Positions 1 through 64,000 of a stretch of 64,000 nt of DNA are shown here, one piece after another. This stretch comes from Oryzomonas sagensis. Its GTDB lineage: Bacteria > Desulfobacterota > Desulfuromonadia > Geobacterales > Pseudopelobacteraceae. Numbering within the stretch: the stretch's first letter is position 1; each line of letters begins with the position of its first letter. Location of the stretch: contig NZ_VZRA01000002.1 of assembly GCF_008802355.1 (NCBI RefSeq), positions 65,709 to 129,708 on the forward strand, read 5' to 3'. A program made the position numbers and the translations under genes. The notes below the pieces were generated by a model, which was not told where the DNA came from, did no database searches, and saw only the letters and a list, made by a program, of their open reading frames with translations.

Positions 1-190
1 AACAAACGACTCCCCCCCCCCCGCGAATTATCCCCTTTTCATCCGTGCACCCGTGCCGGAATGTCGCAAATAACTTTCCCGGCTGCAACCTGATCGTAGC
101 AATCGGCGGGTAAGGTAGTGCCCGAAGCCGGTTCATTGCGGCACCCCACGAGGGGAAACCGGTACAGCGCTGCAGTGCGGGATTGGGATT

Positions 191-1393
191 ATGACAGGCC
201 ACGACAACCAACAACTTCCCACCATCGACGGGGTTATGAGAAACGCCACGCCGGTTCTTTCCGACGTGCCGGTCAGGCAGGTGGCCGACATCTTCCAGGA
301 AAACCCGGACCTGATGATGATACCGGTCGTGGGCGCCGGCGGGTTCGGAGGGGTCATCAGCCGGAGAGATCTCTTCACCCGCCATCTGTCCCGGCCTTTT
401 GCCATGGAACTGTTCGGCAAAAAGCCGATCAGCTCCCTGGTGAATTGCGCGCCGCCTACCGTCGCCCCCGGATGCGGCGTGAACGAGGCGCTGGCCACGC
501 TGCTGGAATACGACCCCGGCCTTGATACTGATTCCTTCCCGGTCATCCGCGGCGGGGAGTGCGTCGGGATCGTGCATGTCGCCGAACTCCTGATGGCCAT
601 ATCCCGGTCCCAGGCCCATCTTCTTGCAACCCTTGAAACCTTGAGCGCCAGGATACGGGAGGAGGTGGAAAAGGCCCGCCGAATCCAACGGGATCTGCTG
701 CCTCCGGCGGCCTGCCGCTACGCCGGTCTGGTGCTGGATGCGGTGCTGCTCAACTCCTCGGAGATCAGCGGCGATGTGTATGATTACTTCTTCATCGACC
801 AGGACCGTCTGGGGGTCATGGTGGGGGATGTGAGCGGCCACGGCATCCAGTCGGGCATGGTGGCCACCGCCGCGAAGGCGGGACTGCATCTGCTTTTGGA
901 CAGTGGCGTGGCGACGCCGGGAAAGCTGCTCGGAGGGATGAACAAGGCCGTGACCGCCACGGCGTCCAACTCCCTGATGATGACCGCCGTTGTTGCCGTC
1001 ATCGACCGGAAAGCGGGCACGGCATCCCTCGCCAATGCCGGCCACAATTACCCGTTCCTGTACCGGTCGGCGGACGCAACGGTTGCCATGCTGGACGGGA
1101 CCTCCGGTTTCCCCCTCGGTTTCGACAGGGATAGCGAATACGGGGAGATCGAGATCGATTTCGGGAGCGGCGACCTCCTGGCCCTCTACAGCGACGGCAT
1201 CATCGAGGCCAGCAACGGGGAGGGGGAGGAGTTCGGCTATGAACGCTTCGCCCACTACGCCCGGCATAACTCCGGGGAAAGCCCGGAATCCTTCCGGGGC
1301 GGGCTGCTTGACGAGGTGCGCGGTTTCACCGGCGCCGAATCCTTCGAGGACGACGTAACACTTCTGGTGGTTGCTGCGGAGCAGGCTCCATGA
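191..1393 (+). CDS. CBS-domain SpoIIE/PP2C-type serine phosphatase
   Basis: A 400-residue cytosolic regulator. Residues about 1-135 look like a pair of CBS repeats, which usually bind adenine nucleotides. A short helical linker follows (about 135-165, rich in E/K/R). The rest is a SpoIIE/RsbU-type PP2C phosphatase with the metal-binding segments SGDVYDYFF, GDVSGHG and, near the C-terminus, FEDDVTLLVV. Phosphatases of this family dephosphorylate a serine of a STAS-domain anti-anti-sigma-like protein. The next genes encode a HATPase kinase and a STAS protein, so this is the phosphatase arm of a partner switch. The stop overlaps the next start in an ATGA, indicating translational coupling. The CBS sensor suggests control by cellular energy or nucleotide state; this is inference. 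The domain calls are secure, the physiological output is unknown. Confidence 0.88.
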   Translation: MTGHDNQQLPTIDGVMRNATPVLSDVPVRQVADIFQENPDLMMIPVVGAGGFGGVISRRDLFTRHLSRPFAMELFGKKPISSLVNCAPPTVAPGCGVNEALATLLEYDPGLDTDSFPVIRGGECVGIVHVAELLMAISRSQAHLLATLETLSARIREEVEKARRIQRDLLPPAACRYAGLVLDAVLLNSSEISGDVYDYFFIDQDRLGVMVGDVSGHGIQSGMVATAAKAGLHLLLDSGVATPGKLLGGMNKAVTATASNSLMMTAVVAVIDRKAGTASLANAGHNYPFLYRSADATVAMLDGTSGFPLGFDRDSEYGEIEIDFGSGDLLALYSDGIIEASNGEGEEFGYERFAHYARHNSGESPESFRGGLLDEVRGFTGAESFEDDVTLLVVAAEQAP

Positions 1394-1998
1394 TCGCCGG
1401 ACTTCTCAAAAAATATCAAAGAGAGACCATCAATATGTTCAGTCTGAACACCCATGGCGGGATCATCTGCTCTCCTGCCCCCCCCATCTCCTTCAGCGGG
1501 TTTCCCCAGGTGCACGAGTGGCCGGTCCTCTCCTCCGAGGACAAGGAGGAACTCATCGGCCGCGTGGAGCGCGTTGTCGAAGGCGACGGCCCCTCCCACG
1601 AGTTTTTGCGGCAGCGCGCCGCCCTGATGGCGGATGAGATGCTGGAAAACGCCCTGTACGCCGCGCCCCGGGATACGGACGGCAACCAGATCTACGCCAA
1701 AGGGGAACGACGCAGCCTCGTCCCCGGCGAGGAGATCGTGCTGCGCTGCGCCTTTGACGGCGAACGGCTTTTCCTGGAGGTCAGCGACAGTTGGGGGCGG
1801 CTTTCCCCCGAAACCGTGCAGGGATTCCTCGCCATCAACCTGGCCCACGATACCTCCACCGACCGGGCCGGCCGCGGGCTCTACTTCATGTGGAAATTCA
1901 TGAAAGATTTTTACGTCAATTTTGTGCCCGGCCTGAAAACATCGGTAGGGGGCTATCTCCTGCTTAATCCCGATTCATGCGAATATGGAGCGATCTGA
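1390..1998 (+). CDS. RsbW-like HATPase (serine kinase/anti-sigma type)
   Basis: A 202-residue protein with a GHKL ATPase core. The N box is visible in DEMLENALYAA (E and N conserved), a G1-like box in DSWGRL, and a G2 box in AGRGLYFMWKF. There is no dimerisation/phosphoacceptor helix, so it is not an ordinary histidine kinase but resembles the RsbW/SpoIIAB class that phosphorylates STAS partners. The start overlaps the phosphatase stop by 4 bases, and the downstream STAS gene begins one base after its stop. Together the three genes form the standard kinase, phosphatase and antagonist set. No sigma factor gene lies next to it, so the target may not be a sigma factor. An N-terminal extension of about 60 residues is not explained by the HATPase fold. 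Confidence 0.8.
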   Translation: MIAGLLKKYQRETINMFSLNTHGGIICSPAPPISFSGFPQVHEWPVLSSEDKEELIGRVERVVEGDGPSHEFLRQRAALMADEMLENALYAAPRDTDGNQIYAKGERRSLVPGEEIVLRCAFDGERLFLEVSDSWGRLSPETVQGFLAINLAHDTSTDRAGRGLYFMWKFMKDFYVNFVPGLKTSVGGYLLLNPDSCEYGAI

Positions 1999-1999
1999 C

Positions 2000-2314
2000 A
2001 TGGAAAATTTCAAGATTGAGATCAAAAGCGGCAGCATCAACGACACGGTTCATTTTCACGGGAACATCGACAGCCACGCGGACAGCCACTTTGAAGAGCT
2101 GAACCGGAAGATATCCAAGAAGTCGGTGGTCTTCGACTTCAGCGGCGCCGGCCGCATAAATTCCATGGGCATCGCCCTGCTGCTCCGTTCCATCAAGAGC
2201 ATCAAGACGGAGAAGCAGGCGGAGATCAGTATTCAAGGGGCCAGCCAGATCAATACCATGCTCTTCAAGATGACCGGTATCTATCTGCTGGCACCCGAGG
2301 CAAAACGGTTATAA
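2000..2314 (+). CDS. STAS-domain antagonist protein (anti-anti-sigma type)
   Basis: A 104-residue single-domain STAS protein. The region VVFDFSGAGRINSMGIALLL matches the strand-loop-helix that carries the phosphoacceptor serine in SpoIIAA/RsbV proteins, and the serine of NSMG is the likely site. Established role of the family: the unphosphorylated STAS protein binds the HATPase kinase and releases its target, and the SpoIIE phosphatase resets it. I chose the ATG at 2000, because a GGAG lies 9 bases upstream. An ATG at 1985 in the same frame would add five residues, overlap the kinase gene and lack a ribosome site. The three genes are clearly co-transcribed. Confidence 0.85.
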   Translation: MENFKIEIKSGSINDTVHFHGNIDSHADSHFEELNRKISKKSVVFDFSGAGRINSMGIALLLRSIKSIKTEKQAEISIQGASQINTMLFKMTGIYLLAPEAKRL

Positions 2315-2329
2315 CCAGGAGTCATTGCC

Positions 2330-2479
2330 ATGTGGAACCCCAGAAAGTGTTGGCGGGTCTTCGATTATTCGGACCTTGACCTACAGATCGAAAAGTTCAG
2401 GGAACTGGCCGCCGAGTACAAAAAGAGCAACACGAGCTATTACGGAGAATACCTGTCGCGCATTCTGTTCGGCGAGTAG
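2330..2479 (+). CDS. Small 49-residue ORF at end of partner-switch operon
   Basis: An ORF of 50 codons including the TAG stop, starting ATG TGG AAC CCC. A strong AGGAG lies 8 bases before the start, and the start is 15 bases after the stop of the STAS gene. The peptide begins MWNPRKCWRVFDYSDLD and is then helical and charged, ending in LSRILFGE. It has no signal peptide or membrane segment. Codon use matches the neighbours (mostly C/G third positions) and the spacing is operon-like, so it is probably translated. I do not recognise a family. As the last gene of a partner-switch operon it could be a target or adaptor of the kinase, but that is only inference from position. Confidence 0.6.
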   Translation: MWNPRKCWRVFDYSDLDLQIEKFRELAAEYKKSNTSYYGEYLSRILFGE

Positions 2480-2670
2480 TTTCGCCGCGCAGGGCGCGGC
2501 TTTTGTCCCGCGGCACCGCATCCGCGCTCCGGTGCGCCCCGCCCTTGTCCCTCTTTCCGGGGGGCGCCCCCGTCCCCCTTTAGCCGTCAGCAGAGGCGTT
2601 GTATTCGCTCCCCGCCCGTGATATATGTACCCATTCGGTTGTGCATCTCTTTCTTTGGGGAAGGTGTCCC

Positions 2671-3627
2671 ATGTCCCTCGCAGATCAGGTTTTGAACGGT
2701 GATATCCGTGCCGCGGCGCGCATGATGCGCGATATCGACGACAACCGGCCCCTCGCGGTCGAGGAGTTGAAACGGCTCTACCCCCACACCGGCACGGCCT
2801 ACATCATCGGCATCACCGGCCCTCCGGGGGCCGGCAAATCGACCCTGGTGGACCAGTTGACCGCATCCTTCCGCAAGAAGGGGAAGAAGGTGGGGGTGGT
2901 GGCCATCGACCCCACCAGCCCCTTCACCGGCGGTGCCATTCTGGGTGACCGCATCCGCATGAACCGCCACGCCTCCGACGAGGGGGTCTTCATTCGCAGC
3001 CTGGCGACCCGCGGCGCCCTGGGCGGCCTGTCCCGTTCCACCTCCGATGTGGCGCTGGTAATGGATGCCTTGGGCATGGATATCGTTATCATCGAAACCG
3101 TCGGCGTCGGCCAGGACGAGGTGGATATCGTCAAGACCGCCCACACCACCTGTGTCGTCATGGTGCCGGGGCTGGGCGACGACATTCAGGCCATCAAGGC
3201 TGGCATTCTGGAGATCGGCGATATTTTCGTGGTCAACAAGGCCGACCGCGACGGTGCCGACCGCACCGCCCGGGAACTGGCCGCCATGCTGGAGATGCGC
3301 ACCGCCCCCGAGGGGGGGTGGAACCCCCAGGTCCTCAAGACCGAAGCCCAGCGCGGCGTCGGTATCGATGAACTGTCAGGCGAGATCCTGGCCCACCGGG
3401 ACTTCCTCGTTACCAGCGGCCGGATCGCCGATTTCGTGCGGGAACGCAACCAGCGGCATTTTGTGGATATCCTGCGGGACGGCCTCTACCGGCACGCCCT
3501 GGCGTTCATGGGACGCGACGGGAGCCTGGAGCGGATCGTGGACGGCATGGGCGACAACACCCTCGACCCCTATTCGGCGGCCGAGGCGGTGATTTCGCGC
3601 ATGACCGGAGGCGTGGCCGAACCATGA
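2671..3627 (+). CDS. meaB: MeaB/ArgK-family GTPase, mutase chaperone
   Basis: A 318-residue G3E P-loop GTPase. Walker A is GPPGAGKST at about residues 50-58, followed by VVAIDPTSPFTGGAILGDRIRM, the segment typical of MeaB/ArgK. The switch region is ETVGVGQDE and the base-recognition motif NKAD. MeaB loads and protects adenosylcobalamin in methylmalonyl-CoA mutase, and length and motifs fit fully. I placed the start at 2671 (MSLADQVL), because GGGGAAGG lies just upstream; the open frame extends further upstream without a good ribosome site. No mutase gene is in the window. The next two genes encode a cobalt/nickel-type ECF transporter core and overlap it by 4 bases, which fits a shared link to cobalamin. 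Confidence 0.93.
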   Translation: MSLADQVLNGDIRAAARMMRDIDDNRPLAVEELKRLYPHTGTAYIIGITGPPGAGKSTLVDQLTASFRKKGKKVGVVAIDPTSPFTGGAILGDRIRMNRHASDEGVFIRSLATRGALGGLSRSTSDVALVMDALGMDIVIIETVGVGQDEVDIVKTAHTTCVVMVPGLGDDIQAIKAGILEIGDIFVVNKADRDGADRTARELAAMLEMRTAPEGGWNPQVLKTEAQRGVGIDELSGEILAHRDFLVTSGRIADFVRERNQRHFVDILRDGLYRHALAFMGRDGSLERIVDGMGDNTLDPYSAAEAVISRMTGGVAEP

Positions 3628-4391
3628 GACACCTGCAGCGACAGGGTGCCACGGGCGGGGTTGCCGCGGCTGTCGATCCGCGCATCCGCCTGCTGGCCGC
3701 CGGCGTGTTGCTGGCGCTGGTCGTCAGTTCCACCGGCGCGCTCTTCCCGTGGATCGTGGCGGCCTTCTGCCTGCCGGCTGCCCTGGTGCAGGGCATGGGG
3801 GTGCGAACGCTCCTGGTGCGCCTACTGCACCCCCTGTTCATCGCCGCGGTGGTCCTCATCCTGAAATCGTGCATGGGGGCGGGGAGCGCGGTCGAGTTGT
3901 TCAGGCTCGGCTCCTTTGCTGTCGCCTTCCACGCCGACGGCTTCCAGGCGGGCCTGGTGATCGCTGCCCGCATCATGGGGGCGGTGTCGGTGGCGGTGCT
4001 CCTGGGCCAGGTGGCGACCTTTACCGAAACCATGGCGGCCCTGGCCTGGCTACGGGTCCCCCGCGCCCTGGTGGAAGTGACCCTGTTCGCCTGGCGCTCC
4101 CTGTTCATGCTGTACGACGATGCCGCCACGGTCTATACGGCCCAGAAAAACCGCCTCGGCTACTGCGGCCTGCGCCGCGGCCTCCGCTCCTTCGGCACCA
4201 TGGCCGGCATGCTGGTCATCCGCGCTTTCGACAACAGCGATGCCATGACCACCGCCATGACGCAGCGGGGCTACGACGGCTCCCTGCCGCTTCTGCGCGG
4301 CGCCCGGCTGAGCATGGCGCAGGTGGCCGGTTTGGTCGTTTTTGCCGTCGTGGCAACCGCCGCATGGAGCGTACAGAATTGGCCGCGATGA
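3624..4391 (+). CDS. cbiQ: ECF transporter transmembrane (T) component, CbiQ family
   Basis: A 255-residue membrane protein with about five to six hydrophobic segments (roughly residues 25-45, 48-65, 70-90, 112-135 and 230-248). The coupling-helix signatures of energy-coupling-factor T proteins are present: the AxRG-type motifs appear as ARIMG at about 117 and as TQRGYDG near residue 218. CbiQ-type proteins couple the ATPase to a substrate-binding S component, here expected to carry cobalt or nickel. The start overlaps the meaB stop by 4 bases and the stop overlaps the ATPase start. No CbiM or CbiN gene lies next to it, so the substrate subunit must be encoded elsewhere or the substrate is different. 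Confidence 0.82.
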   Translation: MRHLQRQGATGGVAAAVDPRIRLLAAGVLLALVVSSTGALFPWIVAAFCLPAALVQGMGVRTLLVRLLHPLFIAAVVLILKSCMGAGSAVELFRLGSFAVAFHADGFQAGLVIAARIMGAVSVAVLLGQVATFTETMAALAWLRVPRALVEVTLFAWRSLFMLYDDAATVYTAQKNRLGYCGLRRGLRSFGTMAGMLVIRAFDNSDAMTTAMTQRGYDGSLPLLRGARLSMAQVAGLVVFAVVATAAWSVQNWPR

Positions 4392-5236
4392 CCCCGCGCC
4401 TGAGCGCACAGATCGCCTCGTTCCGCTATCCCGACGGCACCGCCGCCCTGAACGATATCCGCCTTGAGGTCATGCCGGGGGAGTTCTGCGGCATCTTGGG
4501 TTCCAACGGCTCCGGCAAGACCACCCTGCTCAAGATTCTGGACGGCATCGTCAAGGAGTTCACCGGCCAGGTGCTCCTGGACGGGGACGAGATCCGGCGA
4601 CTTTCCCCCCGGGAGATCTACGGCAAGATGGGGCTGGTGTTCCAGAACCCGGACGACCAGCTCTTCGCCCATTCGGTGTACGAGGATGTGGCCTTCGGCC
4701 CCCGCAACATGGGGTGCGGCGAGACCGAGGTGGGCCGCAGGGTCTCCGAGGCGCTGGAGGCGGTGGAGATGGCCGGCCTGGCCCGCAAGGACATCCAGAA
4801 TCTGAGTTACGGCCAGAAAAAGCGGGTCTGCATCGCCGGGCTCCTGGCCATGGGACACGAGATCCTGCTCCTGGACGAACCGACCGCCGGCCTTGACCCC
4901 ATGGGGGAACACCGCATGATGGAACTCTTGACCCGCCTGAACCGGGAGTCGGGGGTGACCATCGTCATGGCGACCCATAGCGTGGACCTGGTGCCGGTCT
5001 TTCTCTCCCGCCTCCACGTCCTGAGCCGGGGAGGGCTGGTACGCAGCGGCACACCGGAGGAGGTCTTCCATTCCCCGGAGGAGTTGGCAAACGTCAAGCT
5101 GCGCCTTCCCTACATCGCCGAGCTGATCCACCGGCTGAGGATCGACGACCATCTCCCCTTCAAACGGCTCCCCCTGACCATCGGCGCGGCGCGTCGGGAG
5201 ATCTTGGAGACCATGGGCGGGCAGGGCCCGGCATGA
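4388..5236 (+). CDS. cbiO: ECF transporter ATPase, CbiO family
   Basis: A 282-residue ABC ATPase. Walker A is GSNGSGKTT at about residues 38-46, the Q-loop is FQNPDDQLF (the QNPDDQ form typical of cobalt/nickel and other ECF ATPases), the signature is LSYGQKKR, Walker B is ILLLDEPTAGLD, and the switch histidine is in ATHSVD. The start at 4388 is chosen because the ATG overlaps the CbiQ stop as ATGA; an in-frame ATG at 4364 lies inside cbiQ. The long open frame reaching back to 3749 is only a shadow of cbiQ. With CbiQ this makes an energising module powered by ATP hydrolysis. Substrate cobalt or nickel is inferred from family similarity and from meaB upstream. Confidence 0.88.
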   Translation: MTPRLSAQIASFRYPDGTAALNDIRLEVMPGEFCGILGSNGSGKTTLLKILDGIVKEFTGQVLLDGDEIRRLSPREIYGKMGLVFQNPDDQLFAHSVYEDVAFGPRNMGCGETEVGRRVSEALEAVEMAGLARKDIQNLSYGQKKRVCIAGLLAMGHEILLLDEPTAGLDPMGEHRMMELLTRLNRESGVTIVMATHSVDLVPVFLSRLHVLSRGGLVRSGTPEEVFHSPEELANVKLRLPYIAELIHRLRIDDHLPFKRLPLTIGAARREILETMGGQGPA

Positions 5237-5256
5237 TTATGACTAAAATCTGTAAT

Positions 5257-5495
5257 TCTGCCACAGAGACGCAGAGACACAGAGGTACACAGAGAAAGTC
5301 AAAAATGGAATAGTGAAGAGATGTGAACCTAAAAAAGCAGTTCACCACAAAGACACAAAGAACACAAAGCTACACAAAGTATGATTTCAGCTATTTACAT
5401 GACAATTTCATGATTGGCTGGACTCACCTTTTGGGTGAATACCTTTCGCCCCTAATTCTATAAATCCTTTGTGCTCTTTGTGCCTTTGTGGTGGA
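5257..5495. repeat. Dispersed repeat family A, copy 1 (composite)
   Basis: The 312-base gap between cbiO and hldE contains two pieces of the same repeat family. Bases 5257-5300 hold a lone left arm starting TCTGCCACAGAGACGCAGAG. Bases 5341-5379 hold a variant arm, CCACAAAGACACAAAG with further AAAG units, and its inverted mate is at 5466-5494 (CCTTTGTGCTCTTTGTGCC and the following GTGGTGG). The first arm has no matching right arm nearby. I see no ORF, and no clear terminator for the cbiO operon other than the large hairpin these arms would form. Confidence 0.75.
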
Positions 5496-5548
5496 TAACG
5501 GTTTTTTCCGGGGTTAATCACTGATCCTGATATGCACAGGGAGTTTTC

Positions 5549-7021
5549 GTGGACCGTAAATCGCTGGAATCGCTGTTTAACCGCATCGGCACCGTCAAAT
5601 GCCTGGTCATGGGCGACCTGATGCTGGACGAGTACCTGTGGGGCAAGACCGAGCGCATCTCCCCCGAAGCCCCGGTGCAGGTGGTGGATGTGCTGCGCGA
5701 GGAATTGCGCCTGGGGGGGGCGGGGAACGTGGTCAACAGCCTGCGGGCCCTGGGGGCGCAGGTGACGGTCTGCTCGGTCGTGGGACAGGACGCCAACGGC
5801 GAAGTCTTGTTGTCCGCCCTCGGGCGCCAGGCGGCCGGTACGGAGGCCGTGTTCCGCGATCCGGGGCGGCGCACCAGCCGCAAAACCCGGGTGGTGGCCT
5901 CCAACCAGCAGATCGTGCGCATCGACCGGGAATCGCGCACCCCCCTGCCCAAGGATGTGGAAGAACAGGTGTGCGCCTGGATCGCCGCCCACGCCGGGGA
6001 GTTCGGCGTCATCCTGCTCTCCGACTACAACAAGGGGGTGCTGACCCAGCGGGTCATCGAGGCCGCCGTCGCCGCTGCCGCCAAAGCCGCCGTCCCCGTG
6101 CTGGTGGACCCCAAGGGGGCGGACTTTGCCCGCTACCACGGCGCGACCATCCTGACCCCCAACCGGAAGGAGGCCGAAACCGCTTCCGGGATGGCCATCC
6201 ACGACATGGACTCCCTCTCCCGGGCCGCCGAGTCGATCATGGAAACCGCCGGGCTGGAACACCTGCTGATTACCCGCAGCGAGGAGGGGATGTCCCTGTT
6301 CACGCGCCACGGCACCGCGGTCCATATCCCGACCGTGGCCCGGGAGGTGTTCGACGTCTCCGGCGCCGGCGACACGGTCCTGGCCACCCTGGCGGTGGGC
6401 ATGGCCTCCGGGCTGACCATGGCCGAGGCGGCCGGGCTGGCCAACGTGGCCGCCGGCATTGCGGTCGGCAAGCTGGGGACCTCCACGGTCGCGCCAGCCG
6501 AGATCATCGATGCCGTGGCCCTCGGCCACCACGACAGCGAATCCAAGATCAAGAACCGGGATGTGCTCCCCGCCATCATCGAGGCGGAGAAGGCCAACGG
6601 CAAGCGGATCGTCTTCACCAACGGCTGCTTTGACCTGCTGCACGCCGGGCATGTCAAATATCTCCAGAAGGCGCGCCGCCTTGGGGACATCCTGGTGCTG
6701 GGCCTCAACAGCGACGCCTCGGTGCGCCGGCTCAAGGGCCCCAAACGCCCCCTGATCGCCGAGGATGAGCGGGCCCACATCCTGGCGGCACTGGACTGCA
6801 TCGATTACGTGGTGATCTTCGACGAGGACACCCCCCTGGAGTTGATCACGGCATTGAAGCCCCATATCCTGGCCAAGGGGGGGGACTACACCGCCGACGG
6901 GGTCGTGGGCAAGGATGTGGTGGAGGCCTACGGCGGGCGGGTGGAACTGGTTTCGTTTGTGGACGGCAAATCCACCACCAACATCATCGAACGCGTGCTG
7001 GAGCGCTACTCCGGCAACTGA
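5549..7021 (+). CDS. hldE: Bifunctional heptose-7-phosphate kinase / heptose-1-phosphate nucleotidyltransferase
   Basis: A 490-residue two-domain enzyme of ADP-heptose synthesis for the lipopolysaccharide inner core. Residues about 1-325 are a PfkB/ribokinase-type kinase: MGDLMLDEYLWG at the N-terminus, the glycine-rich LGGAGNVVNSL, and the catalytic FDVSGAGDTVLATL near residue 265. Residues about 345-490 are a cytidylyltransferase-like domain with the nucleotide-binding FTNGCFDLLHAGHVKYL. The order kinase then transferase and the total length match HldE/RfaE. The start is a GTG at 5549 with AGGGAG 6 bases upstream. No other LPS genes are adjacent. Confidence 0.95.
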   Translation: MDRKSLESLFNRIGTVKCLVMGDLMLDEYLWGKTERISPEAPVQVVDVLREELRLGGAGNVVNSLRALGAQVTVCSVVGQDANGEVLLSALGRQAAGTEAVFRDPGRRTSRKTRVVASNQQIVRIDRESRTPLPKDVEEQVCAWIAAHAGEFGVILLSDYNKGVLTQRVIEAAVAAAAKAAVPVLVDPKGADFARYHGATILTPNRKEAETASGMAIHDMDSLSRAAESIMETAGLEHLLITRSEEGMSLFTRHGTAVHIPTVAREVFDVSGAGDTVLATLAVGMASGLTMAEAAGLANVAAGIAVGKLGTSTVAPAEIIDAVALGHHDSESKIKNRDVLPAIIEAEKANGKRIVFTNGCFDLLHAGHVKYLQKARRLGDILVLGLNSDASVRRLKGPKRPLIAEDERAHILAALDCIDYVVIFDEDTPLELITALKPHILAKGGDYTADGVVGKDVVEAYGGRVELVSFVDGKSTTNIIERVLERYSGN

Positions 7022-7027
7022 CTTGGG

Positions 7028-7055
7028 TTGCATTAGCCGGTTTTTATCCTACAAT
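7028..7055 (+). promoter_or_regulatory. Candidate sigma70 promoter for the receiver-like gene
   Basis: TTGCAT at 7028-7033 and TACAAT at 7050-7055 are separated by 16 bases. The first matches the -35 consensus at four or five positions and the second matches TATAAT at five of six. They lie 55-82 bases before the start at 7110, directly after hldE. The call rests on sequence match only. Confidence 0.45.
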
Positions 7056-7109
7056 TCTAGCAGGACATGAAGATTCAATCTTACCTGGTGTGATCGAAGA
7101 GGAGTGGTT

Positions 7110-7850
7110 ATGTCAGAACAAGCCGTCACCGATCGGGAACTGTGGATTCTGGGGGTACAAGCGGAGAGCGGCCGCGGGCAGGTCCTCACTGCATACCTGG
7201 AGAGCGGCGGCTACAGGAATCGCCTGGAACGCCTGGAAAACGTGGCCTCGGGCCGCCCCCTCGGCATCATCCTGGACATCTCCCCCTTTTCCGACGACGG
7301 CTGGGGCCTGCTCCGTCAGATCAAGAGCGATCCGGCGACCCGCAACATCCCCATCCTGCCGGTGTTTTTGAGCGAGAAGGGCGCCATAGGGGGCGTGTTC
7401 CCGGTGGCCGGCTTCTTTACCCTGCCGGTGGACGACCATTACCTCCTGGAGCGGCTGGCGGTGTACGGCCTGACCGAGGACGCCGAAACCTGGGACCTGC
7501 AGGCGCTGGTCGTCTCCCGTTCGGGAGAGGAAAACCTCGCCCGGGCCGTGGAATCGGTGGGGTTCGAGATCGTCAAGGGATATACCGGCAAGGAGGCCAT
7601 GGCGTTGATCTCCATCAGGCCCAAGTACCTGGCCTTCAGTACCCTGATGCTCCCGGATATGTCGGCCTTCGAGCTATTGGAAAAGATCCGCCTCTACCCC
7701 TACAGCCGCAATACCCCCCTGTTCGTGCTGCTCAAGGAGGAGATGAAGGAGGGGGAAAAGAAGGCCATGGCGCGGGAGGTGGCCAACCTGGTTTCCAAGA
7801 AGCAGCTTACCTGCGAGGAGTTTCTGGGGTATCTGCGGCGGCGGGAGTAG
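7110..7850 (+). CDS. Protein with two receiver-like domains (pseudo-response regulator)
   Basis: A 246-residue soluble protein with two tandem CheY-like segments. The first (about 10-125) has the pattern GIILDISPFSDDGWGLLRQIKSD, with an aspartate in the phosphoacceptor position. The second (about 130-240) has YLAFSTLMLPDMSAFELLEKIR, where the usual aspartate strand reads FSTLML, so the phosphoacceptor seems absent. The acidic pair expected at the N-terminus is missing in both. There is no DNA-binding or enzymatic output domain. It is probably a degenerate receiver protein involved in protein-protein signalling; partners are unknown. The start at 7110 is preceded by GAGGAG; a GTG two codons upstream is less likely. 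Confidence 0.6.
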   Translation: MSEQAVTDRELWILGVQAESGRGQVLTAYLESGGYRNRLERLENVASGRPLGIILDISPFSDDGWGLLRQIKSDPATRNIPILPVFLSEKGAIGGVFPVAGFFTLPVDDHYLLERLAVYGLTEDAETWDLQALVVSRSGEENLARAVESVGFEIVKGYTGKEAMALISIRPKYLAFSTLMLPDMSAFELLEKIRLYPYSRNTPLFVLLKEEMKEGEKKAMAREVANLVSKKQLTCEEFLGYLRRRE

Positions 7851-7932
7851 GGGGGGCGGCGTTCTGCTTCCCATTCATGGTATGGATGCGGCGTGGTTCG
7901 AGTCTGTATCAGGTCCCCAGCTGCGGTCTTGT

Positions 7933-8781
7933 CTAACGCTTCAGTGAATTTATGCATTCTCTGACTCTAGAAGTATACTTAGCCGGTAAATCATTTTTCC
8001 AGGCATCCTGCATGTAGAAGGACTGATACAGTGGGCGTTTTACACCGATTTTGCCTTTTTTGATCAGTGGTTTTCTATAGACCTTGAATGAAATCTTTCC
8101 GTTGACCCTAGGATCAGCAAGTACAAGGTATTCTTCATACTCATCAATATACTTCTTAACATTGCCTTCTATTAAGCTATTCACTCCCAATCCATGCAGT
8201 CGTTGTTCAGCCCAAAGAAGTTCTTCTTCGTTACGTACCCGCCCATCATAGGTGTATACTCCCTCCTCCAAAAGACAAGGTTGAGAATATAGATCAACAA
8301 AGAAAAGAGTCTCTTTTCTCCTTCTTTCAAAAAGAATCTGCTCCTTTTCCTTTTTTTCTTGTTCCTCTTTTTCATGAAACGATCTATGCCAATGATCCCG
8401 TGCTAAACGAAATGCAGCTTCCATAACATCGCACCGGGAGTTATTACCCCAACCAGTCAGGTGTCGCCTCAGCCCCTCAGGGATAGCAAACCCTCGGTCA
8501 TAAGGACTATTACTGCCCCTCCCACAAAGAGGACAGTATGCCCTATCTTCCAAAAAGCTTCCTTCTTCCTTAGAAAGAATATTTGCTTCAGCGATAATCT
8601 GTTCAGCAACATCATGCTCCCAAGCATAACCCTCTTGTCTTGACTTTACTTGGTAATAGCCCTTTAATAGACGTTCGAATTTTTCCGGCATAAGGTTCAA
8701 TATTGTGTATCTTGCTTCAAACAAATCATTCTTAAGTCTCTCTATCTCATCTACATAGGCTTGAAATGGATTTTTATTCAT
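7933..8781 (-). CDS. Hypothetical protein, low-GC, possible zinc-binding motif
   Basis: A 282-residue soluble protein starting MNKNPFQAYVDEIERLKND, with a GGAG ribosome site upstream of 8781. An early CPLCGRG motif at about residues 107-113 is followed by RRHLTGWGNNSRC, so a small zinc site is possible. A strongly charged helix (EKEEQEKKEKEQ) follows at about residues 160-175. The C-terminal half has mixed alpha/beta character and includes VNGKISFKVYRKPLIKKG. The gene is much richer in A+T than everything around it and uses A/T third positions, which suggests recent acquisition. It matches no family I recognise. Both neighbours point away from or are unrelated to it, and it sits beside a toxin-antitoxin pair. 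Confidence 0.6.
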   Translation of the reverse strand: MNKNPFQAYVDEIERLKNDLFEARYTILNLMPEKFERLLKGYYQVKSRQEGYAWEHDVAEQIIAEANILSKEEGSFLEDRAYCPLCGRGSNSPYDRGFAIPEGLRRHLTGWGNNSRCDVMEAAFRLARDHWHRSFHEKEEQEKKEKEQILFERRRKETLFFVDLYSQPCLLEEGVYTYDGRVRNEEELLWAEQRLHGLGVNSLIEGNVKKYIDEYEEYLVLADPRVNGKISFKVYRKPLIKKGKIGVKRPLYQSFYMQDAWKNDLPAKYTSRVRECINSLKR

Positions 8782-9278
8782 CTTCTTTACTCCTTTCAAC
8801 AATTTGGCAGAACAGCGGGTTCCCCGCTGTGTTTGTCTGGCTAGGACAAATGACAAGTGTCAGGCCCACACATTTTATAAAACAGCCCCGGAATTAAGCA
8901 AAAAAGGTGATAAGAAAGCATTGATGCGGCTGGTTGTAGCGGCAATAGTCGATCCGATTAGCCCGGATTGCCGCTATCAGCAGGGTGCCCTGCTGGCAGC
9001 CCTCTATCAACGTGCGTTGTCCCTGATAGGGGGCGCATGCAATGCGTCCCTACTTTGTTTGCCCCTGTGTGTTTGTGAACATGTCCCTCCATATCACATA
9101 ACGTCCCATCAAATAAAGAATATTTGTCGCACGCCACAAGCAAAACCAACAGCCTCGTCAGCTACGAGATACAAAACAGTGCTGCCTGGTTGCTGAATGC
9201 CACAATGCCACTATTAGGCAAATGGGTATTGCCCGGATTATTCTGTTTGTGGTATGGTTTTAAAAAGAGGTAAGTGCC
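8782..9278. other. Low-GC intergenic stretch, no convincing gene
   Basis: About 500 bases between the low-GC unknown gene and the AbrB-type antitoxin. A frame open from 8804 to 9196 on the plus strand looks accidental: no ribosome site and an unusual composition. Two short dyads are visible: GCGGCAAT at 8938-8945 paired with ATTGCCGC at 8967-8974, and CAGCAGGG/CCCTGCTG around 8979-8996. The stretch may be remnant mobile DNA. No integrase, terminal repeats or tRNA were found. Confidence 0.4.
9229..9258 (+). promoter_or_regulatory. Weak candidate promoter for the toxin-antitoxin pair
   Basis: TTGCCC at 9229-9234 and TATGGT at 9253-9258 are separated by 18 bases and end 20 bases before the antitoxin start. 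Each hexamer matches consensus only partly. AbrB-type antitoxins commonly bind their own promoter, so an operator should overlap this site. Confidence 0.3.
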
Positions 9279-9548
9279 ATGTTGCTACAAACAGACGCTA
9301 GGCGCCGCATTACATTGCCCCCGACCGCCGGGATAGAACCGGGGGATGCCATTGACCTTGAAATCCTGGAAGACGGCCGGATCATGCTGATCCCCGTGGA
9401 ACCGGTGCCGAAACACCAGTTGTGGGCCTGGACCGCCGAGGTCAAGCAGGCTGTCAGCACATCGCTTGCCGACCCAAGGCCGTCCGTGGTGGTCGAATCC
9501 GCCAAAGACGTTGGGAAGGTAGCCAAGAGGTGGTCCGGTGAGGATTGA
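9279..9548 (+). CDS. AbrB/SpoVT-type antitoxin
   Basis: An 89-residue protein whose N-terminus (LLQTDARRRITLPP, then GDAIDLEILEDGRIMLIPV) is a swapped-hairpin AbrB DNA-binding domain. The C-terminal half, about residues 45-89, is likely the part that wraps the toxin. AGAGG lies upstream of the ATG. Its last 11 bases overlap the start of the downstream toxin-like gene, the usual arrangement for a type II toxin-antitoxin operon. It should bind DNA as a dimer and repress its own operon; this comes from family knowledge. The base composition is closer to the chromosome than that of the low-GC gene next door. Confidence 0.8.
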   Translation: MLLQTDARRRITLPPTAGIEPGDAIDLEILEDGRIMLIPVEPVPKHQLWAWTAEVKQAVSTSLADPRPSVVVESAKDVGKVAKRWSGED

Positions 9549-9834
9549 GATTCGCCCGGCATTCGATGAAGCGGTCATGGCGGCCGAACTGCCGATCCGC
9601 AAGGCTGCCGCCAAGATGCTCGGATTGCTCCAGGAACTCGATCTGCCGCAGCTCTGGAACCATCCCGGCCTCAACTTTGAAAAACTGCACGGCATGATTG
9701 AACCGTCTACCGGCCGGCAACTTTACTCCCTCCGCGTTACGGGCAGCGCCCGCGCCATTACCTGTCTCCTCAACGGGCCAACCATTGTGCTGGTCAGCCT
9801 GCATATCCAACACGACAAGGCATACAGGAAATAG
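9538..9834 (+). CDS. RelE/ParE-superfamily toxin-like protein
   Basis: A 98-residue basic protein starting at GTG 9538 inside the antitoxin gene. The sequence MRIEIRPAFDEAV, then LWNHPGLNFEKLHGM, then LYSLRVTGSARAITCL has the beta-alpha-alpha-beta pattern of RelE/ParE toxins: the basic residue in YSLRVTGSARA corresponds to the RxxY/YR(V)xxxxR region of that fold. RelE members cut mRNA on the ribosome and ParE members poison gyrase; which applies here cannot be told. The family call is from pattern and pairing with the antitoxin. A strong terminator follows. Confidence 0.68.
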   Translation: MRIEIRPAFDEAVMAAELPIRKAAAKMLGLLQELDLPQLWNHPGLNFEKLHGMIEPSTGRQLYSLRVTGSARAITCLLNGPTIVLVSLHIQHDKAYRK

Positions 9835-9847
9835 GGGCCGAAACGCA

Positions 9848-9882
9848 AACAGCCGTTCCCCCTGACAGGAGGAACGGCTGTT
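9848..9882. terminator. Bidirectional intrinsic terminator
   Basis: A 12-bp perfect inverted repeat, AACAGCCGTTCC at 9848-9859 and GGAACGGCTGTT at 9871-9882, with an 11-base loop. T-rich bases follow on the plus side (TTGTTATT), and the other side lies downstream of the minus-strand isomerase gene. It separates the convergent toxin gene and the SurA-like gene. Confidence 0.75.
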
Positions 9883-9910
9883 GTTATTACATCACCCAAC
9901 GGTAAAGCGC

Positions 9911-10891
9911 CTACAAAATCCCCTTCAAATCCTTGATCTCCACGCTGGCCCTGCTGCGCAACTCCTTTGCCCACTGGCTGAAGCGCTCCTCGGATTTTTT
10001 CCGGTAGATGGTGTCCTCGATCTCGGCTTTGACGCTCTCGAACGGCTTTACCTTACCCTTGATCCGCTCCTCCAGCTTGATGATGTGAAATCCGGCAGGG
10101 GTGGAAACCAGTTCGCTCACCTCGCCCGGCTTCAGGGCCAGGATGGTCTGCTCCAGTTCCGGCAGCATGTCCCCCTTCTTGAACACCCCCAGGTCGCCGC
10201 CGTCCTTGCGGGCCGCCGGGTCTTCCGAGTAGCTCTTGGCCAATTCGGCAAAATCCTTGCCGCTTTTGGCCTCGGCCAGCACCATCAGGGCGGTGGTCAT
10301 GGCGCGCTTGATCTCCTCGGCCGGGGCCTTTTCGCTGGTGCGGAAAAAGATGTGCCGGGCGTGATAACTCTCCTCTTCCGTGTATTTCGCCTGGTTGGCC
10401 TCGTAGTACTCCCGCATCTCCGACTCGCCCACCTGGATCTTGGCGCGGACCTCCATGCTGACCAGCCTGAGTCGTTCAAGCTGGTCCCGCAACTGGTCCC
10501 GGTACTGGTCGAAGGTGAGCCCCTGGGTGGCCAGGGCGGACACCAGCGCCTCCTGGGAGGGGAGCTTGTTCTGCCGCTTCACGTCGTCGATGGCTTGGCG
10601 GATTTCCTCGTCGCCGATCTTGATGTTCAACTCCCGGGCCTTCTGCTCGATCAGCTTCTTCTCGACCAGCTGGTTCAGGACGGCGTGACGGATCCTGCTG
10701 CGGCCGGCGTCGTCCAGGGGCGACTTCTGGTCCGCGTCGCGCAGGGCCGGCTGGGCTTCGCGGTTAATCTCGTGCAGGGTGATGATCTCGTCGTTGACGA
10801 TGGCGGCAATGGCGTTGACCACCTTGGCATGGGCTCCGGCGGGCGCCAGGAACAGGCAGATGAGCAGCAGGGTACAGGTGTTTCGTCTCAT
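9911..10891 (-). CDS. Periplasmic SurA-like peptidyl-prolyl isomerase
   Basis: A 326-residue secreted chaperone. The N-terminus MRRNTCTLLLICLFLAPAGA, followed by HA, is a signal peptide. Residues about 25-165 form a SurA N-terminal chaperone domain (VVNAIAAIVNDEIITLHEI, VLNQLVEKKLIEQKA). One parvulin PpiC domain lies at about 175-275 (ARHIFFRT, then FAELAKSYSEDPAARKDGGDLG and TPAGFHIIKLEER). SurA of E. coli has two parvulin domains; this protein has one, as in many delta-proteobacterial relatives. It acts on outer-membrane protein precursors in the periplasm. A second parvulin gene lies just upstream on the same strand with a terminator-like hairpin between them, so they may be transcribed separately. 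Confidence 0.88.
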   Translation of the reverse strand: MRRNTCTLLLICLFLAPAGAHAKVVNAIAAIVNDEIITLHEINREAQPALRDADQKSPLDDAGRSRIRHAVLNQLVEKKLIEQKARELNIKIGDEEIRQAIDDVKRQNKLPSQEALVSALATQGLTFDQYRDQLRDQLERLRLVSMEVRAKIQVGESEMREYYEANQAKYTEEESYHARHIFFRTSEKAPAEEIKRAMTTALMVLAEAKSGKDFAELAKSYSEDPAARKDGGDLGVFKKGDMLPELEQTILALKPGEVSELVSTPAGFHIIKLEERIKGKVKPFESVKAEIEDTIYRKKSEERFSQWAKELRSRASVEIKDLKGIL

Positions 10892-10919
10892 GGGCGTGGG
10901 TCTCTCGTCGGGGAAAACG

Positions 10920-10948
10920 AGAAAGGGCGGGCAGAGCCCACCCTTTCT
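10920..10948 (-). terminator. Terminator-like hairpin between two isomerase genes
   Basis: AGAAAGGGCGGGC at 10920-10932 faces GCCCACCCTTTCT at 10936-10948, an almost perfect stem with a three-base loop. On the minus strand it lies 47 bases after the stop of the lipoprotein isomerase and is followed by a TCGTTTTCC stretch. It could be a partial terminator, or a stabilising 3' end. Confidence 0.5.
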
Positions 10949-10994
10949 GTTGTTGGAGTTATATGCGGATATGGTCCGGGCCGGTCACGGGGCG

Positions 10995-11939
10995 TTATTT
11001 GCCGGGTGCGGCCGGAGTTGCCGGGGCGGCAGCCGGAGCAGCCGCAGGCTTGCCGTCGCCTTTGGCGCCGCCGATGCTGTTCAGCACGTCTTCCTTGATG
11101 TTGATCTTTGCGGTTTTCTTCAACTCGTCCTTGATCTTCTGGAAGACCTCCTGCTGTTTACCCGGCATGACGGCGGCCTTGATCTGCTCCTTGACCTCTT
11201 CGAAGGGGCGGACGCCGGCGGCGCGTTTGCCGGTCAGCTTGATGATGTGATAGCCGAAGTCGGATTTAACCACGTCGGAGACCTGGCCTTCCTTCAGCGC
11301 CAAGGCGGCCTTTTCGAAAACCGGCACCATGGAGCCTTTGCCGAACCACCCCAGATCGCCGCCCTGTGCCGCGGATGCGTCTACGGAGTTCTTCTTGGCC
11401 AGTTCTTCGAATTTCCCGCCGGCCTTGATCTGGGCCAGGATATCCTTGGCTTGCTTTTCGGTTTTGACCAGGATGTGGCTGGCCCTCATCTGATCGCCGG
11501 TTTTGAATTTATCCTTGTTCTGCTCGTAGAATTTTTTCAGGTCCTCGTCGGAGACCTTGGCGTCGGTCTCGACCTTCTTCTTCAGGAACGACTCGACAAT
11601 CAGGCGCTTCTTGAGGTCGGCCAGCTTTTCGGCGATCTCCGGGCTCTTGTCCAGGCCGTCCTTGGCCGCCTGCTGCAGGATCAGTTCGCGGATCACCATG
11701 GTGTCCATCATTTCCTTGCGTCCCTGGGGGGTGTCGGCCATGCTCTTGAGGTACTCGGGGAGATTCTTCAACTCGCGGGCGAAGTCGCCGGTGGTGATGG
11801 TGCTGCCGTTGACCTCGGCCACGACCTGCCCTTCCTTCTTCGTTTCCGTTGTTGACCCTGTTGACCCCTTCTGGCAACCGAAAAGGGCTGCTATGCAGAG
11901 GGCGGCGGCGATGGTTTTGGTGCTGGCGATAGCTTTCAC
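10995..11939 (-). CDS. Lipoprotein parvulin isomerase (PrsA/PpiC type)
   Basis: A 314-residue lipoprotein. The signal sequence ends in the lipobox AALFGC with the acylated cysteine at residue 22. A SurA/PrsA-type helical region follows (EVNGSTITTGDFARELKNL, then RELILQQAAKDGLDKS). The parvulin domain is at about 150-250 (MRASHILVKTEKQAKDIL, GGDLGWFGKG, SDFGYHIIKLTGKRA). The C-terminus is a low-complexity tail of Ala and Pro. As a parvulin it would catalyse prolyl cis-trans isomerisation and help exported proteins fold while tethered to a membrane. It is adjacent to the soluble SurA-like gene on the same strand. The start codon is followed by a standard signal peptide, so the start is firm. 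Confidence 0.87.
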   Translation of the reverse strand: MKAIASTKTIAAALCIAALFGCQKGSTGSTTETKKEGQVVAEVNGSTITTGDFARELKNLPEYLKSMADTPQGRKEMMDTMVIRELILQQAAKDGLDKSPEIAEKLADLKKRLIVESFLKKKVETDAKVSDEDLKKFYEQNKDKFKTGDQMRASHILVKTEKQAKDILAQIKAGGKFEELAKKNSVDASAAQGGDLGWFGKGSMVPVFEKAALALKEGQVSDVVKSDFGYHIIKLTGKRAAGVRPFEEVKEQIKAAVMPGKQQEVFQKIKDELKKTAKINIKEDVLNSIGGAKGDGKPAAAPAAAPATPAAPGK

Positions 11940-12043
11940 GGAATCTCCTTTATTTTTGAGGCGATGAAGTTGTTAAAAACCTCAAAAAAATATCACACAC
12001 CGAACAAGGTGGCAACTCTTTTTGTGCCGTTTCCGGCGGCTTT

Positions 12044-14620
12044 TCACACTATCCGGGAGGGCTCCGCAAAGCCGGGCATCGGCATGCCGGTATGGTATCC
12101 CTGGGCGTAGTCGATCCCCATTTTCCGCACCGCCTCGAACAGCTCCTCGTTTTCGATATATTCCGCGACCGATTGGATGCCGAACTCCTTGGCCAGCACG
12201 GCAAGGGTCTTGACGAAGGCCATATCCTTGGGGTCGTGGAGCATGTTGCGCACAAATACCCCTTCAATCTTGACGAAATCCACCGGCAACCGCCGGATGT
12301 ACTGGAACGAGGAAAAGCCCGACCCGAAATCGTCGATGGCGAACTTGAAGCCTTCGAGCTTCAATTCCTCCACGAACCGTTCCAGCAGGGTCATGTTCTT
12401 GACGGTTTCCCGCTCCGTCAGTTCGAAGACGATCTTCTCGTGGTCGATGCCATAGGTGCGGGTCAGCCTGATGATGGTCGGGATGAATTCATTGAGGATG
12501 AGGGATTTGGGGGAGAGGTTGATGAAAAGTATCCCCTCGTGCCGTTCCGCCCGGACCTTCTGAAAGACCTTTTCCATGAGGATGTAGTCCAGTTTGCTGA
12601 TGATGCCGAGGGCCTCGGCCATCTCGATGAATTCGACCGCGGGAAGAACCTCGCCTCCGATCTCGATCCGGCAGAGCACCTCGTGGCAGATGACGGCGCC
12701 GTCGGACGTGGCGACGATGGGCTGGAAGTAGGGGGTGATCCGTTTCTCGTCCACCGCCTTGATGAGTGTGCGGGAGAGTTCGCCGCTCTTCTTGAAGACC
12801 TCGATCACGTCGTCTTCCGTCGGGACGACCAGCCGGTTCTTGCCCGAGTTCTTGGCCTTGTAGGTCATGTTGTCGGCGAAGATGAACAGGTCCTTTTCGT
12901 TTTGGGCGTGGATCGGATAGATCGCCATGCCGATGGAGGCGGTGCCGCGGACCGTGATGCCCTCCGCGGAGACCACCGCCATCTCCTCCAGGGCCTCCCT
13001 GATCCGGTTCGCCACCATGTAGACCTGCTCCTTGTCCGCCTCCACAATGGCGACGGTGAATTCGTCGCCGCCGTAGCGTGCCAGGATGTCCCCCTTGCGC
13101 AGGCATTCGTGGATGGTGGCCCCGACCTTGGTCAGGAACTTGTCGCCGAAGAGGTGGCCGTGGGTGTCGTTGACGCACTTGAAATTGTCCAGGTCGATCA
13201 ACAGCAGGCCGAAACTGTAGTCGTGCCGCTCGGCGCGCCCCACCTCGTATCCGAGCAGTTCCCAGAATACGCGCTGGTTGTACAGGTTGGTCAGGGGGTC
13301 GCGGGTGGCATAGTATTCGAGGTCCTTGGTGTACTTGTAGATGGCCTTGATGGAGCCGACCACGTTGAGCATGGTGGTGAGGATGCTGTCGATGACCAGG
13401 GAGCGGATCGGGTCGGTGGCCATTTTGGACTGGAAACCGATGCCCACCACGCCGCCGATCTGGGGCGCCTTGAGGAGCAGGGATTTGGTTTGCAGCTCGA
13501 TCGCGGCCCGGTCCAGGTGGAGGGGCGCGTCCTGGCTGCCGACGATGTTGTGGACCACCTTGATGGAGGCAGGCATGTCGATCTTGATGTGCTCCTCTTT
13601 GATCCTCCCCCGGATGATCTCTTCCATGATGCCCTTGGTCTCGGCGGTGGGGGGATGCTTCCAGAAGATTTCGATATCGAAAATTTCGTCATCCACCTGG
13701 AAGATGCAGAACATGGTGTAGACCTGCATGACCTTGCCGACCTCGGTCAAAAGGTACGCGACCCGCTCCTTCCAGTCCTTGATGGACTCGGAGGTGATGA
13801 TGAACCGTTCCAGCACCTGGATCTCGAACTCCAGCATCTCCTTGCCCACGGCAACCTTCCTGATCCGCTCCACGATCTTGCCGAACTCGCCGAAGATGTT
13901 GTCCAACTCCGCAAACCCGGTGTGCTGGTTCCCCAGTTCCAGGGTGGTGAGGTCGGTGACCCGGTTGACCGTCTGCACCTTGTGGCTGAGTAGATCGACC
14001 GCCGCTCCGATGCGGCGGTTGACGTAGCCGGCGACCAGGAAGGACATCACCAGGGGGAAGGGCGAGAACAGGGCGAAGATGACGAAGATGTCGTGCATCG
14101 CCTTCTGCCGCATGGCGCGGAAATCCTCGGTGACCCTCACCACCCCCAGGACCTCTCCGGCACGGGCCGTCAGGTGGCAGGTCCGGCATTGCTCTTCCGC
14201 CTTGAAGGGGTAGTACTGGCTGATCAGATCCCCGTCCCGCCGGGAGTGGGGCGTGCCCTTGGCAAATACCCGCTGGGCGCCGCTGTCCGTGATCTCGCTC
14301 GAAGGGGTGCCGTACTGGCGGTTGATCGCCTCGCTCCGGAATACCGCGGCCGTGAAGGTCTCGGGAAAGGCCCGGCGGAACTGGGTGAGGAATAGGTCGA
14401 TGTCGATGCGGGTCCAGCCCCGTTCCATGCCCTGGTGTATGGAACTGAAGATCTGCTGGGAGATGGAACCGGAAAGACGGGTCAGGGAGCTCTCGAGGTG
14501 TTTCTTGTAGATATAGGAGCTGACGGCCAGGACGATCAGGAAGGTGATGCTCGACACGGCCAGGCTGGCGATAACGATAAAGCGTTTCAGCGTTATGGGA
14601 CTGGATGGTTTGTTTTTCAT
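12044..14620 (-). CDS. Membrane GGDEF-EAL protein with c-type haem motif in sensor region
   Basis: An 858-residue cyclic-di-GMP enzyme. Membrane segments at about 13-35 and 177-199 enclose a periplasmic region. In it a single CRTCH motif at residues 145-149 predicts covalent haem binding. Cytoplasmic residues about 225-430 are a helical and GAF-like region. The GGDEF domain carries an intact RYGGDEF at 516-521 with DPLTNLYN and IDLDNFK. The EAL domain has HEVLCRIE in place of EAL, then FINLSPKSL, FELTERE, AIDDFGSGFSS, VKIEG (normally KIDG) and YAQGY. Most catalytic residues of both domains are kept, so either activity is possible. The start at 14620 is preceded by AGGA; a TTG at 14674 would add 18 residues. 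A haem-based redox or gas signal controlling c-di-GMP is the inference. Confidence 0.9.
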   Translation of the reverse strand: MKNKPSSPITLKRFIVIASLAVSSITFLIVLAVSSYIYKKHLESSLTRLSGSISQQIFSSIHQGMERGWTRIDIDLFLTQFRRAFPETFTAAVFRSEAINRQYGTPSSEITDSGAQRVFAKGTPHSRRDGDLISQYYPFKAEEQCRTCHLTARAGEVLGVVRVTEDFRAMRQKAMHDIFVIFALFSPFPLVMSFLVAGYVNRRIGAAVDLLSHKVQTVNRVTDLTTLELGNQHTGFAELDNIFGEFGKIVERIRKVAVGKEMLEFEIQVLERFIITSESIKDWKERVAYLLTEVGKVMQVYTMFCIFQVDDEIFDIEIFWKHPPTAETKGIMEEIIRGRIKEEHIKIDMPASIKVVHNIVGSQDAPLHLDRAAIELQTKSLLLKAPQIGGVVGIGFQSKMATDPIRSLVIDSILTTMLNVVGSIKAIYKYTKDLEYYATRDPLTNLYNQRVFWELLGYEVGRAERHDYSFGLLLIDLDNFKCVNDTHGHLFGDKFLTKVGATIHECLRKGDILARYGGDEFTVAIVEADKEQVYMVANRIREALEEMAVVSAEGITVRGTASIGMAIYPIHAQNEKDLFIFADNMTYKAKNSGKNRLVVPTEDDVIEVFKKSGELSRTLIKAVDEKRITPYFQPIVATSDGAVICHEVLCRIEIGGEVLPAVEFIEMAEALGIISKLDYILMEKVFQKVRAERHEGILFINLSPKSLILNEFIPTIIRLTRTYGIDHEKIVFELTERETVKNMTLLERFVEELKLEGFKFAIDDFGSGFSSFQYIRRLPVDFVKIEGVFVRNMLHDPKDMAFVKTLAVLAKEFGIQSVAEYIENEELFEAVRKMGIDYAQGYHTGMPMPGFAEPSRIV

Positions 14621-14725
14621 TGCCGGGGTCCTGCAAGGGTGAAGGATGGGCGAATCGGAAACGATAGAAGACAATATATATCCTGTTTATCCTGATAATT
14701 CAACACGGGGCGTCATTATTTTTCG

Positions 14726-17700
14726 TTAAGGAGCGGCGGCGGGCGGCAGCAGGCGCAGCAGCAGCGTGCGGGCCGCGTCCAGGATATCCTCGAAGGCGCT
14801 GCCCTTGATGGCCGCCACCAGACGATAGTCGGGGGTGAACTGGTACTTCTTCGGCTCGTTCTTCATCATGGCGATGATGGTGTCCGGCGGGGCCGGGGTG
14901 CGGGGGTGGAAGGAGACAACGATGTTCTTGCCGTCGTAGTCGATCTGCCGCACCAGCAGGCGCTTCAACAGGACCCGCAGCTTCATGATCTCGAACAGGT
15001 AGGCCGTGGCCAGGGGGTAGGCGCCGAAGCGGTCGCTGACCTCGTTCTGCACGTCCAGCACGTCCTCCTCGTTCTCGGCCTGGGTCAGTTTCTTGTAGAT
15101 CACCAGACGTTGGCCGGTCTCCTTGATGTACGCCTCGGGGATGAAGGCCGGCACCTTGAGGTTGATCTCCGGCTCGACCCGTTCGGTCATCTCCTCGCCC
15201 CGCAGGCGGCAGATGGTCTCCTCCAGCATCTGGTTGTACAGTTCGAAGCCGATTTCAACCACGGTGCCGGACTGGCGGCTCCCCAACATGTCGCCCGCCC
15301 CGCGGATCTCCATGTCGTGAGTGGCGATGCGGAAGCCGGCCCCCAGTTCGGAGATATCCTGGAGGATGCGCAGGCGTTCCCGGGCATCGCCGCTGATGGA
15401 GCCTTCGCCCGGCACGAGCAGATAGGCGTAGCCGCGCTGGGTCGAGCGTCCCACCCGGCCGCGCAGTTGGTAGAGTTGGGACAGGCCGAACTTGTCGGCG
15501 TGGTCGATGATCAGGGTGTTGGCGTTGGGGATGTCCAGGCCCGATTCGATGATGGTGGTGCAGAGGAGCACGTTGGTCTCCCCGTGCATGAAACCGAGCA
15601 TGACCTTCTCCAGGTCGTGCTCGTTCATCTGCCCGTGCCCCACGGCGATCCTCGCCTCGGGCACGATGGCGCTGAGCTGTTCCAGGCGCTTGGCGATGGT
15701 CTGGACCCGGTTGTGGACGAAAAAGACCTGGCCTCCCCGGCGCAGTTCGCGCATGACCGCCTCCCGGACCAGCTCCTCGGAGAAGCGGGCCACGAAGGTC
15801 TTGACGGCCAGGCGGTCCACCGGCGGGGTGTCGATGATGGACAGGTCGCGGATGCCCATCATGGACATGTACAGGGTGCGGGGGATCGGGGTGGCGGTCA
15901 GGGTCATGACGTCCACCACGGCCCGGAAGGCCTTGAGCCGCTCCTTGTCCTTGACCCCGAAGCGCTGTTCCTCGTCGATGATCAGAAGCCCCAGGTCCTT
16001 GAAGGCCACATCCTTCTGCAACAGGCGGTGGGTGCCGATGATGATGTCGATGTCCCCCTTCTTGAGGCGCTCCAGGAGCTCCTTCTGCTCCTTGGGGGTG
16101 CGGAAGCGGGAGATGACCTCGACCGTGACCGGGTACTCCTTGAGCCGTTCGTGGAAGGTCTCGTAGTGCTGTTGGGCCAGGATGGTGGTCGGCACCAGGA
16201 TGCCCACCTGCTTGCCGTCCAGGGCCGCCTTGAAGGCGCCCCGCAGGGCCACCTCGGTCTTGCCGTACCCCACGTCGCCGCACACCAGCCGGTCCATGGG
16301 GCGGGACCGCTGCATGTCGGCCAGCACGTCCTGGATGGCGGAGAGCTGGTCGGGGGTCTCATCCCAGGCAAAGGCGGCCTCGAACTCCCGGTACATCTCG
16401 TCCGGGGGCGAAAAGGAGAACCCCTCGCAGATCTGGCGCTTGGCATAGATCTCCAGCAGTTCGCCGGCCAACTCCTCGATGTCTTTCCTGGCCTTGCCCT
16501 TGGTCTTTTCCCACGAACTCCCCCCCAGCTTGTCCAGGGCGGGCTGGCTCCCCTCGGGGCCCACATAGCGCTGCACCAGCCCCAGGCGGTCCATGGGGAG
16601 GTAGAGCTTGTCGCCGCCGGCGTACTCCAGAAGCAGGAAATCGCCGCCGATGCCGGCGATATTGACGTGCTGAAGCCCCCGGTACAGGCCGATGCCGTGG
16701 TCCACGTGCACCATGTAGTCGCCCGGCTTGAGCTCGGCCAGGGAGGCCAGGATCTGTTTCTTGCGCACCTCGGAGATGCCCCGCCGCTTGACCCGCTTGC
16801 CGAACAGCTCCTCCTCGGCCACCAGGGCCAGGCGGGAGGAGGGGAGGCGAAAGCCGCGGGAGACCTCCCCCAGGACCATGGTCACGCCGGATGTGGCGCC
16901 GGAGATGGTTTCGGAGAAGGTCGCCTCGCTGATGACGCAGGGGATGGCATAAGGGGCCAGCAACTCTTTGAGCCGCTCCGCCTGGGGGCGCTGGTGGCAG
17001 GCGATCAGGACGCGGAAGTCCTGGTCGAGCCATCCCCGCAGGGTCTGGGAGAGGGGGGCCAGGGCGTGGGTGGTCTCCTTGGAGACGGAGACCCGCATGC
17101 CGGCGTTGTCCTCGCAGGGGATGGCGATGGTCGTGGCCTCTCCCCCGCCGTCCAGCGCCAGTCCGGAAAGTTCCAGGCGGCTTTTGCCGGCCAGGATGCC
17201 CTCAAGCTGCCCGGCGTCCAGGTACAGCTCTTCCGGCGGCGAATGGGGCAGGCGGCCGGCGCGGGCCTTGTCCTCCCCCGCGGCGATCTCGTCGGCGAAG
17301 CGGGCCGCGGCCTCGCGGATCGCCTCGGGGTCGAGCAGGACCACCGGCGCGGCCGGCGCATAGTCGAAGACGGTCTCCAGGCCGGGGTGCAGGAGCGGCT
17401 GGAGGTACTCGATGCCCTGGAAGTAGACGGCGTTGCGCAGGTCCTCCAGGATCAGGCGCCGCCGGTCGGCCGTGATGTCCAGGTCGTCGCAGCATTGTTT
17501 CAGCCGGGGCGCGATCGTGTCCAGTACCTCGTCGGTGAGGAGCAGTTCCCGGGACGGGAGCAGCACCAGTTCCTCCACCGGCTGGAGCGAACGCTGGGTC
17601 AGGGGATCGAAGGCGCGCATGGTCTCCACCGTGTCCCCGAAGAACTCGATCCTGACCGGCGTGCTGAAGTTGGGGGGGAAGATGTCCAGGATGCCGCCCC

Positions 17701-18226
17701 GGACGGCAAAGGTGCCGCGGTCGTCCACCAGGGGGACGCTGGAGTAGCCGAGCCTGACCAGTTTGCCCAAAAGCTCGTCACGGTCGAACTCTTCGCCGGC
17801 CACCAGGTAGCAGGCGACCTGGTTGAAGACGGCCCGGGGCAGGACCTTTTGCAGGGCCGCCGCCACCGGCAGCACCACCGCCCGGGCCTGATTGCCGTGC
17901 ATGCGGGAGAGGGCGTCGAGCCGCGCGCCCGAGATGTCGGGGTGGGGGGAGGCGGCCGCAAAGGGGACGCTGTCCCAGGCCGGGAAGGAGAGGGGGGGGA
18001 TGTCGCTGCCGAAAAAGGCCAGTTCCCGGCAGAACTCGTCGGCGGCCTCCTGGTCGGCGGTGATGACCAGGAGCCCCTTGGGGGACGAGCCAAGCAGGCC
18101 GGCAACCACGTAGGCGGCGGCGGAGCCCTTCAGGCCGGGCAGAACGATACGCCGGTCGCCCCTGCGCAGGGCAGCCAGGCACTCCACGAATTGGGGCGGC
18201 AGGGAGATTGTTGTCGGAGAGGTCAT
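14726..18226 (-). CDS. mfd: Transcription-repair coupling factor
   Basis: A protein of 1166 residues, full length for Mfd. In order: an N-terminal UvrB-like half including the GTFAVRGGILDIFPP motif; a RNA polymerase-interacting CarD-type domain (KPGDYMVHVDHGIGLYRGL); and a RecG-like translocase with Walker A CGDVGYGKTEVA, the DEEQR box, TLTATPIPRTLYMS, and the C-terminal motifs TTIIESGLDIPNANTLII and LYQLRGRVGRS. A TRCF C-terminal domain ends the protein. It removes stalled RNA polymerase and recruits UvrA to the damaged template strand. The start is taken at ATG 18226; a GTG at 18244 preceded by AAGG is an alternative adding six residues. Confidence 0.96.
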   Translation of the reverse strand: MTSPTTISLPPQFVECLAALRRGDRRIVLPGLKGSAAAYVVAGLLGSSPKGLLVITADQEAADEFCRELAFFGSDIPPLSFPAWDSVPFAAASPHPDISGARLDALSRMHGNQARAVVLPVAAALQKVLPRAVFNQVACYLVAGEEFDRDELLGKLVRLGYSSVPLVDDRGTFAVRGGILDIFPPNFSTPVRIEFFGDTVETMRAFDPLTQRSLQPVEELVLLPSRELLLTDEVLDTIAPRLKQCCDDLDITADRRRLILEDLRNAVYFQGIEYLQPLLHPGLETVFDYAPAAPVVLLDPEAIREAAARFADEIAAGEDKARAGRLPHSPPEELYLDAGQLEGILAGKSRLELSGLALDGGGEATTIAIPCEDNAGMRVSVSKETTHALAPLSQTLRGWLDQDFRVLIACHQRPQAERLKELLAPYAIPCVISEATFSETISGATSGVTMVLGEVSRGFRLPSSRLALVAEEELFGKRVKRRGISEVRKKQILASLAELKPGDYMVHVDHGIGLYRGLQHVNIAGIGGDFLLLEYAGGDKLYLPMDRLGLVQRYVGPEGSQPALDKLGGSSWEKTKGKARKDIEELAGELLEIYAKRQICEGFSFSPPDEMYREFEAAFAWDETPDQLSAIQDVLADMQRSRPMDRLVCGDVGYGKTEVALRGAFKAALDGKQVGILVPTTILAQQHYETFHERLKEYPVTVEVISRFRTPKEQKELLERLKKGDIDIIIGTHRLLQKDVAFKDLGLLIIDEEQRFGVKDKERLKAFRAVVDVMTLTATPIPRTLYMSMMGIRDLSIIDTPPVDRLAVKTFVARFSEELVREAVMRELRRGGQVFFVHNRVQTIAKRLEQLSAIVPEARIAVGHGQMNEHDLEKVMLGFMHGETNVLLCTTIIESGLDIPNANTLIIDHADKFGLSQLYQLRGRVGRSTQRGYAYLLVPGEGSISGDARERLRILQDISELGAGFRIATHDMEIRGAGDMLGSRQSGTVVEIGFELYNQMLEETICRLRGEEMTERVEPEINLKVPAFIPEAYIKETGQRLVIYKKLTQAENEEDVLDVQNEVSDRFGAYPLATAYLFEIMKLRVLLKRLLVRQIDYDGKNIVVSFHPRTPAPPDTIIAMMKNEPKKYQFTPDYRLVAAIKGSAFEDILDAARTLLLRLLPPAAAP

Positions 18227-18356
18227 GGGGGTACCATCATGCACGGCGCCTTGCTTTGGTCATGCTTTCGTCGGCTCGTTTGGAAGCTCTTTCACCGGAG
18301 AGGTTACGCCGTGCCGTCGCGCAGCTCTCCTGATCCCGGCGCGCCGGTCTGGCGGG

Positions 18357-18923
18357 TCATTTTTTCAGGCCGGCCTTGATCTTGGGTTTGCCGTTTTCCA
18401 CCACCACCCGGAATGCCAGGTCGTCGGTCCCCAGCTTCCCCTTGAGGGCCGGTTTTTGTTTCTCGATGGCCGCCCGGATCTGGTCGCGGCTGATGCCGTC
18501 CGTCGGCAGGTTGCAGCTTTTGCGGGCTTCGCAGTATTCCCGGTAGACTCGCTCCACCTGATTGTCCGGCCCGGCAGGCGTTGGCCGGTCGGGCTCCGCC
18601 TTTGCCGGTGAAGCGCCGCCGCGCTGCTTCTGATGCAGGTCGCTGATGAAGCGGTCGCGGGAATACTTCCCCTCTTCCATGAGCCGGAGGATACGGTTCC
18701 AATGTTCCCGGTAGGTGTTGAAGCGGGCGACCAGGGTGGCGAATTTATGTTTGAGCATGGTGTTGCTGATGGGCGTGCCGGTATAGTGCCGCACCGTCCT
18801 CTCCACCTCGCCACGCAGGGGGAGCGGTTCCCGTTTCTCCAGGCCGGAGAAATACTGTTCATAGCGCAGGACCAGATCGGCCAGCGCCTGTTCGAGTGTT
18901 GCGAAATCCTCGGCCATTCCCAT
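18357..18923 (-). CDS. Uncharacterised helical protein (MXAN_5187 C-terminal-like)
   Basis: A 188-residue soluble, helix-rich protein starting MGMAEDFATLEQALADLVLR. The central region (LKHKFATLVARFNTYREHWNRILRLMEEG) and the end (GKLGTDDLAFRVVVENGKPKIKA) recall the C-terminal domain of myxobacterial MXAN_5187-type proteins. That likeness is from memory and tentative. There is a basic/charged linker (about 105-135) rich in Q, G, P. The open frame extends to 19193, but the upstream part is AT-rich intergenic DNA and does not look coding, so I start at 18923, where TTGGGG lies upstream. Function is unknown. It lies just upstream of mfd on the same strand, 130 bases apart. Confidence 0.6.
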   Translation of the reverse strand: MGMAEDFATLEQALADLVLRYEQYFSGLEKREPLPLRGEVERTVRHYTGTPISNTMLKHKFATLVARFNTYREHWNRILRLMEEGKYSRDRFISDLHQKQRGGASPAKAEPDRPTPAGPDNQVERVYREYCEARKSCNLPTDGISRDQIRAAIEKQKPALKGKLGTDDLAFRVVVENGKPKIKAGLKK

Positions 18924-19081
18924 GCAAAACCCCAATCCCCTCTTCCCTGCAGCCGCCCCGAACCCGCCCGGGAAAACGGGGGGCGGACCATGCGGCAGCC
19001 ATGCACCGCAATTTAACAAAATATAATCAATCGCCCCGATATGTAAAGCGTTAATAAGATTATTTCCGTAAACGAAAACTC

Positions 19082-19110
19082 TTGACATATTACTGTGCTG
19101 GCGATATTTA
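19082..19110 (+). promoter_or_regulatory. Candidate sigma70 promoter for ppsR
   Basis: A perfect TTGACA at 19082-19087 is followed 17 bases later by TATTTA at 19105-19110, in an AT-rich divergent gap, 53 bases before the ppsR start. The -35 is strong and the -10 weak. Confidence 0.5.
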
Positions 19111-19162
19111 ATTAGAAAAATCGTCATTAAACTAATGAGACTGGCAAGGTTACGGCGAGACA

Positions 19163-19969
19163 ATGAAAACGATCTACGTCTTTTCCGACTCAACCGGCGA
19201 GACCGCCGAACGGGTGATCAAGGCGGCTCTTTCCCAATTCTACGAAGAGGACGTCAAGGTCAACCGTGTGTTCCAGATCCGTTCCCAGAACGACCTGCAA
19301 CAAGCCCTTGCCGTGGTGGTGCGCGAACCGGGGATGCTGGTCTATACCCTCGTGGACCCGCATCTCTCCGAGGCGGTCGAACGGGTCGCCGAGGAGCAGG
19401 GCCTCATCGCGGTGGACCTGCTGAGCAGCCTGATCTACAACCTGTCGCGCTATCTGGGGGCCCCGTCGCGGGAGATTCCCGGACTGCTGCACCGCATCGA
19501 CACCGACTACCACAAGCGGATCGAGGCGGTGGATTTCACGGTCAAGCACGACGACGGCCAGGAAACCCGGCACCTGTACAAGGCCGATCTGGTTTTGGTG
19601 GGGGTGTCCCGGTCGTCCAAGACCCCCCTCTCCATGTATCTGGCCCACAAGGGGTATAAGGTGGCCAACGTGCCGCTGGTAAAGGGGATCGAGCCCCCCG
19701 CGGAGCTGTTCCAGATCGACCAGGCCAAGATCGTGGGGTTGATCATCGATACCCGGCGCTTGGTGGAGATTCGCACCTCGCGGCTGCTCAACATGCGGCA
19801 GAGCCCCCGCGGGAGCTACGCCGATTATCAGCAGGTGGAGGACGAGGTCGCATTCTGCAAAAAACTGTACCGGCAGCACCCGGAATGGCTGACCATCGAT
19901 GTGACCAACAAATCGGTGGAGGAATCTGCCTCCGAGATCATGCGGCGCCGGGAACCGCCCGTCTGTTGA
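19163..19969 (+). CDS. ppsR: Bifunctional regulatory kinase/phosphorylase of PEP synthase or PPDK
   Basis: A 268-residue DUF299 protein. It begins with the family hallmark MKTIYVFSDSTGETAE, and the nucleotide-binding loop GVSRSSKTPLSMYLA lies near residue 150. Members of this family use ADP to phosphorylate, and phosphate to dephosphorylate, a regulatory threonine of phosphoenolpyruvate synthase or pyruvate phosphate dikinase, switching gluconeogenic pyruvate use off and on. The protein is full length with no oddities. The target enzyme is not in the window. A lone TTGACA promoter lies upstream, and the next gene starts 62 bases downstream, so it may be monocistronic. Confidence 0.92.
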   Translation: MKTIYVFSDSTGETAERVIKAALSQFYEEDVKVNRVFQIRSQNDLQQALAVVVREPGMLVYTLVDPHLSEAVERVAEEQGLIAVDLLSSLIYNLSRYLGAPSREIPGLLHRIDTDYHKRIEAVDFTVKHDDGQETRHLYKADLVLVGVSRSSKTPLSMYLAHKGYKVANVPLVKGIEPPAELFQIDQAKIVGLIIDTRRLVEIRTSRLLNMRQSPRGSYADYQQVEDEVAFCKKLYRQHPEWLTIDVTNKSVEESASEIMRRREPPVC

Positions 19970-20031
19970 AGCGGTTTCCCGAGCGTTTTTCACATAGATG
20001 TACCGGGTCGATATTATGAGGGAGGTACAAC

Positions 20032-20703
20032 ATGAACATTCTCGTGGTTGAAGACGAAAAGAAGGTCGCCAGTTTCATCAAACGCGGCCTCGAGGACGAC
20101 AACTACAAGGTCGCGGTGGCCTATGACGGCCTCGATGGCTTCAGGCAGGCCCGGGACGGCGACTACAACCTGGTCATCATGGATATGATGCTGCCCAAAA
20201 AGGACGGCATGGCGGTGGTCAGGGAACTGCGGGATGCGGGAAACCGCGTGCCGGTGCTGATGTTGACCGCCCGCGACAATATGGAGGACATCGTGTCCGG
20301 CCTGGACGCCGGTTCCGACGACTATCTTACCAAGCCGTTCGCCTTTGCCGAATTGCTGGCCCGCGTCCGTGCACTCCTGCGGAGAGGCGAGCAGGACCGG
20401 GGCGCCGAAATCCGTTTCGCCGACCTGCGGCTCGATCCGGTCAGCCACAAGGTGTGGCGCGGCGTTAAGGAGATCGACCTGACGTCCAAGGAGTACGGCC
20501 TCCTGGAGTACCTGATGCGCAACCCCAACACCGTCCTCTCCCGGGCCATGATCGCCGAGCACGTGTGGGACTACGCCTTCGACAGCTTTACCAACATCAT
20601 CGACGTGTATGTCAACTACCTGCGCAAGAAGATCGACAAGGATTATCCCGGCAAGCTGATCCACACCGTCCGCGGGCAGGGGTATATCCTGCGGGAGGGG
20701 TAG
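20032..20703 (+). CDS. OmpR/CusR-type response regulator without adjacent kinase
   Basis: A 223-residue two-domain regulator. The receiver domain has the acidic pair E7-D8, the phosphoacceptor D51 in VIMDMMLP, T79 in MLTAR, and K101 in YLTKPF. The C-terminal winged helix (about 125-223) ends with SFTNIIDVYVNYLRKKID and the typical HTVRGQGYIL. It is closest in style to CusR/CopR-like regulators. Unusually, no histidine kinase gene follows; the next gene, about 130 bases downstream, encodes a DegQ-type protease. This suggests that the kinase is elsewhere. GGAGG lies upstream of the ATG. It could control degQ in an envelope-stress circuit; inference only. Confidence 0.92.
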   Translation: MNILVVEDEKKVASFIKRGLEDDNYKVAVAYDGLDGFRQARDGDYNLVIMDMMLPKKDGMAVVRELRDAGNRVPVLMLTARDNMEDIVSGLDAGSDDYLTKPFAFAELLARVRALLRRGEQDRGAEIRFADLRLDPVSHKVWRGVKEIDLTSKEYGLLEYLMRNPNTVLSRAMIAEHVWDYAFDSFTNIIDVYVNYLRKKIDKDYPGKLIHTVRGQGYILREG

Positions 20704-20831
20704 CGGGGGGGCTTGATTTTTGCCGGTTGATGGATTATTTTTCCAGAAAACGGATCAAGGGCGGCGTCGTGGCTGGTTACGCGATCCGCCCTTGTCGGTT
20801 GTCAACCACACAAAATCTCGGAGGTCAGAAC

Positions 20832-22250
20832 ATGTCCACACCATTCGTGTCCACGGTCCGTCTTCTGGTCGCCGGTCTGATTGCCACCCTGGCAATCCCG
20901 GTCATGTCCATCGCCAAACCGATCAGTCCCGACTTCGTCGCCTTGGCGAAACGGCTCAAACCTACCGTCGTCAATATACGGACCACCAAGAACATCAAGC
21001 CGCGGCAACGCGCCCGACACCCCCAGTTTCAGCAACAACCCTTCGGCAATTTCTTCGACGATTTCTTCGGCCGCTATTTCGACGAGGCGCCGCAACAGCG
21101 ACCGCGCCGTGAACAGGCCCTGGGCACCGGTTTCATCATCAGCGCCGAAGGGTACATCCTGACCAACAACCACGTGGTCAGCGGCGCCGACGAGGTGATG
21201 GTCAAGCTTTCCGACGGCCGGGAGATCAAGGGGGAACTTAAGGGGAGCGACGAAAAACTCGACCTGGCTCTGATCAAGATCAGCGAGAAGGAAAAGCTGC
21301 CGGTCGCCGAACTGGGGGACAGCGACAACCTGGAGGTCGGGGAGTGGGTCATGGCCATCGGCAACCCCTTCGGCCTGGCCCAGACCGTCACGGCCGGGAT
21401 CGTCAGCGCCAAGGGGCGGGTGATCGGCAGCGGACCGTATGACGACTACATCCAGACCGACGCCTCCATCAACCCCGGCAACTCCGGCGGGCCGCTCTTC
21501 GATGCCACCGGCAGGGTGATCGGCATCAATACCGCCATCATCGCCGGCGGCCAGGGGATCGGGTTTGCCATCCCCATCAACATGGCGAAGGACATCGTGA
21601 CCCAACTCCGGGACAAGGGCAAGGTCACCAGGGGCTACCTGGGGGTCCGCTTCCAACCGCTGACCGCCGACCTGGCCAAATCCTTCGGCCTGGATTCGGA
21701 CAAGGGGGCCCTGATCGCCAGCGTGGAGAAGGACACCCCGGCCGATAAGGCCGGACTCAAGGCGGGCGATATCATCCTGGAGTACGACGGCAAGCCGCTC
21801 ACCGAGGGGAATGAACTGCCCCGCTACGTGGCGGCCACCCCCATCGACAAGAAGGTCAAGCTGGCGATCTTCCGCGACGGCAAGAAGCAGGAGGTCGGGG
21901 TGACCATCGCCCGGCTGAAGGACGGCGAGGCTCAGGCCTCCGTGGGTGCCGCCGCCGAGAGCGCCTCCATCGGCATCGTGGTGCAGGAACTGACCAAGGA
22001 GTTGGCCTCCCGCCTGGGGATCAAGGACGCCAAGGGGCTGATCGTCAGTGAGGTCAAGCCCGGCTCGTCCGCCGAGGAGGTGGGGATCGCCGCCGGAGAC
22101 ATGATCATCGAGGTCAACGGCCAGCGGCCGGACACCCAGGAGAAATACAACGCCGCGGTCGCCAAGCTGAAAAAGGGCGACGTGGCCCGCCTCCTCCTGA
22201 AACACCCCGACGGCGCGATTTACTACGTTGCCGTAAAGATCGACCAATAA
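20832..22250 (+). CDS. degQ: Periplasmic serine endoprotease DegQ/HtrA type
   Basis: A 472-residue protease. The N-terminus (LLVAGLIATLAIPVMSIA) is a signal peptide or anchor. The catalytic triad is visible as H114 (TNNHVVSG), D144 (KLDLALIKI) and S218 (NPGNSGGPL). Two PDZ domains follow, at about 285-370 (YLGVRFQPL ... GDIILEYDG) and 385-472 (KGLIVSEVKPGSSAEEVGIAAGDMIIEVNG). A loop with many Q/R/F residues at 58-95 resembles the regulatory LA loop. It degrades or refolds damaged envelope proteins. The start at ATG 20832 has GGAGG 7 bases upstream; the longer open frame reaching 20565 overlaps the response regulator and is not used. A terminator follows. Confidence 0.94.
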   Translation: MSTPFVSTVRLLVAGLIATLAIPVMSIAKPISPDFVALAKRLKPTVVNIRTTKNIKPRQRARHPQFQQQPFGNFFDDFFGRYFDEAPQQRPRREQALGTGFIISAEGYILTNNHVVSGADEVMVKLSDGREIKGELKGSDEKLDLALIKISEKEKLPVAELGDSDNLEVGEWVMAIGNPFGLAQTVTAGIVSAKGRVIGSGPYDDYIQTDASINPGNSGGPLFDATGRVIGINTAIIAGGQGIGFAIPINMAKDIVTQLRDKGKVTRGYLGVRFQPLTADLAKSFGLDSDKGALIASVEKDTPADKAGLKAGDIILEYDGKPLTEGNELPRYVAATPIDKKVKLAIFRDGKKQEVGVTIARLKDGEAQASVGAAAESASIGIVVQELTKELASRLGIKDAKGLIVSEVKPGSSAEEVGIAAGDMIIEVNGQRPDTQEKYNAAVAKLKKGDVARLLLKHPDGAIYYVAVKIDQ

Positions 22251-22258
22251 AGCCGGAG

Positions 22259-22281
22259 AGGGCGGGCCGCAGGCCCGCCCT
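22259..22281 (+). terminator. Intrinsic terminator after degQ
   Basis: AGGGCGGGCC at 22259-22268 and GGCCCGCCCT at 22272-22281 form a 10-bp GC stem with a three-base loop, followed by TCTCATTTC. It lies 8 bases after the degQ stop. Confidence 0.75.
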
Positions 22282-22305
22282 TCTCATTTCATCCCGGGAG
22301 TCCCC

Positions 22306-23277
22306 ATGTCCGCTCGTTACGTCCAGCCGCTGCGCATCCTGATCCAATGCTGTTTTCTCGCCTTCATGCTCTGGCTGGGGCTCAGGTTCTACCTGTTCGT
22401 CCAGTATCTCCGCGTCGGCGGCGCCTCCGTCCCCGCACGCCCCGACGGCGTGGAGGGGTTTCTCCCCATCTCCGGGCTGCTGGGCCTGGCCGGCTGGCTC
22501 AAGGGGCTGGGGATCAACCCGGTCCACCCGGCGGCGGTGGTGGTCTTCCTCACCATCGTCGGCGTCTCCCTGCTGCTGCGCCGCTCCTTCTGCTCGTGGG
22601 TCTGCCCGGTGGCCACCATCTCGGAATGCGCCTGGAAGGGCGGCTTCAAGGGGCTCAAGCGCAACCTCCGCCTCCCCCGCTGGCTGGACGTGACCCTGCG
22701 CGGCCTGAAATACCTGCTGATGACCTTCTTCATCTACTCCATCGCCATCGCCATGCCGGCCGAGGCGCTGCGCGACTTCATCTTCTCCGACTACCACAAG
22801 GTCGCCGACGTGCGGCTCCTGGACTTCTTCCTCCACATTTCCCCCACGGCCCTGGTGATCATCCTCTTCCTGGTGGCGGCCTCCCTTATCCTGCGCAACC
22901 CCTTCTGCCGCTACCTCTGCCCCTACGGCGCGCTGTTGGGGCTCGCGGCCCTGCTCTCGCCGGTGCGGGTCACCCGCGACAGCGGCCGCTGCGTTTCCTG
23001 CGGGGCCTGCAACCAGGTCTGCCCCACCTATATCGACGTCATGCACAAGCAGAGCGTCAATTCCCCCGAGTGCATCGGCTGCTGGCGCTGCGTCAGCCAC
23101 TGTCGGGCGGAGGACGCGCTCTCCATGCGCGTCGTGGGCCGGTTCGTCATCCCCGGCATCGTCTTTGCCGTTTTGGTGGTGCTCTTCTTCTGGGGGGGGA
23201 CCCTGGCGGGCAAACTGACCGGCCACTGGCGCACGGCGCTGGATGCGGCCGAGTACGGCAGGCTCCTGGGGAGGTAG
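22306..23277 (+). CDS. NapH/NosR-like polyferredoxin membrane protein
   Basis: A 323-residue inner-membrane iron-sulfur protein. Hydrophobic segments are near 10-30, 78-98, 140-160, 180-203 and 288-310. Two CxxxCP motifs, CSWVCP and CRYLCP, sit at membrane boundaries as in NapH, NosR and CcoG proteins. Two ferredoxin motifs follow: CVSCGACNQVCP and CIGCWRCVSHCR, enough for two [4Fe-4S] clusters. Proteins of this type transfer electrons between the quinone pool and a periplasmic or membrane reductase. No partner oxidoreductase is adjacent, so the acceptor is unknown. The gene stands alone between the degQ terminator and repeat copy B1. Confidence 0.87.
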   Translation: MSARYVQPLRILIQCCFLAFMLWLGLRFYLFVQYLRVGGASVPARPDGVEGFLPISGLLGLAGWLKGLGINPVHPAAVVVFLTIVGVSLLLRRSFCSWVCPVATISECAWKGGFKGLKRNLRLPRWLDVTLRGLKYLLMTFFIYSIAIAMPAEALRDFIFSDYHKVADVRLLDFFLHISPTALVIILFLVAASLILRNPFCRYLCPYGALLGLAALLSPVRVTRDSGRCVSCGACNQVCPTYIDVMHKQSVNSPECIGCWRCVSHCRAEDALSMRVVGRFVIPGIVFAVLVVLFFWGGTLAGKLTGHWRTALDAAEYGRLLGR

Positions 23278-23288
23278 GGAGAGGGGGC

Positions 23289-23354
23289 TTATAGGAAATG
23301 GGACCTATAGGTCCCATAGGACTTATACGTCCCATCAGTCCCATAGGTCCCATA
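23289..23354. repeat. Dispersed repeat family B, copy 1
   Basis: About 66 bases built of alternating GGACCTATAG, GTCCCATAGG, ACTTATACG and TCCCATCAGT units between the polyferredoxin and RdgC-like genes. Two further copies of the same composition are at 38331-38377 and 54581-54640. The units are mutually complementary, so the stretch can fold on itself. Confidence 0.75.
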
Positions 23355-23425
23355 ATCGTGGCGCACCCTATGAAAATATGTCATACTAACCGACTATTTC
23401 AGATACGAAAGGATGCACCCGAATC

Positions 23426-24595
23426 ATGGGAGTTTACGCCAACACCGTCAGCATCACCCAGTACACCATAACCGGCGACCTGCCGAAGAACGACCAGTTT
23501 CAGTGGTTTTCCGAAAAACTGTCGGCCCGCGGGTTCCAGTCCATCGAAAACTCCGCCGAGGAATCCTCCGAAGGGTGGACCCTGGTGGACCACCCCGATA
23601 ACGCCGCCTTCGAGGTGCCGTCCGATTTCTGGCGCGACAACTACGTGGTCTTCTCCCTGCGCCGGGACCAGCGCAAGGTGCCGGCCGCCCTGCTCAAATC
23701 CCACACCGGACGGGAGGAGGGGGCCTTCCTGGCCCAGCACCCCAACCTGCGCCGCGCGCCCAAGAAGAAGCGGGAGGAGATCAAGGAACTGGTGCAGTTG
23801 CGCCTGTTGACCAAATCCCTGCCGGTTCCCTCCAGCGTGGACGTGGTCTGGGACCAGAGGAGCGGCGTGCTGACCCTGTTCAGCCTGGGGACCAAGGTCC
23901 TGGAGCGCTTCGAGGAGATCTTCCGCAAGACCTTCGACGGGTTCAGCCCGGTGATCGTCCACCCCTTTGCCCGGGCCCGGATGCTGGTGGAGGGGCCGAT
24001 GCTGGACAAGCTTGAGGCCGCCAACCTGGCCGGATCGGACGCGGTGGCGGCCCAGATCCGGGACAACCAGTGGCTGGGGTGGGATTTCCTCCTCTGGCTC
24101 CTCCAGCGGGGGGTGAACGGGGAGGGGGATTTCTCCGTCAGCCGTCCGGGCCATCTCGGCACCGGCGAGCGTTTCTCCGCCTGGATCGACGACCGTATCC
24201 AGTTTCAGGGGGGGAGCGAGGAGGGAAGCATCCAGAAGGTTTCCGTCTCCGGTTCCCAGGACAGCTACCTGGAGGCCATCTCGGCCCTCAAGGGGGGGAA
24301 AAGGATCACCAGCGCCACCATCTGCATGGAAAAGGACGAAAATCCCTGGAAATTGACCCTCAAGGGGGAGACCTTCGGTTTCGCCTCCCTCAAATGCCCC
24401 CAGGTCCGTATCGAGAAGGACGCCACCGTGGATCAGATGAGCGAGCGGGAGGCGGTCTTCTACGAGCGCATGTTCCTGCTGGAGCAGGGCGTCCAGCTCT
24501 TCGACAGCCTGTTCGCCGCATTTCTCAACGAGCGCCTGACCGATGCCTGGGGAGCGCGCCTCCAAGCCATTCAGGCTTGGCTGGACGGAAAGTAG
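23426..24595 (+). CDS. RdgC-like protein (recombination-associated, tentative)
   Basis: A 389-residue soluble protein. The overall arrangement resembles RdgC: an N-terminal beta-rich segment (NTVSITQYTITGDLPKNDQF), WTLVDHPDN and NYVVFSLRRDQRKVPAALLKSH, a basic stretch (KKKREEIKELVQLRLL), and VDVVWDQRSGVLTLFSLG in place of RdgC's MMWIDTVNGLI-like strand. RdgC forms a ring around duplex DNA and modulates RecA. The likeness is in order and pattern rather than in long identities, and the C-terminal 200 residues are divergent, so I hold this loosely. The stop lies 3 bases before obgE, so it may be co-transcribed. A ribosome site AAAGGA lies 12 bases upstream of 23426. Confidence 0.6.
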   Translation: MGVYANTVSITQYTITGDLPKNDQFQWFSEKLSARGFQSIENSAEESSEGWTLVDHPDNAAFEVPSDFWRDNYVVFSLRRDQRKVPAALLKSHTGREEGAFLAQHPNLRRAPKKKREEIKELVQLRLLTKSLPVPSSVDVVWDQRSGVLTLFSLGTKVLERFEEIFRKTFDGFSPVIVHPFARARMLVEGPMLDKLEAANLAGSDAVAAQIRDNQWLGWDFLLWLLQRGVNGEGDFSVSRPGHLGTGERFSAWIDDRIQFQGGSEEGSIQKVSVSGSQDSYLEAISALKGGKRITSATICMEKDENPWKLTLKGETFGFASLKCPQVRIEKDATVDQMSEREAVFYERMFLLEQGVQLFDSLFAAFLNERLTDAWGARLQAIQAWLDGK

Positions 24596-24598
24596 CCT

Positions 24599-25612
24599 AT
24601 GAAATTTATCGATGAAGTAACCCTGTTCACCGCCTCCGGGCACGGCGGCGCCGGCTGCGTCGCCTTCCGCCACGAGAAGTTCATCGAGTTCGGCGGCCCC
24701 AGCGGCGGCGACGGCGGCAAGGGGGGGGACGTGATCTTCGTGGCCACCTCCGGCCTCTCGACCCTGCTGGAACTGCGCCACCGGCCGCACCAGAAGGCCG
24801 AAAAGGGGCACAACGGCATGGGCAAGAACCGCCACGGCGCCGGCGGGGAGGACCTGGTGATCCGGGTGCCGGTGGGCACGGTGGTCAAGGACGCCGAGAC
24901 CGACGATACGCTGGCCGATCTGACCGAGGACGGTCAAAAGGTGATCCTGCTCAAAGGGGGGCGGGGAGGGCAGGGCAACGCCCGCTTTGCCACCGCCACC
25001 AACAAGGCGCCCAAATTCTCCCAGCCAGGGGAGGAGGGGGAGGAGCGCAAGCTGCGGCTGGAGTTGAAGCTCATGGCCGACGTGGGGCTGTTGGGCCTGC
25101 CCAATGCGGGCAAGTCGTCCCTCATCAGCAAGATCTCCGCCGCCCGCCCCAAGATCGCCGATTATCCCTTCACCACCATGGTCCCCAGCCTGGGGGTGGT
25201 GGCATACAAGAATTACCGTTCCTTCGTGGTGGCCGATATCCCGGGCATTATCGAGGGAGCCCACGCCGGTGCCGGCCTGGGGCACCGTTTCCTCAAGCAC
25301 CTGGAGCGCTCCGGCATCCTGCTGCATCTGGTGGACATCTCCTGGATGCCGGACCGGGACCCCCTGGCCGAATACCAGGCGGTCTGCCGCGAACTGGCTC
25401 TGTTCAGCCCCGAGCTGGCCGCCAAGGAACAGGTGGTGGTGATCACCAAGACCGACCTCCCCCAGACCCGGGAACGGCTCGCCGAGATCAGGGCGTGGTT
25501 CGAAGGGCGGAAGATCACGGTGTTCCCCATCTCATCCGCCACGGGCGAGGGGGTCGAGGCGCTTCTGGACGAGATCGCCCGGCGGTTATGGGCGGATCGG
25601 GATAAGGGGTAG
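24599..25612 (+). CDS. obgE: Obg-family GTPase ObgE/CgtA
   Basis: A 337-residue ribosome-associated GTPase. The N-terminal Obg fold (about 1-158) is glycine rich, starting [20 protein letters not shown]1 is [10 protein letters not shown]; the switch region includes [15 protein letters not shown]3 is DIPGIIEG; G4 reads ITKTD (T for the usual N). The C-terminal extension seen in some homologues is missing, so the protein ends with the G domain, as in many proteobacterial forms. It acts in large-subunit assembly and growth control. It follows the RdgC-like gene by 3 bases. It is typically near rpmA and proB; here proB follows after repeat copy A2, and rplU/rpmA are absent. Confidence 0.95.
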
Positions 25613-25657
25613 ACTCTCCACGGCAGTTTTGCCACAGGGCCACAGAAAAAATCACCA

Positions 25658-25742
25658 TCTGCCACAGAGACACGGAGACACAGAGGAAATCACAGAGTTT
25701 TAAAAATTCTCGAATGGTTATCTCTGCGTCTCTGTGGCAAAT
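25658..25742. repeat. Dispersed repeat family A, copy 2
   Basis: The left arm 25658-25697 starts TCTGCCACAGAGACACGGAG. The right arm 25720-25742, ATCTCTGCGTCTCTGTGGCA, is its inverted match. The arms enclose about 22 bases. The element lies between obgE and proB, which share strand, so transcription into proB would pass through the hairpin. Confidence 0.8.
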
Positions 25743-25774
25743 AGTTTTTGGATTAACCCTACAGGACTCTAAGA

Positions 25775-26896
25775 ATGCGTAAAGAGATATTGAAATCCGT
25801 GAAGCGGGTGGTGATCAAGATCGGCAGCCGGGTGCTGACCGATGCCGACGGCGCCCTGGATCTGGCGGTCATCGGGCGAATCTGCCGCGATCTCGCCGCG
25901 TTGCACGCCCGGCACCTGCAGGTGGTGGTGGTGTCGTCCGGCGCCATCGCCGCCGGCAGGAGCGAATTGGGGCTGACGGACAAGCCCCGGACCATCCCCC
26001 ACAAGCAGGCGGCGGCGGCCATCGGCCAGTCGCTCCTCATGCGGGCCTACGAAGAGGCCCTGGAGCCGCACGGCCTGAAGGCGGCCCAGATCCTCCTGAC
26101 CAGCGAGGACCTGGTCAACCGGCAGCGGTTCCTCAACGCCCGCGCCACCATGGACGCCCTCCTGGGCTTCGGCATCATCCCGGTAATCAACGAGAACGAC
26201 ACCGTGGTGGTGGACGAGATCAAGTTCGGGGACAACGACAACCTGTCGGCCCTGGTCACCAACGTGGCCGAGGCCCAACTGCTCTTGATCCTGACCGATA
26301 TCGAGGGGTTCTACAGCGCCGATCCCCACCATGACCCGGAAGCCCGGCTGATACCCCTGGTGAAGGGGGTCACCCGCGAGGTGGAACGGGCGGCGGGGGG
26401 GGCCGAGTCCACTGTCGGCACCGGCGGCATGGCCACCAAGGTGGCGGCGGCCAAGAAGGCCGGCAAGAACGGCGTCCCGACCATCATGGTGGACGGCAAG
26501 CGGGACGGGATCATCGCCGCGGCCCTGCGGGGCGACGAGGTGGGCACCCTGTTCCTCCCCGCCGCCGTGGGGCTGAACCGGCGCAAACACTGGATCGCCT
26601 ACACCCTCAAGCCGTCCGGCAGGGTGGTGGTGGACGAAGGGGCGCGGGAGGTGCTGCTGAAACGGGGCAAGAGCCTTCTGCCATCAGGCGTGGTGCGGGT
26701 CGAGGGGCGTTTCGACCGGGGCGGGTGCGTGCGGATCTGCGGTCCGGACGGCGTGGAGTTCGCCCGGGGGCTGTCGGACTACTCCAGCGCCGAAACGGCC
26801 CGGCTGGTGGGGAAAAAGAGCAGCGAGATCGACGATATCCTGGGGTATCACTACGGGGATGTGATCATCCACCGGGACAACCTGGTGGTCTTGTAA
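25775..26896 (+). CDS. proB: Glutamate 5-kinase
   Basis: A 373-residue enzyme for the first step of proline synthesis: ATP-dependent phosphorylation of glutamate to gamma-glutamyl phosphate. Residues about 1-255 are an amino-acid kinase domain: [12 protein letters not shown] at the N-terminus, [12 protein letters not shown], and [13 protein letters not shown] with the [10 protein letters not shown] motif. A C-terminal PUA domain (about 275-373) is present, as in the full-length bacterial enzymes. Feedback control by proline is typical of the family. The ATG at 25775 is preceded by AGGA. The next gene starts 12 bases downstream. Confidence 0.95.
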
Positions 26897-26908
26897 CGCA
26901 GGATTTCC

Positions 26909-27514
26909 ATGACCACATTGCCACTGTCCGAACACATTTTCGGGGTCGCCTCGTCCACACCCGCCATGCTGGCGGTGCTGAAGCTCTTCCTCCTCCCCGT
27001 CGGAGGCGGAATCCCTGCCGGTGTCATGCTCGCCAGCGCCAAGGGGCTGGCCTGGCCCATCACCACACTGCTCTACCTGGTCTCGGATGTTGTCCTGGCC
27101 CTTGCATTTGAACCGATCCTTCGGCTTCTCGCAACAGCGTGCGGAAAAATTCCCGTATTAACCCGTCTCAGCAAAGCTTTAACGGCCGCAACGGCCCGGA
27201 GCGCGGCACATTTCGGCGGCACCGGCGCAGGTCCCGTTACGCTCATTATGATTGCCTTTGGCATCGATCCCATGACCGGGCGGGCCTCGGCGCTCGCGGC
27301 CGGTCACGGCTTCCTTGCCGGCTGGGCCTTTGCCATCGTTGGCGACATGCTCTATTTCGCCGTCATCGCGCTCACGACGCTGCGTCTGAACTCGTACTTT
27401 CGGGACCCGAACACGACCATGCTGATCGTCCTCGGCGCGATGTTCGGCGTGCCCATGCTGGTACGCTATTTCCGTTCAAGACGATTGTCCCTTCAAGGGG
27501 CTGGGGTAGAGTGA
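26909..27514 (+). CDS. Uncharacterised multi-pass membrane protein
   Basis: A 201-residue hydrophobic protein with about five membrane segments, for example LAVLKLFLLPVGGGIPAGVML, ITTLLYLVSDVVLALAF, and TMLIVLGAMFGVPMLV near the C-terminus. A Gly/Ala-rich, moderately polar stretch in the middle (ARSAAHFGGTGAGPVTLIMIAFGI) could line a path. There is no known family motif. It lies 12 bases after proB on the same strand and before a strong bidirectional terminator, so it is probably the last gene of the operon. There is no direct evidence for a transport substrate. Confidence 0.65.
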   Translation: MTTLPLSEHIFGVASSTPAMLAVLKLFLLPVGGGIPAGVMLASAKGLAWPITTLLYLVSDVVLALAFEPILRLLATACGKIPVLTRLSKALTAATARSAAHFGGTGAGPVTLIMIAFGIDPMTGRASALAAGHGFLAGWAFAIVGDMLYFAVIALTTLRLNSYFRDPNTTMLIVLGAMFGVPMLVRYFRSRRLSLQGAGVE

Positions 27515-27583
27515 TTCATATCCAGGCCCGGTTCGTCTGCGGGTAAAAGACAACAACCCGCAATTGTTCCGTGGACATAACGC

Positions 27584-27621
27584 AAACGACCTCCGGGGGG
27601 AAGCCACCCCGGAGGTCGTTT
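27584..27621. terminator. Bidirectional terminator between convergent operons
   Basis: AAACGACCTCCGGGG at 27584-27598 and CCCCGGAGGTCGTTT at 27607-27621 are perfect inverted repeats of 15 bp with an 8-base loop. A-rich and T-rich flanks suit termination from both sides. It sits between the proB operon and the minus-strand rpsU-rpoD region. Confidence 0.82.
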
Positions 27622-27650
27622 GGTATCATGTTATGGTAGTTGTTATGCGC

Positions 27651-28949
27651 TTATTTCCCCTGCACCACGGCGGCGCTGGAGGCGAAGGTTTCCTTGCGCT
27701 GCAGTTGCCCGTTGAACACCTCCACCCGGTACCGCACCTCCTGCCCGATGGCGCTGTCGCCGCGCACCCGCAGGTTGAGGTAGTATTCCGACATCTTGCC
27801 GGTCTCCAGGGGATCGATCTTGAACGACAGGGCATCGGCCCCCTCGCGGTGGAACTGGGGATTCTCGGCGTCCGGGAATTCGAACTGGGGCGGCAGGATC
27901 AGCCGTCCGGTCAACTCCTGGGCCGTTTGGGACCCGATGTTCAGCACGGTCATGCGGTAGCGGACCTGTCCGCCCGGGACGATGCCCTGGCCGGCCGGGC
28001 GGGCAACCACACGCACCAGCGGCGCGGTGATGGTCACCAGGGTCTCCTGCGTCAGTGCGACATCGGCGAAGCGTGCGGAAACCGCCTTGAGCGACACGCT
28101 CTTGCGTTCGCCATCCACCCGGTCGGAGGGGATATGGAACGCGATGGCGCCCTTGAAGGACTGCCCCGCCCCGACGGTCACCCGGTCGGTTGCCGCGCCC
28201 GGCGTCGTCCCGGCCGACAGCTGCGCGCCGTATTCCGCGGGGGCGCTGACCTCCAGGAGGTACTCCTCGCTGTTTTTGGTGTTGTTGGCGATCTCGAAGG
28301 GGAGCGTCCCGTTCTGGCCCGCCAGGGCGATCCGGCTCTTCTCCACGGTGATGGTGGTGGCGGTGCGGATCGTCTCCTTGGCGGCCTTCTCAGCCGCAAT
28401 CCGTTCCCGCTCCCTCCGTTCCAGCTCGGCCTTCTCCCGGGCGATGCGTTCCTGCTCGGCCTTGAGCCGGGCCAGGCGCTCCTGTTCCTGTTTCTCGGCG
28501 ATGGCCCGCTCGATGGCGAGCTGCTCGTTGCGCACCTTGACGGCGGCCATGTGCAGCGCCCTGTTCTCCGTGAGCTTTTCGCCCTTGTGCTGGCGCGCCC
28601 CCAGGGTGAGCAGGTCGTCCTCGATGCTCGACCGCAAGGGGGTGGCCGGAAATTCGCTGAGGAACTGGTTGACGGTCCGGGCCGCCAGCGCATTGTCGCC
28701 CGATTTCAGGCCGGAACGGGCCAGGAGCAGCAGGGAGACGTCCTTGAGCGGGGTGTCGGGAAAGAGCTGGGTAAGCTGTTTGACCTTGTCGATGGCCAGG
28801 AGGTAATCCTTCTTCTGGTAGGCGTTGAAGGCCTCGACAAAGAGGTTGGAGTCGTCAAGCTCCGCCGCCGGGGCGCAGAGCGCCCCGGCGAGCAGAAGGA
28901 AAAGGGCCAGCGCCGGGATGATGAGGGAGGTGATCGGTGAACGACGCAC
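27651..28949 (-). CDS. Exported TPR/coiled-coil protein with CARDB-like repeats
   Basis: A 432-residue exported protein. A signal peptide (about 1-29, ending in GALCAPAAE) is followed by a TPR-like region (FVEAFNAYQKKDYLLAIDKV, LLLLARSGLKSGDNALAARTVNQFL). An uninterrupted charged coiled coil, rich in E, R, K and A, spans about residues 140-195. Two Ig-like beta modules follow (about 200-310 and 320-432), each with a strand pattern like cell-adhesion CARDB/DUF11 domains. The start is a GTG at 28949 whose ribosome site overlaps the rpoD stop, so the gene is translationally linked to rpoD. Location: periplasm or outer surface. Function unknown. It is unusual to find such a gene at the end of the primary sigma operon. 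Confidence 0.7.
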   Translation of the reverse strand: MRRSPITSLIIPALALFLLLAGALCAPAAELDDSNLFVEAFNAYQKKDYLLAIDKVKQLTQLFPDTPLKDVSLLLLARSGLKSGDNALAARTVNQFLSEFPATPLRSSIEDDLLTLGARQHKGEKLTENRALHMAAVKVRNEQLAIERAIAEKQEQERLARLKAEQERIAREKAELERRERERIAAEKAAKETIRTATTITVEKSRIALAGQNGTLPFEIANNTKNSEEYLLEVSAPAEYGAQLSAGTTPGAATDRVTVGAGQSFKGAIAFHIPSDRVDGERKSVSLKAVSARFADVALTQETLVTITAPLVRVVARPAGQGIVPGGQVRYRMTVLNIGSQTAQELTGRLILPPQFEFPDAENPQFHREGADALSFKIDPLETGKMSEYYLNLRVRGDSAIGQEVRYRVEVFNGQLQRKETFASSAAVVQGK

Positions 28950-28955
28950 GGGCAG

Positions 28956-30704
<1,749 letters not shown>

Positions 30705-30730
30705 TTTTCACCTCAAATGCAGCCTGCGGG

Positions 30731-32482
30731 CTACAGCTTCGATTTTCTGGTACGCAAGGCGTCGGCCTGCTGCAAGAGCGCCCGGTATGCGTCGCTGTCC
30801 GGATCCAGGACCGCCAGTTGTGCAGCGATGTCGCGGATGGAGTGGAGCGCACGCTTCTCTTTGTTGCGCTTGTAGTTGGCAAGGACCGTTCGCCAGTCTA
30901 TATCAGCCAGGTGATCGTCGTTCACGAGCACCTGGGAGAGAATCCGCCTCTGGTCGGGATCTTCCAGCCGATCCAGGAGGCTCTGCACATCGCCCGGATC
31001 GTCGCCGTTATCGGGCAACGCGAGTACCGCCTCGGCCACCTGCCGGTGCGGTCCCTCGAAGAGATTATCCACCCCGAAGGCGCGGATTTCGCCTCGCGCC
31101 TCGGGATACCTGATCAACAGGGCCAGCAGGGTGTCCTGGGAACGATCCCCCCGATGTGCCGGGGGGTGGCCTCCGGCGGGCATGTCCCGGGCCGTGACCT
31201 GCATCCCTCCCTGGCGCTTGCGGAAAGCGTGCACCGTGATGCCCAGCAGGCGGCAGATCTCCTTCTCGTACAGGTCCCGCTCCACCGGATCGGCGATCTT
31301 CTTGAAGCGGGGGATCACCTCGTCGATGACCCGCACCTTGTTGTCCACGCTGTCCGGCGGGATGCGGACCAACAGGGAACGGACAAAGTGATCGAATATG
31401 GGCCGCGCCTTGTCCCGACAGGCCGTGAAGGCCTCCACCGGGTTTTTGGCCAGAAAACTGTCCGGGTCGTCCCCGCTGGGCAGGGTGATGACGTAGGCCG
31501 GCATGCGCTGATCGAGAAACAACTCCATGGAGCGAAAGGTCGCCTTGAGGCCGGCGGCGTCGCTGTCGAACAGGGTGTAGACCCGTGCCGCGTGGCGCTT
31601 GATCAGCCCCGCATGGATTGTCGTCAACGCGGTGCCGCAGGTGGCGACCACATTGCGTATCCCGGCCCGGTACAGGGCCAGGTGATCGAAATACCCCTCC
31701 ACGATGATGACGCTGTTCTCGGTCCTGATGGCCGGCAAGGCCATGTCCAGGCCGAACATCACCGCGCTTTTGTGATACAGCGGCGATTCGGGCGAGTTGA
31801 TGTACTTGGGGAGCGACGTGTCCAGCACCCGCCCGGCAAAGGCTATGACGCGCCCCTTATGGTCGCGGATCGGGAAGATCAGGCGATTGCGGAACAGGTC
31901 GTGCCAGCCTTTATCCCCTTTACGTAGTATACCCAGTTTTTGGGCGGTTTCCAGGTCCGCGCCACGGGTTTTGAGGTGTTTGGCCAAGCCGTCCCACCGG
32001 TCCGGGGCAAAGCCGAGCCGGTAATCGGCGGCCAGGGCCTCGTCCACGGCCCGATCCTTGAGGTAATTCCTGGCAACCTGTCCCGCGGGTTCCTTGAGGA
32101 GCACCGTCCGGAAATACTCTTCGGCAAGCTCGTTGATCCGCTGGAACTGCTGCCGTTCGTCCTGGGCGTGCCGTTCGGCCGGGGTCAACTGCCGTTCCTC
32201 GATCTCGACCCCGGCTTTGCGGGCCAGGAGCTTGACCGCTTCCGGGAACCCGACCCCCTCCATTTTCATGATGAAGGAGAAGGCGTTGCCCCCCTCGCCG
32301 CAGCCGAAACAGTGAAATACCTCCCGCGCGGGGTTGACGTTGAACGACGGGGTCTTTTCCCCGTGAAACGGACACAGCCCCACATAATTCGCCCCGGCGC
32401 GTCTCAGTTGGACGTAATCCGAGACAACCTCAAGTATGGAGACGCGTTCCGCAATCTCCCGCACCTTTTCTTCGGGGATCAT
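30731..32482 (-). CDS. dnaG: DNA primase
   Basis: A 583-residue primase that lays RNA primers at the replication fork. The zinc-binding domain has CPFHGEKTPSF followed by FHCFGCGEGG, the CHC2 type. The catalytic core includes the TOPRIM motif VIIVEGYFDHLAL near residue 260 and DSDAAG near 310. The C-terminal part (about 435-583) is the helicase-binding domain, more divergent, as usual. The start ATG 32482 overlaps the cvpA stop by 4 bases. It is part of the rpsU-rpoD gene group, where its level is normally low. Confidence 0.96.
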   Translation of the reverse strand: MIPEEKVREIAERVSILEVVSDYVQLRRAGANYVGLCPFHGEKTPSFNVNPAREVFHCFGCGEGGNAFSFIMKMEGVGFPEAVKLLARKAGVEIEERQLTPAERHAQDERQQFQRINELAEEYFRTVLLKEPAGQVARNYLKDRAVDEALAADYRLGFAPDRWDGLAKHLKTRGADLETAQKLGILRKGDKGWHDLFRNRLIFPIRDHKGRVIAFAGRVLDTSLPKYINSPESPLYHKSAVMFGLDMALPAIRTENSVIIVEGYFDHLALYRAGIRNVVATCGTALTTIHAGLIKRHAARVYTLFDSDAAGLKATFRSMELFLDQRMPAYVITLPSGDDPDSFLAKNPVEAFTACRDKARPIFDHFVRSLLVRIPPDSVDNKVRVIDEVIPRFKKIADPVERDLYEKEICRLLGITVHAFRKRQGGMQVTARDMPAGGHPPAHRGDRSQDTLLALLIRYPEARGEIRAFGVDNLFEGPHRQVAEAVLALPDNGDDPGDVQSLLDRLEDPDQRRILSQVLVNDDHLADIDWRTVLANYKRNKEKRALHSIRDIAAQLAVLDPDSDAYRALLQQADALRTRKSKL

Positions 32483-32970
32483 TGTTGTGTGGTGGCTCCG
32501 CTCCGCCAGTGCGAGAGTATTTTATCGCCCGTCTGCGCCAGCAGGCTGGCCGATTCCGTATTCTTGATCCTGGTTTTCAGCTTTTCCGGCATGAAGCCTG
32601 CGGTGGCGGTGCTGAACAGCAGGCTAAGCAACAACACCCCCTCGGCCGTCCCGATCAACAGCCCTCCCACCCGGTTGAGGCCCCCCAGCATGACGAGGCG
32701 CAGGGCGGTGGTGACGATGTTGCCGACAACGTGGACGATGATGCCCGTTATCAGCAGGATCAGGATGAAGGCCAGAAAAGCGCAAATCTGCATCGGCAAA
32801 TGCGTGAGAGCCCGTATCGGCTGTGAAACGGCCGGATAGAAATGATACGCCAGCCAGGCGCCCAGAAGCAGGCCGGCCAGGGAGGAGGCTTCGTTGACGA
32901 GTCCGCGAGCCAGTCCCTTGAGAGCAAAAAAGAGGAGAACCGCTAGAATAATGATATTGAACGCATTCAT
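32479..32970 (-). CDS. cvpA: CvpA-family membrane protein
   Basis: A 163-residue inner-membrane protein with four predicted hydrophobic segments (about 1-20, 28-48, 62-85 and 100-125). The N-terminus MNAFNIIILAVLLFFALKGLARGLV fits the CvpA family, known in E. coli for its effect on colicin V secretion and bile resistance; the molecular function is unclear. Gly and Asn residues at the segment ends and a hydrophilic C-terminus (KLKTRIKNTESASLL) are visible. It overlaps dnaG by 4 bases, an uncommon position for cvpA. A 209-base gap with a long hairpin separates it from yqeY. Confidence 0.75.
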   Translation of the reverse strand: MNAFNIIILAVLLFFALKGLARGLVNEASSLAGLLLGAWLAYHFYPAVSQPIRALTHLPMQICAFLAFILILLITGIIVHVVGNIVTTALRLVMLGGLNRVGGLLIGTAEGVLLLSLLFSTATAGFMPEKLKTRIKNTESASLLAQTGDKILSHWRSGATTQQ

Positions 32971-33092
32971 CGGGGAACCATGTGCCGGCTGTCGGGCAGA
33001 GATATCGGCTTGTGCGCGTCCTCCCGGCGGTTGTTGCTCACGGGGGGCGCCACATTACTCCTGATTGGTACAGACGTCATTGCACAGGCAAT

Positions 33093-33138
33093 TGTTACAC
33101 GGAAGGGGCGATCAAAAGATAGCCCCTTCCGTGTAACA
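33093..33138. other. Long perfect inverted repeat between yqeY and cvpA
   Basis: TGTTACACGGAAGGGGC at 33093-33109 and GCCCCTTCCGTGTAACA at 33122-33138 form a 17-bp perfect stem with a 12-base loop. No T-run follows on either strand, so it is not a standard terminator. In the minus-strand transcript it lies between yqeY and cvpA-dnaG, where a processing or attenuation element would set the ratio of S21 to primase, as in the E. coli rpsU-dnaG-rpoD operon. The role is inferred. Confidence 0.7.
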
Positions 33139-33179
33139 GAATACAGAACTTCGATCACCGGAAACCACCGGCAGGCACA

Positions 33180-33623
33180 TCAGGAGAGCAGCCGCCTGAC
33201 CGTGTCGCTGACGGTCTTCCCGTCAGCCCGGCCCGCCGTCAGGGGGGTAAGGGCCTTCATGACTCGGCCCATGTCCTTGATGCCGTGGGCTTCCGTTTCC
33301 CCGATGACCTTGGCCACCAGTTCGGCGATCTCGTCGCCGGTCAACTGGGCGGGAAGGAAGCCGAGCAGAACCGCCAACTCAGCTTCCTCCTTTGCCACCA
33401 GATCGGGGCGGTTGCCCTCGCCGTAGAGCCGGATCGACTCGCGGCGTTGTTTCACCATGGAGGAGATGACCTCAATGACCCCCTGATCGTCCAACTCCCG
33501 CTGCTGCTCGATCTCGCGGTTCTTGACCGTGGAGCGGACCATGCGAACAGCCGAAAGGCGCAGGTCATCCCGCGCCTTCATGGCTTGTTTCATCGCAGTA
33601 TCAAGCTGTTCCTTGAGTGTCAT
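33180..33623 (-). CDS. yqeY: YqeY/GatB-type tRNA amidotransferase-like protein
   Basis: A 147-residue soluble protein, all helix, beginning MTLKEQLDTAMKQAMKARDDLRL. It contains VISSMVKQRRESIRLYGEGNRPDLV and ends in ALTPLTAGRADGKTVSDTVRRLLS; this last part matches the GatB C-terminal/YqeY fold that binds tRNA in the amidotransferase GatCAB. Free-standing YqeY proteins are common next to rpsU, as here. The exact role is uncertain, though a link to translation or tRNA is probable. It lies 8 bases downstream of rpsU. Confidence 0.87.
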   Translation of the reverse strand: MTLKEQLDTAMKQAMKARDDLRLSAVRMVRSTVKNREIEQQRELDDQGVIEVISSMVKQRRESIRLYGEGNRPDLVAKEEAELAVLLGFLPAQLTGDEIAELVAKVIGETEAHGIKDMGRVMKALTPLTAGRADGKTVSDTVRRLLS

Positions 33624-33631
33624 GCCTTGTC

Positions 33632-33829
33632 CTAATCTACCATCTTACGCTGTTTCTTGAGGGCGCGCTTACGTGCGGCGATCGCCTTTTTCTTCCGTTT
33701 GATGCTTGGCTTCTCGTAGTGCTCGCGTTTGCGAACCTCCGAAAGAATCCCAGCCTTTTCGCACTGTTTCTTGAACTTCTTCAGGGCGAGTTCAAATGGT
33801 TCGTTTTCCTTGATCTTTACTCCCGGCAT
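33632..33829 (-). CDS. rpsU: 30S ribosomal protein S21
   Basis: A 65-residue basic protein: [20 protein letters not shown] at the start, [20 protein letters not shown] in the middle, and a run of K/R to the end. This is the complete S21 pattern, with the two-helix fold that contacts 16S rRNA near the anti-Shine-Dalgarno sequence. It heads the rpsU-yqeY-cvpA-dnaG-rpoD group. The region upstream to 34106 is AT-rich and contains repeat copy A3; a promoter is expected in the AT-rich stretch 33850-33960. Confidence 0.96.
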
Positions 33830-33973
33830 CCATAATCCCCCCCCTCATTGTAAAGTGGCACATTCCGATGCGTATGACGCCGTTATGTAAGAATTTCGCA
33901 AGATTGTTATCATAACAGCAAATATTCCATTGTCAATATAAAAGTCAATAATGGATCAACATCAAAAATCGAC

Positions 33974-34087
33974 ATCTGCCACAGAGACACGGAGAACGTC
34001 AAAGGCATGACATCTTTTCAGGGGGGCTGCCGGCGCTTTTCCCCAGTTTTTGGTTTTCCTCTGCGTCTCCGTGTCTCTGAGGCAGAT
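33974..34087. repeat. Dispersed repeat family A, copy 3
   Basis: The left arm 33974-34000 contains CTGCCACAGAGACACGGAGA. The right arm 34058-34087 contains CTCTGCGTCTCCGTGTCTCT. The 57-base centre is GC-rich. The element lies between rpsU and hisE, both on the minus strand, leaving about 145 bases of AT-rich DNA before rpsU. Confidence 0.8.
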
Positions 34088-34106
34088 TTGAGATTTTGTC
34101 GGGATG

Positions 34107-34433
34107 TTATGCCGGGCGGGAGTTCTTCTCCTCGATCCCCGAGATGCCGAAACGCCGGCGCAGCTCGGCGAAGATCTCCTCGGGGGGGATGTCGCAGTAC
34201 CCCAGAAGGACCAGGAGATGGAAGACGAGATCGCTGGTCTCGTAGACGATCTCATCGCGTTTGCCCCCCTTGGCGGCGATGACCACCTCGGTCGCCTCTT
34301 CCCCGACCTTCTTGAGGATCTTGTCGATCCCCTTGTGCATCAGGGATGCGGTATAGGAGTTTTCCGTGGGGTTGTTCTTGCGGTCGAGGATGACCTGGTA
34401 CACCGCCTGGATGATATCGTCGCGTTCGTTCAT
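34107..34433 (-). CDS. hisE: Phosphoribosyl-ATP pyrophosphatase
   Basis: A 108-residue all-alpha MazG-type pyrophosphohydrolase, the second step of histidine synthesis. The metal-binding helix is [14 protein letters not shown], and the second acidic helix is [13 protein letters not shown]. The protein is the stand-alone HisE form, not fused to HisI, and HisI is not in the window. The ATG at 34433 overlaps the hisF stop as ATGA. The end is followed by repeat A3, so hisE closes the his cluster. The last residues (EEKNSRPA) are variable in the family. Confidence 0.93.
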
Positions 34434-35191
34434 AATCTTACCGCCACCCCTTTATCGTGAAGATACTGTTTGGCCTCGCCGATGGTGTACTCCCGGTAGT
34501 GGAAGATGGAGGCGGCCAGACAGGCCCCGGCCCCCGCCTTCACGAAGCCGTCGTACAGGTGCTCCAGGTTTCCCACGCCTCCCGAGGCGATGACCGGTAT
34601 GGAGACCGCGTCCACGATGGCCCGGGTCAACTCCAGGTCGTACCCGTCCTTGGTGCCGTCCCGGTCCATGCTGGTGAGGAGGATCTCCCCCGAGCCGTAC
34701 TCCTCCATCCTCACGGCCCATTCCACGGCGTCGATGCCGGTGGGCGTGCGGCCGCCGTGGGTGTAGACCTCCCAGCGCCGCTCGCCCGGCACGCGGCGGG
34801 CGTCGATGGCGACCACGGTGCATTGGGAGCCGAAGCGCTCGGCCGCCTCCTGGACGAATTCCGGCCGCTGCACGGCGGCGGTGTTGATGGAGGTCTTGTC
34901 GGCCCCGGCGTTCAGCAGGCGGCGGATGTCGTCCACGGTGCGGATGCCGCCGCCCACGGTAAGCGGCATGAAGACCCGCTCGGCGGTGCGGCGCACCACG
35001 TCGATGATGATGTCACGCTCGTCGCTGGAGGCGGTGATGTCCAGGAAGGTCAGCTCGTCGGCCCCCTGTCGGTCGTACATCTCGGCGATCTCCACCGGAT
35101 CCCCGGCGTCCCGCAGTTCCAGAAACTGCACCCCTTTGACGACCCGGCCCCCCTTGACGTCCAGGCAGGGGATGATGCGTTTGGTCAGCAT
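34430..35191 (-). CDS. hisF: Imidazole glycerol phosphate synthase cyclase subunit
   Basis: A 253-residue (beta/alpha)8 barrel. The catalytic aspartates are visible: D11 in [15 protein letters not shown] and D130 in VVAIDARR. The phosphate-binding loop is GGGIRT in the first half and [10 protein letters not shown] in the second. It converts PRFAR plus ammonia to imidazole glycerol phosphate and AICAR, with the ammonia coming from HisH. The gap to hisA is a single base, and it overlaps hisE. All key motifs are present, so it should be active. Confidence 0.96.
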
Positions 35192-35192
35192 G

Positions 35193-35924
35193 TCAGGCCT
35201 CTCCCTTGGTGATGGCGATCGCCTCGGCCAGCTTGATGGCGCCGGTGTACACCGCCTTGCCGGTGATGACCCCGGTGACGCCGCTCTTCTCGATGGCCAT
35301 GAGGTTTCTGAGGTCCTCCAGGCGGGAGACCCCGCCCGAGGCGATCACCGGGATGGCGACGGCTTCGGCCAGAGCCCTGGTGGCCTCCAGGTTGGGCCCC
35401 TGCAACATGCCGTCGCGGCTGATGTCGGTGTAGATGATGGCCGCAACCCCGAACCCCTCGAATTTCCGGGCCAGGTCGGCGGCACTGATGTCGGTCACCT
35501 CGGCCCATCCCTGGACCGCCACCATGCCGTTCTTGGCGTCGATGCCCACCACGATCCGGCCGGGGAACAGGCTGCAGGCCTCCTTCACCAGGTCCGGGTT
35601 GCGCTGGGCTGCCGTGCCGATGATCACCCTCGACACCCCCAGGCTGAGGTAGGCCTCGATGGTGGCCAGGTCGCGGATGCCGCCCCCCAGTTGGGCCGGG
35701 ATGGTGATCGCCTTGATGATGGCCTCGATGGCCGACCGGTTCTTCGGCTCGCCGGCAAAGGCGCCGTCCAGGTCCACGATGTGCAGCAGTTCGGCTCCCT
35801 GGCGCTGCCACTCCAGGGCCTGGGCGGCCGGGTCGTCGTTGAAGACCGTATCCTTATCCATCAGCCCCTGTTCGAGGCGGACGCATTTTCCTTCCTTGAG
35901 ATCAATGGCGGGTATGACGATCAT
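35193..35924 (-). CDS. hisA: Phosphoribosylformimino-5-aminoimidazole carboxamide ribotide isomerase
   Basis: A 243-residue (beta/alpha)8 barrel for the isomerisation step before HisF. It starts [17 protein letters not shown]; the catalytic D8 is in AIDLK and D131 is in [20 protein letters not shown] and [10 protein letters not shown] are the two phosphate-binding loops, typical of HisA. It is coupled to hisF. It is separated from hisH by 141 bases holding repeat copy A4, so hisH may be partly uncoupled from hisA. Confidence 0.95.
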
Positions 35925-35958
35925 AAGTACCTTTCATTTTGAACACTCAAAAAATAAC

Positions 35959-36059
35959 ATCTGCCACAGAGACACAGAGACACGGAGAACGTCAAAACCG
36001 CAACCTGTTTCTGGTTTTCTCTGTGAACCTCTGTGTCTCTGTGCCTCTGTGGCAGATTC
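35959..36059. repeat. Dispersed repeat family A, copy 4
   Basis: The left arm 35959-35993 holds ATCTGCCACAGAGACACAGA. The right arm 36017-36059 holds CTCTGTGTCTCTGTGCCTCT. The short centre (about 23 bases) leaves a long hairpin in the gap between hisH and hisA, both read on the minus strand. Confidence 0.8.
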
Positions 36060-36065
36060 TAGGCG

Positions 36066-36692
36066 TTAATCCTGCATCGCGGCGAAGTTTTTAAGTATCC
36101 GCAACCCCACGTCCTGGGACTTCTCGGGATGGAACTGGGTGGCGACGATGTTGTCCCGCCAGACCGAGGAGCAGAACCGGATGCCGTAGTCGGTGGTGGT
36201 GGCGGTGACGCCGTCGTCGTCCGGTTTCACGTAGTAGGAGTGCACGAAGTAGACGTTGGCGTTGTCGGCGATCCCCTCGAAGGCGGGGGGGCGGCGCTTG
36301 AAGGAGAGCTGGTTCCACCCCATCTGGGGGACCTTGAGCTTCTCTCCCCCCGCCTCCATCCCTTCGGGGAAACGGAGCACGTGGCCGGGGATCACCCCCA
36401 AGCCCTTGTAGAGGCCGAATTCGGTGCTGTCGGTGAAGAGGAGTTGCATGCCGACGCAGATTCCCAGAAAGGGGCGCCCCTGGGCGATGACCGAGAGGAT
36501 CGGCTCCACGAAGCCGGCGGCCTCCAGGTTGCGCATGCAGTCGCGAAAGGCGCCCACCCCCGGCAGGACGATTTTTTCGGCTTCCAGCACCACCCGGGGA
36601 TCAGCGGTAACCACCGCCTCGAAGCCGACCTTTTCGAAACCCTTCTGGACGGAACGGAGGTTGCCCATCCCGTAGTCGATGATCGCTATCAT
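36066..36692 (-). CDS. hisH: Imidazole glycerol phosphate synthase glutamine amidotransferase subunit
   Basis: A 208-residue class I glutaminase that supplies ammonia to HisF. It begins [15 protein letters not shown]. The nucleophile is C79 in [11 protein letters not shown]. The His and Glu of the triad are in [11 protein letters not shown] near the C-terminus. The start at 36692 overlaps the stop of the upstream chemoreceptor gene in an ATGA. The open frame extends much further upstream, but only as a shadow of the chemoreceptor gene. Coupling to a chemoreceptor rather than to hisB is unusual. No strong ribosome site precedes the start, so it may depend on translation of the upstream gene. 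Confidence 0.95.
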
Positions 36693-38245
36693 TTTATTCC
36701 GCTCGCAGTGAGGTGGGGGCCGTACTTCCGGTCGACACCCTTGATGTGGTTGATGAGCCAATCCTGGAGGAACACGATCACGTCCTGGGTCAGGAGGGTC
36801 TCGCCGGCGTTGAACTTGCGTTGGAGATCGAGCACCTGGTCCACCAGTTTGGTATGGTGCTGTTTGTGCTGGGCAGCCTCGGGGTAGCCCGACGTGCGGA
36901 AGGCATCTTCCTCGGCGCCGAAATGGGAGGCGGTGTATTCGATCAGGCGGCCGAGGATCGAGCCGATGGCCTCCTTGCTCCGCTTTTGCTGCATGGCGTC
37001 GTGCAGTTCGTTGACCATGTCGAACAGCTTCCGGTGCTGCTGGTCGAACAGGCTGACCCCGGTGGCGAAGCTGCTGTCCCACTCCATGACCTTGGCGAGG
37101 CGGAAGTGGCCGACCAACTGGTGCAATTGATCCACCTGCTCCGCCAGCTTGCCGGTGGCCGCGGTGGTGCTCCGGGCGTTCTCCACGTTGCCGTTGACCA
37201 CGTCGGTGATCATCTGGATGTTGTTAGTGATCTCCTGGGTGGTGGCGGTCTGCTCCTCGGCCGCGGTGGCGACCTGGCTGATCTGCATGGTCAGGTCGTT
37301 GATCCTGTTGAGGATGTCCTCCAGCGCCTCCCCGGAGCGGGTGGTTTCCGCGGTGCCCCGCTTCACCTCGCCGACCCCCTCGGACATGGAGCCGACGGCG
37401 GCCTGGGTTTCCTCCTGGATGGATTTGATCATGGTGCTGATCTCTTTGGTCGCTTTGGTGGTGCGTTCCGCCAGGGCCCGCACCTCGTCGGCCACCACGG
37501 CGAAGCCGCGTCCCTGCTCCCCGGCCCGGGCCGCCTCGATGGCGGCGTTCAGGGCCAGCAGGTTGGTCTGGTCGGCGATGTCCTGGATGGTGTTGACGAT
37601 GGCCCCGATCTGGTCCGAGCGCTGCCCCAGCCCCTCAACGGTGGTGGACGACTCGTTGACCCGCTGGGCGATGTTGTCCATCAGCCGGGCGCTGTTCTGG
37701 ACCAGTTGGGCGCCGCTGTGGGTCTGGTCCGTGGCCTTTTGGGCATTTTCGGCGGCAAACAGGCAGTTGCGGGCGATATCCCCCGACGTGGCGGACATCT
37801 CCTCGCTGGCGGTGGCGATGGTACTCGCCTGCTGGGCCACATCCTCGGCCGCCATGGCCATGGAATGGGTTGTGGAGCTGACCATCTCCACCGAGTCCCG
37901 GACCAGGTCCGCCACGGAGAAGAATTGCCGCATGGCCTTGTTCATGTCGGCCATCATGCTGTTGAAGGCAACGGCAAGACGGCCCAGTTCGCCGTTGCCC
38001 GTGACCTCCGCGCGCACCGACAGGTCGCCGTCCGCGGCCTTTTCAAGGGCGCCCACCAGGCCGGCCAGGGGCTTGAAGGTGCGGCTGCTGATGACGCCGA
38101 GAACGAGTGACGTGGCGGCCACCATGGCCAGGCCGAAGAGGATGTCGAGCCAGAGCGCATTTTCGGTATTGAGGGTGACCATGGCCGCTACGCCCAGCAG
38201 GATGACGATGGTGTTGCCGATGATGACGCGTACAATAAATGACAT
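36689..38245 (-). CDS. Methyl-accepting chemotaxis protein with C-terminal hemerythrin domain
   Basis: A 518-residue receptor. Two close membrane segments (about 5-27 and 34-55) leave almost no periplasmic sensor. A HAMP domain lies at about 56-108. The signalling coiled coil carries the hairpin tip [18 protein letters not shown] and [12 protein letters not shown]. The C-terminus (about 392-515) is a bacteriohemerythrin: [28 protein letters not shown], and [10 protein letters not shown] with its His/Asp/Glu iron ligands. The two-iron site would bind oxygen in the cytoplasm, so it is likely an oxygen sensor for chemotaxis, with output to CheW/CheA. The start is ATG 38245 with AAGGAG upstream. 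The stop overlaps hisH. No che genes are nearby. Confidence 0.92.
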
Positions 38246-38330
38246 AGATACCAAGCTCCTTGTGGGATGATTGCACTGTTCAACGCGTTGTCACCGGCGC
38301 CGTTGCCAGTGATGCTAATAATAGTGGCTT

Positions 38331-38377
38331 CATAGGACCGATGGGACTCATGGGACTTGTAGGTCCCATGAGTCCTT
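38331..38377. repeat. Dispersed repeat family B, copy 2
   Basis: About 47 bases (CATAGGACCG, ATGGGACTCA, TGGGACTTGT, AGGTCCCATG, AGTCC) immediately after the glyS stop, before the chemoreceptor gene on the same strand. The composition is the same as at 23289-23354 and 54581-54640. Confidence 0.75.
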
Positions 38378-38379
38378 TG

Positions 38380-40443
38380 CTACGCGATGCGGGAAAAGTC
38401 GGCAACCTGCCCGAACATGCGGGCGATGGCCGTGAGAAGGGCCAGGCGGTTGGTCCGTATCCGCTCGTCCTCGGCCATGACCATGACCTTGTCGAAGAAC
38501 GTGTCGATGGGGCCGCGCAGGGTGGCGATCTCGGCCAGGGCCTCCTGCCAGCGCCCATCGGCAATGCCCGCCCCCGCCGAGTTCTTCACCGTCTGGAAGG
38601 CCGTGTACAAGCCGGTTTCCGCACTCTCCTGGAACAGGGCCGGATCGACCGGCGCGTCCACCCCCTCCTTGATGATGTTGCCGACCCGCTTGAAAGCCCC
38701 GGTCAGCGGCTCGAAATCGGGGTGGGACTTGAATTGGGCCAGGGCCGCGATGCGGGCCCGGACCTGCACGAGATCGTCGAAGCCTGCCGATACCGCCGCC
38801 TCGATGACGTCGGTCGGGTAGTCGCCCGCCAGCAGGTTGACGAAGCGGCCGCGGAAAAACTCCCTGACCTCGGTCGCGGCCTGCTCCTTGGGACGCGTCA
38901 GTTTGGTCGCCAGGAGGTCCAGGGAGTGGTCGATCAGGGCAGCCAGGGAGAGGCGGTAGCCCCTGTCCAGGATCGTGGCGATGATGCCGATGGTGGCGCG
39001 CCGCAAGGCGTAGGGGTCGGCGGCGCCGGTGGGGATGAGCCCCACGCTGAAGCAGCCGCAGACCGTGTCCAGCTTGTCGGCAATGGAGACAAAGGCGCCG
39101 ATGTCCGAGGCGGGCAGTTCGCCGCCGGCCTGGATCGGCAGGTAATGCTCGGCAATGGCGTCCGCCACCGCCGGTTCCTCACCCTCCAGCAGGGCGTACT
39201 CGCGCCCCATGATCCCCTGGACCTCCGGGAACTCGCCCACCATGCCGCTCACCAGGTCGGCCTTGCAGAGCCAGGCGGCGCGTGCCGTCTGTGTCTTGAC
39301 CGCCGGGTTGAGCTGTTCCGCCAGCCCTTGGGCCAGGGTGCGGAAGCGTTCCATCTTTTCGAAGGAGGTGCCGAGCTTCTGCTGGTAGACCACCTTCTTG
39401 AGCGCCTCCACCCGGTCGTCCAGCTTGACCTTCTGATCTTCCTCGAAGAAGAAGCGGGCGTCGGAGAGCCGGGCCCGCAGGACCCGCTCGTTCCCCTTGA
39501 CCACCACCGAGGGGTCGTCGGTCAGGGTGTTGTTGATGGTGATGAAGCCGGGCAGCAGCTTGCCGCCCTCGTCCACGATGGAGAAGTAGCGCTGATGGCT
39601 GCGCATGGAGGTGATGAGCACCTCCTTGGGCACCTTGAGAAACTCGGGGGAGAAGGTGCCGTGCACGGCGCTGGGGTACTCGGCCAGGTAGACGATCTGG
39701 TCCAGCAACTCCTCGTCCGGCAGGAGGTGGCCGCCTGCGGCCTTGGCCACGCGGTGCGCCTCGCGGCGAATGATCTCCTTGCGCTTTTCCGGGTCCGGGA
39801 TGACGAAGTGCCGCTCGCATTCCTCCAGGTAGTGGGCAAAGTTGTTCACCGGAAAGGTGGTGTTGGCCATGAAACGGTGGCCGCGGGACAGGGTGCCGCT
39901 CTCCACGATGCCGAAGGAAAACGGCACGACGACGCCGTCGAACAGGGCCACGATCCAGTGGATCGGCCGGGCGAAGCGCACGTCCAGGTCGGCCCAGCGC
40001 ATCGACTTCTTGAAGGGGATGTCGGCGATCAGCTTGGGCAAAATCTCGGACAAAAGCTCGTGGGTCGGCCGGCCGGTCACCTTTTTCGTCACCGCCAGGT
40101 ACTCGCCCTTCTCGGTGGCCACGGTCGTAAGCTCACTGACGTCGACCCCCTGCCCCTTGGCAAAGCCTTCGGCGGCCCTGGTCGGTTTGCCGGCGGCGTC
40201 GTAGGCGGCCTTCACGGAGGGGCCGGTCGCGGTGATCTCGGCGTCGGGCTGCAGGGAGGGGACCCCCTTGACCACCAGCGCCAGGCGGCGGGGCGTGGCC
40301 AGGGTCTGCACCATGTCGAAGGCAAGGCGGGCATTGGTCAGCTCCCGGCTGATCATGGCCTCCATCTCGGCCAGGGCGCGGGGGATGAACCCGGCCGGAA
40401 TCTCCTCGGTGCCGATTTCGAGAAAAAGTTCTTTGGCGCTCAT
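38380..40443 (-). CDS. glyS: Glycyl-tRNA synthetase beta subunit
   Basis: A 687-residue subunit of the alpha2-beta2 glycyl-tRNA synthetase. It begins [16 protein letters not shown] and contains [34 protein letters not shown] and, further on, [18 protein letters not shown], typical of GlyS. The C-terminal part holds an anticodon-binding domain. The ATG at 40443 has GGAGGT 8 bases upstream and overlaps the glyQ stop as ATGA. The longer open frame upstream lies over glyQ. It attaches glycine to tRNA together with GlyQ. Length and motifs are normal. Confidence 0.96.
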
Positions 40444-41321
40444 CGTGCGGCACCTCCTTTCAAGAGCGGGAATCCGAGGCGCTCTCGCATCCGCAGGTAT
40501 TCTTCCGCACAGGTGCGGGCCACGTTGCGTACCCGGCCGATGTAGGAGGCGCGCTCGGTGACCGAGATGGCGCCGCGGGCATCCAGCAGGTTGAAGGTGT
40601 GGGAGCACTTCATGACGAAGTCGTAGGCCGGCAGCACCAGCCCTTTTTCCGCCAGGCGGAGGCACTCCTGCTCATACTTGGCGAACTGTTCCAGGAGGAG
40701 GGGCACATCGGCCTCCTCAAAGTTGTACCGGGAAAACTCCACCTCGCTCTCGTGGTGGATGTCGCCGTACTTCACCCCTTCGGTCCACACCAGGTCGTAG
40801 ACATTGTCCACCCCCTGCAGGTACATGGCGATCCGCTCGCAGCCGTAGGTGATCTCGCCCGAAACCGGCTTGAGGTCGATGCCCCCCGCCTGCTGGAAAT
40901 AGGTGAACTGGGTGATCTCCATGCCGTCCAGCCACACCTCCCATCCCAGCCCCCAGGCTCCCAGGGTCGGCGATTCCCAGTCGTCTTCCACGAAGCGGAT
41001 GTCGTGCTTGGCGGGGTCGAGGCCGATGGCCCGCAGGGAATCCAGGTACAGGTCCAGGATATTGATGGGGGAGGGCTTCTGGATCACCTGGAACTGGTAG
41101 TAGTGTTGCAGGCGGTTGGGGTTCTCTCCGTAGCGGCCGTCGGTCGGTCGTCGGGAAGGCTCCACGTAGGCCGCCTTCCACGGTTCGGGCCCCAGCACCC
41201 GCAGGAAGGTGGCCGGGTTGAAGGTCCCGGCCCCTTTTTCCGTGTCGTAGGGCTGCTGGATGATGCACCCCTGCTTGGCCCAGTAACCTTGCAGGGAGAG
41301 GATAAGATCCTGAAATGTCAC
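40440..41321 (-). CDS. glyQ: Glycyl-tRNA synthetase alpha subunit
   Basis: A 293-residue class II synthetase subunit: [20 protein letters not shown] at the start, [49 protein letters not shown], and the late motif [17 protein letters not shown]. These cover motifs 1-3 of the alpha subunit that forms glycyl-adenylate. It is the first gene of glyQ-glyS. The 128-base gap upstream to the hydrogenase-like gene has no clear promoter. Confidence 0.97.
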
Positions 41322-41449
41322 GATTATGCCTCCGAAAGGGGAAAAGATTAAAAAGAACCGTTAAAATAGCAGGTATGGGGGCGCCGGTCAAGGATGAGCA
41401 TCAGGGCGCACGGTCGGTAATTCGCCGGGATATGGCGCCGCGGAAGGCG

Positions 41450-43435
41450 TCAATAGAAATAGGACAACGACAGGACGGCGATCAGCGCCACGAAGATATA
41501 GAGGATGTAACTGTTCAACTGGCCGTTCTGCAACCTGCGGATGAGGGCGAGACGCCGGTCCACGGCGCCGAGGAACGGCAGTATCCCCTTGTCCAGCACC
41601 ACCTCCGGGACGTGGGATTCGAAGCGCTCCGGGCCCGGGAACAGCTTGTCGGTGGCCGGTTCGTGGCGTTCGGGGCGCAGGATCGCGGCGAAGATGCCCA
41701 CCAGCATCCCGGCGAAGGATGAGGCCGTATACTCCATGGCGGCGGAGGGGGCGGCATAGCCGCAGTCCCACGTGCCGGTCTCCTCCAGCGGTTTCGCCTT
41801 GAGGCGGTTGATGTAGAAGACCGCCAGGAGGCAGATGAGCAGGAACAGGATCGCCGCCCCGATGCTCAGCCCGACCAGGCCGGCGGTGGTCTGGATCGAC
41901 GGGAGCAGGGCGTCCCGTTGGGGGAACAGGGCGGCGATGACCGGCTCCAGGATGCGGGTGGCGCTAAACGGCAGCACCCCGATCAGGAGGCAGCAGGCGG
42001 CCAGGATGCCCATGGCGCCGGTGGCGGCCGGGTGCTCGTGGCGGGGGGGGAGGGGGCTGCGGGGCAGGCCCAGGAACACCGTGCCGTAGACCTTGACGAA
42101 ACAGGCCAGGGCCAGACCGCCGGTCAGCGCCAGCGCCGGTACGGCCAGGGCCAGGAAGGCGGCGCTGCTGCCGGGCGAGGTGGCGAACCCGGTGAACATG
42201 CCGAGGTACAGGAGAAATTCGCTGACAAAGCCGTTCAGGGGGGGGAGGCCGCAGATGGCCACGCTGCCGGTCAGGAAGGCCGCGGACGTGATCGGCAGGG
42301 CCCGGGCCAGGCCTCCCATGCGGTCGATGGCGCGGGTGCCGGTGCCGTGCACGACGATCCCGGCCCCCAGGAAGAGCAGCGACTTGAACAGGGCGTGGTT
42401 GACCACGTGCAGCAGGGCTGCCGCCTGGCCAAGGACGAACAGGACGCGGTTGCCGGTGGCAAGGCCGCACAGGGCGACCCCCATGGCCATGACGATGATG
42501 CCGATGTTCTCGATGCTGTGATAGGCCAAGAGGCGCTTGATGTCGTGCTGCCCGATGGCGAAGAGGACGCCGGCGACGGCGGAGACGATCCCCAGGCAGA
42601 GGAACAGCGCCCCCCACCAGAGGGGGGGCTGCCCGAAGAAGGAGAGCACCCGGAACAGGCCGTAGATCCCCAGCTTGAGGACGATGCCCGACATGAGCGC
42701 CGAGATGTTGCTCGGGGCGTTGGCATGGGCCCCCGGGAGCCAGACGTGGAGCGGCATGATGCCCGCCTTGATGCCGAAGCCCAGGAGGGCGACCAGGAGG
42801 ATTGCCGTGGCCCCCGCGCCGCTCGGGTCGAGGGAGCCGGGGGGAGGGAAGAGCGGACCGCCCATGGCGGGGGACAGGGCAAACAGGACGAACAGGGAGA
42901 TGGTGGTCCCGTGGCTGGCCACCAGATAGTGGAGTCCGGCCCGGCCGACCTCCGGTTTGTCGTGTTCCAGGCACATGGCCAGGAACGTGCCCAGGGCCAT
43001 TGCTTCCCAGAAGAACAGCAGCGTGATGCCGTTGGCGGCCAAAAGCAGCATGACGATGGCCGCCACAGCCACGCCGAAATAGAACGTGACAAGGGATTCG
43101 CCCCGGTTGTCCGGGGTGGTGGAGCAGTAACCGCAGCCGTAGAGGGAGATGCAGGTGGCGACGATGAAGAGGGGGATGAAAAAGAATGCCGACAGGGGGT
43201 CGAGGCGAAAGGCCAACTCACCCATGGGGAAGTGCCACGCCAGTGCGTAGGCGCCCCCGGGTCCCTCTTTGAGCAGGACCCGCAACGCGGCGCCCAGGCC
43301 GGCCGCGGCGCCGACCGCCATGAAGCAGCCCGAAATTCTGCGGCCGGTAAAGAGCGGTACGCGGGGCCACAGGGCCGGGACGCCGGAAAGAAGGCAGAAA
43401 AGGGCTGCGACCAGTGCCAGTTCAAGGGGACTCAT
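41450..43435 (-). CDS. hyfB: Hydrogenase-4 component B-like / NuoL-type membrane subunit (orphan)
   Basis: A 661-residue polytopic membrane protein with about 14-16 hydrophobic segments. It belongs to the NuoL/HyfB/MrpA family: LHYLVASHGTTISLFVLFAL, GIKAGIMPLHVWLPGAHANAPSNISALMSG (the conserved central segment), HDIKRLLAYHSIENIGIIVM and LLHVVNHALFKSLLFL carry the Lys/His residues of the proton channel. The C-terminus (ETGTWDCGY) is the form seen in hydrogenase-4 and formate-hydrogenlyase component B. No other hyf genes lie near it: glyQ is downstream and rho is divergent. The start at 43435 is uncertain; upstream GTG 43459 is possible. Proton pumping as part of a complex encoded elsewhere is the likely role. 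Confidence 0.8.
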   Translation of the reverse strand: MSPLELALVAALFCLLSGVPALWPRVPLFTGRRISGCFMAVGAAAGLGAALRVLLKEGPGGAYALAWHFPMGELAFRLDPLSAFFFIPLFIVATCISLYGCGYCSTTPDNRGESLVTFYFGVAVAAIVMLLLAANGITLLFFWEAMALGTFLAMCLEHDKPEVGRAGLHYLVASHGTTISLFVLFALSPAMGGPLFPPPGSLDPSGAGATAILLVALLGFGIKAGIMPLHVWLPGAHANAPSNISALMSGIVLKLGIYGLFRVLSFFGQPPLWWGALFLCLGIVSAVAGVLFAIGQHDIKRLLAYHSIENIGIIVMAMGVALCGLATGNRVLFVLGQAAALLHVVNHALFKSLLFLGAGIVVHGTGTRAIDRMGGLARALPITSAAFLTGSVAICGLPPLNGFVSEFLLYLGMFTGFATSPGSSAAFLALAVPALALTGGLALACFVKVYGTVFLGLPRSPLPPRHEHPAATGAMGILAACCLLIGVLPFSATRILEPVIAALFPQRDALLPSIQTTAGLVGLSIGAAILFLLICLLAVFYINRLKAKPLEETGTWDCGYAAPSAAMEYTASSFAGMLVGIFAAILRPERHEPATDKLFPGPERFESHVPEVVLDKGILPFLGAVDRRLALIRRLQNGQLNSYILYIFVALIAVLSLSYFY

Positions 43436-43559
43436 TAAAAGCGCCAATCCTTGCACAGAGGGCTTCTGCAATGAATAGTATGCTGTTTTATAGCGCCTCC
43501 CCCTCATCATGGTCAAGACAATTAACGGAGAAATAAGAGGTTTACCGTTTATTTTATTG

Positions 43560-43637
43560 TTGACAAGGTCGAGTTTTTAAGGCTAACGTTTTTTAAACCT
43601 CTAACTCGTATCCTAAAAGAAGAAAAAAACTCGACCT
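43560..43637 (+). promoter_or_regulatory. Promoter-like element and 13-bp inverted repeat upstream of rho
   Basis: A TTGACA at 43560-43565 directly abuts AGGTCGAGTTTTT (43566-43578). Its perfect inverse AAAAACTCGACCT is at 43625-43637, with 46 bases between. A weak -10 (TAACGT, 43584-43589) fits the TTGACA at 18 bases. A second TATAGT stands at 43801-43806, 77 bases before the rho start, with a poor -35. The gap 43436-43883 (448 bases) is AT-rich and has no good ORF. rho is often autoregulated through its leader, so this dyad may be an attenuator or operator; this is inference. Confidence 0.45.
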
Positions 43638-43883
43638 CATATAAAAACAAAATCCCGTTTACGTAACTTATTTGTGCGAATCTCCGAGTGAATCCTTAAT
43701 CAATTTAGCTGGTTTCCAATTTGTAGGAAGTTTCCTGCCCAGGCACGTTCCTTCCAGAGCCGCATTTGAGGTCAATTTTTCGAATTGGCGCTAGTGTGAT
43801 TATAGTGAAAATCCCCGAAATCCATTGAACCCCATTTTATCCCACAGCCACACGTATGTGTCGCGTTACACGCAGGAGAACCG

Positions 43884-45131
<1,248 letters not shown>

Positions 45132-45132
45132 T

Positions 45133-45147
45133 CCCGCTCGGAGCGGG
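45133..45147 (+). terminator. Short hairpin after rho
   Basis: CCCGC at 45133-45137 and GCGGG at 45143-45147 with a five-base loop, followed by TTCTGTCTT. It is a weak terminator at best. A separate TATAAT at 45214-45219 suggests that rpmE has its own promoter, though no matching -35 at 16-18 bases is visible. Confidence 0.4.
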
Positions 45148-45291
45148 TTCTGTCTTGAATCGGAAACGTGGCTGGAAAAAAGTGTTGCAAAAATGAATCT
45201 GAATCATTACGATTATAATTTGCGACCGACCCCGCCGACAGCATCCATTTTTATACTGAGACTGAGAAGCATTCTTGAGGAGGAAGAGAAG

Positions 45292-45492
45292 ATGAAAGAA
45301 GGTATCCACCCAATGTATTCCGAGGTGACCGTGAAATGCCTGTGCGGCAACACGTTCCTGACCCGCTCCACCAGCAAGGAGATCAACACCGAGATCTGCT
45401 CCGCCTGCCACCCGTTCTTCACCGGCAAGCAGAAACTGGTGGACACCGCTGGTCGCGTCGAGCGGTTCAAGAGACGTTACGGCCAACTGTAG
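45292..45492 (+). CDS. rpmE: 50S ribosomal protein L31 (zinc-binding form)
   Basis: A 66-residue protein. [21 protein letters not shown] and [30 protein letters not shown] are the complete L31 signature. The CxC (CLCG) and CxxC (CSAC) cysteines mark the zinc-binding C+ form. The start at 45292 is preceded by GAGGAGGAAGAG, a strong ribosome site; the open frame extends upstream but is not coding. In many bacteria a zinc-free L31 paralogue replaces this form under zinc starvation; none is in the window. It is followed by a terminator. Confidence 0.95.
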
Positions 45493-45515
45493 CACACCAT
45501 CGGCTCAATGCATTG

Positions 45516-45549
45516 AGGGGATCTTGTCGTCAGGCAAATCCCCTTTTTT
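45516..45549 (+). terminator. Intrinsic terminator after rpmE
   Basis: AGGGGAT at 45516-45522 and ATCCCCT at 45538-45544 form the stem, with a six-T run at 45544-45549. The 15-base loop may hold a small inner stem. It lies 24 bases after the rpmE stop. Confidence 0.78.
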
Positions 45550-45618
45550 GTATTTTCGTATCCAGGGCGAGCCGTTAGCCTCGGGACACGAGTAACCTTA
45601 CGCTCCGGGCAGGACACC

Positions 45619-46311
45619 ATGAACGTTACCCTGATAGAACATACCCCCAATCCCGAACTGACGGTGGCCCTGGCGGCCCGGCTCTGCTATTCCCCCACAT
45701 CCATCGGCGAATTGCGCAACAAGCTGGAATCGACGGACATCGAGAAGTTTCTGAACAAGATCATGTCCCTGGGGCATTATTCGGTGCTGGAGCACATCTC
45801 CTTCACCTTCGGTATGGAAGGGATCTCCCGGGTGACCACCCATCAACTGGTGCGCCACCGGATCGCCTCCTTCTCCCAGCAGTCCCAGCGCTACGTGTCC
45901 CACAAGGACGAGTTCACCTCCATCATGCCGGACAGCATCGCGGAGAATGCCGACGCGCGGCAGATCTTCGCCTTCATGTCCGAGACGGTGCACAAGGCGT
46001 ACGCCCAGTTGGTGGACCTGGGGATTCCGCCCGAGGATGCCCGCTACATCCTGCCCAACGCCACGGAATCCAAGATCATCATGACCATGAACGCCCGGGA
46101 GTTGCTGCACTTCTTTGCCCTGCGCTGCTGCCAGCGGGCCCAGTGGGAGATCCGGGAGATGAGCATCGAGATGCTCAGGCTGGCGAAGAAAGCCGCGCCC
46201 ATCATCTTCCGCGACGCGGGGCCGGGCTGCGTAGGGGGAACCTGCCCGGAAGGGCAGTTCTGCTGCGGCCAGACCGCCGAGGTGCGGGAGTTCTTCGCGA
46301 CACTGGAATAG
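45619..46311 (+). CDS. thyX: FAD-dependent thymidylate synthase ThyX
   Basis: A 230-residue flavin-dependent thymidylate synthase that methylates dUMP using methylenetetrahydrofolate and NAD(P)H. The ThyX motif RHRIASFSQQSQRYV (RHRx7S type) is near residue 80. LEHISFTFGMEGISRV and ATESKIIMTMNARELLHFF are standard for the family. The C-terminus ends with a cysteine-containing tail (CVGGTCPEGQFCCGQT), also seen in other members. It replaces ThyA and works with folate cycles not requiring DHFR. It starts 70 bases after the rpmE terminator and precedes repeat A5. Confidence 0.95.
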   Translation: MNVTLIEHTPNPELTVALAARLCYSPTSIGELRNKLESTDIEKFLNKIMSLGHYSVLEHISFTFGMEGISRVTTHQLVRHRIASFSQQSQRYVSHKDEFTSIMPDSIAENADARQIFAFMSETVHKAYAQLVDLGIPPEDARYILPNATESKIIMTMNARELLHFFALRCCQRAQWEIREMSIEMLRLAKKAAPIIFRDAGPGCVGGTCPEGQFCCGQTAEVREFFATLE

Positions 46312-46317
46312 AATTGA

Positions 46318-46516
46318 CATCCGCCACAGAGACACGGAGACACAGAGAAAAACAATTTACATGGATGAACAGGATGAAGGGGATAAAGCCTTAAATCCGG
46401 ATGCCAAGTTACAACAAAGAGCCGTTAGCCTTTTTGATTTGTTTTTATCCTGTTCATCCCTGTAAAATTTGTTTTGCTTTTGACGTTCTCCGTGTCTCTG
46501 TGTCTCTGTGGCAGAT
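46318..46516. repeat. Dispersed repeat family A, copy 5, with nested inverted repeat
   Basis: The outer left arm 46318-46352 has CATCCGCCACAGAGACACGG. The outer right arm 46484-46516 has CCGTGTCTCTGTGTCTCTGT. Inside, 46356-46386 (ATGGATGAACAGGATGAAGG) and 46442-46467 (TTTTTATCCTGTTCATCCCT) form a second inverted pair around an unrelated 55-base core. The element fills the gap between thyX and the DUF1385 gene. Confidence 0.8.
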
Positions 46517-46535
46517 TTGCTTTAGGAAAGGTACT

Positions 46536-47462
46536 ATGGAAAAGATAAATGTAGGCGGCCAAGCGGTTATTGAAGGCGTCATGATGCGCGCGCCCCGTTC
46601 CGTGGCTATTGCCGTGCGCCGTCCCAACGGCGAGATCGTGGTCAAGCGGGAGCTGGTCGTGCCGCTCTCCGAACGGTACCCGGTGGTCAAGCTCCCCATC
46701 GTGCGCGGCGCGGTGGCCCTGTTCAGTTCGCTGGTCATCGGCATCAAAGCGCTCAACTTCTCGGCCAACGAGTCCATGTCCGAGGAGGAGAAGGAGGGGG
46801 ACAAGGACAAGGGGAAGGGCGAACTCTCCTCCTGGGCCATGGCCGGCACCATGACCGTGGCCTTCGGCTTCGGCATCTGCCTCTTCTTCCTGTTCCCGCT
46901 CTACCTGACCAAGCTGATGACGCCGTACATCGGCACCAACAACATCGTCTTCAACCTGGTGGACGGTGTGATCCGGGTGATCGTGTTCCTGCTCTACATC
47001 TGGGGCATCTCCCGCATGGGCGATATCCAGCGGGTCTTTCAGTACCACGGGGCCGAGCATAAATCGATCTTCGCCTTCGAGGCGGGCGAGGAGCTGAAGG
47101 TGGAAAACGTGCGCCGCCACAGCCGCCTGCACCCCCGCTGCGGCACCAGCTTTCTCTTGATCGTCATGCTGGTGAGCATCGCCGTGTTCTCCCTGGTCCC
47201 CAAGCTCTGGCCCTTTTACCTCAAGGCCGGTTCGCGCGTCGTGCTGCTGCCGCTCATCGCCGGCATCTCCTACGAGTTCCTCAAGTGGAGCGCCAAGAAC
47301 GACGGTCATCCCCTGGTGAAGTTGATCATCGCCCCCGGCTTGGCCCTGCAACGCCTGACCACCCGCGAGCCGGACGATCAGCAACTGGAAGTGGCCATCC
47401 GCTCCATCAACGAGGCGCTGGAAGTGAATGCCGGGTACTCGGACGACCGCTTGGTAGTGTAA
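46536..47462 (+). CDS. DUF1385/YqhQ-family membrane protein
   Basis: A 308-residue membrane protein. It begins MEKINVGGQAVIEGVMMRAP, the strong signature of DUF1385/YqhQ. A charged loop (EEEKEGDKDKGKGE) lies near residue 85. Hydrophobic segments are at about 105-130, 145-165, 215-235 and 240-262. A conserved middle motif RVFQYHGAEHKSIFAFE, then RLHPRCGTSFLL, completes the match. The function is unknown in all species; the gene often precedes prfA, as it does here. The start ATG at 46536 has AGGAAAGG upstream; the open frame extends through repeat A5 and is not used there. Confidence 0.88.
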   Translation: MEKINVGGQAVIEGVMMRAPRSVAIAVRRPNGEIVVKRELVVPLSERYPVVKLPIVRGAVALFSSLVIGIKALNFSANESMSEEEKEGDKDKGKGELSSWAMAGTMTVAFGFGICLFFLFPLYLTKLMTPYIGTNNIVFNLVDGVIRVIVFLLYIWGISRMGDIQRVFQYHGAEHKSIFAFEAGEELKVENVRRHSRLHPRCGTSFLLIVMLVSIAVFSLVPKLWPFYLKAGSRVVLLPLIAGISYEFLKWSAKNDGHPLVKLIIAPGLALQRLTTREPDDQQLEVAIRSINEALEVNAGYSDDRLVV

Positions 47463-47474
47463 GCTGAAATTAAA

Positions 47475-47577
47475 ACCTGCCCCAGAGACACAGAGACACG
47501 GAGAACGCCAAAGGCACAACACTGCATGGTTTTCCTCTCCCGCTTTTCTCTGTGTCTCCGCGTCTCTGTGGCAGGTG
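47475..47577. repeat. Dispersed repeat family A, copy 6
   Basis: The left arm 47475-47511 has CTGCCCCAGAGACACAGAGA. The right arm 47545-47577 has TCTCTGTGTCTCCGCGTCTC. It lies between the DUF1385 gene and prfA, both on the plus strand, and leaves 24 bases before the prfA start. Confidence 0.8.
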
Positions 47578-47600
47578 TAAGAATCTAAGAGGTTTTAAAC

Positions 47601-48668
47601 ATGTTCGACAAGATAGAAGAACTTGAACGGCGCTACCAGGAAGTCGAGGCGCTGCTGTCCGACCCTGAGGTCATCTCCAACCAGCCGGAATTCCGCAAGC
47701 TCTCCCGCGAACACGCCGACCTGAGCCAGCTGGTGGCGGCCTATCGCCGTTGGCGCAAGGTGATGGAGGAGATCGGGGAGAATCGGGAGTTGTTGTCCGA
47801 TGCGGACATGAAGGAGATGGCTGAGGAGGAGCTGAAGAGCCTGGAGGCGGAAAAGGAGCAACTGGAAGCCGACATCCAACTGCTGCTGCTCCCCAAGGAC
47901 CCCAACGACAACAAGAGCGTCATCCTGGAGATCCGGGCCGGCACCGGCGGCGACGAATCGGCCCTGTTTGCCGGGGACCTGTTCCGCATGTATTCCCGCT
48001 TTGCCGAAACCAACCGCTGGAAGGTGGAGACCATCTCGGCCTCCGAGTCGGAGCGGGGCGGCTTCAAGGAGGTCATCGCCTCCGTGGAGGGGGAGGGGGT
48101 CTTTGCCAAGCTCAAGTACGAATCCGGCACCCACCGGGTGCAGCGCGTACCCGAGACCGAGGCCCAGGGGCGCATCCACACCAGCGCCTGCACCGTGGCG
48201 ATCATGCCCGAGGCCGAGGACGTGGACATCGACATCAGGCCCGATGACCTGAAGATCGACGTCTATCGCTCGTCCGGCGCTGGCGGCCAGCACGTCAATA
48301 CCACCGACTCGGCCGTGCGCATCACCCACCTTCCCACGGGCACGGTGGTGGCCTGCCAGGAGGAGCGCAGCCAGATCAAGAACCGGGCCAAGGCCATGAA
48401 GGTCCTCAAGACCCGCATCCTGGACCATCTGCTCCAGGACCAGAACGACAAGCTGGCCGCCGAGCGCAAGCAGCAGGTCGGTTCGGGCGACCGCAGCGAA
48501 CGCATCCGTACCTACAATTTTCCTCAGGGGCGCATGACCGACCACCGCATCGGCCTGACCCTCTACCGCCTGGATTCCATCATGGCGGGGGATATCGCCG
48601 AGATCGCCGACGCCCTGCGCGCCCACTACCAGATGGAGGCGCTGAAAGCGCAGAGCGAGGGGAACTGA
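47601..48668 (+). CDS. prfA: Peptide chain release factor 1
   Basis: A 355-residue class I release factor that ends translation at UAA and UAG. The coiled N-terminal domain is followed by a domain with the GGQ motif in [18 protein letters not shown], which triggers hydrolysis of peptidyl-tRNA. The stop-codon recognition part contains [15 protein letters not shown] (domain 2, near the PxT motif). It ends [23 protein letters not shown]. The protein is full length. In many bacteria prmC, which methylates the GGQ glutamine, follows immediately; here it does not. A terminator hairpin follows. Confidence 0.96.
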
Positions 48669-48694
48669 GCGGGGATTGGTTCGGATGATTGATT

Positions 48695-48722
48695 AGGGGC
48701 GCTGCCGGTGGGGAGCGCCCCT
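48695..48722 (+). terminator. Terminator after prfA
   Basis: AGGGGCGCT at 48695-48703 and AGCGCCCCT at 48714-48722 make a perfect 9-bp stem with a ten-base loop, followed by TTGTGTTG. It closes the thyX-DUF1385-prfA group and faces the convergent UPF0126 gene. Confidence 0.7.
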
Positions 48723-48807
48723 TTGTGTTGTATGCGGAGTATCGCGATTTTTTTGTCTAACGTTTGAGATGATACCGGTATGCCCGGTGGTGCCCGCCGT
48801 TGGACAT

Positions 48808-49422
48808 TCATGGTGTCCTGTGTGCGGCCCGCGGCAGCGACCAGTTGTATCTGACCGCCAACAGGCGCAGGATAATGACGGTTGCGGCCGAAATCAGCGC
48901 TGCCGCGTCCGGCGGCACGGCACTCCGTTGCAGCACGTACAGCAGGGCTCCCCCGGCCAGGCAGGCAGAGGCATAGACCTCCTTATGCAGAATCATCGGC
49001 ACTTTGGCCGAAAGCAGGTCCCGGAGCATTCCTCCCGCAGTAGCCGTCATAACCCCCATCATAACGGCACCGAAAAAACCGAGCTTAAAGGCAAGGGCCT
49101 TGTGGGTGCCGATCACCACAAACGTGCCCAGTCCGACCGCATCGAAGTAGGTTAACGGATGGGTGAGGAACGCCAAGCGGCGGTGAAAAAGAAATACCAA
49201 GAGCGAAACCGCGACCGAAAGATAGAGGTACGTCTCGTCCTTGAAGATGAAAGGCGGGATGTCGCCCAGCAACAGATCGCGCAGCGTACCGCCGCCGATG
49301 GCGGTGACGAGTCCCAGCACCAGCACGCCGAAGACATCCATATCCCGGCGAATCCCGGCCAGCGCCCCCGAAGCGGCAAAAGCGGCGGTTCCCAGCAGGT
49401 CGAAGGTGTACAGCAAATTCAT
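48808..49422 (-). CDS. UPF0126/TRIC-family membrane protein (YicG-like)
   Basis: A 204-residue membrane protein with six to seven hydrophobic segments, built as two similar halves. The hallmark motifs GGGTLRDLLLG and GGMLRDLLSA lie in the first and second halves. Members of UPF0126 share the fold of the eukaryotic TRIC cation channels, and bacterial relatives conduct small cations; the substrate here is unknown. It lies between the terminators of prfA and the lut genes and so appears to be a single-gene unit. The start at 49422 (MNLLYTFDLLGTAAFAASGA) agrees with the family. Confidence 0.85.
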   Translation of the reverse strand: MNLLYTFDLLGTAAFAASGALAGIRRDMDVFGVLVLGLVTAIGGGTLRDLLLGDIPPFIFKDETYLYLSVAVSLLVFLFHRRLAFLTHPLTYFDAVGLGTFVVIGTHKALAFKLGFFGAVMMGVMTATAGGMLRDLLSAKVPMILHKEVYASACLAGGALLYVLQRSAVPPDAAALISAATVIILRLLAVRYNWSLPRAAHRTP

Positions 49423-49528
49423 CTAAACGCACTCCGTAGGTCCAGCTATAGATAGAAAACGTCATCGATATATACGCAAATTCTGCAAAGCTGCAAAGTG
49501 AAATCCACCGGGAAAGGCCGTAATTGCA

Positions 49529-49566
49529 GAAGGCCCGCTTTCGTCGTCAAACGAAAACGGGCCTTC
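49529..49566 (-). terminator. Terminator of the lutC-lutBA operon
   Basis: GAAGGCCCG at 49529-49537 and CGGGCCTTC at 49558-49566 with an inner TTCGT/ACGAA extension, 33 bases after the stop of the fused lut gene. A U-rich flank is not obvious on the minus strand, but the stem is strong. Confidence 0.65.
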
Positions 49567-49598
49567 CGGTACCGGCACACTATCCCGATAATCCCCCG

Positions 49599-51737
49599 CT
49601 AGCTCTCCAACTGCTCCGCCAGCAGTTCCACCGTATGTTTCACTTTCACATCGGCCCGGTCCTGGTCGAACCCGCCCTTGATCTGCATGACGCAGCCGGG
49701 GCAGTCCATGGCCACGACCGGCGCGCCGGTCTCCTTGATGTTGTGCAGCTTGCGCCGCAGGATCGGCGCGGAGAGCTCCGGCAGCTTGAGGGAGTAGGAG
49801 CCGCCCATGCCGCAGCACATGTCGCACTCGAACATCTCCTTTATTTCGTAACCCGCCCCGCGCAGCAGTTCCCGCGGCGGCTCCACGGCCCGCAGGGTCC
49901 GTTTCAGGTGGCAGGAGTCGTGGTAGGTGAGGGCCCCGAGCTGCCGCCCCTCCTTCAGCGTGAGCCGCCCCGCGTCCACCAGCCGCTTCGCCAGGGTGGA
50001 GAAATCCACGGTCTTCTCCGCCAATTCCTTCGCCCGTGCCAACCATTCCCTTTGCCCCAGGCTCTCCAAGGTGTCGCCGAACTCGTGGGCCAGGGCCACG
50101 GTGCAGGTGGGGCAGGCGGAGACCACGTAGTTCGCCCCCTCCACGAGCAGGGCCTTGATGTTGTCCACGGCGTTGCCGGCCGCCACCTCGTAGGCCCCGC
50201 TGTACCGGGCCGGAGCGCCGCAGCAGGTCTGGGCCTCGGGGAATAGGACCCGGATGCCGGCCTTGTTCAGGATCTTCACCAGCGCCTCCCCCATCTCCGG
50301 GTAGGCGAAGTCGATGAGGCAGCCGGCAAAGAAGACCGCCGTTTCCCGGCAGTCGGCGGGCTGTTGGATCGCGGGGAAACGGTCCCGGAACGGCTTTGCG
50401 GCAATGGCGGGGAGACTGCGGCCATCGGTCAGATCCGACAGGAACAGGGGAAGGTGGCGGATGAAGCCGCCCGAGTTGAACGGCTTGCCGGCGATGGAGG
50501 CGGCCCGCAGCATGCCGTGGAAGAGCGAGCGGTTGTTGACGATCCCGAAGATCGCCTTCTGGGCCAGGGGCTGTCCCTTCTCCATGACCAGGCGCCGCCT
50601 GATCTCCATGATCATCTCCGGGATGTCCAGCTTGCCGGGGCAGATCTCCTTGCAGTTGCCGCACTGGATGCACAGCCCCTGGATATCCTCGGAGTTGTGC
50701 AACTCCTCGAACCAGGCGGTGAGGATGGTGCCGATGCCGCCGGTATAGATGCTGCCGAAGACGTGCCCCCCCACCAGGCGGAAGATGGGGCAGACGTTGA
50801 GACACGAGCCGCAGCGGATGCACTGGAGCGCCTGTTTGAACTTGGGGTCGCCCGCCATCTCGCTGCGGCGGTTGTCCATGAGGATGATGTGCAACTCCTT
50901 GAGCGGACCGTCGGTGGTGGGCGTGGGGCCGCTGATGATGGAGACGTAGCTCGTGAGCAGTTGGGCCGTGGCGCTGCGGGGGAGCGCCGTCAGGATCGGC
51001 ACGATGTCGTCGAAGCGCTCCACCAGCTTTTCGATGCCGACCAGGGCCACGTGGACCCGGGGCAGGGTGGTGACCAGCCGGGCGTTCCCCTCGTTGGTGA
51101 CCAGCACGAGGCTGCCGGTCTCGGCCACGGCGATGTTGGCGCCCGAGATCCCCATGTCGGCCGCGAGGAACTTGGCGCGCAACTCCCGGCGGGCCACCTT
51201 CACCAGCCGGGGGATGTCGTTCTCCAGCCGCTCATCCACCTCCTTGCTGAAGAGGTCGGCCACCTCCTCCTTGGTCATGTGGATGGCCGGCATGACCATG
51301 TGGGACGGCTTCTGGCCGGCAAGCTGGATGATCCACTCCCCCAGGTCGGTTTCGCCCACCGCGATGCCCGCCTTTTCCAGGAAGGCGTTGAGGTGGATCT
51401 CCTCGGTGGCCATGGACTTGGACTTGACCACGCTCTTCACGCCGTTGTCCTGGGCCACCTTCAGGATGTATTCCTTGACCTTTTCCGGGTCATTGGTCCG
51501 GAAGACCTTGGCGCCCAGGGCCTCGGCGTTTTTGGCAAAGGTATCCGCCAGGAGTTCCAGGTTGGCGGCGGCATGGGACTTGCGCTCGGCGATGGTGTCC
51601 CGCAACGCCTCGAAGTCGATCCCCTCGTAGGCCTTGGCCCGGTTGACCTTGTAGGCCTCGGAAAACTTCCCCAGCGCCCCAGTGAGGGTGGCGTTCCCCA
51701 CGGCCTGGCCTATGGATTCCCTGAACTCCTTTTTCAT
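49599..51737 (-). CDS. Fused lactate-utilisation iron-sulfur protein (LutB-LutA)
   Basis: A 712-residue cytoplasmic protein. Residues about 1-300 are a LUD domain as in LutB/LldF (SVVKSKSMATEEIHLNAFLE, ETGSLVLVTNEGNARL). Two ferredoxin motifs, CIRCGSCLNVCP and CIQCGNCKEICPGKLD, lie at about 305-380. From about 450 on are two cysteine-rich CCG domains, with CCGAPARYSGA and CCGMGGSYSLKL, corresponding to the separate LutA/LldE protein of other bacteria. The LutB-LutA-LutC complex oxidises L-lactate to pyruvate without flavin. The two proteins are joined here, which is unusual but seen in relatives. Its start overlaps the lutC stop by 4 bases; lutC is the partner. Confidence 0.88.
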   Translation of the reverse strand: MKKEFRESIGQAVGNATLTGALGKFSEAYKVNRAKAYEGIDFEALRDTIAERKSHAAANLELLADTFAKNAEALGAKVFRTNDPEKVKEYILKVAQDNGVKSVVKSKSMATEEIHLNAFLEKAGIAVGETDLGEWIIQLAGQKPSHMVMPAIHMTKEEVADLFSKEVDERLENDIPRLVKVARRELRAKFLAADMGISGANIAVAETGSLVLVTNEGNARLVTTLPRVHVALVGIEKLVERFDDIVPILTALPRSATAQLLTSYVSIISGPTPTTDGPLKELHIILMDNRRSEMAGDPKFKQALQCIRCGSCLNVCPIFRLVGGHVFGSIYTGGIGTILTAWFEELHNSEDIQGLCIQCGNCKEICPGKLDIPEMIMEIRRRLVMEKGQPLAQKAIFGIVNNRSLFHGMLRAASIAGKPFNSGGFIRHLPLFLSDLTDGRSLPAIAAKPFRDRFPAIQQPADCRETAVFFAGCLIDFAYPEMGEALVKILNKAGIRVLFPEAQTCCGAPARYSGAYEVAAGNAVDNIKALLVEGANYVVSACPTCTVALAHEFGDTLESLGQREWLARAKELAEKTVDFSTLAKRLVDAGRLTLKEGRQLGALTYHDSCHLKRTLRAVEPPRELLRGAGYEIKEMFECDMCCGMGGSYSLKLPELSAPILRRKLHNIKETGAPVVAMDCPGCVMQIKGGFDQDRADVKVKHTVELLAEQLES

Positions 51738-52285
51738 CGGGCCGCCCCTCCCATATCATCCACGCAGACGATCACGAGCCGTTCCGGGCCATGGACGCCG
51801 ATGGTCAGCACCCGCTCGATGTCGGCGGTCCGGCTCGGGCCGGTGATGAAGGCGATGTAGCGGCTGGTCTTTGGATTGATCCTGCTCAAGAGGGCGCTCT
51901 TGTCGGGAAGGATGTTGCCGGTGGGGACGAGGGCGATGTGGATGTCGGTGAGGGAGGAGGCCAGCCGTTGCTCCACGGCGGTCTGGTCCTGCACCAGGGA
52001 ACCGGTGTCGGCCAGGGCCCACTCGGCCTGGGTGATGCCGATGCGGGCGTCGGCCGCCGTCTCCCGGCTCACCTCGAACCTGATGCCGGCGACCTCCCGA
52101 AGCGGTTCCCGGTCCAGCCCTTCCAGAAAGGGGCTCTCGGCCCAGACGGCGCAGGAACGGGGGGCGTCGGCGCCCCCCTCTTCGTGCAGGAACGGCAGGA
52201 TGAACCCCAACGCCCCATCCCGGTCCTTGAAACGGTAGACCTCCGCACCGACCCCTTCGGCCCTGGCCTTGAATTGCTCGTACAT
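51734..52285 (-). CDS. lutC: LutC/LldG-type lactate-utilisation protein
   Basis: A 183-residue LUD-domain protein. The core is ADTGSLVQDQTAVEQRLASSL, then IHIALVPTGNILPDKSALL, then YIAFITGPSRTADIERVL with a final VHGPERLVIVCVDD, matching LutC. It begins MYEQFKARAEGVGAEVYRF. With the fused LutB-LutA it makes the full non-flavin L-lactate dehydrogenase complex. The ATG at 52285 is preceded by GGAG. It diverges from lctP; the 341-base region between them holds two palindromes that could bind an LldR-like repressor. This gives strong context for lactate oxidation. Confidence 0.88.
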   Translation of the reverse strand: MYEQFKARAEGVGAEVYRFKDRDGALGFILPFLHEEGGADAPRSCAVWAESPFLEGLDREPLREVAGIRFEVSRETAADARIGITQAEWALADTGSLVQDQTAVEQRLASSLTDIHIALVPTGNILPDKSALLSRINPKTSRYIAFITGPSRTADIERVLTIGVHGPERLVIVCVDDMGGAAR

Positions 52286-52385
52286 CGCTTCGGTCTCCTT
52301 CCGGGCGGTCGTCTCGTGATGCCCTTTGGCGTCGCCGCCGTTGGGGAAACGCTGTATCGTTGCGCGGTCGCATCCCGGGGTTTGA

Positions 52386-52403
52386 AATTTGTAAAACCAA
52401 ATT
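52386..52403. promoter_or_regulatory. Palindrome near the lutC promoter (candidate LldR operator)
   Basis: AATTTGTAAAACCAAATT: arms AATTTG and CAAATT with six bases between. It lies 101-118 bases upstream of the lutC start. A TTGACA facing lutC is at 52440-52435 and a weak TAGGTT -10 about 18 bases on, so the palindrome would sit just downstream of that promoter, where a bound regulator would block transcription. Confidence 0.4.
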
Positions 52404-52469
52404 ATATATAAACCTAATTCATCTTAACTGCCATTGTCAACAGGCTTTATATGCAGATATAAAAAATAG

Positions 52470-52510
52470 TTGACAGGGAGTTTTAAAAAATATAATTGGT
52501 AATACAACTT
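52470..52510 (+). promoter_or_regulatory. lctP promoter with overlapping operator-like dyad
   Basis: TTGACA (52470-52475) and TATAAT (52491-52496) are both perfect hexamers with a 15-base spacer, which is short. The imperfect palindrome AATTGGTAATACAACTT at 52494-52510 overlaps the -10. Its AATTGG...TAC form resembles sites of FadR-subfamily lactate regulators such as LldR (recalled, not checked). An LldR-like gene is at the other end of the locus. Repression in the absence of lactate is the inference. The rest of the gap 52286-52626 is AT-rich and shows no ORF. Confidence 0.5.
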
Positions 52511-52626
52511 TACAAAACCTGATTTTATTTTCGTTCGCTCCCGTCAAACATCCAGGACAGGCGGACAGATGAGGCCATTCAGAGAACGTTTGCACACATA
52601 CCCGCGCAAGGAAGGAGTCGTTCGTC

Positions 52627-54576
52627 ATGCCCTGGATTCAGACCTACACACCCGTAGCAGGCAGTCTGGGGATGTCGGCCCTGGTGGCCGCCGTTCCGCT
52701 CGTCGTCATCTTCATCTGTCTGGCCGTGCTCAAGATGAAGGCCCACATCGCCGGCCCCCTGGCCGTGGTCTCGGCCCTGGCCATCGCCGTCGTTGTCTGG
52801 GGGATGCCGGCCAAGCTGGCCGGGCTGGCCTTTGGCCAGGGGGTCGCCTTCGGCCTCTTCCCGGTGTTCTACATCGTCATCACCACCCTGTTTCTCTATA
52901 ACCTCACCGTCAAGGGGGGGCAGTTCGAGATCATCCGGGCCTCCCTGGCCGGGGTGACCGCGGACCGCCGCCTCCAGGCGCTCCTGATCGCCTTCTGCTT
53001 CGGCGCGTTCATCGAAGGGGCGGCCGGTTTCGGCACGCCGGTGGCCATTGCCGGCGCCACCCTGGTGGGGCTCGGCTTCCGGCCGCTCTATGCCGCCGGG
53101 GTCTGCCTGGTGGCCAACACCGCGCCGGTGGCCTTCGGCGCCATCGGCATCCCGGTGGTGGCCCTGGCCGGGGTCATGGGCTACGACGATGCCGGCCTCA
53201 TGAAGCTCTCCACCATGGTGGGACGCCAACTGCCGTTCATCTCCCTGTTCATCCCCTTTTACGTGATCATGATCATGGTCGGCCTGAAGAAGACCCTGGA
53301 GGTCCTGCCGGCCATCGTCGTCTGCGGCGCGACCTTCGCCCTTGCCCAGTGGGGCACCGCCAGCTACCTGGGGCCGTACCTCCCGGACATCACCGCCTCC
53401 CTCCTCTCCATGGTGGCCCTGGTGCTCCTGCTGCAGGTCTGGCACCCCAAGCAGGTCTGGACCTTCGATCACGAGAGCGGGAACGCCGTCAGGGAACGGC
53501 ACGACTATACCGCCGGCCAGGTCTTCCGGGCCTGGGCGCCCTACCTGGCGCTGACCGTCATGGTGCTTTTGTGGGGCATCCCCTCCATCAAGACCGAGCT
53601 GGACAAGAGCGCCGTCCTGATCACGGTGGACGGGCTCCACAACGGGATCGTCAAGAAGGTTGCCAAGCCGGAAGACGGGCTGAAGAAGATCGCCACGGTG
53701 AACGAGGAGATCGACAAGCAGGTGGCCCAGCTCTCTCCCGCCGACCCGAAGCAGGCGGCCCTGGCGGCCAAACTGACGGAGTTGAAGGGGCTTGAGGATG
53801 CCTTTGTACCGGTGGAACAGGGGTTGGCGGGCAAGGGGGCGGTCCTGAGCGACGAGCGGCTGAAGAGTTGCGACCTGGTTGCCAAGAAGATGACCGAGAC
53901 CCAGAAGTTGTGCAAGGAGCTGGTGAAGATTGGCGCGGTGCCCAAGGACCGCTTCAAGCCGCTGGACAAGGCTGTGGCCGACCAGTTGCCCGTCAAGCTG
54001 GCGGCCAAGTACAATTTCAACTTCCTCTCCGCCGCCGGCACCGCCATCCTGATCGCAGCGTTCCTCTCGGCCCTGATCTGCGGCGTGGGGATGGGCGACA
54101 CCTTCCGCATCCTTGGCAAGACCCTCTACGACATGCGTTACCCAGCGGTCACCGTGGCGTCGGTGCTCGGCCTGGCCTACGTCATGAACACCTCGGGCAT
54201 GACCAACTGCCTCGGTCTGGTGTTCACCAAGACCGGCCACTGGTTCCCCTTCATCGCCCCGTTCCTCGGCTGGCTGGGGGTCTTCCTGACCGGCTCCGAC
54301 ACCTCCAGCAACGTCCTGTTCGGCGGTTTGCAGCGGGCCACGGCCGAGCAGTTAGGCCTCAATCCGATCCTGACCGGGGCGGCCAACACCAGCGGCGGGG
54401 TCATGGGCAAGATGATCTCCCCCCAATCCCTGGCCGTGGCCACGGCGGCCACCGGCATGGTGGGGGAGGAGGGGACCCTGTTCCGTTTCACCCTCAAGCA
54501 TTCCCTGTTTTTGACGGTGGTGGTGGGGGTGATTGTGTACTTGCAAGCCTCTGTGTTTTCGTGGATGATACCTTAA
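52627..54576 (+). CDS. lctP: L-lactate permease with large hydrophilic insertion
   Basis: A 649-residue transporter with about 13 membrane segments. FGAFIEGAAGFGTPVAIAGAT is the core signature of the LctP/LldP family, and TGSDTSSNVLFGGLQ and LTGAANTSGGVMGKMISPQSL complete it. Usual members have about 530-560 residues. Here the cytosolic or periplasmic loop following WGIPSIKTELDK, which in E. coli LldP is about 40 residues, runs for about 145 (about 322-465). It is charged, with helices such as EEIDKQVAQLSP and AAKLTELKGLEDAF, so the extra length is about 100 residues. It imports lactate by proton symport. The start has AGGAAGGAG upstream. Next comes repeat copy B3 and glcD. Confidence 0.9.
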   Translation: MPWIQTYTPVAGSLGMSALVAAVPLVVIFICLAVLKMKAHIAGPLAVVSALAIAVVVWGMPAKLAGLAFGQGVAFGLFPVFYIVITTLFLYNLTVKGGQFEIIRASLAGVTADRRLQALLIAFCFGAFIEGAAGFGTPVAIAGATLVGLGFRPLYAAGVCLVANTAPVAFGAIGIPVVALAGVMGYDDAGLMKLSTMVGRQLPFISLFIPFYVIMIMVGLKKTLEVLPAIVVCGATFALAQWGTASYLGPYLPDITASLLSMVALVLLLQVWHPKQVWTFDHESGNAVRERHDYTAGQVFRAWAPYLALTVMVLLWGIPSIKTELDKSAVLITVDGLHNGIVKKVAKPEDGLKKIATVNEEIDKQVAQLSPADPKQAALAAKLTELKGLEDAFVPVEQGLAGKGAVLSDERLKSCDLVAKKMTETQKLCKELVKIGAVPKDRFKPLDKAVADQLPVKLAAKYNFNFLSAAGTAILIAAFLSALICGVGMGDTFRILGKTLYDMRYPAVTVASVLGLAYVMNTSGMTNCLGLVFTKTGHWFPFIAPFLGWLGVFLTGSDTSSNVLFGGLQRATAEQLGLNPILTGAANTSGGVMGKMISPQSLAVATAATGMVGEEGTLFRFTLKHSLFLTVVVGVIVYLQASVFSWMIP

Positions 54577-54580
54577 AGGC

Positions 54581-54640
54581 TGTAGGACTTATAGGACCAA
54601 TGGGACTTATATAAGTCCTATGAGTCCCATAAGTCCTACA
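54581..54640. repeat. Dispersed repeat family B, copy 3 (60-bp near-palindrome)
   Basis: Sixty bases from TGTAGGACTT at 54581 to AAGTCCTACA at 54640 form a nearly perfect palindrome (the strand reads almost the same as its complement), built of GGACTTATAG-like units. It starts 5 bases after the lctP stop and ends 13 bases before the glcD start, so its hairpin lies inside the lctP-glcD transcript. Confidence 0.85.
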
Positions 54641-54652
54641 AAAGAGGCTACA

Positions 54653-56023
54653 ATGGAACAATCCTTTATCAATGAGCTTAAAACCATCGTCGGCGAGCAG
54701 TACACCCTGACCGACCGGGAATCCCTGGCGGTGTACGGCTACGATTCCACCCCCGAACTGGAGAGCAGGCCGGGGGTGGTCCTGTTGCCCGGCAGTCCCC
54801 CGGAGGTGGCCCGCATCATGGCCCTCTGCCACGGGGCCGGGATCAGCGTGACCCCGCGCGGCTCCGGCACCAACCTGTCGGGCGGCTCCCTGTCGGGGGG
54901 CGGGGTGGTGGTGCAGACCAGCCGCATGAATCGCATCGTGGAGGTGGACGAAGAGAACCTGACCGCCACGGTGGAGCCGGGGGTGATCACCAGCGCCCTG
55001 CACCGGGAGGTGGAGGGGCGCGGTCTGTTCTATCCGCCCGACCCGGGGAGCATGAACATCTCCACCATGGGGGGCAATGTGGCCGAGAATTCGGGCGGGC
55101 TGCGCGGCCTCAAGTACGGGGTGACGGCGGATTACGTCATGGGGCTGACCACGGTTCTGGCGGACGGCGAACTGCTGCGTACCGGCGGCAAGGCGGTGAA
55201 GGACGTGGCCGGTTACAGCCTGAACCCGCTGTTGGTCTCCTCCGAAGGCACCCTGGGGTTTTTCACCGCCATCACGGTCAAGCTGATCCCCAAGCCCCGG
55301 GCCAAGATCACCATGCTGGCCCATTTCCCCGAACTGAACCAGGCCGCCCTGGCGGTGTCGGCCATCATCGCCGCCAAGGTCATCCCGGCCACCCTGGAGT
55401 TCCTGGACAAGGTGACCATCAAGTGCGTGGAGGATTATTCCCACGTGGGGCTCCCCCTGGACGTGGATGCGGTCCTGCTGATCGAGGTGGACGGCCACCC
55501 GGCGGTGGTGGCCGAGGAGGCCGCCAGCGTGGAGGAGATCTGCAAGCGCCACCGCTGCTCCTTCTTCCAGACCGCCAAGGACGCGGACGAGGCGCTCAAG
55601 CTGGCCACGGCGCGGCGCACCGCCCTGTCGGCCCTGGCGCGGCTCAAGCCGACTACCATCCTGGAGGACGCCACCGTACCGCGCAGTTGCATCGCGCCCA
55701 TGCTTCAGGTCATTCAGGAGACGGCCCGCAAGTACAACCTCACCATCGGCACCTTCGGCCACGCCGGGGACGGCAATCTACACCCCACCTGCCTGACCGA
55801 CGAACGGGACAAGGACGAGATCGCCCGGGCCCATGCCGCCTTCGACGAGATCTTCGACGCCGCCATCGCCATGGGGGGCACCATCACCGGCGAGCACGGG
55901 GTGGGGCTGGCCAAGAAGCGCTATCTGCCGCGGCTGGTGGGGGAATCGGGGATCAAGGTCATGCGGGGGATCAAGAACGCCTTTGATCCGAAGGGGATCT
56001 TGAATCCGGGGAAGGTATTCTAA
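54653..56023 (+). CDS. glcD: FAD-linked D-lactate/glycolate oxidase subunit GlcD type
   Basis: A 456-residue flavoprotein. The FAD-binding PCMH domain is at about 35-215: SVTPRGSGTNLSGGSLS, PDPGSMNISTMGGNVAENSGG and SLNPLLVSSEGTLGFFTAIT. The C-terminal oxidase part has FGHAGDGNLHPT and GTITGEHGVGLAKKRYLP. It oxidises D-lactate or glycolate with FAD. It works with the GlcF iron-sulfur partner downstream. The start is at 54653 with GAGG upstream; the longer open frame enters repeat copy B3. Which substrate is used cannot be told; the lactate permease and LutBA/C context favour D-lactate. Confidence 0.93.
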   Translation: MEQSFINELKTIVGEQYTLTDRESLAVYGYDSTPELESRPGVVLLPGSPPEVARIMALCHGAGISVTPRGSGTNLSGGSLSGGGVVVQTSRMNRIVEVDEENLTATVEPGVITSALHREVEGRGLFYPPDPGSMNISTMGGNVAENSGGLRGLKYGVTADYVMGLTTVLADGELLRTGGKAVKDVAGYSLNPLLVSSEGTLGFFTAITVKLIPKPRAKITMLAHFPELNQAALAVSAIIAAKVIPATLEFLDKVTIKCVEDYSHVGLPLDVDAVLLIEVDGHPAVVAEEAASVEEICKRHRCSFFQTAKDADEALKLATARRTALSALARLKPTTILEDATVPRSCIAPMLQVIQETARKYNLTIGTFGHAGDGNLHPTCLTDERDKDEIARAHAAFDEIFDAAIAMGGTITGEHGVGLAKKRYLPRLVGESGIKVMRGIKNAFDPKGILNPGKVF

Positions 56024-56032
56024 CATCGTAAC

Positions 56033-56136
56033 GTCTGCCACAGAGACACAGGGACACGGAGGTTCACAGAGAAAACCGGAAGAGAATCGATTTTTGTTTT
56101 GACGTTCTCTGAGTCTCTGTGTCTCTGTGGCAGGTG
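56033..56136. repeat. Dispersed repeat family A, copy 7
   Basis: The left arm 56033-56074 holds GTCTGCCACAGAGACACAGG. The right arm 56102-56136 holds TCTGAGTCTCTGTGTCTCTG. It fills the gap between glcD and glcF, two genes that would normally be close partners in one operon, and would form a long hairpin in their shared transcript. Confidence 0.8.
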
Positions 56137-56160
56137 TAAAAGGTTTAAAGGTTCTTATCA

Positions 56161-57408
56161 ATGGATTACGTAAAACTGATCAACTGTATGCGCTGCGGGA
56201 TGTGCCTCCCCGCCTGCCCCACCTACAAGGAGACCTTCCTGGAGACCGCCTCGCCGAGGGGGCGGGTGGCGCTGATACGCAAACTCCAGGAAGGGGAACT
56301 GGACCAGTCCGAGCGCCTTCTGGAGTACCTCTCCCTCTGCCTGGACTGCCAGGCGTGCGCTTCGGCCTGCCCCTGCGGGGTCAATGCCGGCGAACTGGTG
56401 GCGGAATTCACCTGCGAGCGCAAGGGAGGGGAGGGGCTCTCCTTCATGGAGGAGTTGATCCTGCGCCGCCTGCTCCCCCATCCCGACCGCCTGGAGGCGG
56501 CCCTGGCCCCCATGCGCCTCTACCAGCGCACCGGCCTGCAAAAACTGGTGCGCAAACTGGGGGTCATGAAGCTGTTCCCGGAGCCCTTGGAACGGATGGA
56601 GGGGCTGCTCCCGAACCTGCCCGCCCGGCCGCTGCGCCAGACCATCGCAGAGGTCACGCCGGCCCGGGGGGAGGAGCGGGGGACCGTGGCCTTCTTCCTG
56701 GGGTGCGTCATGAGCCTGGTCTTCAGCGAGGCGAGCCGGGCGACCGTCCGGCTGCTGTCAGAGCTGGGCTACCGGGTCGTCACCCCCCGCAATCAGGTCT
56801 GCTGCGGCGCGCCCAACATGCTCTCCGGGGACCTGGCCGGCCTGAAGGAGGCGGTGCGCACCAACGTGGCCGTCTTCGGCGGGATCGAGGCGGATTTCAT
56901 CGTTACCGACTGCGGCGGCTGCGGGGCCGAGCTGAAGCACTACGGCCATCACCTGGAGGGGGACCCGGAGGCCGCGGCGTTCAGCGCCAAGGTGCGGGAC
57001 ATCTCCCAGGTCCTGGCGCTGCACCGGGAGGAGTTGCGCGCCAAGCTCAAGCCGCTCCCCGTGACGGTTACCTACCACGACCCGTGCCACATCGCCCACT
57101 GCCAGGGCATCCGCCGGGAGCCGCGGGACCTGCTCCGGCTGATCCCGGGGGTGGAGTACCGGGAGTTGGAAGCGGCCGACGCCTGCTGCGGCAGCGCCGG
57201 CACCTACAACATCGCCAAGCCGGAGATGGCCGACCGCATCCTGACCCGCAAGATCGCCACCATCCGGGCCACCGGGGCGGAACTGCTGGTGACCGGCAAT
57301 CCGGGCTGCCTGCTGCAGTTGAGGAAGGGGCTGGCGGAGCAGTTGCCTGGCGTGGGGATCGTGCATGTGACGGAGCTTCTGGCGCGCAGCCTGGACGGGG
57401 CCGCCTAA
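56161..57408 (+). CDS. glcF: Iron-sulfur subunit GlcF type
   Basis: A 415-residue protein. Two ferredoxin motifs sit at about 10-90 (CMRCGMCLPACPTYKE and CLDCQACASACPCGV), giving two [4Fe-4S] clusters. The two CCG domains have CCGAPNMLSG and CCGSAGTYN, with DCGGCGAELKHYG between. This is the electron-transfer partner of the GlcD-type flavoprotein, delivering electrons to the quinone pool or to another carrier. The ATG at 56161 is preceded by AAGG. It ends 35 bases before a perfect palindromic terminator. Confidence 0.93.
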   Translation: MDYVKLINCMRCGMCLPACPTYKETFLETASPRGRVALIRKLQEGELDQSERLLEYLSLCLDCQACASACPCGVNAGELVAEFTCERKGGEGLSFMEELILRRLLPHPDRLEAALAPMRLYQRTGLQKLVRKLGVMKLFPEPLERMEGLLPNLPARPLRQTIAEVTPARGEERGTVAFFLGCVMSLVFSEASRATVRLLSELGYRVVTPRNQVCCGAPNMLSGDLAGLKEAVRTNVAVFGGIEADFIVTDCGGCGAELKHYGHHLEGDPEAAAFSAKVRDISQVLALHREELRAKLKPLPVTVTYHDPCHIAHCQGIRREPRDLLRLIPGVEYRELEAADACCGSAGTYNIAKPEMADRILTRKIATIRATGAELLVTGNPGCLLQLRKGLAEQLPGVGIVHVTELLARSLDGAA

Positions 57409-57442
57409 AGCCGGCAGGGTTGCAAACCTGCGTCATCTGTAG

Positions 57443-57482
57443 TAGATAAAAGGGGAGCCGTATACGGCTCCCCTTTTATCTA
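57443..57482. terminator. Perfect palindromic terminator after glcF
   Basis: Forty bases at 57443-57482 are a perfect palindrome (TAGATAAAAGGGGAGCCGTA and its complement), with GGGGAGCC/GGCTCCCC as the GC stem and TTTTATCTA after it. It would work on both strands, as AAAA precedes and TTTT follows. Confidence 0.85.
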
Positions 57483-57505
57483 ACCGAAAAGAACGTCAAC
57501 TTTGA

Positions 57506-57614
57506 ATCTGCCACGGAGACACGGAGTACGTCAAAGACACAACCATTTGGGGATGAATCTAACAACGGTTTATCCCTCTGCTTCTGATTTTTCCCTGTGT
57601 CTCTGTGGCGGATT
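57506..57614. repeat. Dispersed repeat family A, copy 8
   Basis: The left arm 57506-57533 has ATCTGCCACGGAGACACGGA. The right arm 57592-57614 has TCCCTGTGTCTCTGTGGCGG. The centre is about 58 bases. It lies between the glcF terminator and the LldR-like gene, and its right arm ends 25 bases before that gene's start. Confidence 0.8.
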
Positions 57615-57639
57615 TTAGTTTTAGCATGATCGGACCCCC

Positions 57640-58359
57640 ATGAAATTTCAGCCCATAAAACCGAAGAAGGTGTCGGCCCAGATCGCCGAGCAGATCCGCG
57701 CCTCGATCCTGGCGGGGGAATTCTCTCCCGGCGACAAGCTCCCCCCGGAGCGCGAGCTGGCCGAGATGTTCGGCGTATCCCGCCCGTCGGTGCGCGAGGC
57801 GCTCAATATCCTGGCTGCGGCCGGGCTGGTCATGTCCTATCAGGGAGGGGGGACGGTGGTGCTGTCCCTGGTGGAGATGCCGGGGGGGAACCCGCTCTCC
57901 GAACTGATCCGGTCGGAGCAGGAACGGGCCCTGGACGTGATCGAGGTGCGCAAGGGGATGGAGTCCTGGACCGCCTACTATGCGGCCCAGCGGGCGCTGC
58001 CCGAGGACCTGCGGCGCATGGAGGAGATCATCGGCGGCATGGAGCGCAACCTGGACGGCCTGAAACCTTCCGAGGACCTGGACGCCAACCTGCACATCGT
58101 GATCGCCCGCGCCACGCACAACATCGTCTGGCTCCACCTCATGCAGAGCCTGTTCGACGCCATGAAGGAGTTCCAGCAAACCGTCTGGCGGGCGGTCTAC
58201 CTGACCAGCGACGACCACCACCTGCTCTTCGGCCACCACCGCCGCATCTTCGAGGCCATCAAGGCCCGGGACGCGGAAACCGCCCGGGAGGCGATGATCG
58301 CCCACCTCACCTTTGCGGAGCAGCGCAGCAGCGCCTACGTCACGCGGCAGCAGGCATAG
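57640..58359 (+). CDS. lldR: FadR-subfamily GntR regulator, LldR-like
   Basis: A 239-residue repressor. The N-terminal winged helix is SAQIAEQIRASILAGEFSPGDKLPPERELAEMFGVSRPSVREALNIL, a textbook GntR pattern. The C-terminal part is all helical, with LDANLHIVIARATHNIV (metal-binding Asp and His) and HHRRIFEAIKARDAETAREAMIAHL, the FCD domain. FCD members of the LldR type bind lactate. The location after lctP-glcD-glcF, with palindromes upstream of lctP and lutC, supports control of lactate genes. The last 20 bases overlap the 3' end of a convergent gene. Symbol given by context; the effector is unproven. Confidence 0.82.
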   Translation: MKFQPIKPKKVSAQIAEQIRASILAGEFSPGDKLPPERELAEMFGVSRPSVREALNILAAAGLVMSYQGGGTVVLSLVEMPGGNPLSELIRSEQERALDVIEVRKGMESWTAYYAAQRALPEDLRRMEEIIGGMERNLDGLKPSEDLDANLHIVIARATHNIVWLHLMQSLFDAMKEFQQTVWRAVYLTSDDHHLLFGHHRRIFEAIKARDAETAREAMIAHLTFAEQRSSAYVTRQQA

Positions 58360-60424
58360 TCCCGCCGCTCCCGTCTTCCTTCCCCTCCCCCTGTGCCGCG
58401 GCTGCCGGCTCCTCCAGCCTGCAGATGCCGATCTTTTCCAGCGCCTTGATCTGCCGCAGGGAATTGCGCGACAATTCGAAGCGGTCCATCATGAACCCGA
58501 TGCTTTCGAAGTAGAAGATGGCGTCCTGCAGGGCGCGGGCGTAGTTCTCCGCCCCTTCCGGCTGCTGCTCCGGCAGGCAGATCAAGACCTCGCCGCTGTC
58601 GATCAGGTGCCAGGCGAGGTTGATGGTCGCCTTCCCTCCCCGCTCAACCACACAGACATAGGCGCCGCAAATCTGTGACCGCCTCCCCTCCGGCGCGGCC
58701 TGGACCACGTTGGCCGAGCCGTAGAGCTCGACGATGTCGTCGGTCGAATGGTAGGAGATGACCGCCACGTCCGGGGCATAGCGAAAGGCCGCTCCCCCCC
58801 CTCCGCTTGACGGGCCGCCGAAGCCGCCGAACCCGGAAAAGCCCGAGTCGCTATCCACCAGCCCCAGGGCCGCAAAAGGCGATTCCACGTGACGCTCCAC
58901 GGCCACCGGCGCTTCGGAAGCGGATTGCGGGTACAGGGACGGAACCGGTGGCGGCGGCGGGGAAAGGGAAGCGGCGGCTTGCTCAAGCTCTTTCAGCCTT
59001 TCCTCCAGGGACTGCTTCTCCCTCTTGAGGTGTTCGACCGCCTTGTGGGCCTTTTTCTTGAAGTTGCCGGCAATGGTGTCCCACACCTTTTTCTCGCCCA
59101 ACACCTGCTCCAGCTTGGACGCAAGGGAGTTCTGTTCGGCTTGGGCGCCCTTCAGCTCAAGCTCCCTATCGGCCAGGAGCGTCTCGAAACGCTGCTGCTC
59201 CTCCCGTCTGCCCTCTTCCAGTCGCTTGACGCTTGCGCGCAGATCTGCACGTTCCTGCTCCAAAGCCTCCCGCTCCCGCTGCCATGCGATGCCCGCGCTC
59301 TCCTTTATGACTGCCAGTTCGGCCCTGAGCGCCTCACGCTCGTTGACCAGCACCTGTTGTTCCTTCATGACGTTCATCAACGTGCCCTGCACGACGCCGT
59401 TCTCGTGGCGGGCGGCCGCCAACTCATCCCGCAAGGCCTGCTCCCGCTCCGTTGCCGCAAGCTCTTCAGCGGCCCGTGAGGCGGCCTCCTTGGAACGGTG
59501 CTCCTCGGAGCTCGAACGTTCGGCCGCGGCGTCCTGGTGGAGCCGGTCCAGTTCCCGGCGCAGGCCGGCCGACTCCTCTTCGGCCCGTTCCCGGCGGCGG
59601 TCCAACTCCTCCGCTCTGGTCTCCGCGTCCCGGCGCTGGGCGCGCTCTTGGGCGAGGAGCTCCTCAAGGTCGCGCAGCGCCTCGGCCTTGCCCTGCAACT
59701 CTGCATGCAACCCGGCGGCAACGTCGCTTTCCGACGCGCCCTGTGGCTCTCTGCCGGCCAACTCCTCCCGAAGCGCCTTCTCCCGCTCCTGGTACGAGGC
59801 GGTGATCCTCTCCTGTTCCTGCTTTATGGCCGTGACGGTCCGCTCGGCCATCCGCTCGGTTGCGGCCTTGGCACGCTCCATATCCTTCAGCGCCGTCCTG
59901 AGGTCGGCAATCTCGGCGGAAAGCGCCGCAACCTCGGGCGACGGGGCATCGGGCACGGACGGTGCAGATGGTTGGGGCGCGGGTGAGGGGGGCTCCACGG
60001 CTGGTGCGGCGTTTTTGGCTGGTTGCTTCCCGCCTCGGGGCGGGGCGGGGGGGCGCATGACGCTGATGCCGCGTATGATGACCTGGCGCATGGCCGGGCT
60101 ATAGTCGAGTTTTACCGGTTCCATGTTGAAACCCATGGACTTGGTGAACTTCAGGGCTTCGTTGGCGAGGCGTTTCTGGTCGGCGGGCTTACGGGTATCG
60201 CAGGTGGTGGAAAAGATGACGGGGCGTTGGGTGGTCGTATCGAAGAAAGCGACATACACGGAAAAGGCGTCGTCCTCGCGGGCGGTGCAGACGTAGGCCT
60301 CGCACAGGTGCCCCTGGCACTGTTCCTCGGTTGGAACGGCACTGTTGGAGGAACGGTAGATCTCGGCGACATGGGGCTCTTTTATCTCGATGTGGCTCAA
60401 GGATTGATTCAGGGAAAACGCCAT
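58340..60424 (-). CDS. Coiled-coil protein with two homologous end domains, riboswitch-controlled
   Basis: A 694-residue soluble protein, not recognised. Residues about 18-124 and about 563-670 are similar. VAEIYRSSNSAVPTEEQCQGHLCEAYVC parallels IVELYGSANVVQAAPEGRRSQICGAYVC, and ALKFTKSMGFNMEPVKLDYS parallels AIFYFESIGFMMDRFELSRN. Both end in an IxVMR/IGICR-type strand. Between them is a Pro-rich hinge (about 125-163) and a coiled coil of about 380 residues (165-545) rich in E, R, A and L, then a Gly/Pro segment. There is no signal peptide or membrane segment. The start ATG 60424 has GGGGG upstream; the open frame runs to 60502. A GEMM-type aptamer and a sigma70-like promoter precede it. Function unknown; a filament or spacer scaffold is conceivable. 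Confidence 0.8.
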   Translation of the reverse strand: MAFSLNQSLSHIEIKEPHVAEIYRSSNSAVPTEEQCQGHLCEAYVCTAREDDAFSVYVAFFDTTTQRPVIFSTTCDTRKPADQKRLANEALKFTKSMGFNMEPVKLDYSPAMRQVIIRGISVMRPPAPPRGGKQPAKNAAPAVEPPSPAPQPSAPSVPDAPSPEVAALSAEIADLRTALKDMERAKAATERMAERTVTAIKQEQERITASYQEREKALREELAGREPQGASESDVAAGLHAELQGKAEALRDLEELLAQERAQRRDAETRAEELDRRRERAEEESAGLRRELDRLHQDAAAERSSSEEHRSKEAASRAAEELAATEREQALRDELAAARHENGVVQGTLMNVMKEQQVLVNEREALRAELAVIKESAGIAWQREREALEQERADLRASVKRLEEGRREEQQRFETLLADRELELKGAQAEQNSLASKLEQVLGEKKVWDTIAGNFKKKAHKAVEHLKREKQSLEERLKELEQAAASLSPPPPPVPSLYPQSASEAPVAVERHVESPFAALGLVDSDSGFSGFGGFGGPSSGGGGAAFRYAPDVAVISYHSTDDIVELYGSANVVQAAPEGRRSQICGAYVCVVERGGKATINLAWHLIDSGEVLICLPEQQPEGAENYARALQDAIFYFESIGFMMDRFELSRNSLRQIKALEKIGICRLEEPAAAAQGEGKEDGSGGTMPAAA

Positions 60425-60520
60425 ACAGCACCCCCATGTAGTGCCGTTTTCCCAAGGGAGAGAACGGCCGGAACCGGTTTTGACCCCCCTTGACCACCAC
60501 AATATGCACGGGTGCCCAGG

Positions 60521-60611
60521 ATCTGATCTTTCGGCACCCGGCTGTCTCCGTGAGACCCGTAGGCTATCCGTCCCGTCATCGCTGGCGGTTTAGTAGTATC
60601 GCTTATCAGAT
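60521..60611 (-). promoter_or_regulatory. GEMM-I/GEMM-Ib-like cyclic dinucleotide riboswitch
   Basis: On the minus strand, P1 is ATCTGAT (60611-60605) paired with ATCAGAT (60527-60521), 7 bp. The joining region reads ACTACTAAACC, then the P1b stem CCG..CGG with a GCGA tetraloop, then GGGACGGATAGCC. P3 is GTCTC/GAGAC, and then comes ACAGCCGGGTGCCGAAAG. Geobacter GEMM-Ib aptamers that sense 3',3'-cGAMP are known to carry AUACUAAACC, GGAAAGCC, GGGUCU and GAGACAGCCGGG; the match is by memory. An alternative helix CGGGTGCC (60540-60533) with GGCACCCG (60516-60509) would break P1. The switching outcome is unclear because no U-run follows. Confidence 0.75.
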
Positions 60612-60642
60612 GGTCAGTAACTGACTGATTTATGTGGAATTA

Positions 60643-60670
60643 ATTCTAAGCGTGGCCGCCGGTTTGTCAA
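60643..60670 (-). promoter_or_regulatory. Sigma70-type promoter for the riboswitch transcript
   Basis: On the minus strand, a perfect TTGACA (60670-60665) and TAGAAT (60648-60643, five of six) are separated by 16 bases. Transcription would start near 60636, about 25 bases before the aptamer, giving a leader of about 210 bases before the start at 60424. Confidence 0.62.
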
Positions 60671-60709
60671 GTGATATTTGGCAGTTCGGTGAATACGGCC
60701 GCCGGGCGC

Positions 60710-61996
60710 TCAGCGTTTCATGGCGTCGTCCATGACCTTGTAGGCGCAGAACTCGCCGCACATGGTGCAGGCCCCGTGGTCGGCGACCGGCGAGTTGGCG
60801 CGGAACTCCCGGGCTTTGTCCTCATCCAGCGCCAGGGCGAATTGCCCCTCCCAGTCCAGCTTCTTCCGGCATGTGGCCATCTGGATGTCCTTGTCCATGG
60901 CGCCCCTGACCCCCTTGGCGATGTCGGCCGCGTGGGCGGCGATGCGGGAGGCGATCACGCCGTCGCGCACGTCCTGCACGTCCGGCAGGCGCAGGTGCTC
61001 GCTGGGGGTGACGTAGCAGAGGAAGTCGGCCCCGGCGGCGGCCGCAATGGCCCCGCCGATGGCGCAGGTGATGTGGTCGTATCCCGGCGCGATATCGGTG
61101 ACCAGGGGCCCCAGGACGTAGAACGGCGCGCCGTGGCACAGGCGCTTCTGCAGCAGGATGTTGGCCTGGATCTGGTTCAGGGGCACATGCCCCGGCCCTT
61201 CGATCATGACCTGTACCCCGGCCTCCTGGGCGCGCTGGGTCAGTTCTCCCAGGAGGATCAGTTCCTGGATTTGAGCCCGGTCCGTGGCGTCGGCCAGGCA
61301 GCCGGGGCGGAAACCGTCGCCCAGGGAGAGGGTCATGTCGTATTCCTTGGTGATATCCAGGAGTTTGTCGAAGTGTTCGAAGAGCGGGTTCTCCTGGCGG
61401 TTGTAGGCCATCCACTCGATGGTGAAGGCACCTCCGCGGGAGACCACGTCCATGAGGCGCCCCTCGTTCTTCATCCGTTCCACCGTGGAGCGGGTCACGC
61501 CGCAGTGCACGGTGATGAAGTCCACGCCGTCCTCGGCATGCTTGATGATGCCGGCGAAGATGTCGTCCACCGTCATGTCCACGATGGCCTTCTTCTTGAC
61601 CCGCACGGCGTCCAGGGCGGCCTGGTAGAGCGGCACGCTGCCGATGCAGGCGTTGGTTTCCGCCACCACGGCCCGCCTGATCTCGTCCACCGGCCCGCCG
61701 GTGGAGAGGTCCATGATGGCGTCGGCCCCGTATTTCACTGCGGTGCGGGCCTTCTCCAGCTCCTTCTGCATGTCGGTATCATCCGAAGACGAGCCGATGT
61801 TGGCGTTGATCTTGGTGCGCAGGCCGGTCCCCACCGGCAGCGGGGTGCCGTTGGCGTGCTTGATGTTGTGGCAGATGACGATGGTGCCGGCTGCCAGACC
61901 GTCGCGGATGAATTCGGGTGGGACCCCTTCCGCTGCGGCTGCGATCTGCATCTGTTCGGTAATGAGGCCCCGGCGGGCGTATTCGAGTTGGGTCAT
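60710..61996 (-). CDS. thiC: Phosphomethylpyrimidine synthase ThiC
   Basis: A 428-residue radical-SAM enzyme that turns aminoimidazole ribotide into hydroxymethylpyrimidine phosphate for thiamine. [17 protein letters not shown] and [15 protein letters not shown] are family motifs. The C-terminal [11 protein letters not shown] is the CX2CX4C cluster-binding motif that holds the [4Fe-4S] centre. GGAG precedes the ATG at 61996. The gene is downstream of thiED, with a gap of 33 bases, and both follow the TPP riboswitch at 63.6 kb, so they are likely one transcript. It is a normal, full-length member of the shorter (bacterial/archaeal) type. Confidence 0.95.
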
Positions 61997-62029
61997 TGCG
62001 TGCTCCGTATAAAGGATTGATGGTATGGG

Positions 62030-63505
62030 TCAGCGGTCGCTTTGCCGGGCGGCGGCAAAATGATTCACCGGGCTATGCCCCTTGCCCAGGGGGTGGGCCA
62101 GGCGGATGGCGGCGGAGATGAACTCCTTGGCCTTTTCCACGGCGCTTCTGAGCGGCTCCCCTTGGGCGAGGAAGGCGGCGATGGCCGAGGCGTAGGTGCA
62201 GCCGGTGCCGTGGGTGTTGCTGGTGAAGACCCGTTCCGCCGCATATTCCCGGCATTCGTAGCCGTCGAAGAGGATATCCATGGATTGACGGCCGGCCAGA
62301 TGTCCCCCCTTGAGCAGAACGTTGGCCGGGCCCAGGGCGTGCAGGTCGCGGGCGGCCTGTTCCATATCCGCCTCGCAGCGGATCGCTCTCCCCAGCAGGC
62401 GCTCGGCCTCGGGGATGTTGGGGGTCAGCAGGTAGGCCTGGGGCAGCAACTGTTCCAGCAGGATGCGGAGCGAGTCCCGATCCAGCAGGGTCGTGCCCCC
62501 CTTGGATACCATGACCGGGTCGATGACCAGCGGGATATACCCGGTGCGCTCCGCCAGCAGTTCGGCCAAGGCCGAGACGATGGCCGAGGTGTGCAGCATG
62601 CCGGTCTTGATGACGTCCACCGGGATATCGGCCAGCACGGTCGTGATCTGATCCACCACAAAGGAAGGGGGGAGGCCGTGGATGGCCGAAACCTCCCTGG
62701 TATTCTGGGCGGTCAGGGCGGTCAGGGCGCTGGCGGCGTAGCTCCCCAGCAGGGTAATGGTCTTGATGTCGGCCTGGATGCCGGCTCCGCCCCCCGAGTC
62801 GCTGCCGGCCACGGTCAGGACCGAGCCGCGCGGGTAGGGGCAGGTGCGGTTGAAGAGCAGTTTCAGCTCGGCGGCGGCGATGTCGGGACGGGGACTGGAC
62901 AGGACCGACGAGATCACCGCCACGGCGTCGGCGCCGGCGTCGATCACCCGGCAGGCGTTGCTGGTGGTGATGCCGCCGATGGCCACCACCGGGAGCTTGA
63001 TGCGGTCGCGGATGGCGCACAGGCCGCTGGTGCCCGGCATGTGGGTGATGACCTTGCTGTCGGTCGGGTACATGGCACCGAAACCGATATAATCGGCCCC
63101 CTCCTGTTCGGCCTGGAGGGCCTCGTCCAGGTTATGGGTCGATTTGCCGACGATCTTGCCCGGGCCGAGCAGCTCCCGTGCCTCGGCAATGCCGCCGTCG
63201 TCCTGGCCCAGGTGGACGCCGTCCGCATCCAGTTCCCTGGCCAGCCGAATGTCGTCATTGACGATGAAGGTCACCCCGAAGCGCTTGCAGAGCTGCTTCA
63301 GCTCGCGCCCCTCCTCCAGGCGGGTCTCGTGGCTTTTCTCCTTGGCGCGGTACTGCAGCACCGCCACACCGCCACGCAGGGCGATCCGCACCCGTTCCAC
63401 CAGATTGTCATCCTGGTCGGTGATCAGATACACGCCCCCAACCGGCGGAAATACCTGCGCCGTATTGTTGATGACGAGACGAAACCGTTTGCTGCAGTCG
63501 TCCAT
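62030..63505 (-). CDS. thiED: Bifunctional thiamine-phosphate synthase / HMP(-P) kinase (ThiE-ThiD fusion)
   Basis: A 491-residue fusion. Residues about 20-220 are ThiE: VYLITDQDDNLVERV, VLQYRAKEK, VNDDIRLARELDADGVHLGQDD and YIGFGAMYPTDSK, which join the pyrimidine and thiazole phosphates. Residues about 225-485 are ThiD: VLTVAGSDSGGGAGIQADIKTI and GTGCTYASAIAAFLAQGE, which phosphorylate HMP and HMP phosphate. The ThiE-then-ThiD order is a known fusion. The start is taken at ATG 63505, with GAGGG 8 bases upstream; the open frame to 63652 reaches into the riboswitch. It is regulated by the TPP riboswitch just upstream. Confidence 0.94.
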   Translation of the reverse strand: MDDCSKRFRLVINNTAQVFPPVGGVYLITDQDDNLVERVRIALRGGVAVLQYRAKEKSHETRLEEGRELKQLCKRFGVTFIVNDDIRLARELDADGVHLGQDDGGIAEARELLGPGKIVGKSTHNLDEALQAEQEGADYIGFGAMYPTDSKVITHMPGTSGLCAIRDRIKLPVVAIGGITTSNACRVIDAGADAVAVISSVLSSPRPDIAAAELKLLFNRTCPYPRGSVLTVAGSDSGGGAGIQADIKTITLLGSYAASALTALTAQNTREVSAIHGLPPSFVVDQITTVLADIPVDVIKTGMLHTSAIVSALAELLAERTGYIPLVIDPVMVSKGGTTLLDRDSLRILLEQLLPQAYLLTPNIPEAERLLGRAIRCEADMEQAARDLHALGPANVLLKGGHLAGRQSMDILFDGYECREYAAERVFTSNTHGTGCTYASAIAAFLAQGEPLRSAVEKAKEFISAAIRLAHPLGKGHSPVNHFAAARQSDR

Positions 63506-63524
63506 GGCATATCCCTCGTGGTAA

Positions 63525-63556
63525 TAAAAAAGCCGCACTGTTGTGATACAGGCGGC
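63525..63556 (-). terminator. Riboswitch expression-platform terminator
   Basis: On the minus strand, GCCGC (63556-63552) and GCGGC (63536-63532) flank a 15-base loop and are followed by a run of T (63531-63526). The same GCGGC sequence is at the 3' end of the TPP aptamer, so formation of one helix can exclude another. Fits transcription attenuation when TPP is bound. Confidence 0.65.
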
Positions 63557-63584
63557 CGGGTTCATGGATAAGATGAACAGTCGT

Positions 63585-63680
63585 GCAAGCCGCTTTCCTA
63601 CGCCGGAATTAACCGGATCAGGTTCAAAGGGTCTGATTCCAAAAGGAATCATCTCAGCTCTTGCGAACTCCCCCAGGGCC
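63585..63680 (-). promoter_or_regulatory. TPP riboswitch (THI element)
   Basis: On the minus strand the hallmark GAGCTGAGAT is at about 63660-63651, a P3 hairpin of GATTCC/GGAATC lies at about 63652-63637, and ACCCTTTGAACCTGATCCGG with GTTAATTCCGGCGTAGGAA covers 63632-63595. These are the conserved thi-box segments that grip the pyrimidine and the pyrophosphate of TPP. It stands about 80 bases before thiED, with a terminator between. Exact ends are approximate. Confidence 0.92.
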
Positions 63681-63689
63681 TTGTAATTG

Positions 63690-64000
63690 TGTCTACGGTA
63701 CTGGATTTAACCGTTCCTGTCAATCCCAATGACAGCAGCGGCAGGCTGGAGGCGGTGTGGCGGCTATCGGAAACGATTTCGTTTCCCTACGTTAGGGCAT
63801 CGATGGTGACCTTCACCTTGCCGGTCAGCGTGACGGTGCTCTTGGATGTACAGTCATCTATGTAACCGTAAGATATACCTGGAAAATTTTAAATCAAGTT
63901 ATATTTGTTTTTATGATCTGCCGTGCCCGTCCGGCTTGTAACGACAGCGACAGCGCCGGTAGCCGGCACGGCCCCGGAAACGGCGGCCCCCTTTCGCTTT
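63690..64000. other. Window end, no convincing gene
   Basis: Beyond the riboswitch no complete gene is seen. Short frames of 50-60 codons are open on both strands between 63690 and 63870, none with a ribosome site, so I make no call. The last 100 bases are mixed AT- and GC-rich. The thi operon promoter should lie around 63700-63760. Confidence 0.4.

Follow-up and report, generated by a model that had tools for sequence, protein, structure and literature searches.

Upstream of an uncharacterised coiled-coil gene of Oryzomonas sagensis lies a leader that raises a double question, namely which signal its RNA senses and how that signal is read out when the U tract of a normal terminator is missing. 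The window is the whole stretch of DNA analysed here, 64,000 nucleotides long, and NCBI taxonomy places Oryzomonas in the Geobacteraceae, order Geobacterales. The reading favoured here, with reasonable confidence, takes this 5' leader, which precedes a single gene, to be a GEMM-Ib (3',3'-cGAMP) riboswitch, an ON-switch whose hairpin is probably a weak, leaky terminator or a pause site. The elements of the locus are as follows.

60643 to 60670, minus strand: sigma70-type promoter, TTGACA-16-TAGAAT, 11 of 12 consensus matches.
60521 to 60611, minus strand: GEMM-I aptamer with P1 (RF01051 match 60604-60530, 35.3 bits; 18-sequence alignment).
60611-60605 and 60527-60521, minus strand: P1, ATCTGAT / ATCAGAT, from the sequence.
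60594-60587, minus strand: ACTAAACC, from the sequence.
60594, minus strand: A at the equivalent of Vc2 G20, a cGAMP-type signature (RF01051 alignment; selectivity after PMC6456294).
60573 to 60588, minus strand: P2 hairpin with a GCGA tetraloop (60582-60579) and a C60585/A60576 mismatch, from sequence and alignment.
60573-60562, minus strand: GGACGGATAGCC, from the sequence.
60556-60552 and 60548-60544, minus strand: GTCTC/GAGAC hairpin, from the sequence.
60533 to 60540, minus strand: 5' arm of the switch helix, CGGGTGCC, also within the aptamer 3' strand (sequence, homologue leaders).
60509 to 60516, minus strand: 3' arm of the switch helix, GGCACCCG, from the sequence, unchanged in three species.
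60500 to 60508, minus strand: tail right behind the switch helix, TGCATATTG, with no U tract (nT 1.32, 15-nt tail).
60479 to 60499, minus strand: conserved block TGGTGGTCAAGGGGGGTCAAA, without known role, 0 of 21 positions changed in three species.
60429 to 60435, minus strand: probable ribosome-binding site GGGGGTG, from the sequence.
58340 to 60424, minus strand: 694-aa protein in which long helices at 163-222 and 238-481 (coiled coil) lie between an N domain and a C domain of the same family (open reading frame, profiles, model).

The promoter comprises TTGACA (60670-60665), a 16-nt spacer and TAGAAT (60648-60643), and it lies where the original prediction had placed a strong sigma70-type promoter. 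Shuffles of the region yield a mean of 0.2 sites of its 11/12 quality. Four other Oryzomonas leaders (L022 to L025) keep TTGACA, with TAGAAT or TAAAAT as the -10 box in the aligned leaders. A thiC-family gene (60710-61996) lies directly upstream of the leader, and a TPP riboswitch (RF00059, 71.2 bits, 63578-63684, minus strand) precedes a gene with thiE-/thiD-type domains (62030-63652) and the thiC-family gene.

The aptamer displays the features of GEMM-I, including P1, P2 with a GNRA loop, P3 and conserved joining strands, with one P2 pair broken. P1, the GCGA loop, the joining-strand motifs and the GTCTC/GAGAC hairpin all occur at the predicted positions; the C-A mismatch in P2 had been overlooked, and it is found in 3 of 18 aligned sequences, those of the window and the two relatives closest to it. 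The predicted class, put to the RF01051 (GEMM-I) covariance model, passes the gathering score of 35 by a margin of 0.3, with an E-value of 0.0034 in a search of the 64-kb window. In a 501-base search the top model of the clan is RF03167 (c-di-GMP-I-GGC), at 31.1 bits against a gathering score of 59. Taken by itself, the aptamer is no more stable than its shuffles (z -0.02, with 96 of 200 folding as stably), so it is the covariance model and conservation that carry the case for GEMM-I. When 18 leaders are aligned, both sides have changed with pairing kept in 4 of the 21 consensus pairs. Evidence from the single sequence is thus marginal, and it is the relatives that settle the assignment.

Relatives of the gene were found with a profile of its N domain, which matches in 60 of the 141 genomes of the order. 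Of these 60 genomes, 58 contributed upstream DNA from 61 loci, reaching up to 1500 nt at 30 of them and about 900 nt at 31; G111, G117 and G127 each supplied two loci, and G019 and G098, whose weaker matches fall in short frames, were left out. A GEMM-I-type aptamer lies upstream at 40 of the 61 homologue loci (the window, 17 of 29 and 22 of 31). The examined upstream stretch contains no GEMM-I-type match at the other 21 loci (L043, L044, L046, L047, L049, L051, L052, L056, L058, L059, L060, L062, L068, L069, L072, L076, L077, L078, L080, L085 and L089). The homologue aptamers were scored as RF03167, the best model of the clan, into which RF01051 matches at the same sites were merged; E-values are 0.0024 or lower, and window and homologue leaders score 31 to 55 bits, all below the gathering score of 59 of this same-clan family. 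Whole genomes of the order contain from 0 to at least 28 GEMM-I matches each, and a genome holds a few thousand genes. Since GEMM-I thus lies near about 1% of genes or fewer per genome, 40 of 61 is far from chance. Neighbouring genes differ at the scanned loci outside Oryzomonas (L038 to L040; nine proteins scanned over L037 to L040), indicating that switch and gene stay together while their surroundings change. Searched against plasmids, the leader had no match. Together, the RF01051 match and the aptamers at homologue loci bear out the GEMM-I class, and the leader is an RNA switch of a known class, mostly ordinary in kind.

Its expression platform is unusual and has probably changed recently. 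An alternative helix between the aptamer 3' strand and 60516-60509 had been proposed as the switch, and the mutually exclusive pairing of 60540-60533 with this arm is present, though the U tract for a normal terminator is absent. Among the 40 leaders with an aptamer, 37 have a U tract (nT of at least 2.5) behind a hairpin on the aptamer 3' strand. This count includes 34 identified by script, the leaders below threshold being the window, L022, L023, L028, L082 and L093; in the last three the script chose another hairpin, and the tails after the arm, named by eye, give 4.28, 4.35 and 4.71. In L027 the U-tract hairpin is built from other arms than in its relatives. The remaining tails have nT values of 1.32 in the window, 1.63 in Oryzomonas japonica (L022) and 1.79 in G051 (L023), while two further Oryzomonas leaders keep a U tract (L024, 4.10; L025, 3.24). 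The leader tail is ordinary for the window, where 9.3% of sampled positions reach an nT of 1.29, and intrinsic termination is therefore doubtful. The simplest reading, with no tree behind it, is a single loss of the U tract in one clade.

The proposed mechanism follows the published Geobacter GEMM-Ib switches (pgcA/GSU1761, Gmet_0970, pilM), with which the leader shares the P1-P2-P3 layout. In the accessible text of PMC9262584, aptamer and terminator of the G. metallireducens pilM switch are mutually exclusive and cGAMP turns transcription on; the aptamer here would likewise exclude the hairpin. Binding of cGAMP would keep 60540-60533, the aptamer 3' strand, engaged in P3 and the binding pocket. 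In the ligand-free state this strand would pair with 60516-60509 and the aptamer would be lost. Based on the pilM switch and the anatomy of the homologue leaders, the ligand should raise expression. The competing helix of a transcriptional ON-switch of the pilM/pgcA type is thus also found here, but the U tract behind it is absent; from this loss, shared by the window and the two relatives closest to it, we infer that the ligand-free hairpin of these three is probably a weak, leaky terminator or a pause site.

The same lack, which sets this leader apart from 37 of 40, indicates that the readout is not that of an ordinary intrinsic terminator. It is possible, and tentatively proposed, that the cGAMP switch of one Oryzomonas clade has dropped intrinsic termination altogether while keeping arms and aptamer identical to the letter, and is read out through translation, pausing or factor-dependent termination, possibly via 60499-60479 and possibly with reversed sign. 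If true, this would be a natural GEMM-I case caught in the middle of a change of expression platform. In single or consensus folds the block 60499-60479 itself pairs either with early codons or with the 5' half of the aptamer, with no compensatory change; its pairing with the aptamer is judged to lie within chance by a rough estimate, and both candidates were set aside.

For the favoured reading, the ligand is probably 3',3'-cGAMP. Position 20, for which we take the corresponding column of the RF01051 model, is A60594 in the window and A in all 40 homologue leaders with an aptamer, window included. Vc2, the type of c-di-GMP-I (GEMM-Ia, RF01051), has the Rfam family and the fold in common with the leader, but its G20 is A here. 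In Geobacter GEMM-I switches, as the accessible text of PMC6456294 describes, A20 confers cGAMP selectivity and A20G shifts it to c-di-GMP; the Gmet_0970 switch also has A at position 20. The specificity position thus agrees with the predicted GEMM-Ib subtype, the ligand being read from this putative signature. A sensor of c-di-GMP, or of both nucleotides about equally, is unlikely. It would fit the description of the G20 position as contributing to selectivity without being a hard filter (PMC9262584, available portion) and the response of the G. sulfurreducens omcST switch to both nucleotides (PMC6456294, available portion), yet A20 recurs in every homologue leader, and U60592/G60569 forms, by the RF01051 alignment, a U-G pair at the foot of P2 like that of the cGAMP-binding pilM switch (PMC9262584, same portion). 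This alternative and those concerning readout are not mutually exclusive and may overlap.

The genome provides a wider setting for this signal. It contains 20 GEMM-I matches above the cut-off, the window copy being the weakest, with A at position 20 in 15 (window included) and G in 5 (L001, L002, L003, L004 and L006; one read by script and four by eye). All 14 other A20 switches have a hairpin with a U tract, at nT 4.18 or more. Their first genes (11 distinct genes) all open with a hydrophobic signal-like stretch, with mean hydropathy of 1.89 or more over 12 residues compared with 0.50 for the window gene, a comparison based on crude gene calls and on hydropathy rather than a signal-peptide predictor. 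Among the G-type switches, L002 and L003 precede genes with signal-like starts, whereas L001, L004 and L006 do not. Tandem cGAMP-type GEMM-I aptamers precede single genes at the G000 loci L010/L013, L012/L014 and L015/L017. GGDEF matches number 24, with the motif legible in 17. Serine-type loci among these are L106, L107 and L110 (GHLVGS) and L118 (GYIKAS, GGDDF), a sequence signature only, in which the serine is presumably the one described for cGAMP synthases. The accessible part of PMC8835794 describes an active-site serine in such synthases, one GGDDF enzyme among them.

The gene itself begins at an ATG that is conserved in relatives, and its nearest named relative is in Oryzomonas japonica (L036), with 94% over the N domain. 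The N-domain profile also recovers C domains in relatives (in G051, for example, at E 1.4e-7), indicating that the domain is duplicated in the 694-aa protein; the full-length model, poor overall (pLDDT 68.2, pTM 0.27) and used for secondary structure only, gives the C domain a similar order of elements. The N-domain model is better (pLDDT 85.7). The 694-aa protein has no match at E 0.1 in Pfam and none near a cut-off in NCBIfam; eight N domains give weak isolated matches only in Pfam, their profile finds none among PDB sequences, and a Foldseek search of the PDB with the N-domain model finds none at E 0.001 or better. Fold comparison of the N domain returns WGR (Z up to 5.9, rmsd 3.4, 89 aligned) and DcrB (Z 5.1, rmsd 3.5, 82 aligned), scores of a level that is common. 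With no signal-like start (hydropathy 0.50), the product is probably cytoplasmic rather than a cell-surface part, and the background remark on surface parts in the original prediction does not fit it. The known Geobacter GEMM-Ib targets are a cytochrome, a pilus or an envelope protein, in contrast to the probably cytoplasmic coiled-coil protein here.

Near its start codon, the ribosome-binding-site region contains GGGTGC, the complement of GCACCC in the 3' arm of the switch. A rewiring of the clade's readout to translation, in which the ligand would free 60516-60509 to pair with GGGTGC and turn the gene off, is quite unlikely. It would account for a lost U tract beside an intact aptamer and two intact arms, and the conserved downstream block 60499-60479 would be available for a role. 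The 3' arm finds a perfect 6-nt match no more than 20 nt from the start codon; such a match is reached by 2 of 51 crudely called window genes, this one included, and six or more by 3 of 144 at other loci. Constrained folding predicts a less accessible ribosome-binding site for the aptamer state than for the alternative in 4 of 5 leaders (alternative/aptamer state: L022, 0.60/0.51; L023, 0.45/0.16; L024, 0.65/0.54; L025, 0.45/0.39), but the window's own value is 0.83 in both states. Moreover, translational control is not needed in L024 and L025, where a U tract is present, and the pairing of arm and ribosome-binding site shows no compensatory change. Translational control by the switch arm is accordingly not preferred, the folding being flat in the window and the lower access in four relatives insufficient. 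A hairpin CCGTT...AACGG (60467-60444, minus strand) is predicted just 5' of the gene in the consensus of five Oryzomonas leaders, and L024 and L025 carry an extra stretch with pairable ends between leader hairpin and start codon.

Comparison of the window with L022 and L023 reveals how strictly the switch is kept. The 109-nt block from CTGACC through the 3' arm, covering aptamer and arms, shows 0 changes in any pair of the three species. The 9 nt after the switch helix carry 3 to 5 changes per pair, the 5' spacer 3-6 in 25 positions, the promoter 0-2 in 28 and the stretch before the start codon 1-5 in 32. At fourfold sites of the gene, L022 differs from the window at 36 of 297 (12%) and L023 at 62 of 248 (25%). 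Assuming independent neutral sites, the chance of 107 unchanged sites is about 4e-14 at 25% and about 1e-6 at 12%. A riboswitch in decay, its terminator lost, its aptamer going and its gene constitutive, would explain the missing U tract, the broken P2 pair and the lowest score among the genome's 20; it is nonetheless very improbable, as 0 of 109 changes against such divergence argues for a switch under selection. The place of the old U tract appears free to change while the switch is kept, which is what makes the finding odd. All 8 leaders of the family retain TGACC before P1, with GGTC downstream (60616-60611 and 60496-60491, minus strand), a pair that might form an outer helix or serve as a DNA site. 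The helix in question, TGACCA/TGGTCA, would enclose aptamer and hairpin; it was rejected, since among 1000 shuffles of the downstream sequence 23 to 492 pair equally well. Finally, a chance resemblance to GEMM-I, which the marginal score and E-value in the window might suggest, is of negligible probability given that 40 homologue loci carry a same-clan aptamer in this position, 22 scoring 45-55 bits and the others besides the window 31-51 bits.

Against the favoured cGAMP ON-switch weigh the narrow score (35.3 versus 35 bits), the P2 mismatch, the shuffle-level folding, the ordinary tail and the 21 of 61 loci with no match. The coiled-coil gene was originally assigned to a GEMM-Ib-type regulon, and the aptamers at 40 of 61 homologue loci, all with A20, support this membership. 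The accessible portion of PMC6456294 mentions unnamed hypothetical genes under GEMM-Ib control. In the accessible portions of the literature, including PMC6456294, PMC8835794 and PMC9262584, the coiled-coil family is not named as a cGAMP target; a Geobacter homologue may appear in Kellenberger 2015 or Nelson 2015.

With the switch upstream of so many of its members, the family looks like a conserved cGAMP target, and an uncharacterised protein family present in 60 of the 141 genomes of the order would thereby be tied to cGAMP signalling. This target, in contrast to the first gene products downstream of the genome's other 14 A20 switches, probably acts inside the cell. The lost U tract, in turn, provides a natural test of how riboswitches alter their readout.
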